Source: a candidate division LCP-89 bacterium B3_LCP (GTDB taxonomy: Bacteria; Electryoneota; B3-LCP). From it: 64,000 nucleotides of DNA. Within the stretch, counting starts at the first letter, position 1. Each line of letters opens with the position of its first letter. Where the stretch lies: positions 242,668-306,667 of the forward strand of contig NJBN01000005.1 in assembly GCA_005223185.1 (NCBI GenBank), read 5' to 3'. Below, one piece after another: positions 1 to 64,000 of this stretch. The notes beneath the pieces are model-generated. The model was not told where the DNA came from. It made no database searches and saw only the letters and a list, made by a program, of their open reading frames with translations. The position numbers and the translations under genes are program-made.

Positions 1-118
1 GACACTACTTCGATATTTAGAGGTTTAATCCAATTTAGCATCTATCCGGTTCAAAGTCAAGTGAAAATATTCCCTTAGCAGATCAAGATACTACGTAAAT
101 AATTTGCTTTAGAAGCGC

Positions 119-231
119 GTGGCCGGGACAGCTCCCCCGCAGGGGCTGACGAAGTCAGGATGTCCCGGCTGAATGCAAAATAGAAAACGGTGGACTGCGT
201 CCCGACAAGTCGGAACTTAGTCCACCCTACC
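119..231. repeat. Two dispersed palindromic repeats in the first spacer
   Basis: The first 280 bases hold no gene. Two inverted repeats with relatives elsewhere in the window lie here. One runs at about 121-171, bounded by CCGGGACA and TGTCCCGG, and recurs near 44252-44297 (inverted) and 55741-55790. The other, at about 188-230, is bounded by GGTGGACT and AGTCCACC and recurs inverted near 32424-32463. They are intergenic dispersed repeats of unknown function. Confidence 0.7.
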
Positions 232-281
232 GCTGACGGAACTTTATTAGCACATTAACGAAAGTCCCCCCCAAAAACCTC

Positions 282-310
282 TTGACTCTTACCATTTCAA
301 TTGCTATATT
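282..310 (+). promoter_or_regulatory. Sigma70-type promoter for the cobalamin riboswitch transcript
   Basis: TTGACT (282-287) and TATATT (305-310) are separated by exactly 17 bases, the pattern found at many gene starts in this window. Transcription would start near 317, about 26 bases before the first riboswitch helix. Confidence 0.75.
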
Positions 311-342
311 TGGGTATCATAAATTGTTCTTTGCAATTTACG

Positions 343-549
343 TTCTGCGGTGCCGGATTTAGGCTTAATAGGGAATCCCGTGTAAATCGGGAATGGCCCC
401 CGCCACTGTAATCGATGACGAAGGTGACACCACGCCACTGATCGGTTGGATTTCTTCTTCAGGCATGCCCACGCCTGTTTTAATGAAGTTGCCCGGTTGG
501 GAAGGCGTCGCTTTAGATGGAATCGTAAGTCAGGAGACCTGCCGCAGAA
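343..549 (+). ncRNA. Cobalamin (B12) riboswitch
   Basis: The conserved elements of the cobalamin riboswitch family occur in order: TTAATAGGGAA, the small GGGAATCCCG/CGGGA-type hairpin, GCCCCCGCCACTGTAATC, GCCACTG, GGGAAGGCG, and the B12 box AAGTCAGGAGACCTGCC at 527-543. A perfect 8-bp closing helix pairs TTCTGCGG (343-350) with CCGCAGAA (542-549). The family binds adenosyl- or methylcobalamin and usually represses B12 uptake or synthesis genes when the ligand is abundant. Here it precedes a surface-type beta-propeller lipoprotein. Confidence 0.93.
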
Positions 550-574
550 GTGCACCAATCGGTGCAACGGACCG

Positions 575-607
575 CATCCTTCGGGGTACAAGGATGGCGC
601 CTTTTTT
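575..607 (+). terminator. First hairpin of the riboswitch expression platform
   Basis: CATCCTT (575-581) pairs with AAGGATG (590-596), and a short GC stretch and six T residues (602-607) follow. It lies just after the aptamer, so it is a plausible intrinsic terminator. Competition with the aptamer is inferred. Confidence 0.55.
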
Positions 608-616
608 ACGCGCAAT

Positions 617-645
617 CCCGGATGGAACGGTTCCTCCGGGTTTTT
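617..645 (+). terminator. Second hairpin of the riboswitch expression platform, strong intrinsic terminator
   Basis: CCCGGA (617-622) pairs with TCCGGG (635-640). An inner GGAA/TTCC stem closes the loop and TTTTT (641-645) follows directly. The position between aptamer and start codon fits premature termination when cobalamin is bound. Two consecutive terminator-like hairpins are unusual. Confidence 0.7.
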
Positions 646-698
646 AACTCCAGGGCGGTCCAAAACGCATACATCAAACCAATTAAAGGAGAAAAATC

Positions 699-1718
699 AT
701 GCGTAAATGTATCGTTCTTGGGGTCATCATGCTAATCTTTTTTGGCTGTACAAATCCCACGGATCCCCCCGATCCGGAGAATCAATCCGGGCTCATAGCC
801 TGGGTGGTAAACAGTTTAGGCGGAACGCTTTCGAAAGTTGACCTGACCAGCGGCGCGGTAACCGTCAATGCCATTACCGTAGGTGATGCTCCCAATGACA
901 TCGTGATCGATGATAGCGAAGCTTTCGTGGTTAATTCCCTGTCTGATAACGTTCAGGTGATTGATCTGGATTCGGAGCAGAGTACCGGCACGATTGAGAT
1001 TTATCAAGGAATCAACCCTTATTCGATCGCTCTGGATGATGAGAGTCGAGCTTTCGTCACTAATCTGATGACGGGAAACATTTCGGTGCTGGATCTGGCA
1101 ACAGGCGTTGAAATAGACACGCTGCAGACAGGCACTGCCTTACAGGGAATTTGCATATCAGGTGATTTTCTGTACTTCACGGATATCAACTTAGACATGG
1201 TCAATTTCACCTATGACGTGGGAGAATTATTCATCTTCTCACTGCAGACGCTCACCTTTGTGGGGGTTGTGGAAGTGGGGATAAATCCGCAAGCGGTTAA
1301 GATGGGACCGGATGGGAATCTACACGTAATCTGCACGGGTGATTACGCAGGTATTCCGGGGCAGATTGACGTCGTCGATCCTGCAGCTCAAGCGGTAATC
1401 CAGACTATACCCGTCGGAGGCACACCCGGATCGGTGGCGTTTACTTCGAATGGAACTGCCTATGTAGGTGCAGCAGGATGGGGAACCGATGGTAAGGTGT
1501 ATTCGTATGATGCCAACAGCTATCAGGTCTTCCATGATGACACCAATCCGATTGCTGTTCCTTCTGCTGCCATGGGCGTAGCAGTTATAGATGATGATCA
1601 CATACTGGTCTGCTGTTTTTCCACAGATCAGTTGGTGGAATTGGATTCTTCGGGAAATATCATCAACACCTTCGATGTGGGAGATGGCCCGGTGGCAGTG
1701 GCTGCATCCGGTATGTAG
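699..1718 (+). CDS. BtuG-like YncE/YVTN beta-propeller lipoprotein under B12 control
   Basis: The protein has 339 residues. The N-terminus is a lipoprotein signal peptide with Cys17 in an IFFGC lipobox, followed by an Asp/Pro-rich linker. The rest is repeats of about 40-45 residues of the YncE/YVTN type, each with a short hydrophobic strand, a VxxIDL-like turn and a 'GxxPxxIAI'-like strand, consistent with six or seven propeller blades. A GGAG site lies 8 bases before the ATG. The upstream cobalamin riboswitch indicates a role in B12 acquisition. In Bacteroides, BtuG is a surface propeller lipoprotein that binds B12 and works with the TonB receptor BtuB. No btuB, btuF or btuC is next to this gene, so it is an orphan here. 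The BtuG assignment is inferred from architecture and regulation, not from a database match; a generic propeller lipoprotein is the alternative. Confidence 0.75.
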   Translation: MRKCIVLGVIMLIFFGCTNPTDPPDPENQSGLIAWVVNSLGGTLSKVDLTSGAVTVNAITVGDAPNDIVIDDSEAFVVNSLSDNVQVIDLDSEQSTGTIEIYQGINPYSIALDDESRAFVTNLMTGNISVLDLATGVEIDTLQTGTALQGICISGDFLYFTDINLDMVNFTYDVGELFIFSLQTLTFVGVVEVGINPQAVKMGPDGNLHVICTGDYAGIPGQIDVVDPAAQAVIQTIPVGGTPGSVAFTSNGTAYVGAAGWGTDGKVYSYDANSYQVFHDDTNPIAVPSAAMGVAVIDDDHILVCCFSTDQLVELDSSGNIINTFDVGDGPVAVAASGM

Positions 1719-1758
1719 CAAGCAGTGATCTCCAGATGTGCGAGATGGAAGAATTTGC

Positions 1759-1787
1759 TTGACTTGAGAGATGAAATGGATTAAATT
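1759..1787 (+). promoter_or_regulatory. Promoter of the tRNA-Met gene
   Basis: TTGACT (1759-1764), 17 bases, then TAAATT (1782-1787). The mature tRNA begins 11 bases after the -10 element, leaving almost no leader. Confidence 0.7.
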
Positions 1788-1797
1788 AGTGGGCGCT

Positions 1798-1871
1798 GGC
1801 GGCGTAGCTCAGCTGGTTAGAGCAGCGGAATCATAATCCGCGTGTCGGGGGTTCGAGTCCCTCCGCCGCTA
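1798..1871 (+). tRNA. tRNA-Met (anticodon CAT), elongator type
   Basis: A complete cloverleaf folds: acceptor GGCGGCG/CGCCGCT, D arm GCTC/GAGC, anticodon stem GCGGA/TCCGC around the loop ATCATAA, and T arm GGGGG-TTCGAGT-CCCTC. The anticodon is CAT. The anticodon stem lacks the three G-C pairs of initiators, so this is an elongator tRNA-Met. A tRNA-Ile2 with a lysidine-modified CAT is less likely but cannot be excluded. The CCA end is not encoded (ACGA follows). Confidence 0.9.
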
Positions 1872-1888
1872 CGAAGGAGAAAACAACG

Positions 1889-1922
1889 ATATAGCGGCAC
1901 CGAATGGTGCCGCTATATTTTT
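1889..1922 (+). terminator. Intrinsic terminator after tRNA-Met
   Basis: A perfect 13-bp stem (1889-1901 with 1906-1918, ATATAGCGGCACC) closed by a GAAT loop is followed by a T-rich tract. It ends the tRNA transcript, and its palindromic form may also serve the convergent gene. Confidence 0.9.
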
Positions 1923-1976
1923 AAGGAGAGGCTGAAATAACTACATCAACCCCTTTTATTCATAGAACCTTGATCG

Positions 1977-3284
1977 TTACTTCATCAATACCATCTTATG
2001 CAAAGCATTAAATTCTCCTGCGCTTATGCGGTAGATGTAGACACCCGATGAGAGACCTGTTCCGTCGAAGACAGCCTCATGCGTTCCCTCTTCCCGCCAG
2101 CCCTCTGCAAGCTCAGCAACCATGCGACCGCTGATGTCGTAGACGGTTAGCTTGACTTCTGAAGCTTCGGGTAGCGAGAAGCCAATCGTAGTTACTGGAT
2201 TAAACGGGTTAGGGAAGGCACTACTTAGAGAAAATTCCTTGGGCATCGCTTCCTCGGTAGTGGTGATCTCATCCAGGAAAGGCTCACCCGCACAGAACCA
2301 ACCGCTACTCCATTCATCGCCTTCAACGAAAACACTGTCCTCTAATTTAGTGAACTCGAAGAAGTCGTAATCCCATACAGTGTAGGGGTATACCCCTACA
2401 TAGCCGTTATAAGAGTATATCCCTGCAGGTGCACCTGCAGGAACTGCCTGAGTCCGATCTCTATTGGCAGACCATCCAGGTGGTACTGTCAGTGTAATTG
2501 GACCTATTATCGGCCCAAAGATTGCGCTGTTGGGCAACGTTATATCGGTCCAGACTTCAAATGTATCTACGAGCGTTCCCAAATGCTCTACAGAAATATT
2601 GAAGTCAAAGCTGCCACCTGAGGCAGGAATTACGACTGGAGTATAGGCGGGTGTCAATACAACATCAGCAGAGGTTGGATAAGCATCAGGATATACAATT
2701 ACAGAATCAGCGTAAATGTAGTCCCCAAACTCCGTATCATCATTGTTAGCTGCATTTCCGGTGAAACAGATATACGCTCCGTTAAGGTTCATGGGAGCCG
2801 TCCATTCGAAAATCCAGTAAGCAGAATCGATCATTCCTACATATGTGCCAGCAAATGTCTGTTTGACATAATCCCGAATTGGCTGGGGATTGTCGGAAAG
2901 CTGAGTATTCGTCGGATCTAAAATGGAGAAGCTTCCTTGGGCAGTCCACGGACCCCAAGGATACCACCCCTCCTCAGCAGTAACCTCAAAACCCCACCGG
3001 CTGGCCAGAGCATCTCTTACTATTATGGTACACTGGTAGGTTGCACCCATGGAATATTCTAATGGATGTCCCTCTATGCGTATATCACCAAGCCCGGTGT
3101 TTAGATCATACGAATTGTGACATTCAGTACAATTCATTTCGAATTGAGGGATAGCAGGGGGAGGGGGCCAAACCCAGAAGAAAGCAACGTGGTCCGGTGG
3201 TCCAGTAGAATACGCTTGCGAGGTCTGCGCTGTAAAAATTAGCGCTGATAAGCAGCAGATAGTTATGGTTAGATGCTTTTTCAT
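1977..3284 (-). CDS. Secreted protein with N-terminal CxxCH motif and T9SS sorting domain
   Basis: The protein has 435 residues. A Sec signal peptide (about 1-24, ending TSQA) is followed by a region with CTECH, a c-type haem-binding pattern. The stretch after it (GDIRIEGHP, YxMGATYxCTIIVRD, RWGFEVTA) resembles the Reeler/choice-of-anchor V domain, in which an N-terminal CxxCH is common. The centre is beta-rich, and about the last 85 residues are a T9SS type A sorting domain (NPFNPVTTIGF, YDISGRM, SSGVYIYRI). A GGAG site is 7 bases before the ATG. Its C-terminal 18 residues are almost identical to those of the next upstream gene. It is probably exported across the outer membrane by a T9SS encoded elsewhere. 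Haem attachment is possible but unproven, because a single CxxCH can also bind nothing. Confidence 0.75.
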   Translation of the reverse strand: MKKHLTITICCLSALIFTAQTSQAYSTGPPDHVAFFWVWPPPPAIPQFEMNCTECHNSYDLNTGLGDIRIEGHPLEYSMGATYQCTIIVRDALASRWGFEVTAEEGWYPWGPWTAQGSFSILDPTNTQLSDNPQPIRDYVKQTFAGTYVGMIDSAYWIFEWTAPMNLNGAYICFTGNAANNDDTEFGDYIYADSVIVYPDAYPTSADVVLTPAYTPVVIPASGGSFDFNISVEHLGTLVDTFEVWTDITLPNSAIFGPIIGPITLTVPPGWSANRDRTQAVPAGAPAGIYSYNGYVGVYPYTVWDYDFFEFTKLEDSVFVEGDEWSSGWFCAGEPFLDEITTTEEAMPKEFSLSSAFPNPFNPVTTIGFSLPEASEVKLTVYDISGRMVAELAEGWREEGTHEAVFDGTGLSSGVYIYRISAGEFNALHKMVLMK

Positions 3285-3370
3285 AATCTTCTCCGTTTTG
3301 TTATTTTTAGTTTAAACCAGAGTAAATTTATCGGGGTGGTTGATATGCCACCCTAATTGTTAATTTGTTT

Positions 3371-4336
3371 CTACTTCACCAACACCATCTTGTGCAAAGC
3401 GTTAAACTCTCCTGCGCTGATGCGGTAGAAGTACATCCCGGAAGCGAGGTTCGACGCATCCCAGGTAACTTCGTGGTAACCTGCATTCCGGTAACCATCG
3501 ACCAGGTCAGTTACGCGCTGCCCTTTTATGTTGTAGATGCTTAAGCGTACCAGTCCGTCCACCGGCAATCCAAAGCAGATAGTGGTAACCGGATTGAAGG
3601 GATTGGGATACGCTCCCATAGCTTCATAATCATCAGGAATGGCGTATTCCACCTCTGTCAGGCCAATTTGATCGAAGGGATCGGGAAAGCTGCAGGTGGG
3701 CAGGTTGGCATCGAAATCATAGTCGAAGTCAACAGGGCCATCCTTAACCCAGGAGAAAGCATCCGTATGCCAGATGTCGTATTCTGGATGCCAGCCTGAG
3801 TAGATGCGGAAATCATAGTTACCGCCGGGCCAGCCGCCGGGACCACCGGGAACCGGATACCAGACATCCGGCCGGTTGATCTGCCAGCCTGGCTGGTAAT
3901 TGGTGATCTCACGTAGAATGAGAGTGGTTGTGTCTGCGCTCGGTCCTGGTTCATAAATCTTGTCAATCCAGATGTCATAGTCCAGAGGTACCGTACCCTG
4001 GTTTTCGCCCCAGATGGAGTAGTACAGGATTCCTCCGCCAGCCTGGATGGGAGAACCGGATACGTACTCCACATCTACAATCATTTCTGGCACAGGCTCT
4101 GAAAATGTAAAGTACATGAAACCGGCATAGTTCGTGAGGTTCCCACCGTCAATTTTACCGATGACTACCTGCCCCAGGCACTGTTCTGAACTGTACTGAC
4201 CTCCCTGGCTTTTGCCACCGAGGTTATCATCCACCAGGATGCGGCTGCTGAACTGCGCCGATGCCAGCCCGGTGAAAATGAGCAGGCAGAAGATCAGACA
4301 GCAGACTCTAACCAGCCGTTTGTATTGTATTTGCAT
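3371..4336 (-). CDS. Secreted T9SS-sorted protein of unknown function
   Basis: This 321-residue protein starts with a signal peptide (hydrophobic residues about 10-26, ending ASAQF). A beta-rich middle has many Trp, Tyr, Gly and Pro residues and no enzyme motif I recognise. It ends in a T9SS type A sorting domain (NPFNPVTTICF, YNIKGQR, SGMYFYRI). A GGAG site lies 7 bases before the ATG. The gene sits 86 bases upstream of the CxxCH secreted gene and 64 bases downstream of the repetitive fibre-like gene, all on the same strand, so they may form one transcription unit. A small GGGTGG/CCACCC hairpin lies in the downstream gap. Function is unknown. Confidence 0.75.
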   Translation of the reverse strand: MQIQYKRLVRVCCLIFCLLIFTGLASAQFSSRILVDDNLGGKSQGGQYSSEQCLGQVVIGKIDGGNLTNYAGFMYFTFSEPVPEMIVDVEYVSGSPIQAGGGILYYSIWGENQGTVPLDYDIWIDKIYEPGPSADTTTLILREITNYQPGWQINRPDVWYPVPGGPGGWPGGNYDFRIYSGWHPEYDIWHTDAFSWVKDGPVDFDYDFDANLPTCSFPDPFDQIGLTEVEYAIPDDYEAMGAYPNPFNPVTTICFGLPVDGLVRLSIYNIKGQRVTDLVDGYRNAGYHEVTWDASNLASGMYFYRISAGEFNALHKMVLVK

Positions 4337-4400
4337 GATATATCTCCATTACAAGATTAGTTCAAGGTATTACTAGAAGATTATTTTCTCTATCTGAATC

Positions 4401-6749
4401 CTACCTGTTTTTCATCCGTTCAAGTTTGGCCAATTCTTCTGGACTCATGATATCAGCTTTAGTGATTTTGTTCTCTCCCAGTTGAGCTATGGCCAGCCAG
4501 TCGAAGCTGATGTTGGCATCTCCCGCACCGGATCGAACTGCAAAGCCTGAGGTGGAACTTGATTCTACGTACAGACCACTCCAGCCATTCCTGGGAGTCA
4601 GGAATACTTTAGGTGATTCCCCGTTGGCAAGCATACCGCTGGTGGATCTATCGAAGGAGACAGTTGCGCGGCCCTGAGAAAGAGTTGCCGAGCCGGTCAG
4701 ATGGACCTGTTGAGTTTCACTGTATACTGCCGGGAGCTCTCTTCTGGAGCCATCTCCGCCAACTACATCCAAACCCCATCCAGCAGTAGCAACGGCTCGT
4801 CCGTATACGTAAAGACCATCACCTGAGGAAGTGGAGGAGGTACTCCACACTTCCGTACACCAATCACCATCATCATCGTCTTTAGCGAAATAACCTGCAT
4901 TTCCTGCTACAGTAAAACTTCCAAGAACATAAGTTCCAACTGATGTCCCCGCGTTTGATGTGAGGTGTAACACATCGCCGAAACCAGTGGAGTTATTCCG
5001 TATATCCATAGTAGGCCAAGTTCCACTCCCATAAATCTGCCATATTCCCGAATCCAAATTAAGCGGATTTTGTAAGTCCGATATAGATATATTTCCATCC
5101 ATAATTTTATCGGATGTTATGGCATCAGCAGCTATGTTATCTGTTGACACAGTTTCATACGCAATCTTGTCCGAAGTCACCGCACCTGTATCGATGTTAT
5201 CTGTCATCACACCTTCATACGCAATCTTATCCGAACTCACCACACCTGAAGCGATGTTATCTTCCGTCACGGCATCATTTTCGAGTTCGCTATTCCCGAT
5301 GGACGTCCCCAGGACTGACACTAAAGTAACATCACCCGATGTACCACCACCAGTCAGTCCATCTCCAGCAATGACGGCGGTAATGTCGCCCGTGCCTACG
5401 GTAAATCCCAGGTCATCCATCGTGATGGTTCCGTCCAAAATCTTATCGGATGTCACTGCACTCCCTCCGAGATCAACATTGTGAACCGCTCCATTCTGAA
5501 TCTTGCCAGATCCCACCGAATTACCTTCCAGTTCATTGGTCCCGATGGACGTCCCCAGGACAGCATAGAGTGTTACATCACCCGATACACCACCTCCCGT
5601 CAATCCATCTCCAGCAATGACGGCGGTAATGTCACCGAATTCGATATCTGGATCCAGGTCCTCCTCCAGGATTGTCCCGTTCAGAATTTCATCAGTTGTC
5701 ACCGCATCAGCCTCGAGTTCGCTATTTGAGATCGCACCTTCAGCAATATCTAATCCCGTGATAGTCTCGTCCACAATTTCATCAGTATCGATGGACGTCC
5801 CCAGGGCTGACTCTAAAGTTACATCACCCGATGTGCCGCCACCCGTCAATCCATCTCCGGCAGTGACGGCGGTAATGTCGCCGCCCATGCTGACGTCTGG
5901 ACCCAGGTCTATCATCGCGATGGTTCCGTCTAAGATTTCTGTTGTTGTCACCGCACCTAGCGCAATATCAAAGGCCGTGATGGTTCCGTCCACAATTTCA
6001 TCAGTATCGATGGACGTCCCCAGGGCTGACTCTAAAGTTACATCACCCGATGTGCCGCCACCCGTCAATCCATCTCCGGCAGTGACGGCGGTAATGTCGC
6101 CGATACCTGCGGTAAATCCCAGGTCCACCTCCATGATGGTTCCGTCTTCGATCTTGTCAGAATTAACCGCATTATTCGCGAGTTCGCTATTTGAGACTGC
6201 ACCTGCAGCAATATCTAATCCCGTGATAGTCCCGTCCAGAATTTCATCAGATTCCACCGCATCTGTAGCAATATCAAATGCCGTGATGGTTCCATCCGCG
6301 ATTTTCGCAGAAGTCACCGCATCATCAGCGATTTCCAGAGTTCCTATGGCTCCCGGCGGGACGCTCTCAGCTTCCGCAGCCCACATGGAGGCCATGCTGT
6401 AGGTGATCCTCTGCCGGGGAGTTAAGGTTACAGCAGCGACAGTTATCTCCATCCAGTAGTCGTTCTGGCTGAAATCCAGCGTTTCCAGAGTTGTCGTCTC
6501 TCCTAAAATCACATTGTAGATGCCATCATCAACCTGAACTGAATCGGTTTCACTCCATACGGAGGCACCTCCCGTTTCCTGTGAGAAGATGGCAAAGACG
6601 AACGCGTACGTACCATGAGCCGGTTGACCGTTCTCCTCCAATATCCCCTGGAAGTTGACCGGCGGATTGGCCTGAGTGATCGAAGGATGCAGCGCCAGGA
6701 TAGCCACTAGCAGCCCGGTCATTACTAAAGATTTGATTAAGGAATTCAT
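4401..6749 (-). CDS. Exported repetitive fibre-like protein (GDITAVxAGDGLTGGG and DGTI/SDKI repeats)
   Basis: From the chosen start the protein has 782 residues. I take the ATG at 6749 because AGAGAGG lies just before it and a good signal peptide (MNSLIKSLVMTGLL to SITQA) follows; an in-frame ATG 81 bases upstream would add a charged, non-signal extension. A globular N-terminal domain (about 30-130) is followed by a long array alternating GDITAVxAGDGLTGGGxSGDVTL modules with short units such as DGTITxxDI and NAVxSDKI. These are typical of tail-fibre or trimeric beta-helix stalks. The C-terminal part (KVFLTPRNxWSGLYV, GFxVRS, FDWLAI) resembles domains at the end of exported fibre-like proteins of FCB bacteria. 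There is no T9SS sorting signal. It is probably a surface fibre or adhesin. A structured leader RNA with an intrinsic terminator precedes it. Confidence 0.75.
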   Translation of the reverse strand: MNSLIKSLVMTGLLVAILALHPSITQANPPVNFQGILEENGQPAHGTYAFVFAIFSQETGGASVWSETDSVQVDDGIYNVILGETTTLETLDFSQNDYWMEITVAAVTLTPRQRITYSMASMWAAEAESVPPGAIGTLEIADDAVTSAKIADGTITAFDIATDAVESDEILDGTITGLDIAAGAVSNSELANNAVNSDKIEDGTIMEVDLGFTAGIGDITAVTAGDGLTGGGTSGDVTLESALGTSIDTDEIVDGTITAFDIALGAVTTTEILDGTIAMIDLGPDVSMGGDITAVTAGDGLTGGGTSGDVTLESALGTSIDTDEIVDETITGLDIAEGAISNSELEADAVTTDEILNGTILEEDLDPDIEFGDITAVIAGDGLTGGGVSGDVTLYAVLGTSIGTNELEGNSVGSGKIQNGAVHNVDLGGSAVTSDKILDGTITMDDLGFTVGTGDITAVIAGDGLTGGGTSGDVTLVSVLGTSIGNSELENDAVTEDNIASGVVSSDKIAYEGVMTDNIDTGAVTSDKIAYETVSTDNIAADAITSDKIMDGNISISDLQNPLNLDSGIWQIYGSGTWPTMDIRNNSTGFGDVLHLTSNAGTSVGTYVLGSFTVAGNAGYFAKDDDDGDWCTEVWSTSSTSSGDGLYVYGRAVATAGWGLDVVGGDGSRRELPAVYSETQQVHLTGSATLSQGRATVSFDRSTSGMLANGESPKVFLTPRNGWSGLYVESSSTSGFAVRSGAGDANISFDWLAIAQLGENKITKADIMSPEELAKLERMKNR
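5771..6100 (-). repeat. Near-identical in-frame DNA repeats inside the fibre-like gene
   Basis: A block of about 110 bp starting at 5771 recurs almost exactly at 5990, a 219-bp period equal to 73 codons. Weaker copies lie around 5290-5400 and 5540-5640. The repeats encode the GLTGGG-GDVTLESALGTSIDTDEIVD segment. Such identity suggests recent duplication or gene conversion and could allow changes in length. Confidence 0.8.
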
Positions 6750-6828
6750 GATAACCTCTCTGATTTTTCGCTTATGAATCTGTAGATTATTATTATCGTT
6801 ATATAACTTCATCTCTTCGTTAGAATAC

Positions 6829-6986
6829 AAAAAAGCACAATCGGATTCACTACCCCTCAGAGTATGAATCCAACTGTGCCTTCGTTTAGCAGGCTTTTAA
6901 ACTGTCTCGGCAAGAGTACTCACACCCCGAATGCAGGTTTCTCCTTACCACGCTAACCGCAGATTATGGTCAAGTCCGTTGCGGTT
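6829..6986 (-). ncRNA. Structured leader RNA, copy A (class unassigned)
   Basis: The transcript from the promoter at 7012-7040 folds, on the minus strand, into a basal stem AACCGCA/TGCGGTT (plus 6980-6986 with 6955-6961), a conserved core AGGAGAAACCTGCATTCGG with a TCGG/CCGA stem, and a perfect 15-bp hairpin (plus 6835-6849 with 6865-6879) followed by six T residues. The hairpin loop CATACTC can pair with GGGTGTG in the core (plus 6921-6927), a pseudoknot. The same architecture occurs at 63080-63240 with compensatory changes. The terminator end lies 80 bases before the start codon, so this looks like a transcription attenuator or riboswitch. I do not recognise the class. Confidence 0.8.
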
Positions 6987-7011
6987 TTGCTAGTGAGTTC
7001 ACTAATTTATA

Positions 7012-7040
7012 AATATAGTAATTTATCATGAATAAGTCAA
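7012..7040 (-). promoter_or_regulatory. Promoter of leader RNA copy A and the fibre-like gene
   Basis: On the minus strand TTGACT (7035-7040), 17 bases, TATATT (7012-7017). The spacer end and -10 (TTTAC/ATTAC before TATATT) closely resemble the promoter of leader copy B. Confidence 0.8.
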
Positions 7041-7051
7041 GAGATTATTTG

Positions 7052-7066
7052 ATATTTGTCAAATAT
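7052..7066. promoter_or_regulatory. Perfect 15-bp palindrome upstream of the -35 element
   Basis: ATATTTGTCAAATAT is a perfect inverted repeat around one central base, starting 12 bases upstream of the -35 box of the leader A promoter. The position fits an activator binding site. There is no equivalent upstream of leader copy B. Confidence 0.4.
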
Positions 7067-7188
7067 TTTATAATTGATAGTCAGGTGAACAGAAAATACG
7101 GACCCGAAAGCCCACCCTTCTCGATTACAAAACTATCCCTCGATTCCTCTTGCAAACAGGCATTATAACCCCTATTTTATGGTCTTAG

Positions 7189-7211
7189 AAACGCTCTTCT
7201 GAGCGTTTTTT
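7189..7211 (+). terminator. Hairpin with T-run just upstream of typA
   Basis: AAACGCTC (7189-7196) pairs with GAGCGTTT around TTCT and runs into TTTTTT. It ends about 30 bases before the typA start codon. It may be an attenuator of typA or a terminator of upstream transcription. The remainder of 7067-7188 shows nothing I can identify. Confidence 0.5.
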
Positions 7212-7241
7212 ATATTCTGATCCAGATATGAGGAAGATAAA

Positions 7242-9074
7242 TTGGTAAAAACAAGAGACAATCTGCGCAACGTTGCCATCATCGCGCATGTCGATCATGG
7301 CAAGACCACTCTGGTGGATGGGATGCTGCACCAGTCTGGTTTGTTCAGTGCGCGGGATAAAATCGCTGAACGGGCTCTGGATTCCATGGACCTGGAACGC
7401 GAAAAGGGCATCACCATCATGGCCAAGAATACCGCCATTCCTTACCTTGATACCACTATAAACATAGTCGATACGCCCGGGCACGCCGATTTTGGGGGCG
7501 AAGTCCAGCGCATCCTTAAGATGGTCGATGGCTGCCTGCTGCTGGTGGACGCTTCAGAAGGCCCACTGCCACAGACCCGCTATGTGCTTTCCAACGCTTT
7601 AGCTAACGGACTGTCGCCCATAGTGGTGATCAACAAGATAGACAGACCCGATGCGCGCATCGAAGAGGTTCTGTATGAAGTACTGGAACTCTTTATTGAC
7701 CTGGAAGCTACGGAGGAGCAGTGCAATTTCCCCACGGTTTACACCGTGGCTAAAACGGGCACTGCCACGCTGGATATGGACAAACCGGGTGAGGATCTAC
7801 GGCCGCTGTTTGAGCTTCTGTTAGAAAACGTCCCTCCTCCGGCTTATGAAGAGGGGCATCCGCTGCAGCTTCAGATCACCTCTTTGGATTACAGCGATTA
7901 CCTGGGACGGATCGGTATTGGCAGGGTGACCAATGGCACATTAAATACCGGACAGACCATTTTAATGACAGATAGCAGCGAGGAAAGCGAAGGAACGAAA
8001 GCGAAGATCACCAAGCTGTTCGGATTCAGTGGTCTTGAGCGGATTCCCATCGATGAAGCGCTGCCGGGCGATATCGTTGCTATTGCCGGTATCGAAGGGA
8101 TCAAACTGGGCGGCACACTAACCGACCCTGAAGATCCTCGACCACTGCCTGCCCTGAAGATCGATGAGCCGTCGCTGGAGATGGTGTTTTCCATCAATAC
8201 TTCGCCCTTCGCAGGGCGGGAAGGGACCTATCTGACCAGCCGTCAGTTGAAGGACCGCCTTTTCAAGGAGGTCATGGGCAATCCATCGCTGCAGGTGGAA
8301 GATACCGACACTGCTAACGCTTTCAAGGTGGTGGGGCGCGGCGAACTGCAGATGGCTATCCTGATCGAAACCATGCGCCGGGAAGGGTTCGAAATGTCCA
8401 TCGGCAAGCCGACTGTGCGCACGCGCACCGAAGACGGTCAACTGCTGGAACCGTTCGAACACCTGGTGATCGACTGCCCGGAAACATACCTGGGAACCGT
8501 TACGCAAATGCTGGCACCCCGCAAAGCGAAGATGCTGAAGATGATGAACCATTCGTCGGGATGGGTGAGACTGGAATATGAAATCTCATTACGGGGATTG
8601 ATCGGGTTGCGGGCGAATCTGATCGTCGATTCGCGCGGTACGGCGATTGTCAACAACGTCTTTTCGGGATGGAAGCCGCATATGGGCCAATACAGCCGCA
8701 CGGTTAACGGCGTGCTGGTGGCAGACCGCACCGGTAAAACGAACGCTTATGCGCTGCAAAACCTGCAGGAACGCGGCGTGATGTTCGTAGCGCCGGGAGA
8801 CGAGGTTTATTCCGGCCGCATCGTCGGTGAAAATTCGAGGACTGACGACATCTGGGTCAACGCGACCAAGGAGAAGAAGTTAACCAACATCCGCGCCGCG
8901 GCTTCGGATGAATCGTACCACATCCACCCGCCGCGTTTGATGTCGCTGGAAATGGCACTGGAATTCATTGAAGAGGATGAACTAATCGAAGTCACTCCCA
9001 AATCGATCCGTCTGAGGAAGAAAGTCCTCACCGAAGAAGAATTCAAGAAGCTGAAGAGGAGGGGAGACAAATAG
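7242..9074 (+). CDS. typA: Translational GTPase TypA/BipA
   Basis: This ribosome-binding GTPase of 610 residues is full length for the family and involved in ribosome assembly and stress or low-temperature growth. The G motifs are all present: AHVDHGKTT (about 15-23), the switch-[17 protein letters not shown], and [12 protein letters not shown]-like domains and the TypA-specific C-terminal region with the [22 protein letters not shown] segment follow. The start codon is TTG (7242) with AGGAAG a few bases upstream; no in-frame ATG precedes the P-loop at a suitable distance. It appears monocistronic, and a hairpin with a T-run lies just upstream. Confidence 0.97.
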
Positions 9075-9089
9075 GTACGGTCTGCCCCG

Positions 9090-9290
9090 GCATTTTTGTG
9101 CTGTCGAGTCTCCGCACTCGACAGTTGTTTAACCGCACCGTCGTATACCCCCGTGCGACGCCTGTTTTATCACGAACTGTAATCGAGGGCGTCTGACATC
9201 ACAATCACGCGTAGGGGTCGGTCTTGCGCCGACCCGCAATTTTTGTGCTGTCGAGTCTCTGTACTCGAAAGATCCCATAGTCGGGATCGA
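9090..9290. repeat. Spacer after typA with duplicated hairpin elements
   Basis: No gene is seen between typA and vsr. A repeat beginning CATTTTTGTGCTGTCGAGTC occurs at about 9090-9124 and again, slightly altered, at 9237-9269. In the first copy CTGTCGAGT and ACTCGACAG form a perfect 9-bp hairpin that may end the typA transcript. Between them GGGTCGGT/GCCGACCC forms another inverted repeat. Confidence 0.6.
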
Positions 9291-9364
9291 CCTTGTGTCA
9301 ATCCGACCGAGGTCAGGTATATCTCACCACAAAGGCGAACGAGAAGGAGGGAAGGGGAGGGAAA

Positions 9365-9781
9365 CTAAGAAGATAGAAACGACTCAAGAGAAGATCGTAA
9401 TGAACCAGTATCGATAATTTGACATTGCCAGACAATTAGAACGCTCCAACCCATAAGTTCTAAATCACTCTTGACTTTCTTATCTCTCTTTCGATTCCTC
9501 ACTATTTTATCTTTCCAAAATTCAGAATTTGTTTTTGGAATACTTGAGAGTCTGCAGTTTTTATGACCGTGCCAAAAACAACCATGCACAAAGATGATTT
9601 TCTTATGTTTTTTCAGTACTATATCTGGTGTACCAGGAAGGTTTTTATCGTGTAGACGGAATCTGTAGCCTAATCGATGTAAAACGCTCCTTACTACTAT
9701 TTCTTGCTTTGTGTCCCGCTTCTTCACACGAGACATTTTATATGAGGTAATTTCCGCTTTACTTCTTTTGGGACTGGTCAT
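9365..9781 (-). CDS. vsr: Very short patch repair endonuclease (Vsr)
   Basis: The 138-residue protein aligns by eye along the whole Vsr family: MSRVKKRDTKQE (counterpart of the MRAIxxxDT region), YRFRLHDKNLPGTPDIVL with the catalytic Asp, IIFVHGCFWHGHKNC with zinc-binding Cys and His, FWxxKIxxNxxRD, and LELMGWSVLIVWQCQI. Vsr nicks beside T:G mismatches produced by deamination of 5-methylcytosine and is normally encoded next to its cytosine methyltransferase. Here it is the last gene of a three-gene unit, 8 bases after the GHKL ATPase gene. The local DNA is AT-rich compared with neighbours, which suggests horizontal transfer. Confidence 0.93.
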   Translation of the reverse strand: MTSPKRSKAEITSYKMSRVKKRDTKQEIVVRSVLHRLGYRFRLHDKNLPGTPDIVLKKHKKIIFVHGCFWHGHKNCRLSSIPKTNSEFWKDKIVRNRKRDKKVKSDLELMGWSVLIVWQCQIIDTGSLRSSLESFLSS

Positions 9782-9789
9782 TATCTAGT

Positions 9790-11445
9790 CTACTTGGATA
9801 ATAGCCTTCTTATCCTCTCCTTAATGTTGAAATAGACAGTAGTTAATTTGACTTTTGCCTCATCGGTAAGCAAAGCAGTGTGCGCAAGTGCATCTCTTAC
9901 TGGTTTATATTCCCTTGCATCCCGTGAAAGACTAGCTTCTGTTGTAAGATCTTCCTTATCGAACAAGTTTGCTAGATCATCCATAGTCAAATAACTTAAC
10001 TTGGAGGGATCCTTTCTTATTTCTATACTAATATTTCCTTTATTTTTGTTTTCGGTCTCTTTTTTCTGCCAATGTAAGAATTTCCTGTTAGCCTCTGGAG
10101 ACAAGGAAATCTTTTTTTCTTGTATGAATCTTCTTAATAAGTTTTCCGAGATAAAACATTCCGCATAAGATGAAAAATTGAATATAGCATCACTACCAAG
10201 TTCAGCAACCCAACTATCTATCCTCTTTTTATTTTTAGTATCTATGGGAAGCTCGTATTCTTTAGAGACTTCATTGTAAAGCTCCTCTGCTTTTCTTTCT
10301 TTTTTAGTTATGCTTTTATTCTCTGGATCACCATCTTGCTTCAGTTCGCGCCTCCATTTATCCCAATCCTCGAGAACTTTATTTATTACCTTTTCTTTCA
10401 GTGAATCCAGAAGTGACTCATATTTGGGATCATTGGCAACGATGTTCTCACGGCTACTTGTAAACCTTTCTACCTCGTCATCTAAATCGTCAAAGTGAAT
10501 TTGTCCATATAGATAGCTCTCCACTATTCTTGCAGTTGGAATATGCTTTAGTATGTCTTTTTCTCGTAGCCTACCGTTAACAAACAAATCAACTCCCATC
10601 CTTTCTTCAATGGAGAATATCTTAAGATCTCTAGGCTTTTCAACAGAAGCTATGAAACCCTTATATCCGCCATTTTCAACAGTGAGTTCCTTTTGCCGTT
10701 TAAGATTACTTAAAGTATTTAAATATGGATCATTAAGATCATTTATATTCCATAACAGTTGTGTTTTTTGTGCTAAATCCTTAAGATCATCAAGAGTCAC
10801 TTCTACATCATTAACATGAATTTTAAATGAGGGATCAATTAGCGAGAATCTGAAATAGCGAGCTATTATCTTTCTTAAAAAGTCAATAGTATTTTTTATG
10901 CCATCCTTTATATTTTCAAAGAAAATAATCGTCCCCTGTTCATGTCCCTCAATATACATTTCAAATGTGCTTAGCTCCCAATCCTCAAGAGGATATTCAC
11001 TAGGTTTCAAATCATGTTCTATCGCCTCGTCCAAACCAGAATTATCTATTACTCCTCCGACATATTCGGTTGCATTGGTTTTAGTAATAATTTCTATCTT
11101 CTCTGCACACGATAATAATGCTAATTTTCCTATTCCTTTTCTTCCGATAAATGGTCTTCCGACTGGTTGAAAAGCTTTTACATCCTTTCTTTTAGAATAT
11201 CCAATCTTCAGGAATCTTTCCTGAAATTCTTCAGATGTCATACCAATCCCGTCATCTTTAATGAAAAAATAGCTACTGTCTCTATCAATATATATATACA
11301 CGTTATTAGCACCTGCATCCCAGGAATTGGAAATTGCCTCCCCGAGAACTGTTGCGAAGCTTCTGTATAAATTTCTTCCCAAGTGATTTAGAACACTTAA
11401 AGAAATCTCAAACGAAAAGCTTTCACTAGCTGATATGTCGCTCAT
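9790..11445 (-). CDS. GHKL-type (MutL/MORC-like) ATPase of a methylation island
   Basis: The 551-residue protein has an N-terminal GHKL ATP-binding fold. Motif I is EAISNSWDAGANNV (about 36-49), motif II KDDGIGM, and motif III GRKGIGKLALLSCA, all features of the Hsp90/MutL/MORC superfamily. A second S5-like alpha/beta region follows (to about 330), then a charged helical C-terminal part ending in DALAHTAL and KERIRRLLSK. Histidine-kinase phosphoacceptor and receiver domains are absent, so it is not a sensor kinase. Its ATG overlaps the methyltransferase stop by 4 bp and vsr follows after 8 bp, indicating a coupled operon. MORC-like GHKL ATPases are known in predicted restriction-modification loci, and MutL stimulates Vsr in E. 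coli; a helper role for Vsr or a defence effector role is inference. Confidence 0.85.
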   Translation of the reverse strand: MSDISASESFSFEISLSVLNHLGRNLYRSFATVLGEAISNSWDAGANNVYIYIDRDSSYFFIKDDGIGMTSEEFQERFLKIGYSKRKDVKAFQPVGRPFIGRKGIGKLALLSCAEKIEIITKTNATEYVGGVIDNSGLDEAIEHDLKPSEYPLEDWELSTFEMYIEGHEQGTIIFFENIKDGIKNTIDFLRKIIARYFRFSLIDPSFKIHVNDVEVTLDDLKDLAQKTQLLWNINDLNDPYLNTLSNLKRQKELTVENGGYKGFIASVEKPRDLKIFSIEERMGVDLFVNGRLREKDILKHIPTARIVESYLYGQIHFDDLDDEVERFTSSRENIVANDPKYESLLDSLKEKVINKVLEDWDKWRRELKQDGDPENKSITKKERKAEELYNEVSKEYELPIDTKNKKRIDSWVAELGSDAIFNFSSYAECFISENLLRRFIQEKKISLSPEANRKFLHWQKKETENKNKGNISIEIRKDPSKLSYLTMDDLANLFDKEDLTTEASLSRDAREYKPVRDALAHTALLTDEAKVKLTTVYFNIKERIRRLLSK

Positions 11446-12491
11446 GAATACGTCTCCAAATGTTTAATGATACTTTGTGCAATTACCTTTCCTAGATTGA
11501 CTGGTACGGCATTTCCTATCAATCTGCCAAGTTTCATGAAAGTTATTGCTGAGTCTTTTTCAACGAATTCATAATCCTCGGGAAATGATTGAATGAGCGC
11601 TGCCTCTCTTATGGATATAGCCCGATCTTGTTCTGGATGACCGAAACGTCCATTCCCAAAACCGTGGAATAGTGTAGTCATGGTCGGTGAGGGTTTATCC
11701 CACTCCATTCGGCCATACACACTAGTAAATGTCCTACATGTTTCTTTTTTGTGGCAGTCAGCTATCAGATCCTTATCCCATTCTCTCCATGATCCTCCTG
11801 GTCTTGAAGCTCGAATGCGATTAAGATTTAGCGTGGATAGATTTCTCGCACGGTGGAGTGAATCTTTTGTCGATACCTCACCTGCCTGTAAGGGTTCAAG
11901 GTGACCAATTGCCTGTCTGACTGTAGAGTATTGATTCGGATCACAAAACGATGGTAAGATGTCAAGCTCGCCTAGCTTTGAGGCGAATAAAACCAACCGT
12001 TTTCGAGTTTGAGGAATGCCGTACTTCGGACAGTAGACATTGAAAGGCTTGACTTTATACTCATTACGTTCTAAAAGTTGAACAAAATCCTTGTAGACGT
12101 TATGGTTCGATAAACGCGGAACATTTTCCATACTTACTATGGTGGGTTGTATTTCTTCGATCAGTTGACCGAATGTGTAAAGCAAACCCCATTTGGAGTC
12201 GTTCTTATGATCCTTTCCTTGATTGTAGGTTGAAAATGGCTGACAAGGTGCACAACCAACCAGTATCTTCATATCTCCCCTAGGAAAGAGAGATTTGATA
12301 TCATCGGAACTCAATTCTCCTACATCTCTTTCGATAAATCGCGCATCATTGTTCTTTTCGTACGGATACCTGCATGCAGGATCGAGGTCAATTCCGGCAT
12401 TGACCTTAACACCTTCTAAAGTAAGTCCGTGGGTCAGACCACCTACTCCGCAGAACAAATCAACTACTGAAAAGGACACCTTGCAATTCAC
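11442..12491 (-). CDS. DNA (cytosine-5-)-methyltransferase
   Basis: All main m5C methyltransferase motifs are present: I (DLFCGVGGLTHGL), IV with the catalytic Cys (GCAPCQPFSTY), VI (ENVPRL), VIII (QTRKRLVLFAS), IX (RQAIGHL), a target-recognition region, and X (GRLIGNAVPVNLGKVIAQ). Length is about 349 residues, short to normal for the family. The annotated first codon is GTG, but the AGGAG site overlaps it; an in-frame GTG 12 bases downstream (12479) has better spacing and may be the real start. It heads an operon with the GHKL ATPase and vsr. The recognition sequence cannot be read from the protein. Partner Vsr suggests a Dcm-like context. No separate restriction endonuclease is visible. Confidence 0.93.
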   Translation of the reverse strand: MNCKVSFSVVDLFCGVGGLTHGLTLEGVKVNAGIDLDPACRYPYEKNNDARFIERDVGELSSDDIKSLFPRGDMKILVGCAPCQPFSTYNQGKDHKNDSKWGLLYTFGQLIEEIQPTIVSMENVPRLSNHNVYKDFVQLLERNEYKVKPFNVYCPKYGIPQTRKRLVLFASKLGELDILPSFCDPNQYSTVRQAIGHLEPLQAGEVSTKDSLHRARNLSTLNLNRIRASRPGGSWREWDKDLIADCHKKETCRTFTSVYGRMEWDKPSPTMTTLFHGFGNGRFGHPEQDRAISIREAALIQSFPEDYEFVEKDSAITFMKLGRLIGNAVPVNLGKVIAQSIIKHLETYS

Positions 12492-12512
12492 TCCTATTCA
12501 TACATATAAATG

Positions 12513-12541
12513 AATATAATTGAAAATGAGTAGTAATGCAA
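12513..12541 (-). promoter_or_regulatory. Promoter of the methyltransferase operon
   Basis: On the minus strand TTGCAT (12536-12541), 17 bases, TATATT (12513-12518). Transcription would begin near 12506, leaving a very short leader before the AGGAG site. Confidence 0.65.
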
Positions 12542-12659
12542 CTGTATTTTGAAAAAAATGCCTATTGAAGGTAATCCAACCCCCTCCCCCCAATCCCCAT
12601 TTTTTTACTAACGGCAAACCGCTAACAACTAACTGCTATGTATAATCCCAACATATCCC

Positions 12660-12688
12660 TTGACTTTCCGCATTTATTGTTGTATATT
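12660..12688 (+). promoter_or_regulatory. Orphan promoter-like sequence
   Basis: TTGACT (12660-12665), 17 bases, TATATT (12683-12688) matches the local promoter pattern exactly. No gene lies downstream on this strand; transcription would run through the heptamer array and antisense into mobA. Confidence 0.5.
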
Positions 12689-12733
12689 ATATATATACTC
12701 TAATTATAAAATTTCCATCCTTTCACTACCACT

Positions 12734-12803
12734 TAATCCCTAATCCCTAATCCCTAATCCCTAATCCCTAATCCCTAATCCCTAACCCCTAACCCCTAAC
12801 CCC
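12734..12803. repeat. Telomere-like heptamer array (7 x TAATCCC, 3 x TAACCCC)
   Basis: Ten consecutive 7-bp units span exactly 70 bp: seven TAATCCC followed by three TAACCCC, then degenerating into TAAAACC. The array lies in a 545-bp spacer between the methyltransferase operon and mobA. The rest of that spacer has no gene; a perfect ACCGTCA/TGACGGT hairpin (12991-13008) without a T-run is the only other structure seen. Confidence 0.9.
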
Positions 12804-13036
12804 TAAAACCATCTTCTTGACATCCGACACATCTGTCACCCCGACAAATCTGCCCGACAACCTAAACCACTGAAATCCAAGCAATTAACCAGTAAAAACG
12901 ACAAATATGACGGAATTTGAAAATCTCAGCACAGCCAGCGACACAAAATGCCGCTTCCCCGCACGTAACACGAAAATTCACGCCGCCCCCACCGTCAAAT
13001 CTGACGGTACCCAAAAGTGTAAAATAATGCGGATTT

Positions 13037-13648
13037 TTACAGATCTTCCGGTGCGTTCAGGTTAGATAGTGAGGTTTCGTTGGTGGGGATGACAGTCTTT
13101 AAGGATAGTTGGGATATGCCGCCTTTCAGTGAAAGTTCACCTGCCTGAAGTCTCATCTGCCAGTAATCCAAATTTTGCGCACTGTACAACGCGGCTAACG
13201 GTTCGATACCACGCTTTGATTTGAAAGCGATGACGTCGTAATCTTCCTCAACTGCCTGAATCAGCATGTTGAGGTCCGATACTGAAAGATCGGGCATATC
13301 GACGGGGAGAATCAGCACCCAGGTAGTTTCACAGTGTTTTAGACTGGCGACTAGACCGCCTAAGGGTCCCTTATTGGGAGCAGCATCCGGAATCACTTCG
13401 CAGTCGTAATAATTGTCATTATCGAAGTTATCCCCCACGATAATCGGCTTATTCCCCAGAGCAGATTCGACCAAATTACAGGAGCGTTCCAGCAGCGTCA
13501 TTCCGTCTTTCTGCAACCAGCGTTTATCTTTTCCCATGCGGCTGCTCTTGCCGCCTGCTAAGATGTATCCGGTGATGGATTTGGTGTGAGATTGCTTCGT
13601 CATCCCGCTACTGCGGGATTCCTCGCAATGACGGTTGAAGGGCTTCAT
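13037..13648 (-). CDS. mobA: Molybdenum cofactor guanylyltransferase MobA
   Basis: MobA attaches GMP to molybdopterin to make the bis-MGD cofactor. The nucleotide-binding signature LAGGKSSRMGKDKRWL (about 31-46) and PVDMPDLS (metal-binding Asp) are typical, and 203 residues fit the family. The first 20 or so residues are encoded by a dispersed palindrome (inverted CCCGCTACTGCGGG with flanking CATTGCGAGG-like arms) and are not conserved MobA sequence, so the insertion has provided a new N-terminus. An alternative ATG (13603) lies inside that repeat. I keep the outer ATG because it is 8 bases after the prepilin peptidase stop and could be translationally coupled. No molybdoenzyme gene is in the window. 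Confidence 0.85.
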   Translation of the reverse strand: MKPFNRHCEESRSSGMTKQSHTKSITGYILAGGKSSRMGKDKRWLQKDGMTLLERSCNLVESALGNKPIIVGDNFDNDNYYDCEVIPDAAPNKGPLGGLVASLKHCETTWVLILPVDMPDLSVSDLNMLIQAVEEDYDVIAFKSKRGIEPLAALYSAQNLDYWQMRLQAGELSLKGGISQLSLKTVIPTNETSLSNLNAPEDL

Positions 13649-13655
13649 AATAGTA

Positions 13656-14489
13656 TTAATAGATAAATCCTAAATACCACTGAACGATCTCTCGCCCTGC
13701 TAAAATTGTCATCCAGGCACCGATGGCGAAGAAGGGTCCCATGGGCACGCGCAGGTCTTTTACTCTTCTGTAAAACAGGAGCGAAAAAAATACGGCGAAA
13801 AGTACAGCGCAGAGATATAAAATGATAAATCGTCCGGGACCGAAGGTGAATCCCAGCACGGCGGCCAGCTTTAAATCACCCATGCCGCTGAACCGCCCCT
13901 TCATCACCTTTCCGATAAGCATGGTCAAGCCTGCGATAACAATTCCTACCATCAGCCCCAATAGCGCCTGAAGCCAGGACTGCTGCGGTGAAATAATCAT
14001 CCAGGCGAAGCTAACAAGGAGACCGAAACCAACCAATGCATTCGGCAGGCGATAGTGTTCGATATCGATAGCTGCAAGGATGATCAGCAGCATCATCCAT
14101 ATTCCCAGAAACCCAAAAGAAGCGCTCCATCCTTCCAGGATATAGAGACTCCCCAGGATCAATGCGCAGAGCAGTTCGACTATGGGATAGCGGGGCGATA
14201 AAGGCGTTCCGCAACAGGAAGCCTTGCCTTTCAGGAAGAAGTAGCTGAAGAAAGGGACGTTGAGGTAGAATGGTATCGATTGTCCGCAGGATGGACAGTG
14301 GGAGGCTGGTTTAATGAGGGATTTTCCTGAGGGTAGCCTGTGGATCACCACATTGGCGAAAGACCCCAATATTGAGCCCACAATGATAGACAAAGCAAGC
14401 CCAAGTGAGGAATCCCAACTTAAAAGATTCCAGGCGTCAGCCCAGATCGTTAAACTAGCGATCTGAGGGGAGATCTGTAGTTGCATCAA
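13656..14489 (-). CDS. pilD: Type IV prepilin peptidase / N-methyltransferase (PilD family)
   Basis: This is an integral membrane aspartyl protease of 277 residues that cleaves and methylates type IV pilin or type II secretion pseudopilin leaders. Visible features are GSILGSFANVVIHRLP, the cytoplasmic Cys-containing loop starting CPSC, PRYPIVELLCA, the first catalytic Asp in AAIDIEHYRLPN, and the GxGD motif GMGDLKL, with about eight hydrophobic segments. The second Cys pair of the zinc loop is altered: it reads ASCCG where CxxCG is usual, so metal binding may differ. The gene overlaps the upstream RND gene by 4 bp. No pilin genes are in the window. Confidence 0.93.
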   Translation of the reverse strand: MMQLQISPQIASLTIWADAWNLLSWDSSLGLALSIIVGSILGSFANVVIHRLPSGKSLIKPASHCPSCGQSIPFYLNVPFFSYFFLKGKASCCGTPLSPRYPIVELLCALILGSLYILEGWSASFGFLGIWMMLLIILAAIDIEHYRLPNALVGFGLLVSFAWMIISPQQSWLQALLGLMVGIVIAGLTMLIGKVMKGRFSGMGDLKLAAVLGFTFGPGRFIILYLCAVLFAVFFSLLFYRRVKDLRVPMGPFFAIGAWMTILAGREIVQWYLGFIY

Positions 14490-17400
14490 GCCCTTTGTTC
14501 TTTCTTACGGAAAAACTTAGCTAAAAAATCGCCGCTGAAAACCCGTAGTTCATCAAAATAGGCATAAGCGATGGGCACCATGAAGAGCGTCATGAAAGTT
14601 GCGGAAATCAAGCCGCCGATGATGGTCCTGCCCAGAGGAGCGTAAGGGATGCCTATCAAGGCAGCATTACCCATAGCCATAGGCAGCAGTCCACAGATAG
14701 TGGTTAGTGCCGTCATCAATATGGGTCGGAAGCGGCGTTGTCCGGCTTCTAAAATAGCGTCAATTCGTGAAAAGCCATCCTTGCGCAGGTGGTTTATCAG
14801 ATCGACTAATACTATGGCGTTATTCACAACAATTCCAATTAATATTATTAGCCCTATACCCGCCATAAGATCCATAGGCGTCCCGGTCAAGAACAGTATC
14901 CAGTACACACCGGTAAATGAGAATGGAATGGATATGATGACTGATAACGGCATTACAAATGATTCAAAGAGAACTCCCATCAATAGAAATACGAAGACAA
15001 TAGCCATGATGATCCCGAACTGCTGAGCCTGGTTGGATTCATCCATGTCCTGAAAACGGCGCCCTTTTTCGATGCTGTATCCTCGAGGAAGCTGCACATT
15101 TGCCATAATCGCATCCAACCTCTCAGAAAGCGTCTCCAGGTGATCTTCTGAGGTAAAAATCTTAATTTCCAAATTTGTCTGACCGTTATGCCTGCTGATT
15201 TCACCTAAACCTTTTGTTATTTTGAAATCGGCTGCAGAGGCAAGAGGTAAGGGAACACCTGATTGCGAATAGAAGGGAAGATTTTTCAGTTGTTCCAGCG
15301 TTTCCCGGTCTGATTTCGCCAGTTGGGTGCGCATGGGTATTTCACGATCAGGTGCCTGAAAATCTGCCAGATCATACCCGCGCAATGCGTAGGATATGGT
15401 ACCGGCAATATAAGACGGATTCAGATTATAGCGCTGCGCCAATTCACGGTTTAAGGTAACCTGTACCTCGTCAGAACCGTCATCCGTTTCAAGTTCCACA
15501 CCGGTGACGTTGGGTAGAGACTTGAAGTGCCGTTTGAAACCTTCAGCCAATTCGATTAAAGTTCTGGTATCGTCACCATAAACAGTCAATTCCACCACCG
15601 ATTCCGAAGAGGATTCCCGCCGCCAACTGGTGCGCATTTCGACGCCCGGAATCTTGGGCATTCTCTCCTTCATTTCGTCAATGACAGCCTGCCGGTCCAT
15701 AGGTCCCTGGGGCCATATACCCAATATTTCGCCGATGGACTTGGCAGCCACACGCCACCAGATCAGGTCTCTCGACGGATTCAGGTAAGCATGAACCGAA
15801 GCCCAGGTTCTCGAGTAGTGTGAATCTACCGCCCGCAAATCGTATTCTTTAGCTTTCTGAAATAGAAGTTCTTCAGCGGTTCGCACAATTTTTTCGGTTT
15901 TCTCCAAAGTATAATTTTCAGGGATGTCGAACCTCAGACGAAAATCGTTGATGTTCCCTTCGGCCATATCCGTTTTGGGCACCATTCCCGCTATTATGGT
16001 CTGGCTGAAGATGAATATCAGAAAACCTATCAACGCAGAATCAAACTTGTGATTCATCACCCACTGCAAAGCCCGTCGGTATTTGATGGACAGCTTCTCA
16101 ATAAGCTTTGAGCTTTCCATGGGGTGCGATGATTTGATCAGCACTTTTGTGGCTAAGGGTATTATTAGCAGAGCAATAACCAGAGAAGATAATATAGCCA
16201 CCACAACGGGCATGCCGATGCGTTGAATATAGAAAGTAAAACCGATGTCATCGTTCATGAACATGAGGGGGAGAAAGACGACCACTGTGGTCAAGGTAGC
16301 AGTCGTTACTGCCAGAGCCACTTCTCCGGCGCCTCTGATGGCGGCACGATCAGGGAGTTCTCCTTTCGTTCTGGCTAAGAAAATACTTTCGGTGATGACG
16401 ATAGCGTTGTCAACAACCAGACCGACACAAATCATCAGCCCCATCAATGTCATCAGATTAAGAGACCAGCCGTAGAAATAGAGGAAGATGATGGTGCCCA
16501 GAAGCGACAGTGGAATAGCCAGAATGACGATCATGGTCATGCGCCAGTGCCGCAGAAAGAAGAATAACACCCAGAAAGCGAAGAAGGCGCCCCATAATCC
16601 TGCAGTTCTCAGATTGCCGACAGCTTCTAAGATGTGATCACCCTGGTTGAAGAGGATCTCAAAAGCAGCGCCTTTGAGCCGGGGGTCGTTCTTTATCTTA
16701 TCATCAATGGTTTGAACAATTTCATTACATATTCCCACAGTGTTGGCGGTTGATTCTTTGAAGACGCCTATACTCACGGCGGGTTCGCGGTTTAAACGCC
16801 GGAACCAGCGGCGTTCTGGCACACTGTAAGAGACGTCTGCGACGTGGCCTAAAAGAATATTCGATCCCTTTACAGGAATTTTTGATATCTCTTCTATGGT
16901 CTTATAGCGTCCGATTGAACGAACGTAAAGCTTCTTTCCAGCATCCATCACCCAGCCGGAACTTAAGGCAAAATTATCTTCCTGCAGGTTATTGACAAGT
17001 TCATAGAGGTTGACATCGTGCGCCTGAGCGCGAGCGGCATCCAGTTCAATTTGAATTACCTTCTGGTAGGCGCCCCAGATCTCTACCTTAGCGATACCTT
17101 CCAACCGTTCCAACGGTTTTTGAACGCACTCCTCCATCAGATAATAGACGTCGTCCTGACTACTCTTTAGATTCACGGCAAAATAAACCACCGACTCATC
17201 ATCATCCGAAAACCGGTTGATGTAGTAGTAGCGTTGATCTTCAGGCATTTCCGCTCGAGCGCGCTCTAGACGGTCGTAAATCTGGTTATAGGCGACATCC
17301 ATGTCGGTATTTTTCTCGAACTCGAGCCAGAATCCGGCTCCGTTCGATCTTGAAAAGGAATAGATCTCTTCAAGGTGCCGTACAGTGCGAAACTGCTGTT

Positions 17401-17632
17401 CCATGGGTCTGGTGATCTGCTCTTCGACTTCCGAAGGGTTGGAAGTTCGGTAACTTACCCAAACCCACAAGAAGGGCGGGTCAAAACCAGCAGGAAAGAG
17501 CGAGATGGGGAGTTTGTGATAGGATATCGCTCCAACCATCAGCACTGCACAGAAGATCATCAGGATGCTGACCGGTCTGCGCACCGATAACCGCGGCAGG
17601 AAGGACTCACGATTTTGGGAGGGTTCTTTCAC
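14486..17632 (-). CDS. RND efflux transporter (AcrB/CzcA-type), second of a pair
   Basis: A 1048-residue inner-membrane proton-driven pump of the resistance-nodulation-division superfamily, full length. The N-terminal hydrophobic segment (about 20-40), two large periplasmic porter regions and two blocks of membrane helices are present. The helix-4 relay motif GLVVDNAIVITESI and the matching helix-10/11 segment GIVVNNAIVLVDLI are visible. The start overlaps the stop of the other RND gene by one base. Two adjacent RND genes behind one adaptor suggest a heteromeric pump such as MdtBC, or two pumps sharing an adaptor. No TolC-like channel is in the window. The substrate cannot be predicted. Confidence 0.9.
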   Translation of the reverse strand: MKEPSQNRESFLPRLSVRRPVSILMIFCAVLMVGAISYHKLPISLFPAGFDPPFLWVWVSYRTSNPSEVEEQITRPMEQQFRTVRHLEEIYSFSRSNGAGFWLEFEKNTDMDVAYNQIYDRLERARAEMPEDQRYYYINRFSDDDESVVYFAVNLKSSQDDVYYLMEECVQKPLERLEGIAKVEIWGAYQKVIQIELDAARAQAHDVNLYELVNNLQEDNFALSSGWVMDAGKKLYVRSIGRYKTIEEISKIPVKGSNILLGHVADVSYSVPERRWFRRLNREPAVSIGVFKESTANTVGICNEIVQTIDDKIKNDPRLKGAAFEILFNQGDHILEAVGNLRTAGLWGAFFAFWVLFFFLRHWRMTMIVILAIPLSLLGTIIFLYFYGWSLNLMTLMGLMICVGLVVDNAIVITESIFLARTKGELPDRAAIRGAGEVALAVTTATLTTVVVFLPLMFMNDDIGFTFYIQRIGMPVVVAILSSLVIALLIIPLATKVLIKSSHPMESSKLIEKLSIKYRRALQWVMNHKFDSALIGFLIFIFSQTIIAGMVPKTDMAEGNINDFRLRFDIPENYTLEKTEKIVRTAEELLFQKAKEYDLRAVDSHYSRTWASVHAYLNPSRDLIWWRVAAKSIGEILGIWPQGPMDRQAVIDEMKERMPKIPGVEMRTSWRRESSSESVVELTVYGDDTRTLIELAEGFKRHFKSLPNVTGVELETDDGSDEVQVTLNRELAQRYNLNPSYIAGTISYALRGYDLADFQAPDREIPMRTQLAKSDRETLEQLKNLPFYSQSGVPLPLASAADFKITKGLGEISRHNGQTNLEIKIFTSEDHLETLSERLDAIMANVQLPRGYSIEKGRRFQDMDESNQAQQFGIIMAIVFVFLLMGVLFESFVMPLSVIISIPFSFTGVYWILFLTGTPMDLMAGIGLIILIGIVVNNAIVLVDLINHLRKDGFSRIDAILEAGQRRFRPILMTALTTICGLLPMAMGNAALIGIPYAPLGRTIIGGLISATFMTLFMVPIAYAYFDELRVFSGDFLAKFFRKKEQRA

Positions 17633-20600
17633 TAAACCGAAACCTCCTGGGATTCATCCACTGGTTTTTCTCTGCTTACCAGAGCATACACTGTAGGGAT
17701 TACTATCAGCGTGAGAACTGTGGAACTGATCAGTCCGGCGATAACGGTCAGCGCCATGGGAGTGCGGATTTCGGCTCCTTCCCCCAATCCCAGAGACATG
17801 GGGATTAATGCCAATACTGTGGTGGTGGTGGTCATCAGAATGGGACGCATGCGCACTTTTCCGGCGGTGATTATCGCTTCCTTCATCTTAAGCCCTCGAC
17901 GCCGCAGTCGATTGATATAGTCAACTAAAACGATAGCATTATTCACCACGATACCGGTCAACATGATCATCCCTAAGTAAACGACTATAGAAAGCGATAT
18001 TCCCATAATCCAGAGTAACAGGATAACTCCTATCCCCGCTAAGGGAACGGTGAAGAGGATTATAAAGGGATGTAGCAGTGATTCAAATTGCGAAGCCATC
18101 ACGATGTAAACCAAGAATATAGCTAAGATCAGAGCGAAGGTAAGGCTGCCTAATGATTCTTCCATCTCTCGGTTTTGACCGGTAACAGCCAGATCGATAT
18201 TAGAGGGCAGAACTAACTTGGAGAGTTCCACTTTCAGATCGTCAACCACGCTGCCTAAATCTCTACCGGATACATTCGCCGATACTTTGGCTGCGCGTTG
18301 CTGGTCAACGCGCCATATTCGGGCGGGACCGCGATCTCTGATCACGTCAGCTACAGAGGCTAACTTGATGGGTTGCGATCCACCGGGATTGACCACCAAC
18401 CGCTGCAAATCTTCCACGTCAGAGCGATCCTGATCTTTAACCCGAACCCGTATGTCGATGCGCCGGTCTTTTTCCCTGAATTCAGTGGCAACTTCTCCCA
18501 ATACTTTATGACGCACCAGCCTGGCGATCTGCTGAACGTTCAATCCCAATGAAGCCACTCTTTCCCGGTTGTACACAACTTGAATTTCCGGGTTACCCAT
18601 AGCGAAGGTGGAATTAACGTCAACGACTCCGGGGATCTGGTGCATGATCCCTTCGATACTTTCGGACAGTTCTCCCAATTCTCTCAAATTGTAACCACGT
18701 ATTTCGACTTCGACTGGCGTACGGTAGCTGAACAGAGTGGGATGAGATATTTTGGTTTCCACTTCAGGAATCTGGCTCATATCCCTGCGAAGCCTGTTGA
18801 TGACTACCTCTTCTTTAGCTTGTAAATCACCACCGGGTCTTAATCTCACGGTTACCTTAGAAGTGTGTTCACCTTCTTCAGCGGTGCTGAAAGAGGTTCT
18901 TTCCACTCCGGCAGCCAGCGAAACACGGTCAACATCGGAGAGTTCCAGAGCGCTTCTTTCCAAAGGAAAGGATCTCTGTGCGGTAGTTTCAACTGAAGTG
19001 CCGACAGGGTAGGTCATATCAATGTTGAATTCACCCTGGCTCACTTCGGGAATGAGTTCCTTGCCCAATCTCGGTAAAAGTAAACCGAAGCAGAGCAGAA
19101 ACAGCAGGAGAGCTCCCCCCAATACTCTCCCGGGATTCTGCACGGACGTCTCCAGGATGCGCGGATAAACGTCTGCCAATTTCTGGTAGACGAAATCAAA
19201 CCCATTCAGCAGCGGCTTCATGATATGCTTTAAAGTCCACGCAAACAGCTTGCTTAAGATACGTCCTGCGAATACTGCTATTACGATTGTAATCATCAAC
19301 AACTTCTGGAAAATATTCAGCAATAGTTCGATTGTGCCTCTGAGCAGGATATAGATGAGCCCTGGTACTACCGCCAGTGGAACCTTCAGCAGCCGGATGA
19401 TCCACTTACCTCGTTTCCACCAGCGCCACAGACCGGAAAATCCTGCAATGAGGCGGGGCCAGAAGCTGAAGGATAGTAATTTCTTGCCTTTACCGGATTT
19501 CGCTTCAAGTTCAGAAACGCGCTGTTTTATAGCACTAATGTCCCTTGACGCCAGCATAGGGATAAAATAGAGGGCAACAACCAGGGAAGCCAGAAGCGAG
19601 AAGACCACCGTCAGAGCCATATCACCGAAGACCTGTCCGGCTACGCCTTCAACAAAGACAATGGGGAAGAATACCGCAATTGTGGTCAGGGTAGAAGCGA
19701 CCACCGCGCTGCCGACTTCACCGGTGCCCCGCACCGCAGCCTGTAAAATGGAATCACCTTCCTGCTTACATCGGAAGATTGATTCCAAAACGACGATAGA
19801 GTTATCCACCAGCATGCCGATGCCCAGCGCCAACCCACCTAATGACATAATATTCAGAGTTACGTTGGAGAGATGCATGGGGGCAAAAGTGGCAACCACC
19901 GAAATGGGAATGGCGGTGCCGATAATCAGAGTGGTAACTAAGTTGCGGAGAAAGAAATACAGCACCAGTATCGCCAGAATACCGCCAATCATGGCGGTAT
20001 TTCTCACTTCTCTGATGGAAGCTTCCACGAAGGTTGATTGATCGGACAGCAGTTCTATCTCCATTCCTGGCGGCAAAGCGGCAGCCATGAATTCGGGGGT
20101 ATAGCGAACCGGCGGGGCGCCACTATCTCGACGACCTTTCTTCTTTTTTTCACCTTTGTCAGTCTTCTTATCATCGGGCTTCTTTTCCGCTTTCTTCTCC
20201 TTAGCTTTTTTATGGGCTTCCCAGCGTTCTTGCTCCTGGAGAGTACCGAAAATCTCTTGGCGAACAGCCTGGGAAACCGCCACTAAATTAGCATCAGCTT
20301 CTTTAAATATGGCGATCTCAACGGATTCCTGTCCGTTTACACGGGTGATAACTTCGCGATCCTTGTAGGTTGGTTCCACAACGGCGAAGTCTTTCAGACG
20401 TATCGGCACGCTGCCCTGGTAGGTAACTACTAAGTCTGAAATCTCTTGAATGTTAGTGAATTCGTTTAAGGTGCGGACAACGTATTCGGTATCACCGTCT
20501 TTTAAGTTGCCACCGGCGATGTTGATATTTTCCTGGTATAACCGGGCATTGATCTGTTCTAAGGACAATCCCAGACTGACGAGTTGTTTTTCGGATACGT

Positions 20601-21180
20601 TAACGCGTATTTCCTCTTCATACCCGCCTTTTACCTTAACTGCCGCAACACCGGGAATTTTCTCCAGGGCGCGTTTGAGGTCTTCGTCTGCTAAATAACG
20701 CAGGTCAAATAAATCGGCTCCACCGTGTAAACCCAATCGCAGAATTGGGTCTAAAGTGGGGTCATATCTTAAAATCAAGGGACGATTGGCATCTTCAGGC
20801 AAGAAAACCTGATCTATCTTTTCACGCACTTCCTGTACCGCTTGATCCATATTGGTATCCCAGCGGTATTCGATGATGATATCGGAGAGATCGGATTGGG
20901 AGACCGAACTGATAGTGACCAGACCGTTTACCACGCCAAGCGCTTGTTCTAAGGGTCGCGAAATAGCTGTTTCAACTTCTTCGGGAGCGCTGCCGGGGTA
21001 TTCAGTGCGAACGGTGAGAGTGGGATAGGAGATTTCCGGCATCAAGTTCAAGGCTAACTGTTTGTATGATAAACTGCCAAAAACTACAATAGCCAGAAAG
21101 ATCATCAGCACGGCAACGGGTCGGCGTGTGGCTATTTCGAAGGCGTTTGAAAAGGTGCGTTTTTCGGGGGATGATTCCAT
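17632..21180 (-). CDS. RND efflux transporter with two insertions, first of a pair
   Basis: At 1182 residues it is about 130 longer than a usual AcrB-like pump. Core RND features are present: N-terminal helix, periplasmic porter domains, helix-4 motif GIGMLVDNSIVVLESI, and the equivalent GIVVNNAIVLVDYI in the second half. Two insertions account for the length. One is a Lys/Glu/Asp-rich stretch (about 325-365, KKAKEKKAEKKPDDKK) in the periplasmic region. The other, about 140 residues between helix blocks (about 545-680), contains extra hydrophobic segments such as VPLAVVPGLIYILLRG and LLMITIVIAVFAG. It follows the adaptor gene after 112 bp that contain a dispersed palindrome. Confidence 0.88.
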   Translation of the reverse strand: MESSPEKRTFSNAFEIATRRPVAVLMIFLAIVVFGSLSYKQLALNLMPEISYPTLTVRTEYPGSAPEEVETAISRPLEQALGVVNGLVTISSVSQSDLSDIIIEYRWDTNMDQAVQEVREKIDQVFLPEDANRPLILRYDPTLDPILRLGLHGGADLFDLRYLADEDLKRALEKIPGVAAVKVKGGYEEEIRVNVSEKQLVSLGLSLEQINARLYQENINIAGGNLKDGDTEYVVRTLNEFTNIQEISDLVVTYQGSVPIRLKDFAVVEPTYKDREVITRVNGQESVEIAIFKEADANLVAVSQAVRQEIFGTLQEQERWEAHKKAKEKKAEKKPDDKKTDKGEKKKKGRRDSGAPPVRYTPEFMAAALPPGMEIELLSDQSTFVEASIREVRNTAMIGGILAILVLYFFLRNLVTTLIIGTAIPISVVATFAPMHLSNVTLNIMSLGGLALGIGMLVDNSIVVLESIFRCKQEGDSILQAAVRGTGEVGSAVVASTLTTIAVFFPIVFVEGVAGQVFGDMALTVVFSLLASLVVALYFIPMLASRDISAIKQRVSELEAKSGKGKKLLSFSFWPRLIAGFSGLWRWWKRGKWIIRLLKVPLAVVPGLIYILLRGTIELLLNIFQKLLMITIVIAVFAGRILSKLFAWTLKHIMKPLLNGFDFVYQKLADVYPRILETSVQNPGRVLGGALLLFLLCFGLLLPRLGKELIPEVSQGEFNIDMTYPVGTSVETTAQRSFPLERSALELSDVDRVSLAAGVERTSFSTAEEGEHTSKVTVRLRPGGDLQAKEEVVINRLRRDMSQIPEVETKISHPTLFSYRTPVEVEIRGYNLRELGELSESIEGIMHQIPGVVDVNSTFAMGNPEIQVVYNRERVASLGLNVQQIARLVRHKVLGEVATEFREKDRRIDIRVRVKDQDRSDVEDLQRLVVNPGGSQPIKLASVADVIRDRGPARIWRVDQQRAAKVSANVSGRDLGSVVDDLKVELSKLVLPSNIDLAVTGQNREMEESLGSLTFALILAIFLVYIVMASQFESLLHPFIILFTVPLAGIGVILLLWIMGISLSIVVYLGMIMLTGIVVNNAIVLVDYINRLRRRGLKMKEAIITAGKVRMRPILMTTTTTVLALIPMSLGLGEGAEIRTPMALTVIAGLISSTVLTLIVIPTVYALVSREKPVDESQEVSV

Positions 21181-21292
21181 GGGGATTTTATTTAAAAGGT
21201 TAAGGTCATCCCGCCTAGGCGGGGTTTAATGGATGTATCTTGTCGGGGTCAGGGGCGACCCCGACTACGGGATAGAATATATTTTTATTATC

Positions 21293-22477
21293 TCATTCCT
21301 TTTCTTCTTCAGTACCTTCTTCTTCAGGTGGTGGATTCAGTGCTAAGGTGAGCAACGAATCGAGATTTACAATGTTAACGGCAGATGAGTCTTTTAGAGT
21401 TGTCTGTCCCACCACGACAACCTGGTCACCTTGATTCAGACCCTGCAACGCTTCGAATCTATTACCGTTGGAAAAGCCAATCTCAATCCTCTTCTTCAAA
21501 GCCAGGCTATCTACCACCACATATACCCATTTGAAATCATTCTCATAAATCAGAGCGTTCTTGGGTACTAACAGTGCTTCATCGTGGGTAGCGATGACCA
21601 CTTCAGCGCTAACGAACATGCCGGGACGCAACTTGTTGTGTGGGTCTTTTATGCCAATGGTTACTTTACAGGTTCCGGTAGCCGGATCAACTACAGGACT
21701 GATGCGTTTTATCCAGCCGGGAAATCGTTCGTTTAAGGCAATTTCCGAAGTTACGAAGGCTTTCTGTTGGGTTTTTAACTGCGATAAATCCCTTTCAGGA
21801 ACCCAGACGCGGCAGATCTTTTCCGCCGGGTCAGTAATAATGAATAGTTTGTTAGTAGTGTTCACAAGGTTACCGGTTTGAACCAGACGTTCAGAGACTA
21901 TCCCGGATATTGGCGACCTTATGGTGGTACGCTGCCGTGTGAGTTTAGCCTTATCACGCACAATTTCCGCCTGTTGTAAAGTGAACCGCGCATTTTCGAA
22001 CTCCTCATCCGATATCAGGCTTTGCGCGTGCATGTGCTCTAAACGCTTGAAGGTTACCTTCTGTTGTTCGTAATCGACTTCAGCCTGTTTTTCATTTAAG
22101 ATAATCTCATCATCTTCCAACTGTAATAACGGCTGTCCATCGTCAACCCACATGGCCTCTTCCACGAAAATCTTTTCTATGACACCACCCACCAGGGGAT
22201 AGACGTCCACCACGTTCTCCGTTTCGATTGTGGAAGAGAGCAGCATGTAATCGGCTATTGCGCCTTCTTCCACTTGCGCTACCTCAACGGGGATGAGGTC
22301 TAAGTAAACTTCGGAAGTATCTTCAACTGCCTGGCTGGTATCTTCAATAGCGGTGGAATCAGCTTCACTGTCTGCAGATGTCTGTTCTGCGTCGCCGCGT
22401 TTACCGCAGCCCCAGAACAACATCGTAGTTAAACAACACACAACAATGAATGCTAAAAAAGGTCTAAATGAAGTCAT
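21293..22477 (-). CDS. RND periplasmic adaptor (membrane fusion) lipoprotein
   Basis: The adaptor links the RND pump to an outer-membrane channel. From the ATG at 22477 (GGAG 7 bases upstream) it has 394 residues with a lipoprotein signal, Cys24 in LFWGC. An ATG 30 bases further upstream lacks a ribosome site and is rejected. After an acidic linker the biotinyl-lipoyl-like hairpin domain (VDVYPLVGGVIEKIFVEEAMWVDD region), a coiled-coil hairpin, the second lipoyl half (RTTIRSPISGIVSERLVQTG) and beta-barrel domains follow. The C-terminus is Glu-rich (PPEEEGTEEEKE). It is the first gene of the pump operon, followed by two RND genes. Confidence 0.9.
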   Translation of the reverse strand: MTSFRPFLAFIVVCCLTTMLFWGCGKRGDAEQTSADSEADSTAIEDTSQAVEDTSEVYLDLIPVEVAQVEEGAIADYMLLSSTIETENVVDVYPLVGGVIEKIFVEEAMWVDDGQPLLQLEDDEIILNEKQAEVDYEQQKVTFKRLEHMHAQSLISDEEFENARFTLQQAEIVRDKAKLTRQRTTIRSPISGIVSERLVQTGNLVNTTNKLFIITDPAEKICRVWVPERDLSQLKTQQKAFVTSEIALNERFPGWIKRISPVVDPATGTCKVTIGIKDPHNKLRPGMFVSAEVVIATHDEALLVPKNALIYENDFKWVYVVVDSLALKKRIEIGFSNGNRFEALQGLNQGDQVVVVGQTTLKDSSAVNIVNLDSLLTLALNPPPEEEGTEEEKE

Positions 22478-22538
22478 TATGTAACTCCGGTTAGAGAGGG
22501 GCGTCATTTTATATTGCAGGTTTACAAAGGCTTCAGGT

Positions 22539-23450
22539 TTATATCATTAAATCAGAGATGTATTGTTTCAAAACGCTACTCAATTGCTGCCTTCTGGGAA
22601 GGGGCTGATTCTTTATCCATAATTCAAGTTTGGTAAGATCCGGGCCGGGCAGATCAGCAATGTCTGTTTCTTCATTTAGTGATAAATTCAGAGCTTTCCA
22701 TATCTGGATAATTTCAGGCGGCGCTAAACCATATTCTGCGCTTATATCGTGGTTTATCAGCAATTCATCGGTAGGACCATCATACCCGAATTTACCGTTA
22801 ATCAGTATCAAGGTGCGGGGACATACTTCCAGGGTAAGATTCAAATCGTGGGTGATCAGAATAACGCCTTTAGCTGCTGCCTTCCTATCAAGGATCAGAT
22901 TCTTCACACGCAACCAATGGGCAAAATCCAGACCAAGAGTCGGTTCGTCCAGAATTATCCAGTCGGGGTCGATCACTAAAAGAGAAGCAATGGAAATCAG
23001 ACGCGCTTCTCCACCGGAAAGTCTCAGCGGGTTACGGTTTTTGATCTCACCTACATCAAGACCCAGATCAGTCAGGGTTCGCTCGACAGTCTCACGTATC
23101 TCTTCAGGGTCAACTCCCCACTGTTTCGACGCGAAGGCAACTTCATCGAAGACGGTGGCTTCGAATATCTGCGCTTCCGGGAATTGAAAGACCAAGCCGA
23201 CCCGCTTACGCAAGAGTCGCAATTCAGGAGGCGTCCAGCGCAGTCTCTGTCCATCTATCCATATATAACCCCGATCAGGTTTCAATAAACCATTCAGGTG
23301 TTGAGCAAGAGTGGACTTCCCCGAACCGGAGGCGCCAACTAAGGCTACACATTCACCGGATTTCAGGGAAAAACCGATATCATGCAGAACTTCACGGCTT
23401 TCGGTGAGATCGTCATAGCTGAAATGAACTTTTTCGAGGCGAATATCCAT
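22539..23450 (-). CDS. ABC transporter ATPase, ECF/CbiO-like
   Basis: A 303-residue ATP-binding subunit. Walker A GASGSGKST (about 38-46), Q-loop FQFPEAQIFEATVFDEVAF, signature LSGGEARLISIASLL, Walker B DWIILDEPTLGLD and the switch His in ILITHDLN are all visible. The FPExQ motif after the Q-loop is characteristic of energy-coupling-factor ATPases (EcfA/CbiO) that power vitamin or metal uptake. No EcfT or substrate-binding membrane subunit is adjacent; the gene is followed by the RND adaptor on the same strand after about 60 bp. The substrate is unknown. An ordinary ABC exporter ATPase is a less likely alternative. Confidence 0.85.
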   Translation of the reverse strand: MDIRLEKVHFSYDDLTESREVLHDIGFSLKSGECVALVGASGSGKSTLAQHLNGLLKPDRGYIWIDGQRLRWTPPELRLLRKRVGLVFQFPEAQIFEATVFDEVAFASKQWGVDPEEIRETVERTLTDLGLDVGEIKNRNPLRLSGGEARLISIASLLVIDPDWIILDEPTLGLDFAHWLRVKNLILDRKAAAKGVILITHDLNLTLEVCPRTLILINGKFGYDGPTDELLINHDISAEYGLAPPEIIQIWKALNLSLNEETDIADLPGPDLTKLELWIKNQPLPRRQQLSSVLKQYISDLMI

Positions 23451-24035
23451 AGCGTTTGCAATAAGATCTCTCTGTACCCCTTTTAAGCTTTTGGACTACT
23501 GATATGTTCCTGTCAGATTGCCATATAACACTATACCTACTAATATTAATGACGCTTTTTTTCAGCAGAGGGTTACATAAGATCGAAGGAATGTGTGAAA
23601 GAAGGCTCTATATTTTAATTCAAACGGGGGACGCATGAATGAATTCATACGCCCAAATTCTGGGTAAAGTCGCTGAAGCGACTGGTTTTGTGGTCAGAAA
23701 TTAGTGACACCATATGCACGGGTGAATCCCGCTTTGAAGTTTTCTACTGGATTCCCGCTTTCGCGGGAATGACAATCGTTAGGATTATTTTTAGATTTAT
23801 GCACTATAGAGGTAGGCGGCCCCGATTATAGACTAAACTAACAATGTCATTCCGGGAGGGCTTCAGCCCTACTCCGGAATCCAGTGGTGGAAGGTTGAAT
23901 ACAGGACGAGCTTTGCACTACCTATACAAGCGTCAGGTCACATCAGTCAGCTGACGGACAGGCTCCCCGCCTGAGCGGGAAACCAAGACCTGGGCAATAC
24001 CACAAGAAGGTTCACCGCAGGGGCGTCAATATCCC
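23451..24035. repeat. Repeat-rich spacer between divergent genes
   Basis: About 690 bases separate the minus-strand ABC ATPase from the plus-strand cNMP-binding gene, with no credible gene. Recognisable elements are an imperfect GGGACGCATGAAT/ATTCATACGCCC hairpin (about 23626-23654), GGATTCCCGCTTTCGCGGGAATGACA-type and CATTCCGGGAG...CTCCGGAATCC palindromes (about 23749-23775 and 23845-23883), and a GCGTCAGGTC element (about 23930-23991) that recurs at 57603-57649 and 59450-59510. Confidence 0.65.
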
Positions 24036-24064
24036 TTGACTTTAATGCGGAAATTGGCTATATT
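24036..24064 (+). promoter_or_regulatory. Promoter of the cNMP/DUF362/AmmeMemoRadiSam cluster
   Basis: TTGACT (24036-24041), 17 bases, TATATT (24059-24064). The predicted transcript has a leader of about 70 bases before the TTG start. Confidence 0.75.
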
Positions 24065-24143
24065 GTTGTTTCAGGTCATGATCAATCTAACATGGCATCT
24101 TTGGTTGAACGAGCAAACCCAAAGAAAATCACCGGAGTAAATT

Positions 24144-24608
24144 TTGAACACACAAAACCTTGAAGATATCGTCGGCCAGCTTGGGGATGTCCCCCTGTTT
24201 CAGGTTTTTTCCGCAGAGGAATTGAACCTGATACTTCCCTACTTCGAGATACGCACGTTCGAGGTGAGCACCACTCTTTTCGAAGAAGGAGACCGGGGTG
24301 ATTATGTCTGCATAGTCCTGGAAGGGACCATAGACATAAGAAAGGAAAGTCTTTCGGGCAACCAGAAGATTTCCGCCAAGTTTGGTCACGGGTCGATTAT
24401 GGGGGAAATGGCAATTATAGACCATTATCCCAGATCAACCACGGCAAAGGTAACGGCAAATTCACGGCTTCTGATCTTGAAGCGAGAGAATTTCGAGACG
24501 TTGATAGAAGAAGCGCCGCAACTGGCGGTGCGCTTTCTGCGTGAAATAGCGCGCATGCTATCACTGCGATTACGGCGCACCAGCGGAAGATTTTCGGATA
24601 TTTTCTAA
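24144..24608 (+). CDS. Cyclic nucleotide-binding (Crp-fold) protein without DNA-binding domain
   Basis: A 154-residue protein made of a single cNMP-binding beta-roll: VPLFQVFSAEELNLIL, LFEEGDRGDYVCIVLEG, FGEM-like SIMGEMAIIDHYPRSTTAKV (the phosphate-binding cassette with Arg and Ser/Thr), and a C-terminal helix REIARMLSLRLRRTS. No helix-turn-helix follows, so it is a stand-alone sensor rather than a transcription factor. The start is TTG with CGGAG 6 bases upstream. It leads a cluster with DUF362, AmmeMemoRadiSam radical SAM and Memo-AMMECR1 genes, and might respond to cAMP or c-di-GMP to modulate them. That link is inference from position only. Confidence 0.85.
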   Translation: MNTQNLEDIVGQLGDVPLFQVFSAEELNLILPYFEIRTFEVSTTLFEEGDRGDYVCIVLEGTIDIRKESLSGNQKISAKFGHGSIMGEMAIIDHYPRSTTAKVTANSRLLILKRENFETLIEEAPQLAVRFLREIARMLSLRLRRTSGRFSDIF

Positions 24609-24617
24609 ATTTATAAG

Positions 24618-25580
24618 ATGCAGCGTCGCCAATTCATGAAATATTCCGTCAGCCTTGCGGGAGCATTCGCTTCTCTCAATGTTCAGGGGACGCCCACAAG
24701 TAAGACACCCAGGGTTAGCCTTGTAAGGGATCCCGGTTGTTTCAATGGTGACCGGATTGACAGGAGAAGGGTTGGTGAGTTATTAGATAAACTGCTACGG
24801 GTACAATTCGATGTAGCCGATCCTGTTGATGTTTTCAGACGCTATTTCACACCCGGTGAGAGGATTGGCATAAAGGTGAATTGTCTGTCCGGCAGGAGGA
24901 TGTCCACGCACGTCGAACTGGTTGACAAAATCGTTGAGAGGCTTATCAGCGCCGATATCCCCGCAGAGGACATAATCATCTGGGACCGGATGAATGAGGA
25001 TTTGCGTAGGGGCGGGTTCGAACTTCGGTCACCCGGGGAAGCCGTTGCGTGTGCCGGATGTGACGTATTAGGATATGAATCCAAGATTACCGTTCACAGA
25101 TCCATAGGTTCTCTGTTCACCAAGGCTGTTACCAGGTTGTGTACTGCTCAGATAAACGTGCCTGTATTAAAAGATCACGGTATTGTGGGCGTTACTATAG
25201 GAATGAAGAACTTCTTCGGTGCTATCCATAACCCCAATAAATACCATCCGAATCGCGGCGATCCTTATGTTGCGGATTTATACTCGCATCCTGACATTGG
25301 GGGAAAGGTGCGCATGACCATCGTGGATGCACTGGAGGTTCAACCCGAAGGTGGGCCTCCTTATCAGCCGGAATGGGTGGAAAAATATGGAGGACTCCTA
25401 ACAGGCAATGATCCTGTTGCACTAGATCGCGTGGGCTGGGATATCATCGAGAAGCGCCGCAACCAGAGAGGCTTGCCTTCTCTGAAAGAGGCGAATCGCG
25501 AACCGACATATATTCATACTGCGGCTGACCTGAATCTGGGCGTCGATGACCTAAGCGCCATTAATATAAGACGATCCTGA
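24618..25580 (+). CDS. DUF362 protein with Tat-type signal
   Basis: The 320-residue protein begins with a twin-arginine signal (RRQFMKYSVSLAGAF), so it is predicted to be exported folded. The body matches the DUF362 family: GERIGIKVNCLSG, a region of Cys residues (VACAGCDVLGY), and VPVLKDHGIVGVTIGMKNFFGAIHNP. DUF362 proteins are often iron-sulfur or redox associated and of unknown function; this one lacks the CxxCxxC ferredoxin domain of longer homologues. Its stop overlaps the radical SAM start (TGATG), a strong sign of coupled translation. TatA is encoded elsewhere in the window, so the Tat route is available. Confidence 0.85.
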   Translation: MQRRQFMKYSVSLAGAFASLNVQGTPTSKTPRVSLVRDPGCFNGDRIDRRRVGELLDKLLRVQFDVADPVDVFRRYFTPGERIGIKVNCLSGRRMSTHVELVDKIVERLISADIPAEDIIIWDRMNEDLRRGGFELRSPGEAVACAGCDVLGYESKITVHRSIGSLFTKAVTRLCTAQINVPVLKDHGIVGVTIGMKNFFGAIHNPNKYHPNRGDPYVADLYSHPDIGGKVRMTIVDALEVQPEGGPPYQPEWVEKYGGLLTGNDPVALDRVGWDIIEKRRNQRGLPSLKEANREPTYIHTAADLNLGVDDLSAINIRRS

Positions 25581-26731
25581 TGAAACCGGCGCGAACCGAT
25601 AATTTTAACCGCAGATCTTTTCTGCAGACCGCTTGTGCCGCAAGTGCATGCTCTTTGATACCGATGCAGGGTGCGATTAGCGCTGCCGGTCTTTACGAAG
25701 TGCTTCCGGAAGCCAAAGTATATCTGCATCCGGCTCAATATTACGAAAAGCTTGAGAAGCGCCGGGTAAGATGCACGCTGTGCCCGCGAAAATGTGAAGT
25801 TGACGATCAGGAGCGCGGTTACTGCGGTGTTCGGGAGAACCGCGATGGGGACTATTTCACCTTAGTTTACGGTCGTCCCTGCACACTGCATGTGGATCCC
25901 GTTGAGAAGAAGCCTCTGTTTCACTTTCTGCCCGGCACGGAGATATTCAGCTTAGCGACTGTGGGTTGTAATGTCAACTGCAAATTCTGTCAGAATTGGC
26001 AGATTTCTCAGGTAAGACCGGAACAGGAGAGAAGTTACGATGCTCCTCCGGATAAGCTGGTGGAAACGGCTCTGAATTCGCAGACGCCCGCGATTGCGCA
26101 CACCTACACAGAGCCGGTTATCTTTTACGAATACGCTAAGGAGATCGGTAAGATAGCGCATGAAAAGGGTTTGAAGAATACATTTATTTCCAACGGGTAC
26201 ATCGAAGAGAAACCGCTTAAGGAACTGCTGCCATTTTTGGATGCAGTTAAAATTGATCTGAAAGCCTTCACGGAAAGGTTTTACCAGGAGCTGGTTGTCG
26301 GAGAGTTACAGCCGGTATTACGCTGTTTGGAGATATTGGTCGAAGAGGGAATGTGGACGGAGATAGTCTATTTAGTCATTCCCACGCAGAACGACGACCC
26401 GGATGAAATAGGTCAGATGTGCCGCTGGATAAGATCCAACTTGGGCAGCGACGTCCCCTTGCATTTCACCAGGTTTCATCCACAATACATGTTAAAAACG
26501 CTGCCGCCGACGCCGATAAAAACTTTAGAGAGATGCCACAGCATCGCCCGGGAAGAAGGGTTGAATTACGTGTATATAGGCAACGTTGCGAGCAACAAAG
26601 CTGAACATACTTACTGCGCATCCTGCGGCGAGATATTGATCCGGAGATCGGGCTACAGAGTGAATATTGAAAAGTTGGACAAGGGCAACTGTCTAAACTG
26701 CGGCATTTCCATTCCCGGGATATGGGAGTGA
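25580..26731 (+). CDS. amrS: AmmeMemoRadiSam system radical SAM enzyme with twin-arginine N-terminus
   Basis: The protein has 383 residues. The radical SAM cluster motif is VGCNVNCKFCQNWQIS. An upstream Cys set CTLCPRKCEVDDxxRGYCGVR is typical of this family and of pyruvate-formate-lyase-activating-enzyme relatives. Two CxxC pairs (YCASCG, GNCLNCG) form a likely zinc ribbon at the C-terminus. Residues 11-12 are Arg-Arg followed by SFLQTACAASACSLIP, which looks like a Tat signal. A radical SAM enzyme outside the cytoplasm would be unusual, as SAM and reductant are cytoplasmic; the segment may instead be an uncleaved anchor. Function of the AmmeMemoRadiSam system is unknown. It is followed by the Memo-AMMECR1 fusion gene. 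Confidence 0.92.
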   Translation: MKPARTDNFNRRSFLQTACAASACSLIPMQGAISAAGLYEVLPEAKVYLHPAQYYEKLEKRRVRCTLCPRKCEVDDQERGYCGVRENRDGDYFTLVYGRPCTLHVDPVEKKPLFHFLPGTEIFSLATVGCNVNCKFCQNWQISQVRPEQERSYDAPPDKLVETALNSQTPAIAHTYTEPVIFYEYAKEIGKIAHEKGLKNTFISNGYIEEKPLKELLPFLDAVKIDLKAFTERFYQELVVGELQPVLRCLEILVEEGMWTEIVYLVIPTQNDDPDEIGQMCRWIRSNLGSDVPLHFTRFHPQYMLKTLPPTPIKTLERCHSIAREEGLNYVYIGNVASNKAEHTYCASCGEILIRRSGYRVNIEKLDKGNCLNCGISIPGIWE

Positions 26732-26755
26732 GAATTTTTTAAGGGGGATTTGGAC

Positions 26756-28336
26756 ATGACACATTCGCTAACCAGGTATTTGTTAATGATTCCGCTTTTA
26801 ACCGTTCTGCTGTGTATCAGTACCTGCGGCGGGCGTTCAGAGGGAGACAAATCCTCATCTTCAAACCAGGAGAGTAAAATGAGTGCGACCATTCCTGCGG
26901 AAGATATCCGCAAACCTGCGGTTGCCGGGAGCTGGTACAGCGATGATCCAGATGAGTTACGCCAACAGCTTGAAGGCTACATGGATTCGGTTGAAGATGC
27001 TAAACTGGACAATATAATTGGACTGGTCAGTCCTCATGCAGGGTATGTATATTCGGGACCTGTGGCGGCATACGCTTATCGGCAGCTTAAAGGGCGGGAA
27101 TACGATACGGTGGTTATAGTAGCTCCCAGCCATGTCGCGAGTTTCCCCTTTGCGGCAGTTTACGGCAGAGGCGGGTATGATACACCTTTGGGACTGGTTC
27201 CGGTGAACGTGGAGCTTGCGCAGAGTATCGCATCAGGAAGTGAACTCATTCAGATCAGCGATAGGGGTCACAGGCAAGAGCATTTAGGCAGACAGGAACA
27301 TTCATTGGAAATCCAGATCCCCTTCATGCAACTGGCTTTAGGGGAATTTGAGATAGTGCCGATTGTTATGGGAACTCAGTCGGATGAGGTCGTACATGAA
27401 TTAGCGAGATCACTGGCAAACAACTTAGAAGGTAAAAACGTCCTTTTGGTAGCGTCCAGTGATCTATCGCATTTTCATCCTTATGACGAAGCACGACAGA
27501 TCGATCAAGGTGTAGTGGAATCGGTGGATGATTTCGATTTCAACGGTCTGTTGAAGGATCTGAACCGCCGCTCGGTTGAGGCGTGTGGCGGGGGACCGAT
27601 ATGCGCAGTTATGGAAGCGTCCAAACTGCTGGGCGCTAGTGAAGCGAAAATCCTTAACTACGCCACTTCTGGTGACGTTCCTTCCGGTGATAAAAGAGAG
27701 GTGGTGGGCTATCTTTCCGCAGCGTTCTACAGTGAAAATGGAAGCGCCAAACCAAAAGAAATTACTAAATCCGATAAACAGAAAACGCTGACTCTGGAAG
27801 AGAAGCGCACCCTGATGAACATAGCCAGAACTACCATCGAATGTGTTGTCGAGGGCGAACCGGTTCCTGAATTCGATGTTTCTTCAGCGAAATTATTAGA
27901 AGACCGAGGTGCTTTCGTGACAATCCACAAGCATGGAAGATTACGAGGTTGCATCGGTTACATAATCGGTGTTAAACCACTCTACCAGACTGTGCGAGAG
28001 GTAGCTGAATCAGCGGCATTACGCGATCCCCGGTTTAATCCGGTTCAACCTTCTGAACTGGATGATCTGGATCTGGAGATTTCCGCTCTTTCCGTTCCCC
28101 GGACGATAACCAGCGTTGAAGAAATCCAGGTGGGAACTCATGGCATTATCATGCGTAGAGGGTACAACCAGGGGCTGTTGCTTCCGCAAGTTGCCACCGA
28201 ACAGGGATGGGATCGTCAGACGTTTCTGGAACATACCTGTCTGAAAGCGGGTCTGCCTGACGATGCCTGGAAGGATAAGGATACGGAAATACAGATCTTC
28301 TCTGCTGAGGTTTTCGGTGAGGAAGAGGTCAAATAA
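26756..28336 (+). CDS. Memo-AMMECR1 fusion protein (AmmeMemoRadiSam proteins B and A) with export signal
   Basis: The protein has 526 residues. An N-terminal hydrophobic signal ends at ISTCGG, a lipobox-like but non-canonical site, followed by a Ser/Glu/Asn-rich linker. The Memo domain (about 45-315) carries the likely metal ligands in SPHAGYVYSG, APSHVASF and ACGGGPIC. The AMMECR1 domain (about 345-525) shows LRGCIGYI, RDPRF and LEISALSVP. Separate genes encode these in many genomes; here they are fused. I use the ATG at 26756, 8 bases after GGGGG, rather than the TTG two codons earlier. It lies 24 bases after amrS, so the radical SAM, Memo and AMMECR1 parts are together. Export of all three is a notable feature. 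Confidence 0.9.
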   Translation: MTHSLTRYLLMIPLLTVLLCISTCGGRSEGDKSSSSNQESKMSATIPAEDIRKPAVAGSWYSDDPDELRQQLEGYMDSVEDAKLDNIIGLVSPHAGYVYSGPVAAYAYRQLKGREYDTVVIVAPSHVASFPFAAVYGRGGYDTPLGLVPVNVELAQSIASGSELIQISDRGHRQEHLGRQEHSLEIQIPFMQLALGEFEIVPIVMGTQSDEVVHELARSLANNLEGKNVLLVASSDLSHFHPYDEARQIDQGVVESVDDFDFNGLLKDLNRRSVEACGGGPICAVMEASKLLGASEAKILNYATSGDVPSGDKREVVGYLSAAFYSENGSAKPKEITKSDKQKTLTLEEKRTLMNIARTTIECVVEGEPVPEFDVSSAKLLEDRGAFVTIHKHGRLRGCIGYIIGVKPLYQTVREVAESAALRDPRFNPVQPSELDDLDLEISALSVPRTITSVEEIQVGTHGIIMRRGYNQGLLLPQVATEQGWDRQTFLEHTCLKAGLPDDAWKDKDTEIQIFSAEVFGEEEVK

Positions 28337-28484
28337 ATGCACTAAAGTGCGCCAGATCAATTTACTTAAATCATCTGTTTAAGTAACTTTATAGGACAGA
28401 GCAAATCACACTAGATAAAACACAACATAGACATCAGTCTATATCATTATACTGACCACCATGCACAGAAACTTGTGAGGTTAC

Positions 28485-31400
28485 ATGATGTTTCGCACCT
28501 TTGCAGTTCTAACAGCTTTAGTGATGATTCTTTCGCTTGCCGTAGTGGCTAGCGAAATCACGATTCATCGCGACCTGAACATCCCTGAAATAGAATACAG
28601 GGATGGTTACCATCATTTCACCACTTTCCCGGGTCCTTTGTACGGCGAACCGGGCAATCCGGAGTTACCCTACGTGGGACAGACAGTCTTGCTGCCACCC
28701 GGTGAAGAGGTAGTATCAATTCAATTGAACAATGAAATATGGGCACTCGCCGCAGAAGGCGTCAAACCCTTTCCAGCGCAGCCGCCTGTACCCTACTCCC
28801 ATACTGGTGAACAGGTATTCACTCCCCCGAACCAGTCAGTCTATAACGCCGATGAGCTCCATCCGGCATCTCCGGTATCATCTTTCAGGACTGATTTCCT
28901 CAGCGGCCATGGAATCGGATCGTTCTCCATATGTTCAGCACGTCTTGTGCCAGCATCAGGGGTACTTGAAGCATTGACGTCTTTCGATATGGTTATCCAG
29001 ACGGCGCCAACTGCCAGAGCGCAGAATGCATACGCGACTATGCTGAAGAAAACTCAGGCAGTCAACCAGAGGTTAGCCAAATCCGTTGATAATATTGATC
29101 TTCTATCGGCATACGGCGCAACTGATAATACTGACGTAGTGTCAGTTAATTACCTGATCATATCATCTCAGGAAATAGCGGAATACTTCCAGCCGTTGGC
29201 TGAATACAGATGCAGCAGAGGACAGCAGACTGAGATAGTGCTGGTGGAAGATATCGACATTCAATATGCCGGTTTGGATTTAGCTGACAAGATGCGCAAC
29301 TGTGTGATAGACTATTACCAGATGAACGACCTGGAATATGTACTGATGGCTGGCGATGCCGAGTACGTACCTAAAAGAGGTCTCTTCGCGCAGATAGGAG
29401 GAACGGTCGATGAGGATATACCGGCGGATCTCTACTTTTCCAACTTAGATGGTAATTGGAATGACGATGGCGACAGCCGCTGGGGTGAACCCGGTGAAGC
29501 TGATCTCTATTCCGAAGTAGCCGTAGGGCGCATGGCAATAGACAGCGAAGCCGAAGCTGAGAATTTGATCAACAAGATCATCATGTATGAGAACACTCCG
29601 GTTGTCGGCGATTTAGAACACGCACTGATGTTAGGTGAAGACTTAGGTTGGATAGTTTGGGGAGGTGAGAATAAGGAGGAGATCCGTTTAGGCAGTTCGA
29701 TGTGGGGGTACACAACGGTTGGGTTTCCACCAAACTTCAACGTTGACGTATTGTACGATATGTATTCCGTTTGGTCTCCAATGGACGATCTAATACCGGC
29801 TCTGAATGACGGTCTGCACATGGTAAACCACCTGGGACACTGCAATGTAACCTATTCCATGAAACTGACTAACGGGGTTGTTACGGATGAATATCTGACC
29901 AATAACGGCATTAACCACAACTTCTACATCCCTTATTCGCAGGGGTGTTACAACGGCTCCTTTGATAATAGGACGACCAATTACACTTACTCAATTGACT
30001 GCATAGCTGAGGAGTTTACCACAATACAAAATGGCGCAGTCGCCTATCTATGCAATTCCAGATATGGGTGGGGTAGCTATAGTAGCACCGGCGGACCGTC
30101 ACAGTATTACGACCGTCAGTACTACGATGCCATTTTCAGCGAAGAAATTTATAGTATAGGCTGGGTTAATGCCGATTCCAAAGAAGATAATGTGCCGTTC
30201 CTCAGTCAAGGAGCAACTTACTGGGTTTACTACGAAATGAACCTGCTGGGTGATCCGGCTATGGATATCTGGACTGCTTCGCCGCAGAGTATAACAGCAA
30301 CACATCCCGGACAAATAGAAATAGGTACAACCCAGCTAAGCGTGAGCACCGGCGTTCCCTATGCCACGGTAGCCGTCAGTCGCGAGGATGAAGTTTTAGG
30401 ATCAGGAACCGCCAACGCTTCAGGTACAATTCTACTGATTCTAGAAGAGCCGATTTCCGAAGCAGGGGAACTGAGTTTGACTGCCTACAAACATAATTAT
30501 CTGCCCTACCAAGGCGTGATATATGCAGTGCCGGAAAGCGGTCCCTATATGTACCTGACCAGTGTCAGTTACAGTGATGCTTCCGGCGGAAACGACGATG
30601 GCAATGCTGACTTAGGTGAGACGCTCGATATCAGCGCTGATTTCATGAATATCGGTTATGATCCGGCAGTTGGGATAGATGCTTTTCTGACGTGCAATAC
30701 TTGCGCAGTCAGCATCATAGATGGCGTGTTAGAGGTCGGTGATCTGGGTTCTATGGAAGCGGTTGAATTTGAAGAAGCCTTTACGGTACAACTGCTGCCA
30801 TCGGTGCAAGATGGTCAGGTTTTACCTTTTATCATCACTCTGGAAGATAATCAGGGATCAAGCTGGGAATATTATTTTGAGGTCACCGCTTATGCGCCGC
30901 AACTGCAAATGGTTTCCCACACTATAACGGATACCAACGACAACTGGATGACACCGGGGGAAACGGGCAATATCGAAATAGAAATTATCAATAATGGTAC
31001 TGGAGGGACTACTGACCTGGAATTCTGGCTGAGCACTGACAATGCTCTGGCTACTGCGAACCCACAGGGAATTTCTGCGGATGCACTGGCATCCGGGGAA
31101 TCCTCAGCGGTCGTTGGTTTTGAATTCAGCATAGATCCTTCTATGCCGGATCCTTCTTCGCTGGTGGTTTATATCACCGCCCGAGATAGCCGGGACTATG
31201 AGAAAGGATTCTTGATTGAGCTACCGGTAGGTGGATACTATGATAGCATGGAATCCGGTGTGGGTGAATGGACTCACAGTAGCATAACACCGGGATTTGA
31301 CGACCAGTGGGGGATGACGGAGCTGCTGAACCACACTCAAAACGGTAACTCCAGCTGGCATTGCGGTAATGAGGGTTTATATACCTCGAATCTGGATGCT

Positions 31401-32381
31401 GCCTTGGTTACGCCGGAATACACCATTGACGGCTGTCATCAGCTTCAGTTTCATCAATGGATGAACGCAGAGGTTGCATCTCAAACGATGTATGATGGAT
31501 ACGCTCATGATGGTGGTATAGTAGAGATGTCTTATAATGGCGGTGATTTTGAACAGATCATTCCGCGTGGCGGTTATCCTTTCCTAATCCGTGATAACGG
31601 TTCACCCATGCCGTTTGCTCCTGAAACTCCGGTATTTTCCGGACAGATACTCTGGGAGGAAGCGATTTTCGACATCGAAGGTCAGGGAACCGTGCAGTTT
31701 CGATTCAGGTTTGGGACGAATGGTGACATTACTCTGAACGGCTGGTTCTTAGATGATCTGTTCTTAGTCAAAACATCTGATCCCAACCCACCGACAAATG
31801 TAACCATAGTCAATGCCTCTGCGGGTGTGCCTGAAGTTGTGCTGACCTGGAACACGCCGGATGTCGAGTTCCTGGATAATAAAGGGATCCCCGGAAGCCG
31901 TCCATCGCAGACTTTAGAAGAGTACCGCGTTTACCGCAACGGAGTATTTATCGATTCAGTCCAGGCTTTGACCTACAACGATAACCTAAGCTACTTAGAA
32001 CCGGGGACGTATTTCTACCAGGTTTCCGGAGTTTTTGACGGCGTTGAGGGATCGTTGTCAGCGCCAGCATCGTACCAATACACCAGCGTCGAACCGGAAA
32101 CCCAATCCGCGGTTCCTACAGATACCGAACTATCGGCTGCTTACCCCAACCCCTTCAATCCGGTTGTAAACCTGCGGTTAGACATTGCCACGCCGCAGTT
32201 GGTGAGATTGACCGTCTATGACCTGCTGGGAAGGAAAGTTGGCACTCTTCATGATGGTCAAATGATGACCGGTCGTTACACCATAAGTTGGGATGCCAGC
32301 GGGCAATCCAGCGGGATGTACTTCATTCGCATGGAAACAGAATCTTACGAAGGTTTCCAAAAAGTGCTGCTTTTGAAGTAA
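28485..32381 (+). CDS. Gingipain-like C25 cysteine protease, T9SS-secreted
   Basis: The protein has 1298 residues. A signal peptide (1-23, VVAS) and a propeptide region precede a peptidase C25 domain. The catalytic pair is His452 (NHLGHCN) and Cys488 (YSQGCYNGSFD), and the preceding VLMAGDAEYVPKRG and DLYSEVAVGRMA segments are family hallmarks. Ig-like and cleaved-adhesin/MAM-like domains follow (SMESGVGEWTHSS, WMNAEV region), then a fibronectin type III-like domain (PEVVLTWNTPD) and a C-terminal T9SS type A sorting domain (AYPNPFNPVVNLRL, YDLLGRK, SSGMYFIRM). It is probably an extracellular endopeptidase for protein scavenging. A perfect AT-rich hairpin (28362-28386) lies in the upstream gap. 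Confidence 0.93.
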   Translation: MMFRTFAVLTALVMILSLAVVASEITIHRDLNIPEIEYRDGYHHFTTFPGPLYGEPGNPELPYVGQTVLLPPGEEVVSIQLNNEIWALAAEGVKPFPAQPPVPYSHTGEQVFTPPNQSVYNADELHPASPVSSFRTDFLSGHGIGSFSICSARLVPASGVLEALTSFDMVIQTAPTARAQNAYATMLKKTQAVNQRLAKSVDNIDLLSAYGATDNTDVVSVNYLIISSQEIAEYFQPLAEYRCSRGQQTEIVLVEDIDIQYAGLDLADKMRNCVIDYYQMNDLEYVLMAGDAEYVPKRGLFAQIGGTVDEDIPADLYFSNLDGNWNDDGDSRWGEPGEADLYSEVAVGRMAIDSEAEAENLINKIIMYENTPVVGDLEHALMLGEDLGWIVWGGENKEEIRLGSSMWGYTTVGFPPNFNVDVLYDMYSVWSPMDDLIPALNDGLHMVNHLGHCNVTYSMKLTNGVVTDEYLTNNGINHNFYIPYSQGCYNGSFDNRTTNYTYSIDCIAEEFTTIQNGAVAYLCNSRYGWGSYSSTGGPSQYYDRQYYDAIFSEEIYSIGWVNADSKEDNVPFLSQGATYWVYYEMNLLGDPAMDIWTASPQSITATHPGQIEIGTTQLSVSTGVPYATVAVSREDEVLGSGTANASGTILLILEEPISEAGELSLTAYKHNYLPYQGVIYAVPESGPYMYLTSVSYSDASGGNDDGNADLGETLDISADFMNIGYDPAVGIDAFLTCNTCAVSIIDGVLEVGDLGSMEAVEFEEAFTVQLLPSVQDGQVLPFIITLEDNQGSSWEYYFEVTAYAPQLQMVSHTITDTNDNWMTPGETGNIEIEIINNGTGGTTDLEFWLSTDNALATANPQGISADALASGESSAVVGFEFSIDPSMPDPSSLVVYITARDSRDYEKGFLIELPVGGYYDSMESGVGEWTHSSITPGFDDQWGMTELLNHTQNGNSSWHCGNEGLYTSNLDAALVTPEYTIDGCHQLQFHQWMNAEVASQTMYDGYAHDGGIVEMSYNGGDFEQIIPRGGYPFLIRDNGSPMPFAPETPVFSGQILWEEAIFDIEGQGTVQFRFRFGTNGDITLNGWFLDDLFLVKTSDPNPPTNVTIVNASAGVPEVVLTWNTPDVEFLDNKGIPGSRPSQTLEEYRVYRNGVFIDSVQALTYNDNLSYLEPGTYFYQVSGVFDGVEGSLSAPASYQYTSVEPETQSAVPTDTELSAAYPNPFNPVVNLRLDIATPQLVRLTVYDLLGRKVGTLHDGQMMTGRYTISWDASGQSSGMYFIRMETESYEGFQKVLLLK

Positions 32382-32828
32382 TAACAGCAAGTTGATTTAC
32401 AGAGGCTGTCTTAAAGTAATTATAGGGTGGACTAAGTCCGTCGGCTGACGGATGCAGTCCACCATTTCTATTATGGTAGCCTGCATCCCGACAAGTCGGG
32501 ATTTAGCCTACCCTACATAAATCTAGCGGCAGACGAACTGCAGCGTAATGGAACATGCTTCGTCTCGCCTGCGGCGATCCAGAAGCATGCCACCCATACG
32601 AAGGCAAGCCTGACGCAACATTGAGTCGGGGTCAGGGACACCATAGGCGCAGGCGACCCCGACTATGGGACCTAAAGAATAACAAAAGATTCTTCGCTAC
32701 GCCTTCGGTGGGCTCTCCGTAGGAGTCCTTCGGACAGAATGACGATACGGCTTTTGAGATAGCCCTGTTTTGTTTAAAAATCACAGAAAAGTCAGAAATA
32801 ACGAATTTCACAAATCCTGTTTTTTTGT
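32382..32828. repeat. Repeat-rich spacer before yggS
   Basis: No gene in about 500 bases. Contained repeats are a GGTGGACT...AGTCCACC element (32424-32463), a related GGTAGCCT...AGCCTACC element (32474-32516), a 45-bp CATGCTTCGTCTCGCCTGCGGC element ending AGAAGCATGCCACCC (32551-32595), and a GTCGGGGTC...GACCCCGAC element (about 32629-32672). Each has a relative elsewhere in the window. Confidence 0.7.
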
Positions 32829-32857
32829 TTGATTTTGGTCTAAAAAAGTAGTATATT
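32829..32857 (+). promoter_or_regulatory. Promoter of the yggS-ileS-rluD gene cluster
   Basis: TTGATT (32829-32834), 17 bases, TATATT (32852-32857). It may drive yggS and, given close spacing, the genes behind it. Confidence 0.65.
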
Positions 32858-32897
32858 TAAGGTTTGGAAATCTTAAGGATGTGTTTAATCAGCCTAT

Positions 32898-33587
32898 ATG
32901 AGGCTTGCAGATAACGTAAAATCGGTGTTGGAGAGGGTGCAAGCAGCTGCTATCTGCTGCAGCCGGAACCATGAATCCATCAAACTGGTAGCCGTCAGCA
33001 AGAGGAAGGACGTCGGTTTGATGCGGGAAGCGCTGGAAAGCGGGATCACTGCATTAGGTGAAAACAGGGTGCAGGAAGCGCGGGAAAAATGGCCTCAGAT
33101 AGCGGAATACCTTAGGCTCTCCGACTATGAATTCCACATGGTAGGGCATCTGCAGCGCAACAAAGCCAAAGAAGCCGTACAGATGTTCGATTTAATTCAT
33201 TCAGTGGATTCCGAACGCTTAGCCCTCGAGATTGATAGACGTGCCGAAGAGATAGACAAGAAGCAGCGCGTTTTGGTAGAAGTCAATACTTCGGGAGAAG
33301 AATCGAAATTTGGCGTTGCACCTGGAGGCGTTCAGGAACTGATCAGTTCAGTAAAAGGTCTGCCTAATTTGAGACTTGAAGGTCTGATGACTATCGGGCC
33401 CTTAATCGGCGGACAGGATGCTGCTCGCAGGTCATTCCAGTTGTTGCGGCATCTACGGGATGAATCAGGTAGCGTTGGTGATTTACCTGAACTGTCCATG
33501 GGAATGTCCCAGGATTTCGAGATAGCCATAGAAGAGGGCGCCACCATGATAAGGGTGGGCACCGCCATCTTCGGAACGAGAGATTAA
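32898..33587 (+). CDS. yggS: PLP homeostasis protein (YggS/PROSC family)
   Basis: The 229-residue protein folds as the single-domain alanine-racemase-like TIM barrel of the YggS family, which binds pyridoxal phosphate and balances vitamin B6 and amino-acid pools without a known catalytic activity. The PLP lysine lies in LVAVSKRKDV (about 36), followed by GENRVQEAREKW, FHMVGHLQRNKAK, EVNTSGEESKFG, LEGLMTIGP and LSMGMSQDFEIAIEEGATMIRVGTAIFG, the usual end. It is first in a plus-strand run with yggT and divIVA, a conserved order in many bacteria. Confidence 0.95.
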   Translation: MRLADNVKSVLERVQAAAICCSRNHESIKLVAVSKRKDVGLMREALESGITALGENRVQEAREKWPQIAEYLRLSDYEFHMVGHLQRNKAKEAVQMFDLIHSVDSERLALEIDRRAEEIDKKQRVLVEVNTSGEESKFGVAPGGVQELISSVKGLPNLRLEGLMTIGPLIGGQDAARRSFQLLRHLRDESGSVGDLPELSMGMSQDFEIAIEEGATMIRVGTAIFGTRD

Positions 33588-33600
33588 ACAGGGAAGGGGT

Positions 33601-33897
33601 ATGTTCATATTCGGTCATCTTTTCAAAACGGTTGCGAGTATCCTGCACATCATCTTGCAGTTGGGTATCCTGCTTTTTATAGTCAGGGCGGTAATGTCCT
33701 GGTTTCAACCGGATAGGCGTCAGCCTGTCATTTCGTTCATCTATCAGATAACCGATCCAGTGCTGAAGCTTATTCGGCGGTATATACCTCCCTTCGGTAC
33801 TGTTGACATAAGCCCACTAATCGTCATTGTCGTATGTTGGTTCCTGGATAGTTTCTTAGTCAGCACTTTGGCAGAACTGGGAAACAGAATGTTATGA
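33601..33897 (+). CDS. yggT: YggT family membrane protein
   Basis: A 98-residue protein with one complete YggT unit: two hydrophobic segments (about 5-27 and 65-85) around the conserved VMSWFQPDRRQP and ITDPVLKLIRRYIPPFGTVDISPLIVI. The family has one or two such repeats and is linked to osmotic shock tolerance and cell envelope or division; its role is not settled. It starts 13 bases after yggS and precedes divIVA, so the three are likely co-transcribed. Confidence 0.93.
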   Translation: MFIFGHLFKTVASILHIILQLGILLFIVRAVMSWFQPDRRQPVISFIYQITDPVLKLIRRYIPPFGTVDISPLIVIVVCWFLDSFLVSTLAELGNRML

Positions 33898-33925
33898 TTT
33901 TAGACACTAATCTTAGGAGATTTCC

Positions 33926-34438
33926 ATGAAGTTGACCCCGTTGGAAATACGCAAGCAGGAATTTAACAAGACCATGCGCGGCTATAACATAGAGGAGGTT
34001 CGCGCGTTTCTGGAAACTGTAGCTGACCAATGTGACGGACTTCAAAAGGAAGTGAACAAGTTCTCTGAAAAAGTGGTCAAATTGGAAACGCGTCTGACCG
34101 ATTTCCAGATGATGGAGAAGACCCTTCAGGAAACTCTGATGAAGGCTGAAGAGTCCTCCAGGCGAGCTCGCACCGATTCCCGCCGGGAAGCGGAAATCAC
34201 GATTCGTGAAGCTGAGGTTAAAGCTCAGCAGATTCTATCGGAAGCTCACAGGGATTTAGACCGGTTGAAAACGGAAATCCTGATGCTGAGGACGCGGCGG
34301 GACAGTTTTATTAAGAAGCTCAAGTATCTGCTTCAAAGCCAGACCGAGCTTATAGAGATTTTAGAAGCGAACGACTTTGAATCTGAAGAAGATAACCATG
34401 AGAGAATCCATGAAGAACATCCACCAGCAGTTAGCTGA
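33926..34438 (+). CDS. DivIVA domain protein
   Basis: A 170-residue coiled-coil protein. The N-terminal DivIVA signature [30 protein letters not shown] (here cited in part) contains the membrane-curvature-binding region, and a heptad-rich helix follows from about 35 to 140 (Leu/Glu/Lys pattern, [20 protein letters not shown]). Such proteins mark poles or septa and recruit division or envelope factors. It carries an AGGAG site 7 bases before its ATG. Its 3' end overlaps the following nucleoside phosphorylase gene by about 40 bases in another frame. Confidence 0.9.
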
Positions 34439-35231
34439 AACGTTACCTTTAATTCGCAGTCACACAAATGCTAAACCTGATATTGGTATCATTTTGGGTA
34501 CTGGATTAGGAGCATTAGCTAAAGAAATACAGGTGGAAACCACCCTTGAATATGGGGATATACCGCATTTTCCCTTGTCCACGGTGGAAGCTCATGCGGG
34601 CAAACTTATTTTCGGAACTTTGGGTGGAAAATCAGTGGTTGCCATGCAGGGAAGGTTCCACTATTATGAAGGCTATTCCATGAAGCAGATCACCTACCCG
34701 GTACGCGTCATGAAGGAATTGGGCATCCATACGATCCTGATTTCCAACGCCTGCGGGGGAATGAATCCTGTTTACAGCCCCGGTGATCTGATGATCATGG
34801 AAGATCATATCAATTTAATCGGCGACAATCCATTGATCGGTCAAAACGACGATGATTTGGGATCGCGATTCCCGGACATGTCGGAACCATATTCCCGTGA
34901 ATTAATCAATCTGGCGGAAGGGATAGCCTTAGAAAAGGGGATTAAAGTCCAGCGAGGCGTTTACGTCGCTGTAGCTGGCCCCAACCTGGAAACCAGGGCT
35001 GAATACCGTTTCTTGCGCATTATCGGCGCTGACGTTGTGGGCATGTCCACTATCCCGGAATGTATCGTTGCCAATCATGGCGGGATTCGGGTATTCGGAA
35101 TGTCCGTAGTGACCGATGAATGTTTCCCTGAAGCTTTAAAACCGGCTAACATCGAAGATATAATTGAGACGGCTGGCAAGGCGGAACCGAACCTCACCTA
35201 CATAATGAAAACACTGATAAAAAGACTGTGA
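34398..35231 (+). CDS. Purine nucleoside phosphorylase
   Basis: The enzyme splits inosine or guanosine with phosphate to free base and ribose-1-phosphate. It belongs to the trimeric PNP/MTAP family: [12 protein letters not shown] (phosphate loop), [31 protein letters not shown], the substrate loop [30 protein letters not shown] with the conserved Glu and Met, and VTDECFPE. Length fits the family. Start codon choice is uncertain: ATG at 34398 (GAAGAAG upstream) or 34410 (GAGAGA upstream). Both overlap the end of divIVA. Confidence 0.93.
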
Positions 35232-35962
35232 TTAAGAGTCTGTTAAAATATTTCGTCATGAGCTTTCTGGGATTGCTGCTAGCAGGAATTAGCCTGGTTG
35301 TAGCAGGGAATCTGGAAGGTTATTACACCGAAGAGCAGGTGCGCAGTTACGACCCTAAATTAGGGCGAGATAAGGTTACAATCCGCAAGACCTTTTATGC
35401 TGGCGATCGCTGGCGAAAAGATGAAGGATGGTATGGAGTTACTATCGCCAGGTTCGATCTGGACCGCATCTATGTACTCGACGTCACCGCTGAAACATAC
35501 GTGGAAATCACGCCGGAATTCCTGCAGAATTTCGCTTCAGAAGGGCTTTCTGCTTTTGGACGTCCAACCGGTGTCGAAGGAGAATATGATTTTCCTGAAG
35601 ATCTGTTCGTACGTACTGACGCCACTAAAGATATAGGTCTCTGGGAATGCTACCAGGTAACAACCAATCCGAAGTACAGGACGGAAAGGAGTCCTTACGT
35701 TGTTTTCTGGTACACAACGGATATTGACTTTCCGGTTCAGATTTATGGTGAACAGTTAAAGCAGATCTTCGGTGATTCACCGGAAGTCAACAAGCTGTTT
35801 AGCAGGTTGAATGAATTCCCGGGTTATCCGGTGCGCACCGAGGCGAATATCCCCAATGGCAACGTGGTTACCATCCTGACCAAGATTGAGCGGGTGACCA
35901 ATATGGATCCGGAACTGTTTGAAGTTCCTAAAAAATACACGAAAGTGGATTTCCCGGATTAA
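35228..35962 (+). CDS. Exported protein of unknown function
   Basis: The 244-residue protein has a signal peptide (about 1-26, GISLVVAG) and a beta-rich mature part with [28 protein letters not shown] and [14 protein letters not shown]. This pattern resembles LolA/DUF4412-like periplasmic proteins, in which an antiparallel sheet senses or carries lipid, but I do not recognise a named family with confidence. Its start overlaps the nucleoside phosphorylase stop by 4 bp, and ileS follows after about 40 bases, so it is part of the housekeeping run. Confidence 0.7.
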
Positions 35963-36003
35963 ATGCCCGGGATTTAAATAGAACCGTAAGATAAGAATAA
36001 TCC

Positions 36004-39000
36004 ATGTTCAAAACTGTTGAAAAGAGCGTGAAATTCCCGGAATTGGAAAAGCGCATTCTGAAGTTCTGGGAAGATAACGATATTCAACGAAAGACCGATT
36101 TACAGCGGGAAAATTGTCCGGAATTCGTTTTTTATGACGGTCCTCCGGGCACCAACGGTAAACCGCACATCGGCCACATGCTGCAGTCCGCATTGAAGGA
36201 CTTATGGCCCCGTTACAAGATCATGAACGGGTACCACGTAGTGCGCAAAGCGGGCTGGGATACGCACGGCTTACCTATTGAACTTACGGCGGAAAAAGAG
36301 CTTAAACTCTTTTCGAAGAAGGACATCCAGAAATACGGCGAAGAAAAATACATTGAACATTGCCGTTCCACCGTGTTCAGGTTCAAAACGCTGTGGGAAG
36401 ATGCGATCAAGCGGATAGGACGTTTCCTGGACATGGATGACCCCTACATGACCCTGACCAATGATTACATCCAGTCGGACTGGTATTTATTGAAATTAGC
36501 CTGGGAACGGAAGCTGGATTCTGATCGTCTGGAGTTGCAGGGTAAGGAGGTCAGTCCCCGGTTTCTGTATCGTGATTACCGCATTTTGCCCTACTGCGCC
36601 CGGTGTGGAACTTCGCTATCGAATTTTGAGGTGGCGGAGGCTTACAAAGACGTACAGGACATCACGTTAACGGTAAAATTTCCCGTCAAAGGTGAAGCAA
36701 ATACCTATTTCGCCGCCTGGACTACGACTGCCTGGACGTTGCTATCCAATGTAGCCCTGGCTGTGGGACCATCGGTAGATTACGTCGCTGTTCGACTATC
36801 CGAAGATACCAAAGGTGGAAAAGCCGGTGAAACTATAATTCTGGCAAAGGAGCGCTTAGAATTCTATAAAGACCATCTTCAGCCTAATGAGATATTGTGG
36901 ACAAAGAAAGGCAAAGAACTGGCAGGGATGGAATATCATCCTCTATGGGATTTTCAAAAAGACGCCAAGGCTCACAGAGTTATCGCCGACGACTATGTCA
37001 CTACCGAGGAAGGTGCTGGTGTAGTTCATTTAGCTCTCTACGGTGAAGATGACTTCCGCATCATCAGGCGCGAAGGATTGCCACTGGTGCAGAATGTGGA
37101 CGATCATGGGTACTGCACCGAAGCTACAGGACCTTATGCGGGGCGATATTTCAAAGATGACTCTTTAGATATAGACATATTGAAGGATCTGCATCAAAGA
37201 AGCCTTCTGTTAGCGAAAGAGAAACACGAACACGCCTATCCGTTCTGTTACCGCTGTGATGCAGCGCTGATGTATTTCGCGCGCCCGGGATGGTTCCTGC
37301 GAACGGCCTCTTACAGCCAGGAAATGCAAACAGCCAACCAACATATAAACTGGCAGCCGGGACACATCAAGCAGGGACGTTTCGGCAATTGGTTGGAAAA
37401 CACTATAGATTGGAACGTAACTCGCGAACGGTATTGGGGCAGTCCCTTCCCCGTGTGGACGTGCGATGGACCGGGTTGCAAGGGAGAAGTGTGCATCGGT
37501 AGCCTAACCGAGTTATTGGAGGCTGCTGGCCATGATGCGGAGAAGATTCTTTACAATGAGAAGATCGGTTCGATTGATCTGCACAAGCCTCTAATTGACC
37601 GGATCAAGATCCCCTGCCCGGAATGTTCCTCGCAGATGACGCGTGAGGACTTTGTGCTGGATTCATGGTTTAACGCGGGCTTGATGTTCATAGGTCAGTG
37701 GGGGTATCCCGCAACGGATGGTTCTAAAGAGATCTTAGAAAAGTTATATCCCGCTGATTTCATCTGCGAAGCGATCGACCAGACCAGAGGTTGGTTTTAT
37801 ACGTTACTGGCAACTTCGACGCTTTTCGCAACCAGCAACCGGATGCCAGAGGACAAATGGTCGTGCTATAAGAACGTCATCTGTACTGAGTTGGTGTTGG
37901 ATGACCAAGGCTTTAAAATGTCGAAGTCCAAGGGTAATGTGATAGACCCTTCAACTCTGTTCGAGGAGTTGGGGGCTGATGCCACCCGGTGGTCATTTTA
38001 CACGTCCAATCCCTGGAATGTCAAGCGATATTCCAAAGAAGCCGTCAAGGAATGCGTGCGCGATATGCTTCTTCCCATGTGGAACGCCTATTCCTTCTTC
38101 GTAACTTACGCTCAGGTGGATGGATGGAAACCGGATGATAAAGAATCTGTGTCAGATCACCCCCTGGATCGATGGTTGTTGGGGGAACTCACCAGGTTAA
38201 ATCAGGACGTTACTGCTGCTCTGGAGAAATATGACGTAGCTCCAGCAGCAGGAGCCTGCACGAAATTCTTAGACCAGCTGACGAATTGGTACATTCGCCG
38301 TTCCAGGAGGCGTTTCTGGAAATCGGACGACGATAAAGATAAGCGAAATGCCTACGCTACTCTGTACCACGCTCTGACTGATTTCACGCTTATCATCGCA
38401 CCTTTTCTGCCGTTTATCAGCGAAGAGATATACCAGAACTTGGTACGCAAGTGCGATACTTCCGCACCTGAATCGGTTCACCTTGCATCCTGGCCCAAAG
38501 CCGCCCTGGGAACCGTTGATGAAGACTTAGCATATAAGATGGACTTAGTCAGAAAGATCGTTCGGTCGGGTCGTGACCTTCGTCAAAAACATCAGATCAA
38601 AGTGCGGCAGCCGTTGCAGGATTTGAAAGTGGTGATTCCTGACGGTGATGAAAACATGCTTGATGATCTGCAGGATCTCATCATCGACGAACTGAACATC
38701 AAGCATTTTCAGGTATTGAAAGACGATGGTGAACTCGTGGTTCTTAGAGCTCAACCGAATTTTAAGGCGTTGGGACCGCGCTTTGGCAAGGATGTCAACA
38801 AAGCAGCTAAAGCGCTGCGAAATCTGTCTGAGGAACAGGTTCGTTTACTTGAAAGCGGTGATGAGGTGGAAGTGAATGGCACGACTTTCACTTCGGAAGA
38901 TGCGTCTATAGAGAGAGCTGCTCCGGATGATCAGGCGGTGAGCGACGCGGAAGGTTTAATTGTGGCGTTATCGCTGCAACTGACACCGGACCTGGTTGCT

Positions 39001-39264
39001 GAAGGGAGAGCCCGCGAAATCGTTCACCATATCCAGAACCTGCGGAAACAGCTTGATTTAGACGTTACGGACCGGATTCAGGTGGGTTACCAAACTGATA
39101 ACGACATGGAAGACGCCATCATCGAGAATACCCAATGGATCATGGCGGAGACGCTGGCGGTGGAAGTGTCACGTTTTGAAAATTCCGGTTCACCGGATAT
39201 TTCACATGTAAAAATAGATGACATCGAAGTTCAATTAAAGATCGACAAGGTGGAAACGAATTAG
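36004..39264 (+). CDS. ileS: Isoleucyl-tRNA synthetase
   Basis: A 1086-residue class I aminoacyl-tRNA synthetase charging tRNA-Ile. The HIGH motif is PHIGH (54-58), the KMSKS motif is at 638-642 (KMSKS), and the editing domain lies between (WTTTAWTLLSNVA, GAGVVHLALYGEDDF). A Cys-rich zinc site is visible in CDGPGCKG and CPECSSQM. The length, the wording around HIGH (YDGPPGTNGKPHIGH) and the C-terminal domain without the FPG-type zinc ribbon of E. coli IleS suggest the eukaryote-like type 2 IleRS, a form often mupirocin-tolerant; that sub-type is inferred by eye. Confidence 0.95.
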   Translation: MFKTVEKSVKFPELEKRILKFWEDNDIQRKTDLQRENCPEFVFYDGPPGTNGKPHIGHMLQSALKDLWPRYKIMNGYHVVRKAGWDTHGLPIELTAEKELKLFSKKDIQKYGEEKYIEHCRSTVFRFKTLWEDAIKRIGRFLDMDDPYMTLTNDYIQSDWYLLKLAWERKLDSDRLELQGKEVSPRFLYRDYRILPYCARCGTSLSNFEVAEAYKDVQDITLTVKFPVKGEANTYFAAWTTTAWTLLSNVALAVGPSVDYVAVRLSEDTKGGKAGETIILAKERLEFYKDHLQPNEILWTKKGKELAGMEYHPLWDFQKDAKAHRVIADDYVTTEEGAGVVHLALYGEDDFRIIRREGLPLVQNVDDHGYCTEATGPYAGRYFKDDSLDIDILKDLHQRSLLLAKEKHEHAYPFCYRCDAALMYFARPGWFLRTASYSQEMQTANQHINWQPGHIKQGRFGNWLENTIDWNVTRERYWGSPFPVWTCDGPGCKGEVCIGSLTELLEAAGHDAEKILYNEKIGSIDLHKPLIDRIKIPCPECSSQMTREDFVLDSWFNAGLMFIGQWGYPATDGSKEILEKLYPADFICEAIDQTRGWFYTLLATSTLFATSNRMPEDKWSCYKNVICTELVLDDQGFKMSKSKGNVIDPSTLFEELGADATRWSFYTSNPWNVKRYSKEAVKECVRDMLLPMWNAYSFFVTYAQVDGWKPDDKESVSDHPLDRWLLGELTRLNQDVTAALEKYDVAPAAGACTKFLDQLTNWYIRRSRRRFWKSDDDKDKRNAYATLYHALTDFTLIIAPFLPFISEEIYQNLVRKCDTSAPESVHLASWPKAALGTVDEDLAYKMDLVRKIVRSGRDLRQKHQIKVRQPLQDLKVVIPDGDENMLDDLQDLIIDELNIKHFQVLKDDGELVVLRAQPNFKALGPRFGKDVNKAAKALRNLSEEQVRLLESGDEVEVNGTTFTSEDASIERAAPDDQAVSDAEGLIVALSLQLTPDLVAEGRAREIVHHIQNLRKQLDLDVTDRIQVGYQTDNDMEDAIIENTQWIMAETLAVEVSRFENSGSPDISHVKIDDIEVQLKIDKVETN

Positions 39265-39276
39265 TTGGAGATAATG

Positions 39277-39681
39277 ATGCCAAAGGAAAAGAGTAAAAAG
39301 AAACCCGGAGTCTTCAGCAAGAGAGATCTACCGCACTTCAAAAAACTGATTCTGAAGAAGCGGGAGAACTTGCTGGATAAGCTTAGCAATCTGAAAGAGA
39401 AAACTCTGGAAAAATCCTATCAGGATTATACTGGCGAGCACTCGACTTATTCATTTCACATGGCAGATCAAGGTACGGACGCGCAGGAACGCGAAAAAGC
39501 TTTCATGTTTGCTTCGCGGGAAGGACGGTACCTGAGTTATTTAGATCGTGCCCTGGAATTGATCGAAGAGGGGAAATACGGTTTCTGCAACGAATGCGGT
39601 GAACCTATTGCCAAAGCCAGACTGGAAGCAGTCCCTACAGCCAAGCTATGCGTTGAATGCAAATCGAAGAAAGAAGAATAA
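39277..39681 (+). CDS. DksA/TraR-type C4 zinc finger protein
   Basis: The 134-residue protein has a basic N-terminus, a coiled-coil region (about 20-85) and a C-terminal zinc finger with four Cys (CNECGEPIAKARLEAVP and LCVECK). DksA-like proteins bind in the RNA polymerase secondary channel and modulate transcription, often with ppGpp; members located between ileS and lspA are widespread. The coiled-coil tip DxA motif is not obvious here, so its effect may differ. I choose the ATG at 39277, 6 bases after GGAG, over an upstream TTG. Confidence 0.9.
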   Translation: MPKEKSKKKPGVFSKRDLPHFKKLILKKRENLLDKLSNLKEKTLEKSYQDYTGEHSTYSFHMADQGTDAQEREKAFMFASREGRYLSYLDRALELIEEGKYGFCNECGEPIAKARLEAVPTAKLCVECKSKKEE

Positions 39682-39720
39682 GCTTTAGTTACATTTCACC
39701 TGTGCGGGGATGCAATTTCA

Positions 39721-40284
39721 GTGAGATTAACAAATTTAATCTACCTATGGCCCACTCTTGCCGTATTGATCTTTGATCAATTGAGTAAGCACTTTGTACG
39801 ATCCAGTATGAACCTTGGTGAAACTATTAACGTTATCGGAGAGGAATTCTTCAAATTAACTTATGTACAAAACAGCGGCATCGCATTTGGACTCAAACCG
39901 GGAAGTCCGCTTTCATTAATAATTTTCAGCTCTTTAGCATCGATAGTGATTTTGTACATTCTGTTGACCAGTCATAAAAATCATTCATTGGCAAAACCGA
40001 AAACTGTCAGAATTTCATTAGCTTTGATATTGGGCGGGGCAATCGGAAATCTGATAGATCGAATTCATTCAGGTAGAGTTACCGATTTTTTAGATTTCGA
40101 TTTTCCTGATTTCATCATGACGCGCTGGCCCATATTCAACATAGCTGACAGCGCCGTAACTGTGGGCGTCTCCATTTGGTGTATATATCTGCTCTTTACT
40201 TCAGGCGATAAGAAGGAGAAACTGGCAGAATCTGTCAAGCAGAATGATACATATACATCGGAGATAGACTCTCCTGAAATTTGA
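39721..40284 (+). CDS. lspA: Lipoprotein signal peptidase (signal peptidase II)
   Basis: An inner-membrane aspartyl protease of 187 residues that removes signal peptides from prolipoproteins after diacylglyceryl transfer. Four hydrophobic segments, FDQLSKHFV, VQNSGIAFGL, GGAIGNLIDRI and FNIADSAVTVG (with the two catalytic Asp) are present. The start is GTG. Several lipoproteins in this window are its expected substrates. It sits between the DksA-like gene and rluD, overlapping or abutting the latter. Confidence 0.96.
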   Translation: MRLTNLIYLWPTLAVLIFDQLSKHFVRSSMNLGETINVIGEEFFKLTYVQNSGIAFGLKPGSPLSLIIFSSLASIVILYILLTSHKNHSLAKPKTVRISLALILGGAIGNLIDRIHSGRVTDFLDFDFPDFIMTRWPIFNIADSAVTVGVSIWCIYLLFTSGDKKEKLAESVKQNDTYTSEIDSPEI

Positions 40285-40286
40285 TC

Positions 40287-41276
40287 ATGGAGGAGACACC
40301 TACAGATTTTCGTGAAATTCAGTTAACGATTAAAACCCACCAGACCGATCAACGTTTGGATAGTTACTTAGCCAAGCAGATCGGTAACCTATCCCGCAGC
40401 CGCATACGAAAACTCATCGATGGCGATCTCATCACTATAAACGATGAACGAGCCAAACCTTCTCACTTAGTCAAATGGGGTGAAGAAGTAATCGTTCGCA
40501 TTCCAGGCCCCAAGCCTTCCCCTCTTACCGCAGAAGCAATTCCTCTGGATATATGTTATGAAGATTCTCACCTTATCGTGGTAAATAAGCCTGCTGGAAT
40601 GGTTGTCCATCCCGCATACGGACACCCATCCGGGACTCTGGTTAATGCGCTGCTCTACCATTGCCAGGATTTGGCAGGTATCGGCGGTGAGATGCGCCCC
40701 GGATTGGTGCATAGAATAGACAAGGATACTTCGGGTCTTTTGGTTGTAGCGAAGACCGAACAGACCCTTTCAGGACTTTCCAAACAGTTCAAGAAAAAGA
40801 CAAGCGAGAGGCTATATAAGGCGATTGTGTGGGGACATTTACAGCCACCTGAGGGCAGAGTTGACGCTCCTCTGGGTAGATCTCCCCGTGACAGAAAGAT
40901 CTTCAGTGTGGTTCAGAGCGGAAAAACCGCAGCGACGAAATATTGGACGCTGGAAAGGTTTGAACTCTTCTCGCTACTTCAACTTCAGTTGGAAACAGGA
41001 CGAACGCATCAGATCAGGATTCATATGCTGCATGCCGGACACCCGGTACTGGGCGATCCTCAATACGGCGGGCGCAACCGGCGGTTGGGACCGCTTACTT
41101 CCGCTCAGAGGCGCTTTGTCGCGGAGATTTTCGAGATCCTGCCACGGCAGGCATTACATGCTGCAGTGCTTTCATTCATTCATCCAGCGACTGGGGAAAC
41201 GCTGAGGTTTGAAAGTGAGTTTCCGGAGGATATTCAGCAGGTGTTGCAGCTAATCAGGAGTAGAAATAGACATTAA
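40287..41276 (+). CDS. rluD: Pseudouridine synthase RluD family
   Basis: The enzyme isomerises uridine to pseudouridine in 23S rRNA. An S4-like RNA-binding domain (about 15-75, LDSYLAKQIGNLSRSRIRKLIDGG-like) is followed by the catalytic domain with HRIDKDTSGLLVVAKT (catalytic Asp), LYKAIVWG and LETGRTHQIRIHMLHAGHPVLGDPQYG. Length is normal, about 330 residues. The ATG at 40287 is preferred; an in-frame TTG two codons earlier overlaps the lspA stop. A modest hairpin with T-run follows. Confidence 0.95.
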   Translation: MEETPTDFREIQLTIKTHQTDQRLDSYLAKQIGNLSRSRIRKLIDGDLITINDERAKPSHLVKWGEEVIVRIPGPKPSPLTAEAIPLDICYEDSHLIVVNKPAGMVVHPAYGHPSGTLVNALLYHCQDLAGIGGEMRPGLVHRIDKDTSGLLVVAKTEQTLSGLSKQFKKKTSERLYKAIVWGHLQPPEGRVDAPLGRSPRDRKIFSVVQSGKTAATKYWTLERFELFSLLQLQLETGRTHQIRIHMLHAGHPVLGDPQYGGRNRRLGPLTSAQRRFVAEIFEILPRQALHAAVLSFIHPATGETLRFESEFPEDIQQVLQLIRSRNRH

Positions 41277-41291
41277 AGGTAATTTTATAAC

Positions 41292-41314
41292 ATCCCATAG
41301 TTAGGGATATTTTT
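41292..41314 (+). terminator. Weak intrinsic terminator after rluD
   Basis: ATCCC (41292-41296) pairs with GGGAT (41304-41308), followed by a T-rich run. The five-pair stem is short. Confidence 0.45.
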
Positions 41315-41315
41315 C

Positions 41316-41344
41316 TTGCTTCAGGCGTTAAATTATAGTAGATT
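41316..41344 (+). promoter_or_regulatory. Possible tatA promoter
   Basis: TTGCTT (41316-41321), 17 bases, TAGATT (41339-41344). The predicted start lies only a few bases before the GGAGG site, so the leader would be very short. Confidence 0.45.
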
Positions 41345-41363
41345 AAAGAAAAAGGAGGTTCTT

Positions 41364-41561
41364 TTGGGCTTAGGTCATTGGGAAATCTTAGCGATTGTCC
41401 TCGCCGTATTGCTTATCTTCGGGGGGCGGAAAATCCCTGAGCTTATGAAAGGGGTTGGCAGCGGTATGCGCGAATTCAAGCAGGGCTTACGCGGCGAAAG
41501 CGATGGCAATACGCCGGTAGCCAAAGAGGAAAACGGCGAAAATCAAGCATCATCCACCTAA
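41364..41561 (+). CDS. tatA: Sec-independent translocase protein TatA
   Basis: A small single-span protein (65 residues) that forms the pore of the twin-arginine translocation system. The membrane helix ([17 protein letters not shown]), the FGxxKIPEL hinge and the amphipathic helix ([17 protein letters not shown]) are diagnostic. The start is TTG with GGAGG 5 bases upstream. The stop overlaps the convergent suhB stop by 4 bp. tatC is not in the window. Tat-type signals on the DUF362 and radical SAM proteins fit a working system. Confidence 0.93.
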
Positions 41562-42367
41562 GAGTCGCCGACATTTTCCTTGATAATTTCGATCAATGCG
41601 GGATGCAAGTGCGGGTTAGCGCCAACTACATTCCCTGCGGATAGGTATATATTATCTCCTCTGAAGCTGGTGAACAAACCACCAGCTTCTTTTATTATCA
41701 GACCACCAGCGGCGATATCCCAAGGGGACAAGCGATGTTCCCAGAAGCCATCGAACACTCCTTCTGCCGTCCAGCACAGGTCCAAAGATGCAGCACCAGC
41801 TCGCCGGATACCGGAACAACGCAGAAATATCTTTTCAAAGGTCTTCAGATACAACCCCAATTCATCTTTAGCGCGGAAGGGAAAACCGGTAGCAATCAGG
41901 CAGGTTGTTAGCTCCTGCTTCTTGCTAACGGTGATTCTCTCCCCATTTCTATATGCTCCCTTCTCCTTGAACGCCGTCCACAGATCACCAGTGGGCGGAT
42001 GAAAGACAGCACCAGCGATTATCTCACCCCACTCACTACCGGGGATACAGCGTTCCAGAGCCGCGGAAACTCCGAAAATAGACAGGCGCTGCAGATAGTT
42101 CGTGGTTCCATCCAACGGATCCACGATCCAACGGTAGGATTTTCCTTCATCATCCTGACCCATCTCCTCGCCCAAGAAGGTTGAATCAGGCAATTCCTTC
42201 AGCAGGAAAGCGCGCATGGTTTCTTCGCTTTCGCGATCGACGTCGGAAACGTAATCTGCGGTGCCTTTTGCACGGGCTTTGGAGATATCAACTTTGCCGA
42301 AATGGCGGTTTAAGACGTCTCCACCCAGGCGGACGGCTTCGACAGAAATATCGATCAAATCTTTCAT
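41558..42367 (-). CDS. suhB: Inositol monophosphatase family protein
   Basis: A 269-residue magnesium-dependent phosphatase of the IMPase/SuhB family. Metal-binding motifs are [19 protein letters not shown] and the C-terminal [17 protein letters not shown], all intact. Substrates may include inositol phosphates or related sugar phosphates. SuhB also acts in rRNA antitermination in some bacteria, which cannot be judged here. It converges with tatA with overlapping stop codons. Confidence 0.93.
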
Positions 42368-42420
42368 TTGATTGCGGAAGATTATGGTTTTACGGTATGT
42401 GTGGCCAATAAAAGGGAAAT

Positions 42421-43584
42421 TTAGCCGTGTCCCATCGGCGGCGTCGATCCCGGAGGCTGGGGTGGCTCTGGTGTTTCCACTTTTTCTTTTCCTCTACGCT
42501 TAATACGTATCGCCAGATAGGAAGCCAAAATGATGATTAAGAATCCGGCTATGCGTTCAGTGAAAATCAGCACACTGAAAGCTGAGAGCATTATATCATC
42601 ATCTGACAGATCTTCACCTGTAAATTCCCAAAGAAGTAATCCATCATCATCGATTTCGGTATTGGAATTTAATAGTTTGCCTGGAATTTCGACCTGAACT
42701 TCAAAGGATTCATCTACCAGATCTTCACTAACCTGATGGCGGAATTCGAGCAATTCGCTGATATTGGCAATTTCCGCCTGCAGGGTGGAATCTCCGATAA
42801 AGTTCAGATTTTCCAGAAGAATTGGCAACGCCTGAGGTTCGATCTCATCCCACCATTCCAGATCAGCAAAATCTAACGATTCCATCTGGCGATTGGAAGC
42901 TATCTTCCCAATTAAGGCATCCGCTTCAACCAGAGCAGAATCCACCCAGGATTGAGGGACCTGGATATCCGGATGCATATTGATGGATCTCTCCAAGATT
43001 TCACGGATGCGCAGCTTGTATCTCTCTGTGTTCCAGATCAGTACACCTGCTGCGAATTTCTCTTCCAAAACAGCGCGCTCCTCTTCCGTCAGAGTGCTAT
43101 CTGAATCGGAATCCAGAATTCGACATTCTTCCGGAATATAATCCCACCTGTCACCCTCGATCTGCATCCGCTGCCTGCCGCGAAAAACGCACTGGAACTT
43201 ATAAGTGGACAGGAAAAAAAGGGATGTGCTGTTTAAACCCGCTGGATGACGCAGTAAAACGTCACCCCAGGGCGCCTCTTTTAAACTTAGAGTGCGCGGT
43301 AGTTGGTCATTATGGAAGCGTACGGTTGCTTTAAGTACATAGTTTTCGGTACCAGAACTGTCTCGCTCCGTCCAGGTATCTATATGGTACAATAAGGTAT
43401 CAGGATAACTGGCTTGCGGTTCATATATATCCAGACTGTCACCGCGGGCTGTGTAGGTAAAATCGCAATATCCATCTACGTTGAACTTATAGAGGTAGTG
43501 GTGCTCAACGCAGCCACTCAATCCTATTATAAACAGTATAATAGGTATAAGTACTAAGAAAATTCCACTTCTTTTATTCGACAT
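42421..43584 (-). CDS. Lipoprotein with C-terminal transmembrane anchor, unknown function
   Basis: From the ATG at 43584 the protein has 387 residues. A lipoprotein signal has Cys25 in GLSGC, an N-terminal beta-rich region (YLYKFNVDGYCDFTYTARGDS), an acidic helical middle, a second hydrophobic span near the end (IAGFLIIILASYLAIRIKRRG) and a Pro-rich tail (EPPQPPGSTPP). The start lies within the end of the upstream GNAT gene (31 bases of overlap); another ATG 12 bases upstream is possible. I recognise no family. The topology, lipid at one end and a membrane span at the other, would anchor it twice. Confidence 0.7.
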   Translation of the reverse strand: MSNKRSGIFLVLIPIILFIIGLSGCVEHHYLYKFNVDGYCDFTYTARGDSLDIYEPQASYPDTLLYHIDTWTERDSSGTENYVLKATVRFHNDQLPRTLSLKEAPWGDVLLRHPAGLNSTSLFFLSTYKFQCVFRGRQRMQIEGDRWDYIPEECRILDSDSDSTLTEEERAVLEEKFAAGVLIWNTERYKLRIREILERSINMHPDIQVPQSWVDSALVEADALIGKIASNRQMESLDFADLEWWDEIEPQALPILLENLNFIGDSTLQAEIANISELLEFRHQVSEDLVDESFEVQVEIPGKLLNSNTEIDDDGLLLWEFTGEDLSDDDIMLSAFSVLIFTERIAGFLIIILASYLAIRIKRRGKEKVETPEPPQPPGSTPPMGHG

Positions 43585-44213
43585 ATCATCACCCATGTTA
43601 AAAGTTCCAGATGATTTTTCAGATACCTGGTGCCGTCGATAGAACCGCGACTCATTAGAAGAGCTTCCAGTTTCAGATTGTCTTCAACTTGCCAGAATTG
43701 CGCTACTTTTTCAAATCCCAGGCGATTGTAGAGGCTTATCGCTTTGGCGTTTACAAAGTCAACTTCCAGCATAATTTCGTTCAGGTCAAGCGTGTGAGCA
43801 GCCCAGGGCAGCACCATCTTCAGGGTTCGATACCCATATCCGCGTGATACCTGATCGGCGGCGAAACAGATGCCTAACTCAGCCATGGAAGAAGAGCCCC
43901 GCACCGGTTTTAAGGAGACATACCCGATCATTTGTCCAGAGGCGTTTTCTATGCCTAAGCGCAAGCGGTCTTTCAGTCGTTGGAACGATAAATCGTTTTC
44001 AAATGTTCCCTTGGGTAAAAAGTTGAATTTCAATAAAAAAGGATCAGTATGCTTAGCCCAAACCTGACGCTTCTCTTCATCATTGCGCTTGAAGGTGCGC
44101 ACGCAAAGTTCTCCATCAGAAAGCGGTAATCCCGCTATCGGGGGAGAATCGAGCTTAAAATCAGAGAGGCGGCGCACCCACTGATGGAGATAATCTTTGC
44201 TGATGGCTTTCAC
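43554..44213 (-). CDS. GNAT-family acetyltransferase
   Basis: A 219-residue acetyl-CoA-dependent N-acetyltransferase of the RimJ/RimL-like branch. The acetyl-CoA region is seen as SMAELGICFAADQVSRGYGYRTLKMVLPWA, followed by LNEIMLEVDFVNAKAISLYNRLGFEKVAQF. The Q/RxxGxG/A loop is slightly degenerate (SRGYGY), as in many RimJ-like proteins. Substrate unknown. The gene's 3' end overlaps the lipoprotein gene, suggesting co-transcription from the promoter near 44504-44532. Confidence 0.88.
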   Translation of the reverse strand: MKAISKDYLHQWVRRLSDFKLDSPPIAGLPLSDGELCVRTFKRNDEEKRQVWAKHTDPFLLKFNFLPKGTFENDLSFQRLKDRLRLGIENASGQMIGYVSLKPVRGSSSMAELGICFAADQVSRGYGYRTLKMVLPWAAHTLDLNEIMLEVDFVNAKAISLYNRLGFEKVAQFWQVEDNLKLEALLMSRGSIDGTRYLKNHLELLTWVMICRIKEVEFS

Positions 44214-44503
44214 AGGATTTGGTTTAATAGTTTATGACTACCTGCACTCAACCCGGGACATCCTGACTTCGTCAGCCACCCTTGAGGGCTGTCCCGGTTA
44301 CTCCCCCGGTATCTATCGTCTAACAGGACATGCTTCGTCTCGCCTGCGGCGATCCAGAAGCATGCCACCCATCGAGATTGATTAGATTGGAGCTTTATAA
44401 TAAACCTGACCCGGAAGGATCAGGCCGCCCTGGCCGGCGTTAACGGCAGACAAGCTAACGCGCTACCTGTTAAGATAATAGATCAAGGTCTATCAATTAT
44501 TGA
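44214..44503. repeat. Leader region with two dispersed repeats upstream of the GNAT gene
   Basis: No gene. A GGGACATCC...GGCTGTCCC element (44252-44297) and a CATGCTTCGTCTCGCCTGCG element ending AGCATGCCACCC (44325-44370) are copies of those at 121-171 and 32551-32595. If the promoter at 44504-44532 is used, both are transcribed as the GNAT leader. Confidence 0.75.
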
Positions 44504-44532
44504 AATATATAATTTTGAAAGCTTAAAGTCAA
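44504..44532 (-). promoter_or_regulatory. Promoter for the GNAT-lipoprotein unit
   Basis: Minus strand TTGACT (44527-44532), 17 bases, TATATT (44504-44509), a full match to the local pattern, about 285 bases upstream of the GNAT start. Confidence 0.65.
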
Positions 44533-44608
44533 GGAAAGAGTTCTATTACACTGGCATTACTCAGAAGAAGTGAATTCTTTTCCGCGTACCGATGCATTTG
44601 ATTTTGGC

Positions 44609-44637
44609 TTGCTTTTAGATGAAAATTCCTTTATCTT
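44609..44637 (+). promoter_or_regulatory. Possible promoter of the AMIN-receiver gene
   Basis: TTGCTT (44609-44614), 17 bases, TATCTT (44632-44637), about 35 bases before the start codon. Confidence 0.45.
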
Positions 44638-44674
44638 TTCCAGATATGACAAACTTCACTGACAGGAGCGATCC

Positions 44675-46990
44675 ATGAGAAAAATCATACGGATGCCGGA
44701 GGACATTCGAGTGGTTCCGGGGATCCTTTTAGCGCTGATAATCTGGGTCAGCGTTCAGGCTGCAACCCTACAGAATCTGCGCTTCGGTATAACTGAAAAG
44801 CGATCCCGTTTAGTTTACCAACTCGACAATCTCTCCCCTTATGAAATCGATTTCGATAAATCCACAGTGCGCATCACGTTTGAATCGCTAACAATCAACT
44901 ATGATCAACTCGATGCTGCTAAGCGCAACCGCGGCGGGATGTTCGCAGATTTTTCCTACAGTGAACAAAACGGAAAGGTACTGTTTGAGATAACTGCTTC
45001 GGAAGCATTCCACATAAGATACTTTGAACTTACCGATCCAGATCGGCTGGTGGTCGATCTGTATCCTCGAAAACCGGCTCCTGTCACAACCACTCCGAAG
45101 ATAAAAGATAAACCTAACTACGAGAGCAAGCAGGAAACATTAGCAGCAAAACCCACAACCTCAGAGGAAGTTGTACTGGATCAGCCCGCTGACACTTTGC
45201 AGGCTGAAGAAGAAACGGCAATGCATGCCACTGAATCATCCGTTCCTGATCAAGAGCAAGAAACCCCACAGACACCACCTCCAGACGTCCAATCACAAAA
45301 AGGGCAAGGCGCGCCAGGTTGGTTGTACATAGGGCTGCCGATAGTTATCGTTATTCTGTTGATTATCGGATTTACAGCGCTACGACGGGCCAAGCGCGAT
45401 GAACCTAAAGAAGAAGCCGAACTTGAAACCGAAGAGGAATGGTCGTACAGCGGCGATAGATTCCGCAAGTTACTCCAGATAGATCGTTCACTTGAACCAG
45501 CCGAACCTGACGTGATCGATGAAGGTCACGAAGGAGATGGAGAAGTAGTTGGCAACCCTGAAGCGGAACCGCGATCGCCTGAAGAAGATATAGAGAGGGA
45601 CGATAAGGACGATAAACTCAAAGAAAAGGATGATCAAGAGGAACACACAGAATCTGAAGAAACGGTTAAGGAATCCACTCCTGCTGAGGAAGATATTTCT
45701 GAACCTGCTAAACTCGAAGAAACAGATGAAAAAATCTCAGAGGATGTAGAAGCGGGAGATCAAAGCAGAGAAAAGGATATTCCGGAACAGCGGAAACCTG
45801 TGGATTCTTCAGTCGAGGAACCTGAGACTGAAACCGAAGAGAAATCAGCAGAGGAGACGTCAGAAGCTGCTAAAAAACCGACAAAAGATGACACTACCGC
45901 TGAGCCAAAAGACACTGAGAAAACCGACGGCGATGAAGCGCCAGTCAGGATTCAGTTTTTCGATGGAGAGGATAAACCTGAAGAATCGGTTTCTGTTAAA
46001 AATACAGCAGATAAACCACCTTCGGGTCGTCGTGTAGTCGATGCTGGTGAAGCCATTTTAGATATCGATAAAGGCGCAGTCCAGTGGCCCATTCATATCC
46101 TGGATGGAGAGCGCACCGGACGCATAATGGTAATTGACGATGAAGTTGAGATTGTCAGCTTTCTTCAGGAGTATCTGGAAAGTGAAAACTATGATGTACT
46201 GGGACTGACAGATGGGAGGGAAGCAATTGGAATATTCAGCAAATGGCATCCGGATTTAGTCATCACGGATGTGGTTATGCCCGGTTTATCGGGTATAAAT
46301 CTGGTGGAGAAAATCCGTGAAAACCACTACCTGGATAAAGTTATCTTCTTAAGCGGGAGGACTGAAAAAGATAACGTTGCTAAATCGTTCCCTGATGAAC
46401 TGGAAAATGGACAATTTGAATTCTTCCGCAAACCGCTTTCGTTGGTGCAGATTGGGGGGCGTATAAGGGATTACTTCAGCACTGCTCAGGAGATACTCTA
46501 CTTAAACATAGAGAACCCTGATAATTTCGAAGAAATATTGGAGCCTTTAAACCCGCATCAATTAGTACCACTGCAGCAATTTCTCTGGGATAAGATCTTC
46601 GAAATATCGGCAAATATTTTGGGACGACGCATTGAACCGTACTTCATCACCGACCGGATGGAACCACCCGCCAATTATATGCATCGCATGGGATGTCAGG
46701 AGAGAGAGGATTATTGTATCGCCAACATCTGCTTTGGATCCAACCCGGTGTGCGCGGCAGGGAAACTGCGCGGTGAAATCGAAGTGATGCGTCAAATCTT
46801 AACAGAATTCCGGAAGGAGTATTTAGAATCGGTTAAAGATCAATCTGAAAATGAAGGGGATTCCGGCAATCCCAGCAGTGGAAATGATGCGACTGAACCA
46901 ACATCGCCAGCGACAACACCTGAAAAAGAAACTGACAGCCCACCACCGAGGCAGTCACTGGATCGACCGGAAGTCATTCGTAAACGATAA
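44675..46990 (+). CDS. AMIN domain - transmembrane - receiver domain fusion with Cys-rich end
   Basis: The protein has 771 residues. A signal peptide (about 12-29, LLALIIWVSVQAA) precedes an AMIN-like domain (about 30-130, LQNLRFGITEKRSRLVYQL to DPDRLVVDLYPRKP), a fold that binds peptidoglycan in AmiC and PilQ. A linker, one membrane span (about 218-240, IGLPIVIVILLIIGF) and then a very acidic, low-complexity stretch of about 230 residues follow. A CheY-like receiver (about 484-600) has the acidic pair VIDDE, phosphoacceptor Asp532 (VITDVVMP), FLSG and FRKP. A C-terminal module has four Cys with spacing C-X6-C-X4-C-X6-C and a Ser/Thr/Pro tail. Predicted topology puts AMIN in the periplasm and the receiver in the cytoplasm. 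The combination suggests an envelope-linked signalling scaffold; function is inferred. Confidence 0.82.
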   Translation: MRKIIRMPEDIRVVPGILLALIIWVSVQAATLQNLRFGITEKRSRLVYQLDNLSPYEIDFDKSTVRITFESLTINYDQLDAAKRNRGGMFADFSYSEQNGKVLFEITASEAFHIRYFELTDPDRLVVDLYPRKPAPVTTTPKIKDKPNYESKQETLAAKPTTSEEVVLDQPADTLQAEEETAMHATESSVPDQEQETPQTPPPDVQSQKGQGAPGWLYIGLPIVIVILLIIGFTALRRAKRDEPKEEAELETEEEWSYSGDRFRKLLQIDRSLEPAEPDVIDEGHEGDGEVVGNPEAEPRSPEEDIERDDKDDKLKEKDDQEEHTESEETVKESTPAEEDISEPAKLEETDEKISEDVEAGDQSREKDIPEQRKPVDSSVEEPETETEEKSAEETSEAAKKPTKDDTTAEPKDTEKTDGDEAPVRIQFFDGEDKPEESVSVKNTADKPPSGRRVVDAGEAILDIDKGAVQWPIHILDGERTGRIMVIDDEVEIVSFLQEYLESENYDVLGLTDGREAIGIFSKWHPDLVITDVVMPGLSGINLVEKIRENHYLDKVIFLSGRTEKDNVAKSFPDELENGQFEFFRKPLSLVQIGGRIRDYFSTAQEILYLNIENPDNFEEILEPLNPHQLVPLQQFLWDKIFEISANILGRRIEPYFITDRMEPPANYMHRMGCQEREDYCIANICFGSNPVCAAGKLRGEIEVMRQILTEFRKEYLESVKDQSENEGDSGNPSSGNDATEPTSPATTPEKETDSPPPRQSLDRPEVIRKR

Positions 46991-47102
46991 TATCATTACA
47001 GCAAACGCTTAGTTAGAAATAAGTTTGGTTGACACGCCTGCAAATTTCAGAATCAATCAACTCAAAGGGATAACTTATTTAAGCAGATAACCACAGTAAA
47101 AA

Positions 47103-50349
<3,247 letters not shown>

Positions 50350-50423
50350 TTACAAGTGATAATCAGCGCGGCTTGAAATATGCAAATTGATGAAATTGGC
50401 TTTATAGAATATCGCCAGGCAAT

Positions 50424-50457
50424 CCTCCCGGGCATAAAGGCGATTCGGGAGGTTTTT
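50424..50457 (+). terminator. Intrinsic terminator after kdsA
   Basis: CCTCCCG (50424-50430) pairs with CGGGAGG (50446-50452), and TTTTT follows at once. Confidence 0.88.
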
Positions 50458-50482
50458 CTTTAGCCGGCGGCTGAATAACTCT

Positions 50483-51634
50483 ATGACTGTCTATAACAAA
50501 GATTTGAAGGAATCATCACCACTAGCGATCATCCTATCCTGGGCGGCGCTCATCGGCTGGGTGGGGTTCATCTACGCGACCTTAGGAACGGTCCCCACAT
50601 GGCGTGAATTTTTACAGGATCGTTACGGTGAAGGTATCTTCGGAACGATCACTTATTTTGCTGCCGGCATTTGTTTGGTCGCAATTCTTTTTTACATGCT
50701 ATTTGGCAGAAAAGAGAGAAAGTTCTTTCCATATATTGTATTGGTGCTGGTAATGCTGTTTTTACGCTATACCATGCGCCACTGGATCACCATACCAGTG
50801 GAACAGATACATTTCATTGAATACGGTATGGTGGGTTTCTTAGCTTTTAACGCTCTGAGGTATCACTTGAGCGGATGGGCATTGATCACAGCGGCATTAT
50901 TCATAGCTTATTTCTTCGGTATGATCGATGAGTGCATCCAGGGATTACTGGAGAACCGGGTTGGTGAACAGAGGGACATGTACTGGAACGGGCTGGCTGC
51001 TGCACTGGTGCTGGTGATCGTTGCATTTTCAATAAAACCTAAAGTCATCTTCCATAAGTGCGGTTTCAGGGAAGCCCGCATACACCTGCTGATTGTGGCT
51101 TTATGTCTGCCGATACAGGGTTATTTCAACAGCACCTTTGCACAGTTTGGGTATCTGATCGAAGATGACGCTTTAGCAGTTGTCTTCAGATCACGGCTTG
51201 ACGTAGAAAGACTTAAGCTCTATGATGACAACTTAGACCATTTTAAGCAAGACATTGCCCCACGAATTGGTAAAGAGAGGATGAATACTCTGCTGGGAGA
51301 TATGCACGACAAGATCCATGAAGAGGTAACGGTTCATTCCTTCCGCAGGTTCTATCACGGAATCAGGGGTAATTATCCGGTGGCGTACAAGGAAAGCCTC
51401 ATACTTTCGCATTATTTCCCGCAATTTATCAGCGGGACTTCTTTGGATTGGCCGCGCGGAAAAATCAAAGAACTCCAGGATAAAATCGGCAACCTGGTCA
51501 ACAGCACATATTATTCGCCGGTAGCCGAACATCTGATCACAAAATTCACGCAACTGCAGATGTGGTTCGTGATCATTATGTTGGAAATATTTATACTCAT
51601 ATTAATTGCAAGATCCTTCCGAAAAAACCAATGA
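50483..51634 (+). CDS. VanZ-like membrane protein
   Basis: A 383-residue protein. The N-terminal half has about five membrane spans and VanZ-family residues: HFIEYGMVGFLAFNALRY and DECIQGLLENRVGEQRDMYWNGLAA (the conserved Asp-Glu-x-x-Gln, Arg, Asp and Asn-Gly pattern). A further span is at about 195-210, then a soluble part of about 150 residues and a final membrane helix (MWFVIIMLEIFILILIARSF). VanZ-type proteins confer teicoplanin resistance in enterococci, but most family members are of unknown role. The soluble C-terminal domain is an addition to the small VanZ fold. Confidence 0.8.
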   Translation: MTVYNKDLKESSPLAIILSWAALIGWVGFIYATLGTVPTWREFLQDRYGEGIFGTITYFAAGICLVAILFYMLFGRKERKFFPYIVLVLVMLFLRYTMRHWITIPVEQIHFIEYGMVGFLAFNALRYHLSGWALITAALFIAYFFGMIDECIQGLLENRVGEQRDMYWNGLAAALVLVIVAFSIKPKVIFHKCGFREARIHLLIVALCLPIQGYFNSTFAQFGYLIEDDALAVVFRSRLDVERLKLYDDNLDHFKQDIAPRIGKERMNTLLGDMHDKIHEEVTVHSFRRFYHGIRGNYPVAYKESLILSHYFPQFISGTSLDWPRGKIKELQDKIGNLVNSTYYSPVAEHLITKFTQLQMWFVIIMLEIFILILIARSFRKNQ

Positions 51635-51667
51635 AATAGATTGTGGACTGAAATAACGGGTGATTCT

Positions 51668-54394
51668 ATGCGATGGAAAGCGGGAATATATCTACTTATA
51701 CTGATAGTGGGTTCAAGCAACTTAGCATCTTCGCAGGGCAAAGAGGACTGGCCTCCGTTCGATCCTAAGAACCCTCCCAGAGGCATAGACATTTCCAACA
51801 TTGCCAGAACCAACCGGACACACCGTAAGGGTAACCTGTGGCTGACCGTTACTAACTGGGGATTCATAGGTAATTTCACGCAGGCTTCCACGCGGGCGTT
51901 CGATGATCCGGAATACCCCGGGTTGTGGGCTCCGCAGTGCGAATACCCGGGTAATTCGGATACCCAGTACCTCTACCAGGGTGGATTTTGGGTTGGCGCA
52001 CTGGTGGAAGAGGGGGGATTTTCGTTCCCGCGCGTTTCTATCGGAACTGCAGGTTGGGTGGAAGGACATGAATTTCAGCCGGGTGAAATGAGCGGTACTC
52101 CCATAGAAGAGCACGGGATTTTGGAGAGATCAACCATACCCAATTCGTATAACCGGTTAGGCGAATATATCTACTCTGACGATGCTATCGGTGAACAGGA
52201 TTTCATTGCAGTATATGCGGATACGTTAACTGAATCCTTCTGGGTGCAGGGTGACGCTATCGATGGACCTCATTTCCCCTTGGGCATCCGCATCGAACAG
52301 CGATCATATTCCTGGTCGTACAACTACGCTCAGGAATTCATATTGATAGATTACACCGTTGAGAACATCGCCTCGAATTTCCTCAAAAACCTGTACATCG
52401 GTTACTACATGGATTGCGACGTGGGGTCAGAGAATGAGAGCAGGCGTATGGATGATGATATATGCGGTTTTCAGAGATGGTATTATTACGACCGCATCCT
52501 GTCCAACGGTTCCACAGTGCCGGATTCATTGATCATCAACACTGCCTGGACGTCAGATAACGATGGGCGTCCCGTAGAGGAGACCTCAGGAACTGATTTT
52601 ACCTGCCCAGCGGTAACGGGCGTTCGCGTCGTAAGGGCTCCGAATCCGAGGCTGCGCACCTCTTTCAACTGGTGGATTCGCAATCCCAATCCTGATCTGG
52701 ATTACGGTCCGGCATGGGCGGATGATGGAGCTATTGGCGATTGGACAAGTACCTGGGGGACGCCCGTGGGTGATGCCAGAAAGTACTTCGTTCTGGCAAA
52801 CGGAGAGTTCGATTTTGATCAGGTTTACGTCAACGATGCCCAGTGGATACAGGAAAATCCGCAGTTGATTTACGATCCGGAAAATCCGGGGATCGTCATC
52901 GAAACGCACGATTGGAAGATAGAGCCCGACGACACTTATGCAACCGATATTGCCAATGGATATGACACTCGTTACATGATTTCCTGGGGACCCCTGGGAA
53001 TATACGATCATACGGATGCACAGGGGAATTTAGTCTATCGCTTGAATCCGGGCGAGAAGTTCCACATGACGGTTGCCTATGTAGCCGGAGCTAATTTTCA
53101 CACCGAACAGTTACCCCAGAACGATCCGGACAACATCAACCCTGATAATTTCAACTTCGCCACTCTCCGCTACAACGCTGCCTGGGCGGCAAAGGTTTAC
53201 GATAACGAGATGATAGACACCAACGGCGATGGCTGGTACGGCGAGGACGTGGGAGAGGATGGACTCTATGCACCCAACGAGGGTGATCCAGTATATTACT
53301 TCGGCGAGTTTAAAGGTTTTTACCCGGGACCAGATGAAGGTGAACGCAATGGCAGACTCGATCTGGGCGAAGATGAACTTTTTCGACCGGAATTCATCTA
53401 TGATGAACGCTACGGGGAGATGAATTTGGGATACACGCGTTTTAATGGCGTCTTAGATCCCGGCGATGGTATTCCCGATTTCAAAGGTCCTCCCCCACCC
53501 CCAATCCCGGAACTATCTTATGAACTGACCGAACATGACGTAATTCTGCGCTGGAAAAACAACGCCGAAGATCCTGGTTATTACGACCCTTTCTCTGGTA
53601 CGCAGGATTTCGAAGGATACCGCGTTTACCTGTCAAATTCCGGCCTGGAGAACGATTTCAGCATCTTAACGGATTTTGATTTAGTGGATTTTGCTTACTT
53701 TTCTGCCACTGACTCGCTGGTAACCATTCCTGACAGCCGCACCAACGCCCCACCGGATACCTCCATCGCCTCGCAGACATACTACCGGAAACCATTCGGG
53801 CAGAACACCGGCTTAGAAGCGATAATGGAAACGGATTCGACGTATGTTTTTCACATAATAAACGCGCCGCCCTGCTTCCCTCGGTATTATGCAGTCTGCG
53901 CTTACGATTACGGCGATCCGCGATCAGGTACGGAACCATTAGAAACTGCTCGAAATGCCAATGCGGTCTATGCGGCTCCTGCTGGAAATCCCGAACTTGA
54001 TGTCACCGTTGTTCCCAATCCCTACCGTGCTTATGTGAACTACACTCAGCAGTATTCAGGTGGGCTCTCCTGGGAAAATCAGAATGATGGGACGCCTGAT
54101 TTTTTCCCTCAGACCGACCGCCGCATAGAATTCATCAACCTGCCGGCTGAATGTCTGATAAGAGTTTATACCATAGGCGGCGATTTAGTGCAGATCATCC
54201 CCCATTCATCTTCTACAGTCAACCCCATTGGTGATCCTAACCTGCAATGGGTGAGTCTGAGTTCCGAAGGCTGGGATTTAAACACTCGCAACGGGCAGCA
54301 GATCGTCAGCGGGATTTACCTCTTCAGCGTTGAAGACTTAACACCTGATAACATGGGACAGATTAAGGCAGGCAAGTTTGTGGTGATTAGATGA
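51668..54394 (+). CDS. Large secreted protein with type IX-like C-terminal sorting region
   Basis: From the ATG at 51668 (GGGTGA upstream; an ATG 27 bases earlier would disrupt the signal peptide) it has 908 residues. A signal peptide (MRWKAGIYLLILIVG, ending SSQG) precedes a long extracellular part rich in Asp, Gly, Tyr and Trp. Acidic loop motifs such as DTNGDGWYGEDVGEDG and DLGEDELF may bind calcium. A fibronectin-like segment (YELTEHDVILRWKNN) lies near 620. The end (VVPNPYRAYV, IEFINLPAECLIRVYTIGGDLV, QQIVSGIYLFSVED, GKFVVIR) is a variant sorting domain. It resembles the large secreted proteins that are multi-copy in FCB genomes. Its stop overlaps the elaA start by 4 bp. Confidence 0.72.
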   Translation: MRWKAGIYLLILIVGSSNLASSQGKEDWPPFDPKNPPRGIDISNIARTNRTHRKGNLWLTVTNWGFIGNFTQASTRAFDDPEYPGLWAPQCEYPGNSDTQYLYQGGFWVGALVEEGGFSFPRVSIGTAGWVEGHEFQPGEMSGTPIEEHGILERSTIPNSYNRLGEYIYSDDAIGEQDFIAVYADTLTESFWVQGDAIDGPHFPLGIRIEQRSYSWSYNYAQEFILIDYTVENIASNFLKNLYIGYYMDCDVGSENESRRMDDDICGFQRWYYYDRILSNGSTVPDSLIINTAWTSDNDGRPVEETSGTDFTCPAVTGVRVVRAPNPRLRTSFNWWIRNPNPDLDYGPAWADDGAIGDWTSTWGTPVGDARKYFVLANGEFDFDQVYVNDAQWIQENPQLIYDPENPGIVIETHDWKIEPDDTYATDIANGYDTRYMISWGPLGIYDHTDAQGNLVYRLNPGEKFHMTVAYVAGANFHTEQLPQNDPDNINPDNFNFATLRYNAAWAAKVYDNEMIDTNGDGWYGEDVGEDGLYAPNEGDPVYYFGEFKGFYPGPDEGERNGRLDLGEDELFRPEFIYDERYGEMNLGYTRFNGVLDPGDGIPDFKGPPPPPIPELSYELTEHDVILRWKNNAEDPGYYDPFSGTQDFEGYRVYLSNSGLENDFSILTDFDLVDFAYFSATDSLVTIPDSRTNAPPDTSIASQTYYRKPFGQNTGLEAIMETDSTYVFHIINAPPCFPRYYAVCAYDYGDPRSGTEPLETARNANAVYAAPAGNPELDVTVVPNPYRAYVNYTQQYSGGLSWENQNDGTPDFFPQTDRRIEFINLPAECLIRVYTIGGDLVQIIPHSSSTVNPIGDPNLQWVSLSSEGWDLNTRNGQQIVSGIYLFSVEDLTPDNMGQIKAGKFVVIR

Positions 54395-54876
54395 CGGACA
54401 AATCGAACAGGATGATCACCTATCAATGGTACACTTTCGATCAGTTAAACGTGGAAGCGCTCTACCAGATTCTGTCAATGCGCCAGGATATATTTATCGT
54501 GGAACAAAACTGTGTTTACCGGGATATAGACCATCTTGATCAATCCGCCTGGCATCTGGTAGGAAGGGATACTGATGAAAACGTGGTGGGATACCTTCGT
54601 GTACTACCACCGGGAAAGCGATTTGCCGAACCTGCTATCGGACGCGTGACTACCGCTCATGACGAACGGAAAAAGGGTATCGGAGAGGAGCTTATGCGCA
54701 GAGGAATTGAGAAAGCAGAAAAGCTCTTTCCGGGATCTGCCATTCGTCTTTCCGCGCAGGTGGCTGCCACCGGATTGTACGAACGCTGTGGTTTTTCGTC
54801 AGTGGGTAAGCCATACGACGAGGATGGTATTCCGCACATCGAAATGGTGAGGATACCATCTGGAGATCTGGGGTAA
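54391..54876 (+). CDS. elaA: ElaA-type GNAT acetyltransferase
   Basis: A 161-residue GNAT protein of the ElaA subfamily: LYQILSMRQDIFIVEQNCVYRDIDHLDQSAWHL near the N-terminus, IGRVTTAHDERKKGIGEELMRRGIEKAE with the acetyl-CoA loop, and IRLSAQVAATGLYERCGFSSVGKPYDEDGIPHIEM at the end. Substrate unknown. An ATGA overlap with the upstream secreted gene links their expression. Confidence 0.92.
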   Translation: MTDKSNRMITYQWYTFDQLNVEALYQILSMRQDIFIVEQNCVYRDIDHLDQSAWHLVGRDTDENVVGYLRVLPPGKRFAEPAIGRVTTAHDERKKGIGEELMRRGIEKAEKLFPGSAIRLSAQVAATGLYERCGFSSVGKPYDEDGIPHIEMVRIPSGDLG

Positions 54877-54898
54877 CAGACAGTATTAGCGAATTATC

Positions 54899-55729
54899 AT
54901 GAGTCGTAAATCTTCATTATTGTGGGTATTGTTCTGGATCAGCACGGCGCTTGCCTTCAATGCAGGAGTGTGGTATTTTTACGGACAGCAGAAAGCTCTG
55001 GAATTCTTCACAGGTTACCTGATTGAATATTCCCTTTCCGTAGATAATCTGTTCGTCTTCATCATGATCTTTTCATACTTTGGCGTCGATGACAAGCAGC
55101 AGCATAAAGCTTTAAACTGGGGAATCGCGGGCGCTATCGTCTTTCGTATGATTTTCATTCTCTTCGGGATCACTCTAATACATTATTTTCATCAGATTAT
55201 TTACATCTTCGGCGTCCTGCTGTTGTGGAGCGCCTATACGATGGCGTTTTCGAAGAACAAGGATATACAACCTGATAAGATTCCGCTGGTGCGCTGGTGC
55301 CGCAAGATAATCCCGGTTACCAAGGATTACCATGGTGACCGCTTTTTCACCAGATCGGCGGCGGGACTTTGCGCCACGCCGCTTCTCATCGTAGTCCTGG
55401 TAGTGGAAAGTTCCGACATCATGTTCGCCATAGATTCCATCCCTGCGATTCTGTCGATAACCCAGGATCCGTTCATAGTGATCAGTTCCAACATATTCGC
55501 CATACTGGGTCTTCGATCTTTGTATTTTGCATTAGCGGGCGTTATGAGGTTGTTCCGTTTCCTCAAGCAGGGCGTGGCAGTGATTTTGGCATTCGTGGGC
55601 GTCAAGATGCTGTTGATGGACATCTTCCATGTGCCGACATTTACTTCCCTCCTGGTCATCGTAAGTCTGTTGACTATATCTGTACTATCGTCGGTGATAT
55701 GGAAGCAGAATGCGATTGGGTCTAAGTAG
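54899..55729 (+). CDS. TerC family integral membrane protein
   Basis: A 276-residue, seven- to eight-span membrane protein. Conserved acidic sites in membrane helices (EYSLSVDNLFVFIMI and VVESSDIMFAIDSIPAILSI) identify the TerC/Alx family, linked to manganese export, metallation of secreted proteins or tellurite resistance. It starts 22 bases after elaA. No manganese riboswitch is visible upstream, as that gap is too short. Confidence 0.93.
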   Translation: MSRKSSLLWVLFWISTALAFNAGVWYFYGQQKALEFFTGYLIEYSLSVDNLFVFIMIFSYFGVDDKQQHKALNWGIAGAIVFRMIFILFGITLIHYFHQIIYIFGVLLLWSAYTMAFSKNKDIQPDKIPLVRWCRKIIPVTKDYHGDRFFTRSAAGLCATPLLIVVLVVESSDIMFAIDSIPAILSITQDPFIVISSNIFAILGLRSLYFALAGVMRLFRFLKQGVAVILAFVGVKMLLMDIFHVPTFTSLLVIVSLLTISVLSSVIWKQNAIGSK

Positions 55730-56231
55730 AGAATTGCTGCGTCCGGGACATCCCCTTGAGGGCCCCTTCGGGGAAGCTGTCCCGGCCACCCAATCACTTT
55801 AACGGCAGGGTCGCATGCTTCTGGTTCCGCTTTAGCGGAAACGAAGCATGTGCTACCAGCGCCCAGCGCTGAAGCACTGGGCTACGGATATAAGAAGCCC
55901 CCTGAAGGAGGCTAAGGATTACTAATTGTTGCGGCAGGGTGGCCAGACTTTTCAGGATCGGATTTCAAGTAAAAGATAAAATTCCCCCAGAATAAATTCT
56001 GGGGCTTAAACTGGTCGAGATCACTGAAGTGATCATCCTGCTATTAATGTCTTTAGACATTTTGTACAGTTTCAGCCTCAGGCCTCAGCCTGGGGCGACC
56101 AGATAGCATGCCCCGTCTCTGCGAGCCAGGGGCATGCCACCCGTCGGTGCAAAATCATCCGGGAATAAATTCCCGGACTAATACAATGCTGTCCCACTGA
56201 AGTGGGACGCTCATGAAGTGTTCATCGCGCC
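55730..56231. repeat. Repeat-dense spacer after terC
   Basis: About 500 bases with no gene. Elements in order: GGGACATCC...GCTGTCCCGG (55741-55790), GCATGCTTCTGGTTCCGC...GAAGCATGTGCTACC (about 55812-55858), GCGCTGAAGCACTGGGCTACGG with CCCCCTGAAGGAGGC (about 55861-55915), GGCAGGGTGGCCAGAC (about 55933-55970), GAATAAATTC-centred palindromes (about 55981-56005 and 56158-56180), and a GCATGCCCC...GGGGCATGCCACCC variant (56106-56143). Most recur after kbl. Confidence 0.75.
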
Positions 56232-56261
56232 TTGATGGAGCGTGATCTAGCGCCGTATAAA
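56232..56261 (+). promoter_or_regulatory. Possible kbl promoter
   Basis: TTGATG (56232-56237), 18 bases, TATAAA (56256-56261), placing transcription start between the upstream ATG and the preferred kbl start. Confidence 0.45.
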
Positions 56262-56294
56262 AAGTTTCAAGATAATACAATCAGGAGCATTTCC

Positions 56295-57479
56295 ATGTAT
56301 GGTAAGATGAAAGATTTCCTCGTTAAGGAAATTTCAGGGATAAGAGAATCGGGGTTGTACAAGGAAGAGAGGATTATTCAATCGCCGCAAGGTGCGGGTC
56401 TCAAAGTGAAGGGTAAGGAAGTTCTGAATTTCTGCGCCAATAATTACTTAGGGCTGTCATCGCACCCGAAGGTGATAGAAGCCGCGCACAAAACGCTGGA
56501 TGAATGGGGTTTCGGGATGTCCTCGGTTCGTTTTATTTGCGGTACGCAGGAGATACACAAGCAATTAGAACGAAAAATAGCGGATTTCCTGCAGATGGAA
56601 GATGCCATCCTCTACGCTGCCTGTTTTGACGCTAATGGGGGCGTGTTCGAGCCGTTCCTGTCCGAAGATTGTGCGGTGATCACCGATGCCTTGAATCACG
56701 CTTCCATCATTGACGGCATCCGCTTGACCAAAGCGAAGCGTTTCATTTACAAACATGCTGACATGGAAGATCTGGAAGGGAAACTCAAAGAGGCTCAATC
56801 TTCCAAATTCCGTCTGGTGGCTACCGATGGAGTTTTTTCCATGGATGGGGATATTGCTAAACTGAAAGATATCTGCTCTTTGGCTGAGAAGTACGATGCG
56901 CTGGTTCTGGTCGATGATTCGCACGCGACTGGTTTTATGGGCAAAACTGGACGGGGCACGCCGGAGCATTGTGGAGTCATGGACCGCGTCGATCTGATAA
57001 CCACTACTTTCGGGAAGGCGCTGGGCGGGGCTTCTGGCGGAGCGACCATCGGGCATGCAGAGATGATCGAACTCCTGCGCCAACGCAGCCGTCCCTATCT
57101 CTTCTCCAATACGCTGGTTCCCGCTGTAGTAGGCGCCACTATAGCTGTACTGGATATGCTGTCAGAAACAACCGAACTGCGGGATAAGCTGGAATCCAAC
57201 ACCAGCTATTTCCGCGAAAGAATGACTAACCTTGGATATGAAATTAGACCCGGCATTCACCCCATTGTGCCGATAATGCTCTATGATGCCAAACCTGCAG
57301 TTGAACTGGCTTCGAAACTGCTGGATGAGGGTATCTATGTGATTGCTTTTTCATTTCCTGTGGTGCCCAAAGGTCAGGCGCGCATACGGGTGCAGGTTTC
57401 AGCGGGTCATGAGAGAGAGCATCTGGATCGTGCATTGGAAGCGTTTGGGAAGGTGGGGAAGGAATTGGGGGTGGTGTAG
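56295..57479 (+). CDS. kbl: Glycine C-acetyltransferase (2-amino-3-ketobutyrate CoA ligase)
   Basis: A PLP enzyme of the alpha-oxoamine synthase family that, with threonine dehydrogenase, converts threonine to glycine and acetyl-CoA. It matches E. coli Kbl closely by eye: FKEERII-like [72 protein letters not shown], the PLP lysine in [13 protein letters not shown], and [19 protein letters not shown]. The ATG at 56295 has AGGAG 7 bases upstream; an in-frame ATG at 56232 falls in the promoter and is rejected. tdh is not adjacent. Confidence 0.96.
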
Positions 57480-57716
57480 GAAAAGGGGTGGCATGCTTCT
57501 GGTTCCGTTTCAGCGGGAACGAAGCATGTGCTGCCGTCCGGCGCTTAAGCACCGGCCTACGGATATAAATAAATCCCCCTGAAGGGGGCTTCTCCGATTG
57601 TTGCGTCAGGTCTTGGATCCCGCCGGGGCGGGAGGTGTGACCTGACGCTATACTGAAAACATTCTCAGACAGACTGGGGACACACGACAACACAAAATCT
57701 TGAAGGAGGAACAAGT
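57480..57716. repeat. Repeat-containing spacer after kbl
   Basis: Three dispersed elements follow one another: GCATGCTTCTGGTTCCG (57489-57533), CCGGCGCTTAAGCACCGGCC with CCCCCTGAAGGGGGC (57537-57590, possibly the kbl terminator) and GCGTCAGGTCTTGGATCCCGC...CCTGACGC (57603-57649). Confidence 0.75.
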
Positions 57717-58082
57717 ATGAGTAATCAGTATCTTAATGATGCTGGAGATATTGATTGGAGTAAACTAACAATCGATCTCAACATCGAAAAAATCATGAAA
57801 AGATATGCTAACGCCGATAAAGTCCGAAAATGGCGAAAGATGAATCTTCCTCAACAGTTCGATAGTTTAATTGAGCTTTACGTCCATGAATATGAACCAA
57901 AACGCTCTTTTATACTTCGATTGGAAAATTGGATAATCTATGGTTATCGTTATGGCGCAGGAAAAAGGTTCAGTTGCAGATCAGTATGTGCTGATGACTC
58001 CAGCGGGCAACCCGAAGGTAAAAAAGAAGTAAGCATCAAGTTTCCCGATTTATCCAAATTCCTTGTTCACGACTCTCATTAA
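57717..58082 (+). CDS. Small soluble protein of unknown function
   Basis: A 121-residue protein without signal peptide or membrane span, with a strong GGAGG site before the ATG. The N-terminal half has Asp, Lys and Leu (LTIDLNIEKIMKRYANADKVRKWRKM), the middle is Tyr/Arg-rich (WIIYGYRYGAGKRF) and two Cys are close together (SCRSVC). I recognise no family. It stands alone between two repeat-rich spacers. Confidence 0.6.
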   Translation: MSNQYLNDAGDIDWSKLTIDLNIEKIMKRYANADKVRKWRKMNLPQQFDSLIELYVHEYEPKRSFILRLENWIIYGYRYGAGKRFSCRSVCADDSSGQPEGKKEVSIKFPDLSKFLVHDSH

Positions 58083-58453
58083 ATGTCAGGTATCCCAAGC
58101 CTGTCTGGAATCAGCTTGATAATTTATGTGCTTCCAGGTGCCTTCACCTTGTAGAAAGTCTAAGTGTCAGGTAGGAATACCAAAAAACACAAGAAGTCAG
58201 GGATGATAACTGTTATCTTAATTAGTTAAAAACCATAATTGTGGGGCAGGGTGGTCAGACCCTTTAGGGTCGGGATTTAATTAAAGGACAGGTGGTATCC
58301 CCCGAATGTCCGGCGGCTGGCATGCTTCTGGTTTCGCTTCAGCGGGAACGAAGCATGTGCTACCGTCCGGCGCTAAAGCACCGGCCTACGGATATAAATA
58401 AACCCCCCTGAAGGGGGCTAAGGGAGCGGCGTTCAATCACGGAGGCACATATC
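58083..58453. repeat. Repeat-containing spacer
   Basis: No gene. It contains a GGCAGGGTGGTCAGACC element (about 58243-58275), a GCATGCTTCTGGTTTCGC element (58319-58365) and a CCGGCGCTAAAGCACCGGCC element with CCCCCTGAAGGGGGC (58367-58420), the same module order as after kbl. Confidence 0.75.
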
Positions 58454-58846
58454 ATGGAAACAACATCTTCGCCAACAAAAATGGTAACCTTTGCACGATG
58501 GGTTGCAAGAATTCTGGGAACATTCATTGTAGTTTTTGCTCTATCCTTCTTCATTGCGTATGTGGTAGAGAGCGGTGAAATGCCCAATCCCGATTTCGGT
58601 CATGGGTTAGTAACATTTCTGTTTATCATTGCGCTGATCGGTTTTCTCATTGCCTGGCGATGGGAAGGATTCGGTGGTATATTATCTACAATTAGCATCG
58701 TCCTTATGGCAATGGTGAATGTTATTTGGGTACATGCTGCAAAAGACCCTGGCTCCGAAATTATCTTTGTGATACCAGCTTTACTTTTCATTTACTGCTG
58801 GTGGAAAAGCAGAAAACAACTGCAACAGAACAGTCAGGACGGGTAG
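58454..58846 (+). CDS. Small four-span membrane protein of unknown function
   Basis: A 130-residue protein with four hydrophobic segments (about 20-40, 54-73, 77-95, 104-118), a cytoplasmic basic tail (WWKSRKQLQQ) and a clear GGAGG site upstream of the ATG. The arrangement resembles small uncharacterised bacterial membrane proteins; no catalytic motif is seen. It is followed after 33 bases by an exported protein, so the two may be co-transcribed. Confidence 0.7.
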   Translation: METTSSPTKMVTFARWVARILGTFIVVFALSFFIAYVVESGEMPNPDFGHGLVTFLFIIALIGFLIAWRWEGFGGILSTISIVLMAMVNVIWVHAAKDPGSEIIFVIPALLFIYCWWKSRKQLQQNSQDG

Positions 58847-58879
58847 ATCCGATTCGAACTCCAATTTACAGGAGGAACC

Positions 58880-59440
58880 ATGAACATCAGGCATAGACTC
58901 ATAGTACCGTATGCCTTCGTCCTGATATTTCTGTTCGCCCATCCGGTTTGGAGCCAGGAATCAGAACAAAGCACAAAGCAAAAGAAATCTCAAAATTCGC
59001 GTGGAATGTTGTTCCTGAGCGATCAGGACGTAATTTTACCCATCACTTCTATCGAATGGGGATCTCCGGACCGTTGGTCCTTCACCTCGCGGTACGTACA
59101 CATGTTCGAAAAAGATCGAAATAATAAAACATGGCTGAACAATCTCAGCATCACGCTCAGCCCTGGTATTTCCGGCGGACGCTTCGGGATTGGCTATCAA
59201 AGCATATTTCCCCCCCCGTCAATGCCGGATTTTGGTGTTTTCAGCGAAGCCCGCGTTGTACTCCTGCGCACCTGGGGAAATCCGCTTTCCACCGTCACCA
59301 ATCGCACTTTTGTAGGAGCGGAGATCCGAGGTAGTCTCTCCTTTCTGTTCAACATCGGGATCGGCTACTACACACAGATCTCGGATGCAAACGGTAACCG
59401 GGAAGACTTCTATACATTTCATGTGGGTGTGGGGATTTAG
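58880..59440 (+). CDS. Exported, probably outer-membrane-associated protein
   Basis: A 186-residue protein with a signal peptide (1-26, FAHPVWSQE) and a beta-rich mature part: PITSIEWGSPDRWSFTSRYVH, LSITLSPGISGGRFGIGYQ and FLFNIGIGYYTQ. Alternating hydrophobic strands suggest a small beta-barrel or barrel-like protein. An AGGAGG site precedes the ATG. Family not recognised. Confidence 0.65.
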   Translation: MNIRHRLIVPYAFVLIFLFAHPVWSQESEQSTKQKKSQNSRGMLFLSDQDVILPITSIEWGSPDRWSFTSRYVHMFEKDRNNKTWLNNLSITLSPGISGGRFGIGYQSIFPPPSMPDFGVFSEARVVLLRTWGNPLSTVTNRTFVGAEIRGSLSFLFNIGIGYYTQISDANGNREDFYTFHVGVGI

Positions 59441-59449
59441 TTCGATTGT

Positions 59450-59570
59450 TGCGTCAGGCTTGCCTTCGGGGTCTTGGATCCCGCCTGGGCGGGAGGTGTG
59501 ACCTGACGCCATGCTATAAGTAATCTTGGGATAAACCCGACCTTGAAGAGGTCGGGGCACCCTGCGCAAG
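59450..59570. repeat. Dispersed GCGTCAGG...CCTGACGC repeat
   Basis: Element at 59450-59510 shared with 57603-57649 and (inverted) 23930-23991, followed by a GACCTTGAAGAGGTC hairpin around 59540-59554. Confidence 0.7.
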
Positions 59571-59578
59571 GAGAATTT

Positions 59579-60013
59579 GTGGAAATAGAACTGACAACAA
59601 CACCATCGGCAGAGGACGCAAGAACAATAAGCCAGGGACTCGTGGATTTCAATCATGAAATGGTCCACGATCTAGACCCAGAAGAAACTGAAATCAAGTT
59701 TTCTGTCCTTGCCCGCGATTATGATGGTGAAGTTACAGGTGGTTTAAGGGCAACATGTTTCTGGAACACACTACATATTGAATTAATATGGGTTTCGAAA
59801 GAAGCAAGGGGCAGTGGAATTGGCAGTAGCATGGTAAAGAAAGCTGAACTGTTTGCCATCAAACATGGGTTTGAACAGGCGCTGTTAGAAACTACCAGTT
59901 GGCAGGCGAGACCTTTCTACGAAAAGTTGGGTTACGAGTTATTGGCAACTTTGCCAGAGTATCCTAAAGGCCATGCCTGCCACTTTCTCACTAAAAAACT
60001 CGCAGAAAAATGA
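59579..60013 (+). CDS. GNAT-family acetyltransferase
   Basis: From the GTG at 59579, 5 bases after AAGGAG, the protein has 144 residues; an upstream ATG lies within a repeat and is not used. Acetyl-CoA motif: LIWVSKEARGSGIGSSMVKKAELFA (the ARGSGIG loop), then LLETTSWQARPFYEKLGYELLATLPEYPKGH. Substrate unknown. It overlaps the next gene by 4 bp (ATGA). Confidence 0.9.
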   Translation: MEIELTTTPSAEDARTISQGLVDFNHEMVHDLDPEETEIKFSVLARDYDGEVTGGLRATCFWNTLHIELIWVSKEARGSGIGSSMVKKAELFAIKHGFEQALLETTSWQARPFYEKLGYELLATLPEYPKGHACHFLTKKLAEK

Positions 60014-60417
60014 ATTTATACAATAAGACCGTGAGAAAACTAATCCTTGCTACTTTAGCTGGTGGATTTGGAATGTGGATTGTTGCAGGTCTTTGGCACA
60101 ATTTGATAATGCCCACCCTCTACAAAGACACCCACGCTTCCCACGAAGGCATAGGCATTATGCTGGTTGCTTATATTGTACTTGCTGCGATAATGGCATA
60201 TATCTATCCTTTAGGTTATAAAGGTGGAAAGCCGGTTCTGGAAGGACTCAGGTTTGGCATTATTATCGGTATTCTGTGGGTATTTCCACACGAGCTTGCT
60301 ATGGCGGGTGCACATGAAGGGAAATCTATTATCTATGTATTTAGAAATGCAGGGTGGCATATAATCGAGCAGGGAATCGGCGGTATAATCATAGGGCTTA
60401 TACACGGTAAGAGGTAA
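60010..60417 (+). CDS. Small four-span membrane protein
   Basis: A 135-residue protein with about four membrane spans (approximately 12-33, 48-68, 80-96, 112-132) and conserved-looking GLWHNLIMPTLY and LEGLRFGIIIGILWVFPHELA segments with His, Glu and Trp in or near the membrane. It may belong to the uncharacterised DUF1761/DUF2177-like groups, but I cannot assign it securely. Translation is coupled to the GNAT gene upstream, and the C_GCAxxG_C_C protein gene follows after 1 base. Confidence 0.65.
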   Translation: MNLYNKTVRKLILATLAGGFGMWIVAGLWHNLIMPTLYKDTHASHEGIGIMLVAYIVLAAIMAYIYPLGYKGGKPVLEGLRFGIIIGILWVFPHELAMAGAHEGKSIIYVFRNAGWHIIEQGIGGIIIGLIHGKR

Positions 60418-60418
60418 G

Positions 60419-61264
60419 ATGATGGCTAAAACTAAAGTTGAGATTTCAGCGATAAAAACAGTGGGTACATTCATTTGTGGCAGGGCCTGCTCGGATACGC
60501 TTTTCCACGTTCTCAGCGATGCGTTCGATCACCCGATGAAATCCGAAGAGAAAGCCGTCATGCCCTTAGCGGGCGGAATAATGCAGCATGGCTACCAGTG
60601 CGGCATGATTTGGGGGTCAACTCTGGCTGCAGGTGCGCAGGCGTATCGGCTTTTTGGTGCAGGACCGGAAGCTGAAACCAGGGCGATTATTGCAGCAAAA
60701 AAGCTTGTGAAGTCCTTCCGAGCTCGCAACAACACTATTAATTGCCTTGAAATAACCGATATTGACAAGTCATCATCAAAGATGCAGATGATTATATATT
60801 TCCTTATAAAAGGTGGGACCATAGGCTGCATGCGCATGGCCGCAAGATATGCCCCTGTTGCATTCAGTGAAATAAATTCCGCTCTTTCTGAAGAAAATAT
60901 CGAGACTCCTTCTCCTCCGGTAAGTTGCGCGGCAATGTTGGCACAAAAGATGGGCTTATCCGACATGCATACGGTAATGGCGGCGGGATTGGCGGGCGGA
61001 ATCGGCTTATGCGGAGGTGCCTGCGGGGCATTGGGGGCAGCGATATGGATTATCGGAATGAACATCATCAAGGAAGGAACTGGTAAAATTGATTATAAAA
61101 GCCCCCGAGCATTGGAAGTGATCGATAGATTTGTAAAATTCACGGACTTTAAATTCGAGTGCTCCGAAATAGTCGGACGGAGATTTGAGAATGTCGACGA
61201 TCATGCGAAATTTATAAAAAACGGCGGTTGCGATAAATTGATCGATGTACTGGCGCAATCATAA
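60419..61264 (+). CDS. C_GCAxxG_C_C-type redox protein
   Basis: A 281-residue protein with many Cys and Gly residues: CGRACSDTLFHVL, PLAGGIMQHGYQCGMIWG, GTIGCMRMAARY, SPPVSCAAMLAQKMG and AGGIGLCGGACGALGAAIW. This is the pattern of the C_GCAxxG_C_C family, putative redox-active or metal-binding proteins. The N-terminal repeat is degenerate relative to the second, suggesting an internal duplication. Start could be either of two consecutive ATG codons. A GNAT and a four-span membrane protein are encoded immediately upstream. Confidence 0.75.
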   Translation: MMAKTKVEISAIKTVGTFICGRACSDTLFHVLSDAFDHPMKSEEKAVMPLAGGIMQHGYQCGMIWGSTLAAGAQAYRLFGAGPEAETRAIIAAKKLVKSFRARNNTINCLEITDIDKSSSKMQMIIYFLIKGGTIGCMRMAARYAPVAFSEINSALSEENIETPSPPVSCAAMLAQKMGLSDMHTVMAAGLAGGIGLCGGACGALGAAIWIIGMNIIKEGTGKIDYKSPRALEVIDRFVKFTDFKFECSEIVGRRFENVDDHAKFIKNGGCDKLIDVLAQS

Positions 61265-61294
61265 TTATTGCTAGGGAGAATTTTAATAATTACC

Positions 61295-61352
61295 ACAGGG
61301 TTGCCAGACCCTTTCCCGAAGGGACCCTTAGTGGTACGGTCGGAGTTCAATC
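61295..61352. repeat. Copy of the GGTNGCCAGACCC repeat
   Basis: A GGTTGCCAGACCCTTTCCCG element resembling those at 55933-55970 and 58243-58275 lies in the gap before the peptidase gene. Confidence 0.5.
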
Positions 61353-61409
61353 ACAGACATTATACAGCAAATACTAAATACTGAAATAACAAACATACAT
61401 GGAGGAATC

Positions 61410-62921
61410 ATGAGAACTATGTGGTTAACTATCATCGTTAGCTTATGCCTGGCAGGTTTCGTTATGGCTGCTGATGAACCGGAAGCTGGCGCAGTAGATG
61501 ATGAATTGATCGAAAAGATGCTGGAATCTTTCGACCCTGATCCGCAGACGCAGCGCTTGATCGATGCAGTGCTGCACAATCCGGTCAGGGATATCGCCAT
61601 AAACAAGAAGGTTTTCAACGATCACAACCCCTACTTTTCACACGAAATCAAAACCGGCAAAATAACCGACCAGAAGAGCACCGGCCGCTGTTGGCTTTAC
61701 GCTGGTCTGAATATCCTGCGCCCTGCGGTAATAGACAAGATAGACGATAGCAGTTTCGAGTTTTCCCAGAATTACCTCTTCTTCTGGGATAAGATCGAGA
61801 AGGCGAATACGTTCCTTGAGAAAGTCATCGCCAGGCGCAAATTGGACGTGCGCGATGAGGATTTCCAGCGCATACTGGAACGCCCCGTAGGTGACGGCGG
61901 CTGGTGGGAATATTTCGCCAACCTGGTTAAGAAATACGGCGTGGTTCCCGCTTCTGCCATGCCTGAAACGCGCAGCACAAAGACTTCACGCATGATGGAC
62001 CGTTACATGACTTATCAAATGCGCGAAGATGCCGCGGAACTGCGCGCTATGTCCGCCAAAGGCGCTTCGGTGAAGAAACTGCGCCAGAAGAAGGAAGAAT
62101 TTCTACTGGAAATATACAAAGTTCTGACTTTTCACTTAGGTACTCCGCCGACGGAGTTCACCTATCGCTATAAATCATCGGTAGATGAAGAGAAGCGCAC
62201 TGCTGAACTGATCCGCGTCATCAATGCCATCACGGATGGCGAGGGCGGAGGTGGTTTCACCGAAACTGAGGCATTGAAGGAGATGGCAGAAGATAAAGTC
62301 AGCGTCTTGAAGAGTTACACGCCGCAGGAATTTGCTGAGGAGTACGTAACGGCTGACTTAGATGAATATATCGTGCTGGGTAATGATCCTTCCCGCGAAA
62401 TGAACAAACGCTACATCATCGAAAACGATCGCAACATCTTCGAGCAGGGTGAATCGGGATACGTCAACGTCAGCATCGAAGATCTGAAACTGGCTACGCT
62501 GCAATCCGTGCTTTCAGATGAGCCGGTATGGTTTGGCGCGGATGTTACCGAACAGCGGGAGAACGGACAGGGCATCATGAACTCCGAGCTCTATCTGTAT
62601 GATGACATCTATGGCCTAAAGACCGTATTCACCAAAGCTGATAGGATGCTATACCAGACGGAAGCCACCAATCACGCTATGGTTTTCATCGGTGTGGACG
62701 TGGTCAATGATAAGCCTATGAAATGGAAGGTAGAAAACAGTTGGGGCAACGACGTCGGCGACGCAGGCTTCTACACCATGTACAGCAACTGGTTCGATGA
62801 ATACGTCATCCAATCGATCATCAACAAGAAGTACCTTCCGCAGCGCATATTGGACATTCTGGATACCAAACCCGTCCTCATCAGAGAACACGAATTTATC
62901 GCGAAGATTTGGATGAGATGA
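61410..62921 (+). CDS. Bleomycin hydrolase-type aminopeptidase C (C1B) with signal peptide
   Basis: A 503-residue papain-fold peptidase. The catalytic triad is visible: Cys94 (STGRCWLYAGLNILRP), His422 (TNHAMVFIGVD) and Asn443 (VENSWGNDVG). Family segments FEFSQNYLFFWDKIEKAN and DGGWWEYFANLVKKYG also match. Members form hexamers and trim peptides from the N-terminus, usually in the cytoplasm. This one begins with a Sec signal peptide (MRTMWLTIIVSLCLAGFVMAA), so it should be periplasmic or secreted. A GGAGG site is 4 bases before the ATG; a terminator follows. Confidence 0.94.
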   Translation: MRTMWLTIIVSLCLAGFVMAADEPEAGAVDDELIEKMLESFDPDPQTQRLIDAVLHNPVRDIAINKKVFNDHNPYFSHEIKTGKITDQKSTGRCWLYAGLNILRPAVIDKIDDSSFEFSQNYLFFWDKIEKANTFLEKVIARRKLDVRDEDFQRILERPVGDGGWWEYFANLVKKYGVVPASAMPETRSTKTSRMMDRYMTYQMREDAAELRAMSAKGASVKKLRQKKEEFLLEIYKVLTFHLGTPPTEFTYRYKSSVDEEKRTAELIRVINAITDGEGGGGFTETEALKEMAEDKVSVLKSYTPQEFAEEYVTADLDEYIVLGNDPSREMNKRYIIENDRNIFEQGESGYVNVSIEDLKLATLQSVLSDEPVWFGADVTEQRENGQGIMNSELYLYDDIYGLKTVFTKADRMLYQTEATNHAMVFIGVDVVNDKPMKWKVENSWGNDVGDAGFYTMYSNWFDEYVIQSIINKKYLPQRILDILDTKPVLIREHEFIAKIWMR

Positions 62922-62953
62922 AAGTATAAAGGATGAATTATAAATTTATAATA

Positions 62954-62984
62954 AGGGTGTTCCACCAGGATGGGATGCCCTTTT
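62954..62984 (+). terminator. Intrinsic terminator after the peptidase gene
   Basis: AGGG (62954-62957) with CCCT (62978-62981) and inner TTCCA/TGGGA pairs, followed by TTTT. Confidence 0.7.
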
Positions 62985-63035
62985 AATCATAAATCGTAAA
63001 CACAAACTGAAAAAATCTCTTTTCTTTTTGAGGGC

Positions 63036-63064
63036 TTGACATTTTGGTAGAAATTTACTATATT
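63036..63064 (+). promoter_or_regulatory. Promoter of leader RNA copy B
   Basis: TTGACA (63036-63041), 17 bases, TATATT (63059-63064). The sequence up to and including the -10 (AATTTACTATATT) is nearly the same as in the promoter of leader copy A. Confidence 0.8.
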
Positions 63065-63079
63065 AATCAATAAGCACAA

Positions 63080-63240
63080 TGCCGTAGTGTTTTAAATTCT
63101 TGGCGGCAATCTTCCGACAATAATAGGAAAGACCTGTATTCGGAGTATGGGTCACCTTGCCGGGTAAGATTAAGAGCCTGCTTGAAGAAGGCACAGTTAG
63201 ATTCATACTCTGTGATGAGGTGGATCCGGTTGTGCCTTTT
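63080..63240 (+). ncRNA. Structured leader RNA, copy B (class unassigned)
   Basis: The layout of the 6.9-kb leader recurs. The basal stem is TGCCG (63080-63084) with CGGCA (63104-63108), the core is AGGAAAGACCTGTATTCGG, the small stem TCGG/CCGG, then GAGCCTGCTTGAAGAAGGC and a long hairpin from GGCACAGTTAGATTCAT to GTGGATCCGGTTGTGCC (63190-63236) with TTTT behind it. The loop CATACTC (63204-63210) is complementary over seven bases to GAGTATG (63143-63149). Stem sequences differ from copy A but pairing is kept. It precedes the secreted or outer-membrane gene starting at 63291 by about 50 bases. Confidence 0.8.
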
Positions 63241-63290
63241 GGTTTTGTGAAGGCTCAGGTTATAAGATTAGAACAAATAAGGAGGATAAA

Positions 63291-64000
63291 ATGAAAAAGT
63301 TATCTTTACTAAGTTTAATGGGTGCCATCTTGGTTGTGTCATTGCTGACTGCCACCACCTCCGCACAGCCGCCCGACACGCTGTGGACAGCGACCTTCGG
63401 CGGTGGTAATCAGGATGCTTGCTTGTCCGTCCAGCAGACCACCGACGACGGCTACATCTTGGGAGGGCGTACCGAATCCTTCGGCGCGGGTGGCAGTGAT
63501 ATGTACTTGGTGAAAACCGATTCACTGGGCGATACGCTCTGGACGAAAACCATCGGAACCAGCTATTGGGAATATTGTTATTCCGTCCAGCAGACGTCCG
63601 ACGACGGCTATATCTTGGGGGGATGCTCTGACGCCTTCTCCCCGTATGAAGATATGTACCTAGTGAAGACCGATTCCCTGGGCGATACACTCTGGACGAA
63701 GACCAGAACCTACGCCGCAAATCTGCAGTGGACCAATCCGTTCGGGAAGAAGCAGCTGCTGACGGGAGGACTCCATTTCGAACTCGACGACGGCGAGAGT
63801 CCCGACGACGAGCAGTTCACCCGCAAGACCGAAAGCGGGATCGCCAAGGACGCTCCGGACTCGCACTGGAAAAACTACGCCGCCTATCTTCAGGATGAGT
63901 GGTTGGTTTCAGAGCGCCTCCGGTTCACACTTGGACTCCGCTGGGATCTGTTTGACTTTGAATCGCGACCGGATTCACTCTACATCCAGCCGGAAGGCAT
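63291..64000 (+). CDS. Truncated secreted gene: propeller-like start switching to a TonB-receptor-like sequence
   Basis: The frame is open from the ATG (GGAGG upstream) to the window edge, 236 codons, so the gene is incomplete. A signal peptide (about 1-25, ending TSAQ) is followed by two repeats of the type DDGYILGG...DMYLVKTDSLGDTLWTKT, typical of secreted propeller proteins that usually end in a T9SS sorting domain. Near residue 138 (base about 63704) the sequence changes abruptly to YAANLQWTNPFGKKQLLTGGLHF and NYAAYLQDEWLVSERLRFTLGLRWDLFDF, which look like beta-strands of a TonB-dependent receptor barrel. No stop or frameshift marks the change. A true fusion or an assembly chimera are both possible. 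Confidence 0.7.
   Translation, partial: MKKLSLLSLMGAILVVSLLTATTSAQPPDTLWTATFGGGNQDACLSVQQTTDDGYILGGRTESFGAGGSDMYLVKTDSLGDTLWTKTIGTSYWEYCYSVQQTSDDGYILGGCSDAFSPYEDMYLVKTDSLGDTLWTKTRTYAANLQWTNPFGKKQLLTGGLHFELDDGESPDDEQFTRKTESGIAKDAPDSHWKNYAAYLQDEWLVSERLRFTLGLRWDLFDFESRPDSLYIQPEG

Follow-up and report, generated by a model that had tools for sequence, protein, structure and literature searches.

The leader RNA upstream of a signal-peptide gene in the window (the whole 64,000-nucleotide stretch of DNA analyzed here) belongs to a real, previously undescribed family of cis-regulatory RNAs. The original prediction, a transcription-attenuating leader of no known class that might be a riboswitch, is the best reading of this RNA, supported by both its absence from Rfam and the covariation of its helices. 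We therefore consider it probable, with confidence somewhat better than even, that these are cis-acting leader RNAs that act by transcription attenuation and most likely constitute a candidate new riboswitch class. Covariance-model searches place about 40 relatives in 23 genomes and three phyla, and riboswitch-like families of this size and spread that lie outside Rfam and have a coherent regulon of signaling and surface genes are rare and open to direct testing.

The leader RNA and its copies in the home genome

Copy A of the leader occupies 6986 to 6829 of the minus strand, between a promoter and the signal-peptide gene, and its 3' end is a 15-bp terminator hairpin followed by six T residues. 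The sigma-70-type promoter (7012 to 7040, minus strand) is made up of TTGACT (7040 to 7035), a 17-nucleotide spacer and TATATT (7017 to 7012), and it matches 10 of 12 consensus positions (shuffle P = 0.02). The parts of the RNA, all on the minus strand, are a basal stem P1 found in home-genome copies only (6955 to 6986; AACCGCA at 6986 to 6980 pairing with TGCGGTT at 6961 to 6955), a possible helix P2 (6909 to 6949; GGTAAGG at 6949 to 6943 with TCTTGCC at 6915 to 6909), a hairpin P3 (6918 to 6938; ACCTGCAT at 6938 to 6931 with GTGTGAGT at 6925 to 6918), and a conserved core (6881 to 6915) that has the family form GCCUUGUCGN-P4-NAAGUCG and the copy A form TCTTGCCGAGACAGTTTAAAAGCCTGCTAAACGAA. 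These are followed by the motif AAGGC (6878 to 6882), which serves as both the 3' strand of an antiterminator, P2*, and the base of the terminator 5' arm, and by the intrinsic terminator itself (6829 to 6882; stem 6882 to 6865 with 6849 to 6832, U tract 6834 to 6829). The 15-bp hairpin (6879 to 6865 with 6849 to 6835) contains two G-U pairs and runs directly into TTTTTT at 6834 to 6829. The fold of copy A is more stable than those of dinucleotide shuffles (z = -2.9), and downstream of the terminator come a ribosome binding site, GAGAGG, and the ATG at 6749. Reading the sequence thus bore out the promoter, the basal stem, the 15-bp hairpin with six T residues and the loop-core complementarity that had been described for copy A.

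Copy B, on the plus strand at about 63066 to 63241, has the same layout, as had been claimed, and scores 121 bits against covariance model R2. Its promoter (63036 to 63064, plus strand; TTGACA-17-TATATT) matches 11 of 12 consensus positions (shuffle P = 0.005), P3 lies at 63131 to 63153, CCUU at 63155 to 63158, AAGG at 63188 to 63191 and the U tract at 63237 to 63240, and its fold is likewise more stable than dinucleotide shuffles (z = -3.7). The leader had been taken for a two-copy element, which proved too few: searching the home genome at the DNA level gives five close copies, the four others being 77 to 80% identical to copy A, and covariance models raise this to eight matches, namely the five close copies, two good diverged ones and one weak diverged one (C16:252429). 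All five close copies share one plan on a single strand, in which promoter, RNA and terminator are followed after 30 to 80 bases by a ribosome binding site and a signal-peptide gene.

The gene after copy A (4401 to 6749, minus strand) encodes a secreted protein of about 782 amino acids with an N-terminal signal-like sequence and no Pfam match. It probably forms one operon with two further genes on the same strand (1977 to 4336) whose products carry Por_Secre_tail (T9SS sorting) domains (PF18962; E = 2e-9 and 1e-9). The gene after copy B (63291 to 64000, plus strand) encodes a secreted beta-propeller-like protein; it starts as a beta-propeller and from about 63720 onward resembles the barrel of a TonB receptor (PF00593; E = 1e-6), and it may be an assembly chimera, since the window stops at the contig end. 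Elsewhere in the window, the gene at 28485 to 32381 encodes a gingipain-like peptidase of family C25 that carries a T9SS sorting domain, and the organism therefore probably has type IX secretion. A cobalamin riboswitch (331 to 560; 110.6 bits) stands ahead of a beta-propeller gene at 699 to 1718.

Distribution of the family and conservation of its structure

Covariance model R1 was built from the five home copies and rebuilt twice, as R2 and then R3. R1 already finds members in the same taxonomic family and in another family of its own phylum, and after the two rebuilds the genomes with matches numbered 7 of the 39 from the home phylum, 15 of the 82 from a second and 1 of the 4 from a third. 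Across a spread of 386 genomes (E ≤ 0.001), the only matches outside the home phylum were in the two genomes that had led to the other phyla, and the model is therefore specific. BLASTN against 60 relatives returned nothing beyond the home copies, and pattern searches of viral contigs gave no match. The sole match of a DNA pattern search in genome contigs, in Scardovia wiggsiae, was taken as chance. Some low-scoring relatives (L073, L075 and L077) match mostly via the terminator. At one locus, two members on the same strand are separated by about 1.2 kb (L064:165-287 and L064:1501-1682) and precede a roadblock/glyoxalase-like gene pair and a gene for a secreted TPR protein; the first of them carries a long hairpin insert in P4.

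The architecture common to the family is the P3 hairpin, then the core GCCUUGUCGN-P4-NAAGUCGAAGGC, then the terminator with AAGGC at its 5' base. Among 38 distinct model-aligned sequences, two-sided compensatory changes occur in 28 of 31 pairs, distributed over P3 (8/8), P4 (5/5) and the terminator (15/18), so that the earlier claim that pairing is kept rather than sequence gained strong support once homologues were aligned. The covariation score for these sequences is 0.556, compared with 0.237 ± 0.012 for shuffles that ignore kinship among the sequences and 0.13 or less when the partners are slid; so many changes across three phyla have no easy explanation other than structure-preserving covariation. 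A ten-sequence MAFFT alignment, not fitted to the model, still shows two-sided changes in 14 of 31 pairs (score 0.348 versus 0.227 ± 0.018 shuffled). When 26 members were aligned on sequence only, P4 was paired in 87% of cells (20 to 42% when slid), P2* in 89% and the terminator in 88%, with P3 misregistered. Two diverged members, L028 and L030, have no P4. The covariation of P3 and P4 points to an aptamer-like structured domain conserved across species.

Three features of the home copies do not extend to the family. P1, with 89% of cells paired across the five home copies, was not seen in relatives outside the home genome, and, being absent in most relatives, it was rejected as a general family feature. 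P2 is paired in 74% of cells in the home copies; it occurs in copies A, L002 and L003 and, with changed sequence, in L027 (the same as L016; GACAAGG/CCTTGTC by inspection), and other members are without it. As a general feature this helix (GGTAAGG/CCTTGCC) was likewise rejected, since it is missing in most relatives; where present, it could possibly compete with P2*. The loop-core pseudoknot joins CATACTC (6866 to 6860) to GGGTGTG (6927 to 6921) on the minus strand of copy A, so that the loop and 3' strand of P3 are also complementary to the terminator loop. Its complementarity is found in all five close copies (97% of cells, with one mismatch in L004), and a G-U pair of copy A becomes A-U in copy B and G-C in L002. 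Exchanging partners between genomes, however, revealed no significant family-wide specificity (permutation P = 0.09), and the pseudoknot is for that reason a local home-genome feature or an alternative pairing. The basal stem and pseudoknot of the original prediction thus stand for the home genome but not for the family.

Antiterminator and proposed switch

Although the terminator does not include the GCCUU segment of the core, this segment is conserved and is the complement of AAGGC at the terminator foot. This GCCUU/AAGGC antiterminator, P2*, is the general switch element of the family and was absent from the earlier description. Its four inner pairs are complementary in 95% of cells, with one two-sided compensatory change (in L048); the support for P2* is this conserved complementarity, the near-invariance of AAGGC leaving the helix little freedom to covary. 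Because this AAGGC also forms the base of the 5' arm of the terminator, an RNA can adopt P2* or the complete terminator but not both. The end of P3 abuts the start of P2*, so the two helices can stack.

When members were folded at full length, the terminator won in 95% of them, and when the transcript ended before the terminator 3' arm, P2* was likely (>0.5) in about 40%. The home copies, copy A among them, have weak P4 and P2* helices, and almost no P2* pairing is predicted for their truncated transcripts; P1, P2 and the loop-core pseudoknot may take the place of these helices there or alter them. The dominance of the terminator at full length and the appearance of P2* in truncated folds lead to a model of default termination, in which a bound signal would favor P2* and read-through. 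RNA polymerase would leave the promoter and the nascent RNA would fold P3 first, after which GCCUU of the core would pair with AAGGC to form P2*, enclosing P4 and the two conserved strands GUCGN and NAAGUCG. When no signal is bound, the longer terminator would prevail and transcription would end in the U tract ahead of the start codon. A ligand that stabilizes P2*-core-P4 would occupy AAGGC and part the remaining hairpin from the U tract, and the gene would be read. As modeled, the switch is probably of the ON type.

Downstream genes, alternatives and relation to known riboswitches

Most relatives, like 5/5 close copies, lie directly upstream of a gene on the same strand; in a few listed cases the gene start is several hundred bases downstream and control is less certain. 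Many of the downstream genes encode signal-peptide proteins with Chlam_PMP, beta-helix, FG-GAP or DUF5122 repeats, so exported surface proteins, the regulon originally proposed, are indeed included, but the targets also comprise chemotaxis and sensor-regulator genes. Among the former are CheW (L036 and L069), CheR with a HAMP protein (L071) and 4HB-MCP (L036). The latter include a response regulator (L069), histidine kinases (L053 and L072) and two GAF-sigma54 regulators (L077 and L081), and PAS/His kinases are among the genes downstream of family members. Wzz (L078) and roadblock (L064) genes are downstream genes as well. This broad range of targets is similar to the large and disparate gene set of the GEMM motif in the period when c-di-GMP had yet to be recognized as its ligand (PMC7266159).

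The family RNA would most likely sense a small molecule, and the best guess at its identity is a cyclic dinucleotide, c-di-GMP or another. In L054, from another phylum, a c-di-GMP-I-GGC riboswitch (RF03167; 68 bits) lies 104 bases upstream of a family member in the same leader. The order within L054:1308-1627 is c-di-GMP-I-GGC, a terminator-like hairpin with a T run, the new-family member with its own terminator, and a signal-peptide gene. Tandem riboswitches are known, some combining c-di-GMP-I with other classes (PMC9481103), and this tandem, the sole one seen, is a hint of a c-di-GMP link. GGDEF domains occur in all element-bearing genomes tested, but also in 79 of 80 genomes overall, and do not discriminate; a c-di-GMP-I riboswitch was found in 9 of the 80. 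It is conceivable, and we propose it only tentatively, that the family is a further, structurally unrelated cyclic-dinucleotide riboswitch class, in which c-di-GMP, cGAMP or another such molecule locks P2*-core-P4 as an ON switch for surface, chemotaxis and sensor genes, sometimes together with c-di-GMP-I in one leader. Should the ligand prove to be a second messenger, the family would reveal the way in which poorly known bacteria with type IX-like secretion tie lifestyle signals to their exported proteome; any other ligand would amount to a novel signal governing chemotaxis and surface genes.

An antitermination or repressor protein that recognizes P3 and the core and so governs terminator formation is an unlikely alternative, though two simple hairpins and a short conserved core would suit a protein too, and the core may be small, since L028 and L030 lack P4. 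The many unrelated downstream genes in three phyla speak against it, as does the tandem with a true riboswitch; no shared RNA-binding neighbor gene appeared in the 1.5-kb flanks examined, and the conserved unpaired strands within P2* look like a ligand pocket. It is improbable that the element is a small RNA gene, with a promoter, a trans-acting structured RNA of about 160 nucleotides and a terminator, placed upstream of genes merely by position. The element does have its own promoter and terminator, and thermodynamic folding favors termination; however, the same-strand placement described above comes with a ribosome binding site within tens of bases, several copies per genome each precede a different gene, and a small RNA would not need GCCUU conserved against the terminator foot. 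Very improbable is a plain terminator or duplicated intergenic repeat without regulatory function: the other close copies of copy A could be recent duplicates that share parts for that reason, and some weak matches are mostly terminator, but covariation over diverged sequences includes P3 and P4, both outside the terminator, and the element is kept across phyla at a fixed place ahead of genes.

A ligand-binding attenuator remains the preferred reading, and it can be set against known classes. The comparison with all Rfam families that had been proposed as a refutation test found none of the 4,227 families of Rfam 15 reaching its gathering threshold on any member's element; RAGATH-23 (opposite strand) and SNORA14 matched at lax thresholds only and were dismissed as chance. 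In cmscan, neither c-di-GMP-I nor c-di-GMP-II matched over the elements, although the neighboring c-di-GMP-I-GGC was detected; in the reverse search, model R3 did not match c-di-GMP-I aptamers. A literature search for a third c-di-GMP riboswitch class found none in the library searched. With c-di-GMP-I (GEMM-I; RF01051/RF03167) the family shares a similar target range (surface proteins, chemotaxis and signaling), a terminator output and several copies per genome, whereas the aptamer differs: that of c-di-GMP-I has an enclosing P1 with two side-by-side hairpins, which is not seen in the new family. The regulon of c-di-GMP-II (RF01786) is of the same kind as that of the new family, but the pseudoknot typical of its aptamer is not seen across the family. 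The core GCCUUGUCGN-P4-NAAGUCGAAGGC sets the family apart from known attenuators in Rfam 15. With terminator/antiterminator riboswitches generally, the family has in common a promoter, a structured leader, a mutually exclusive helix and an intrinsic terminator ahead of the ribosome binding site.
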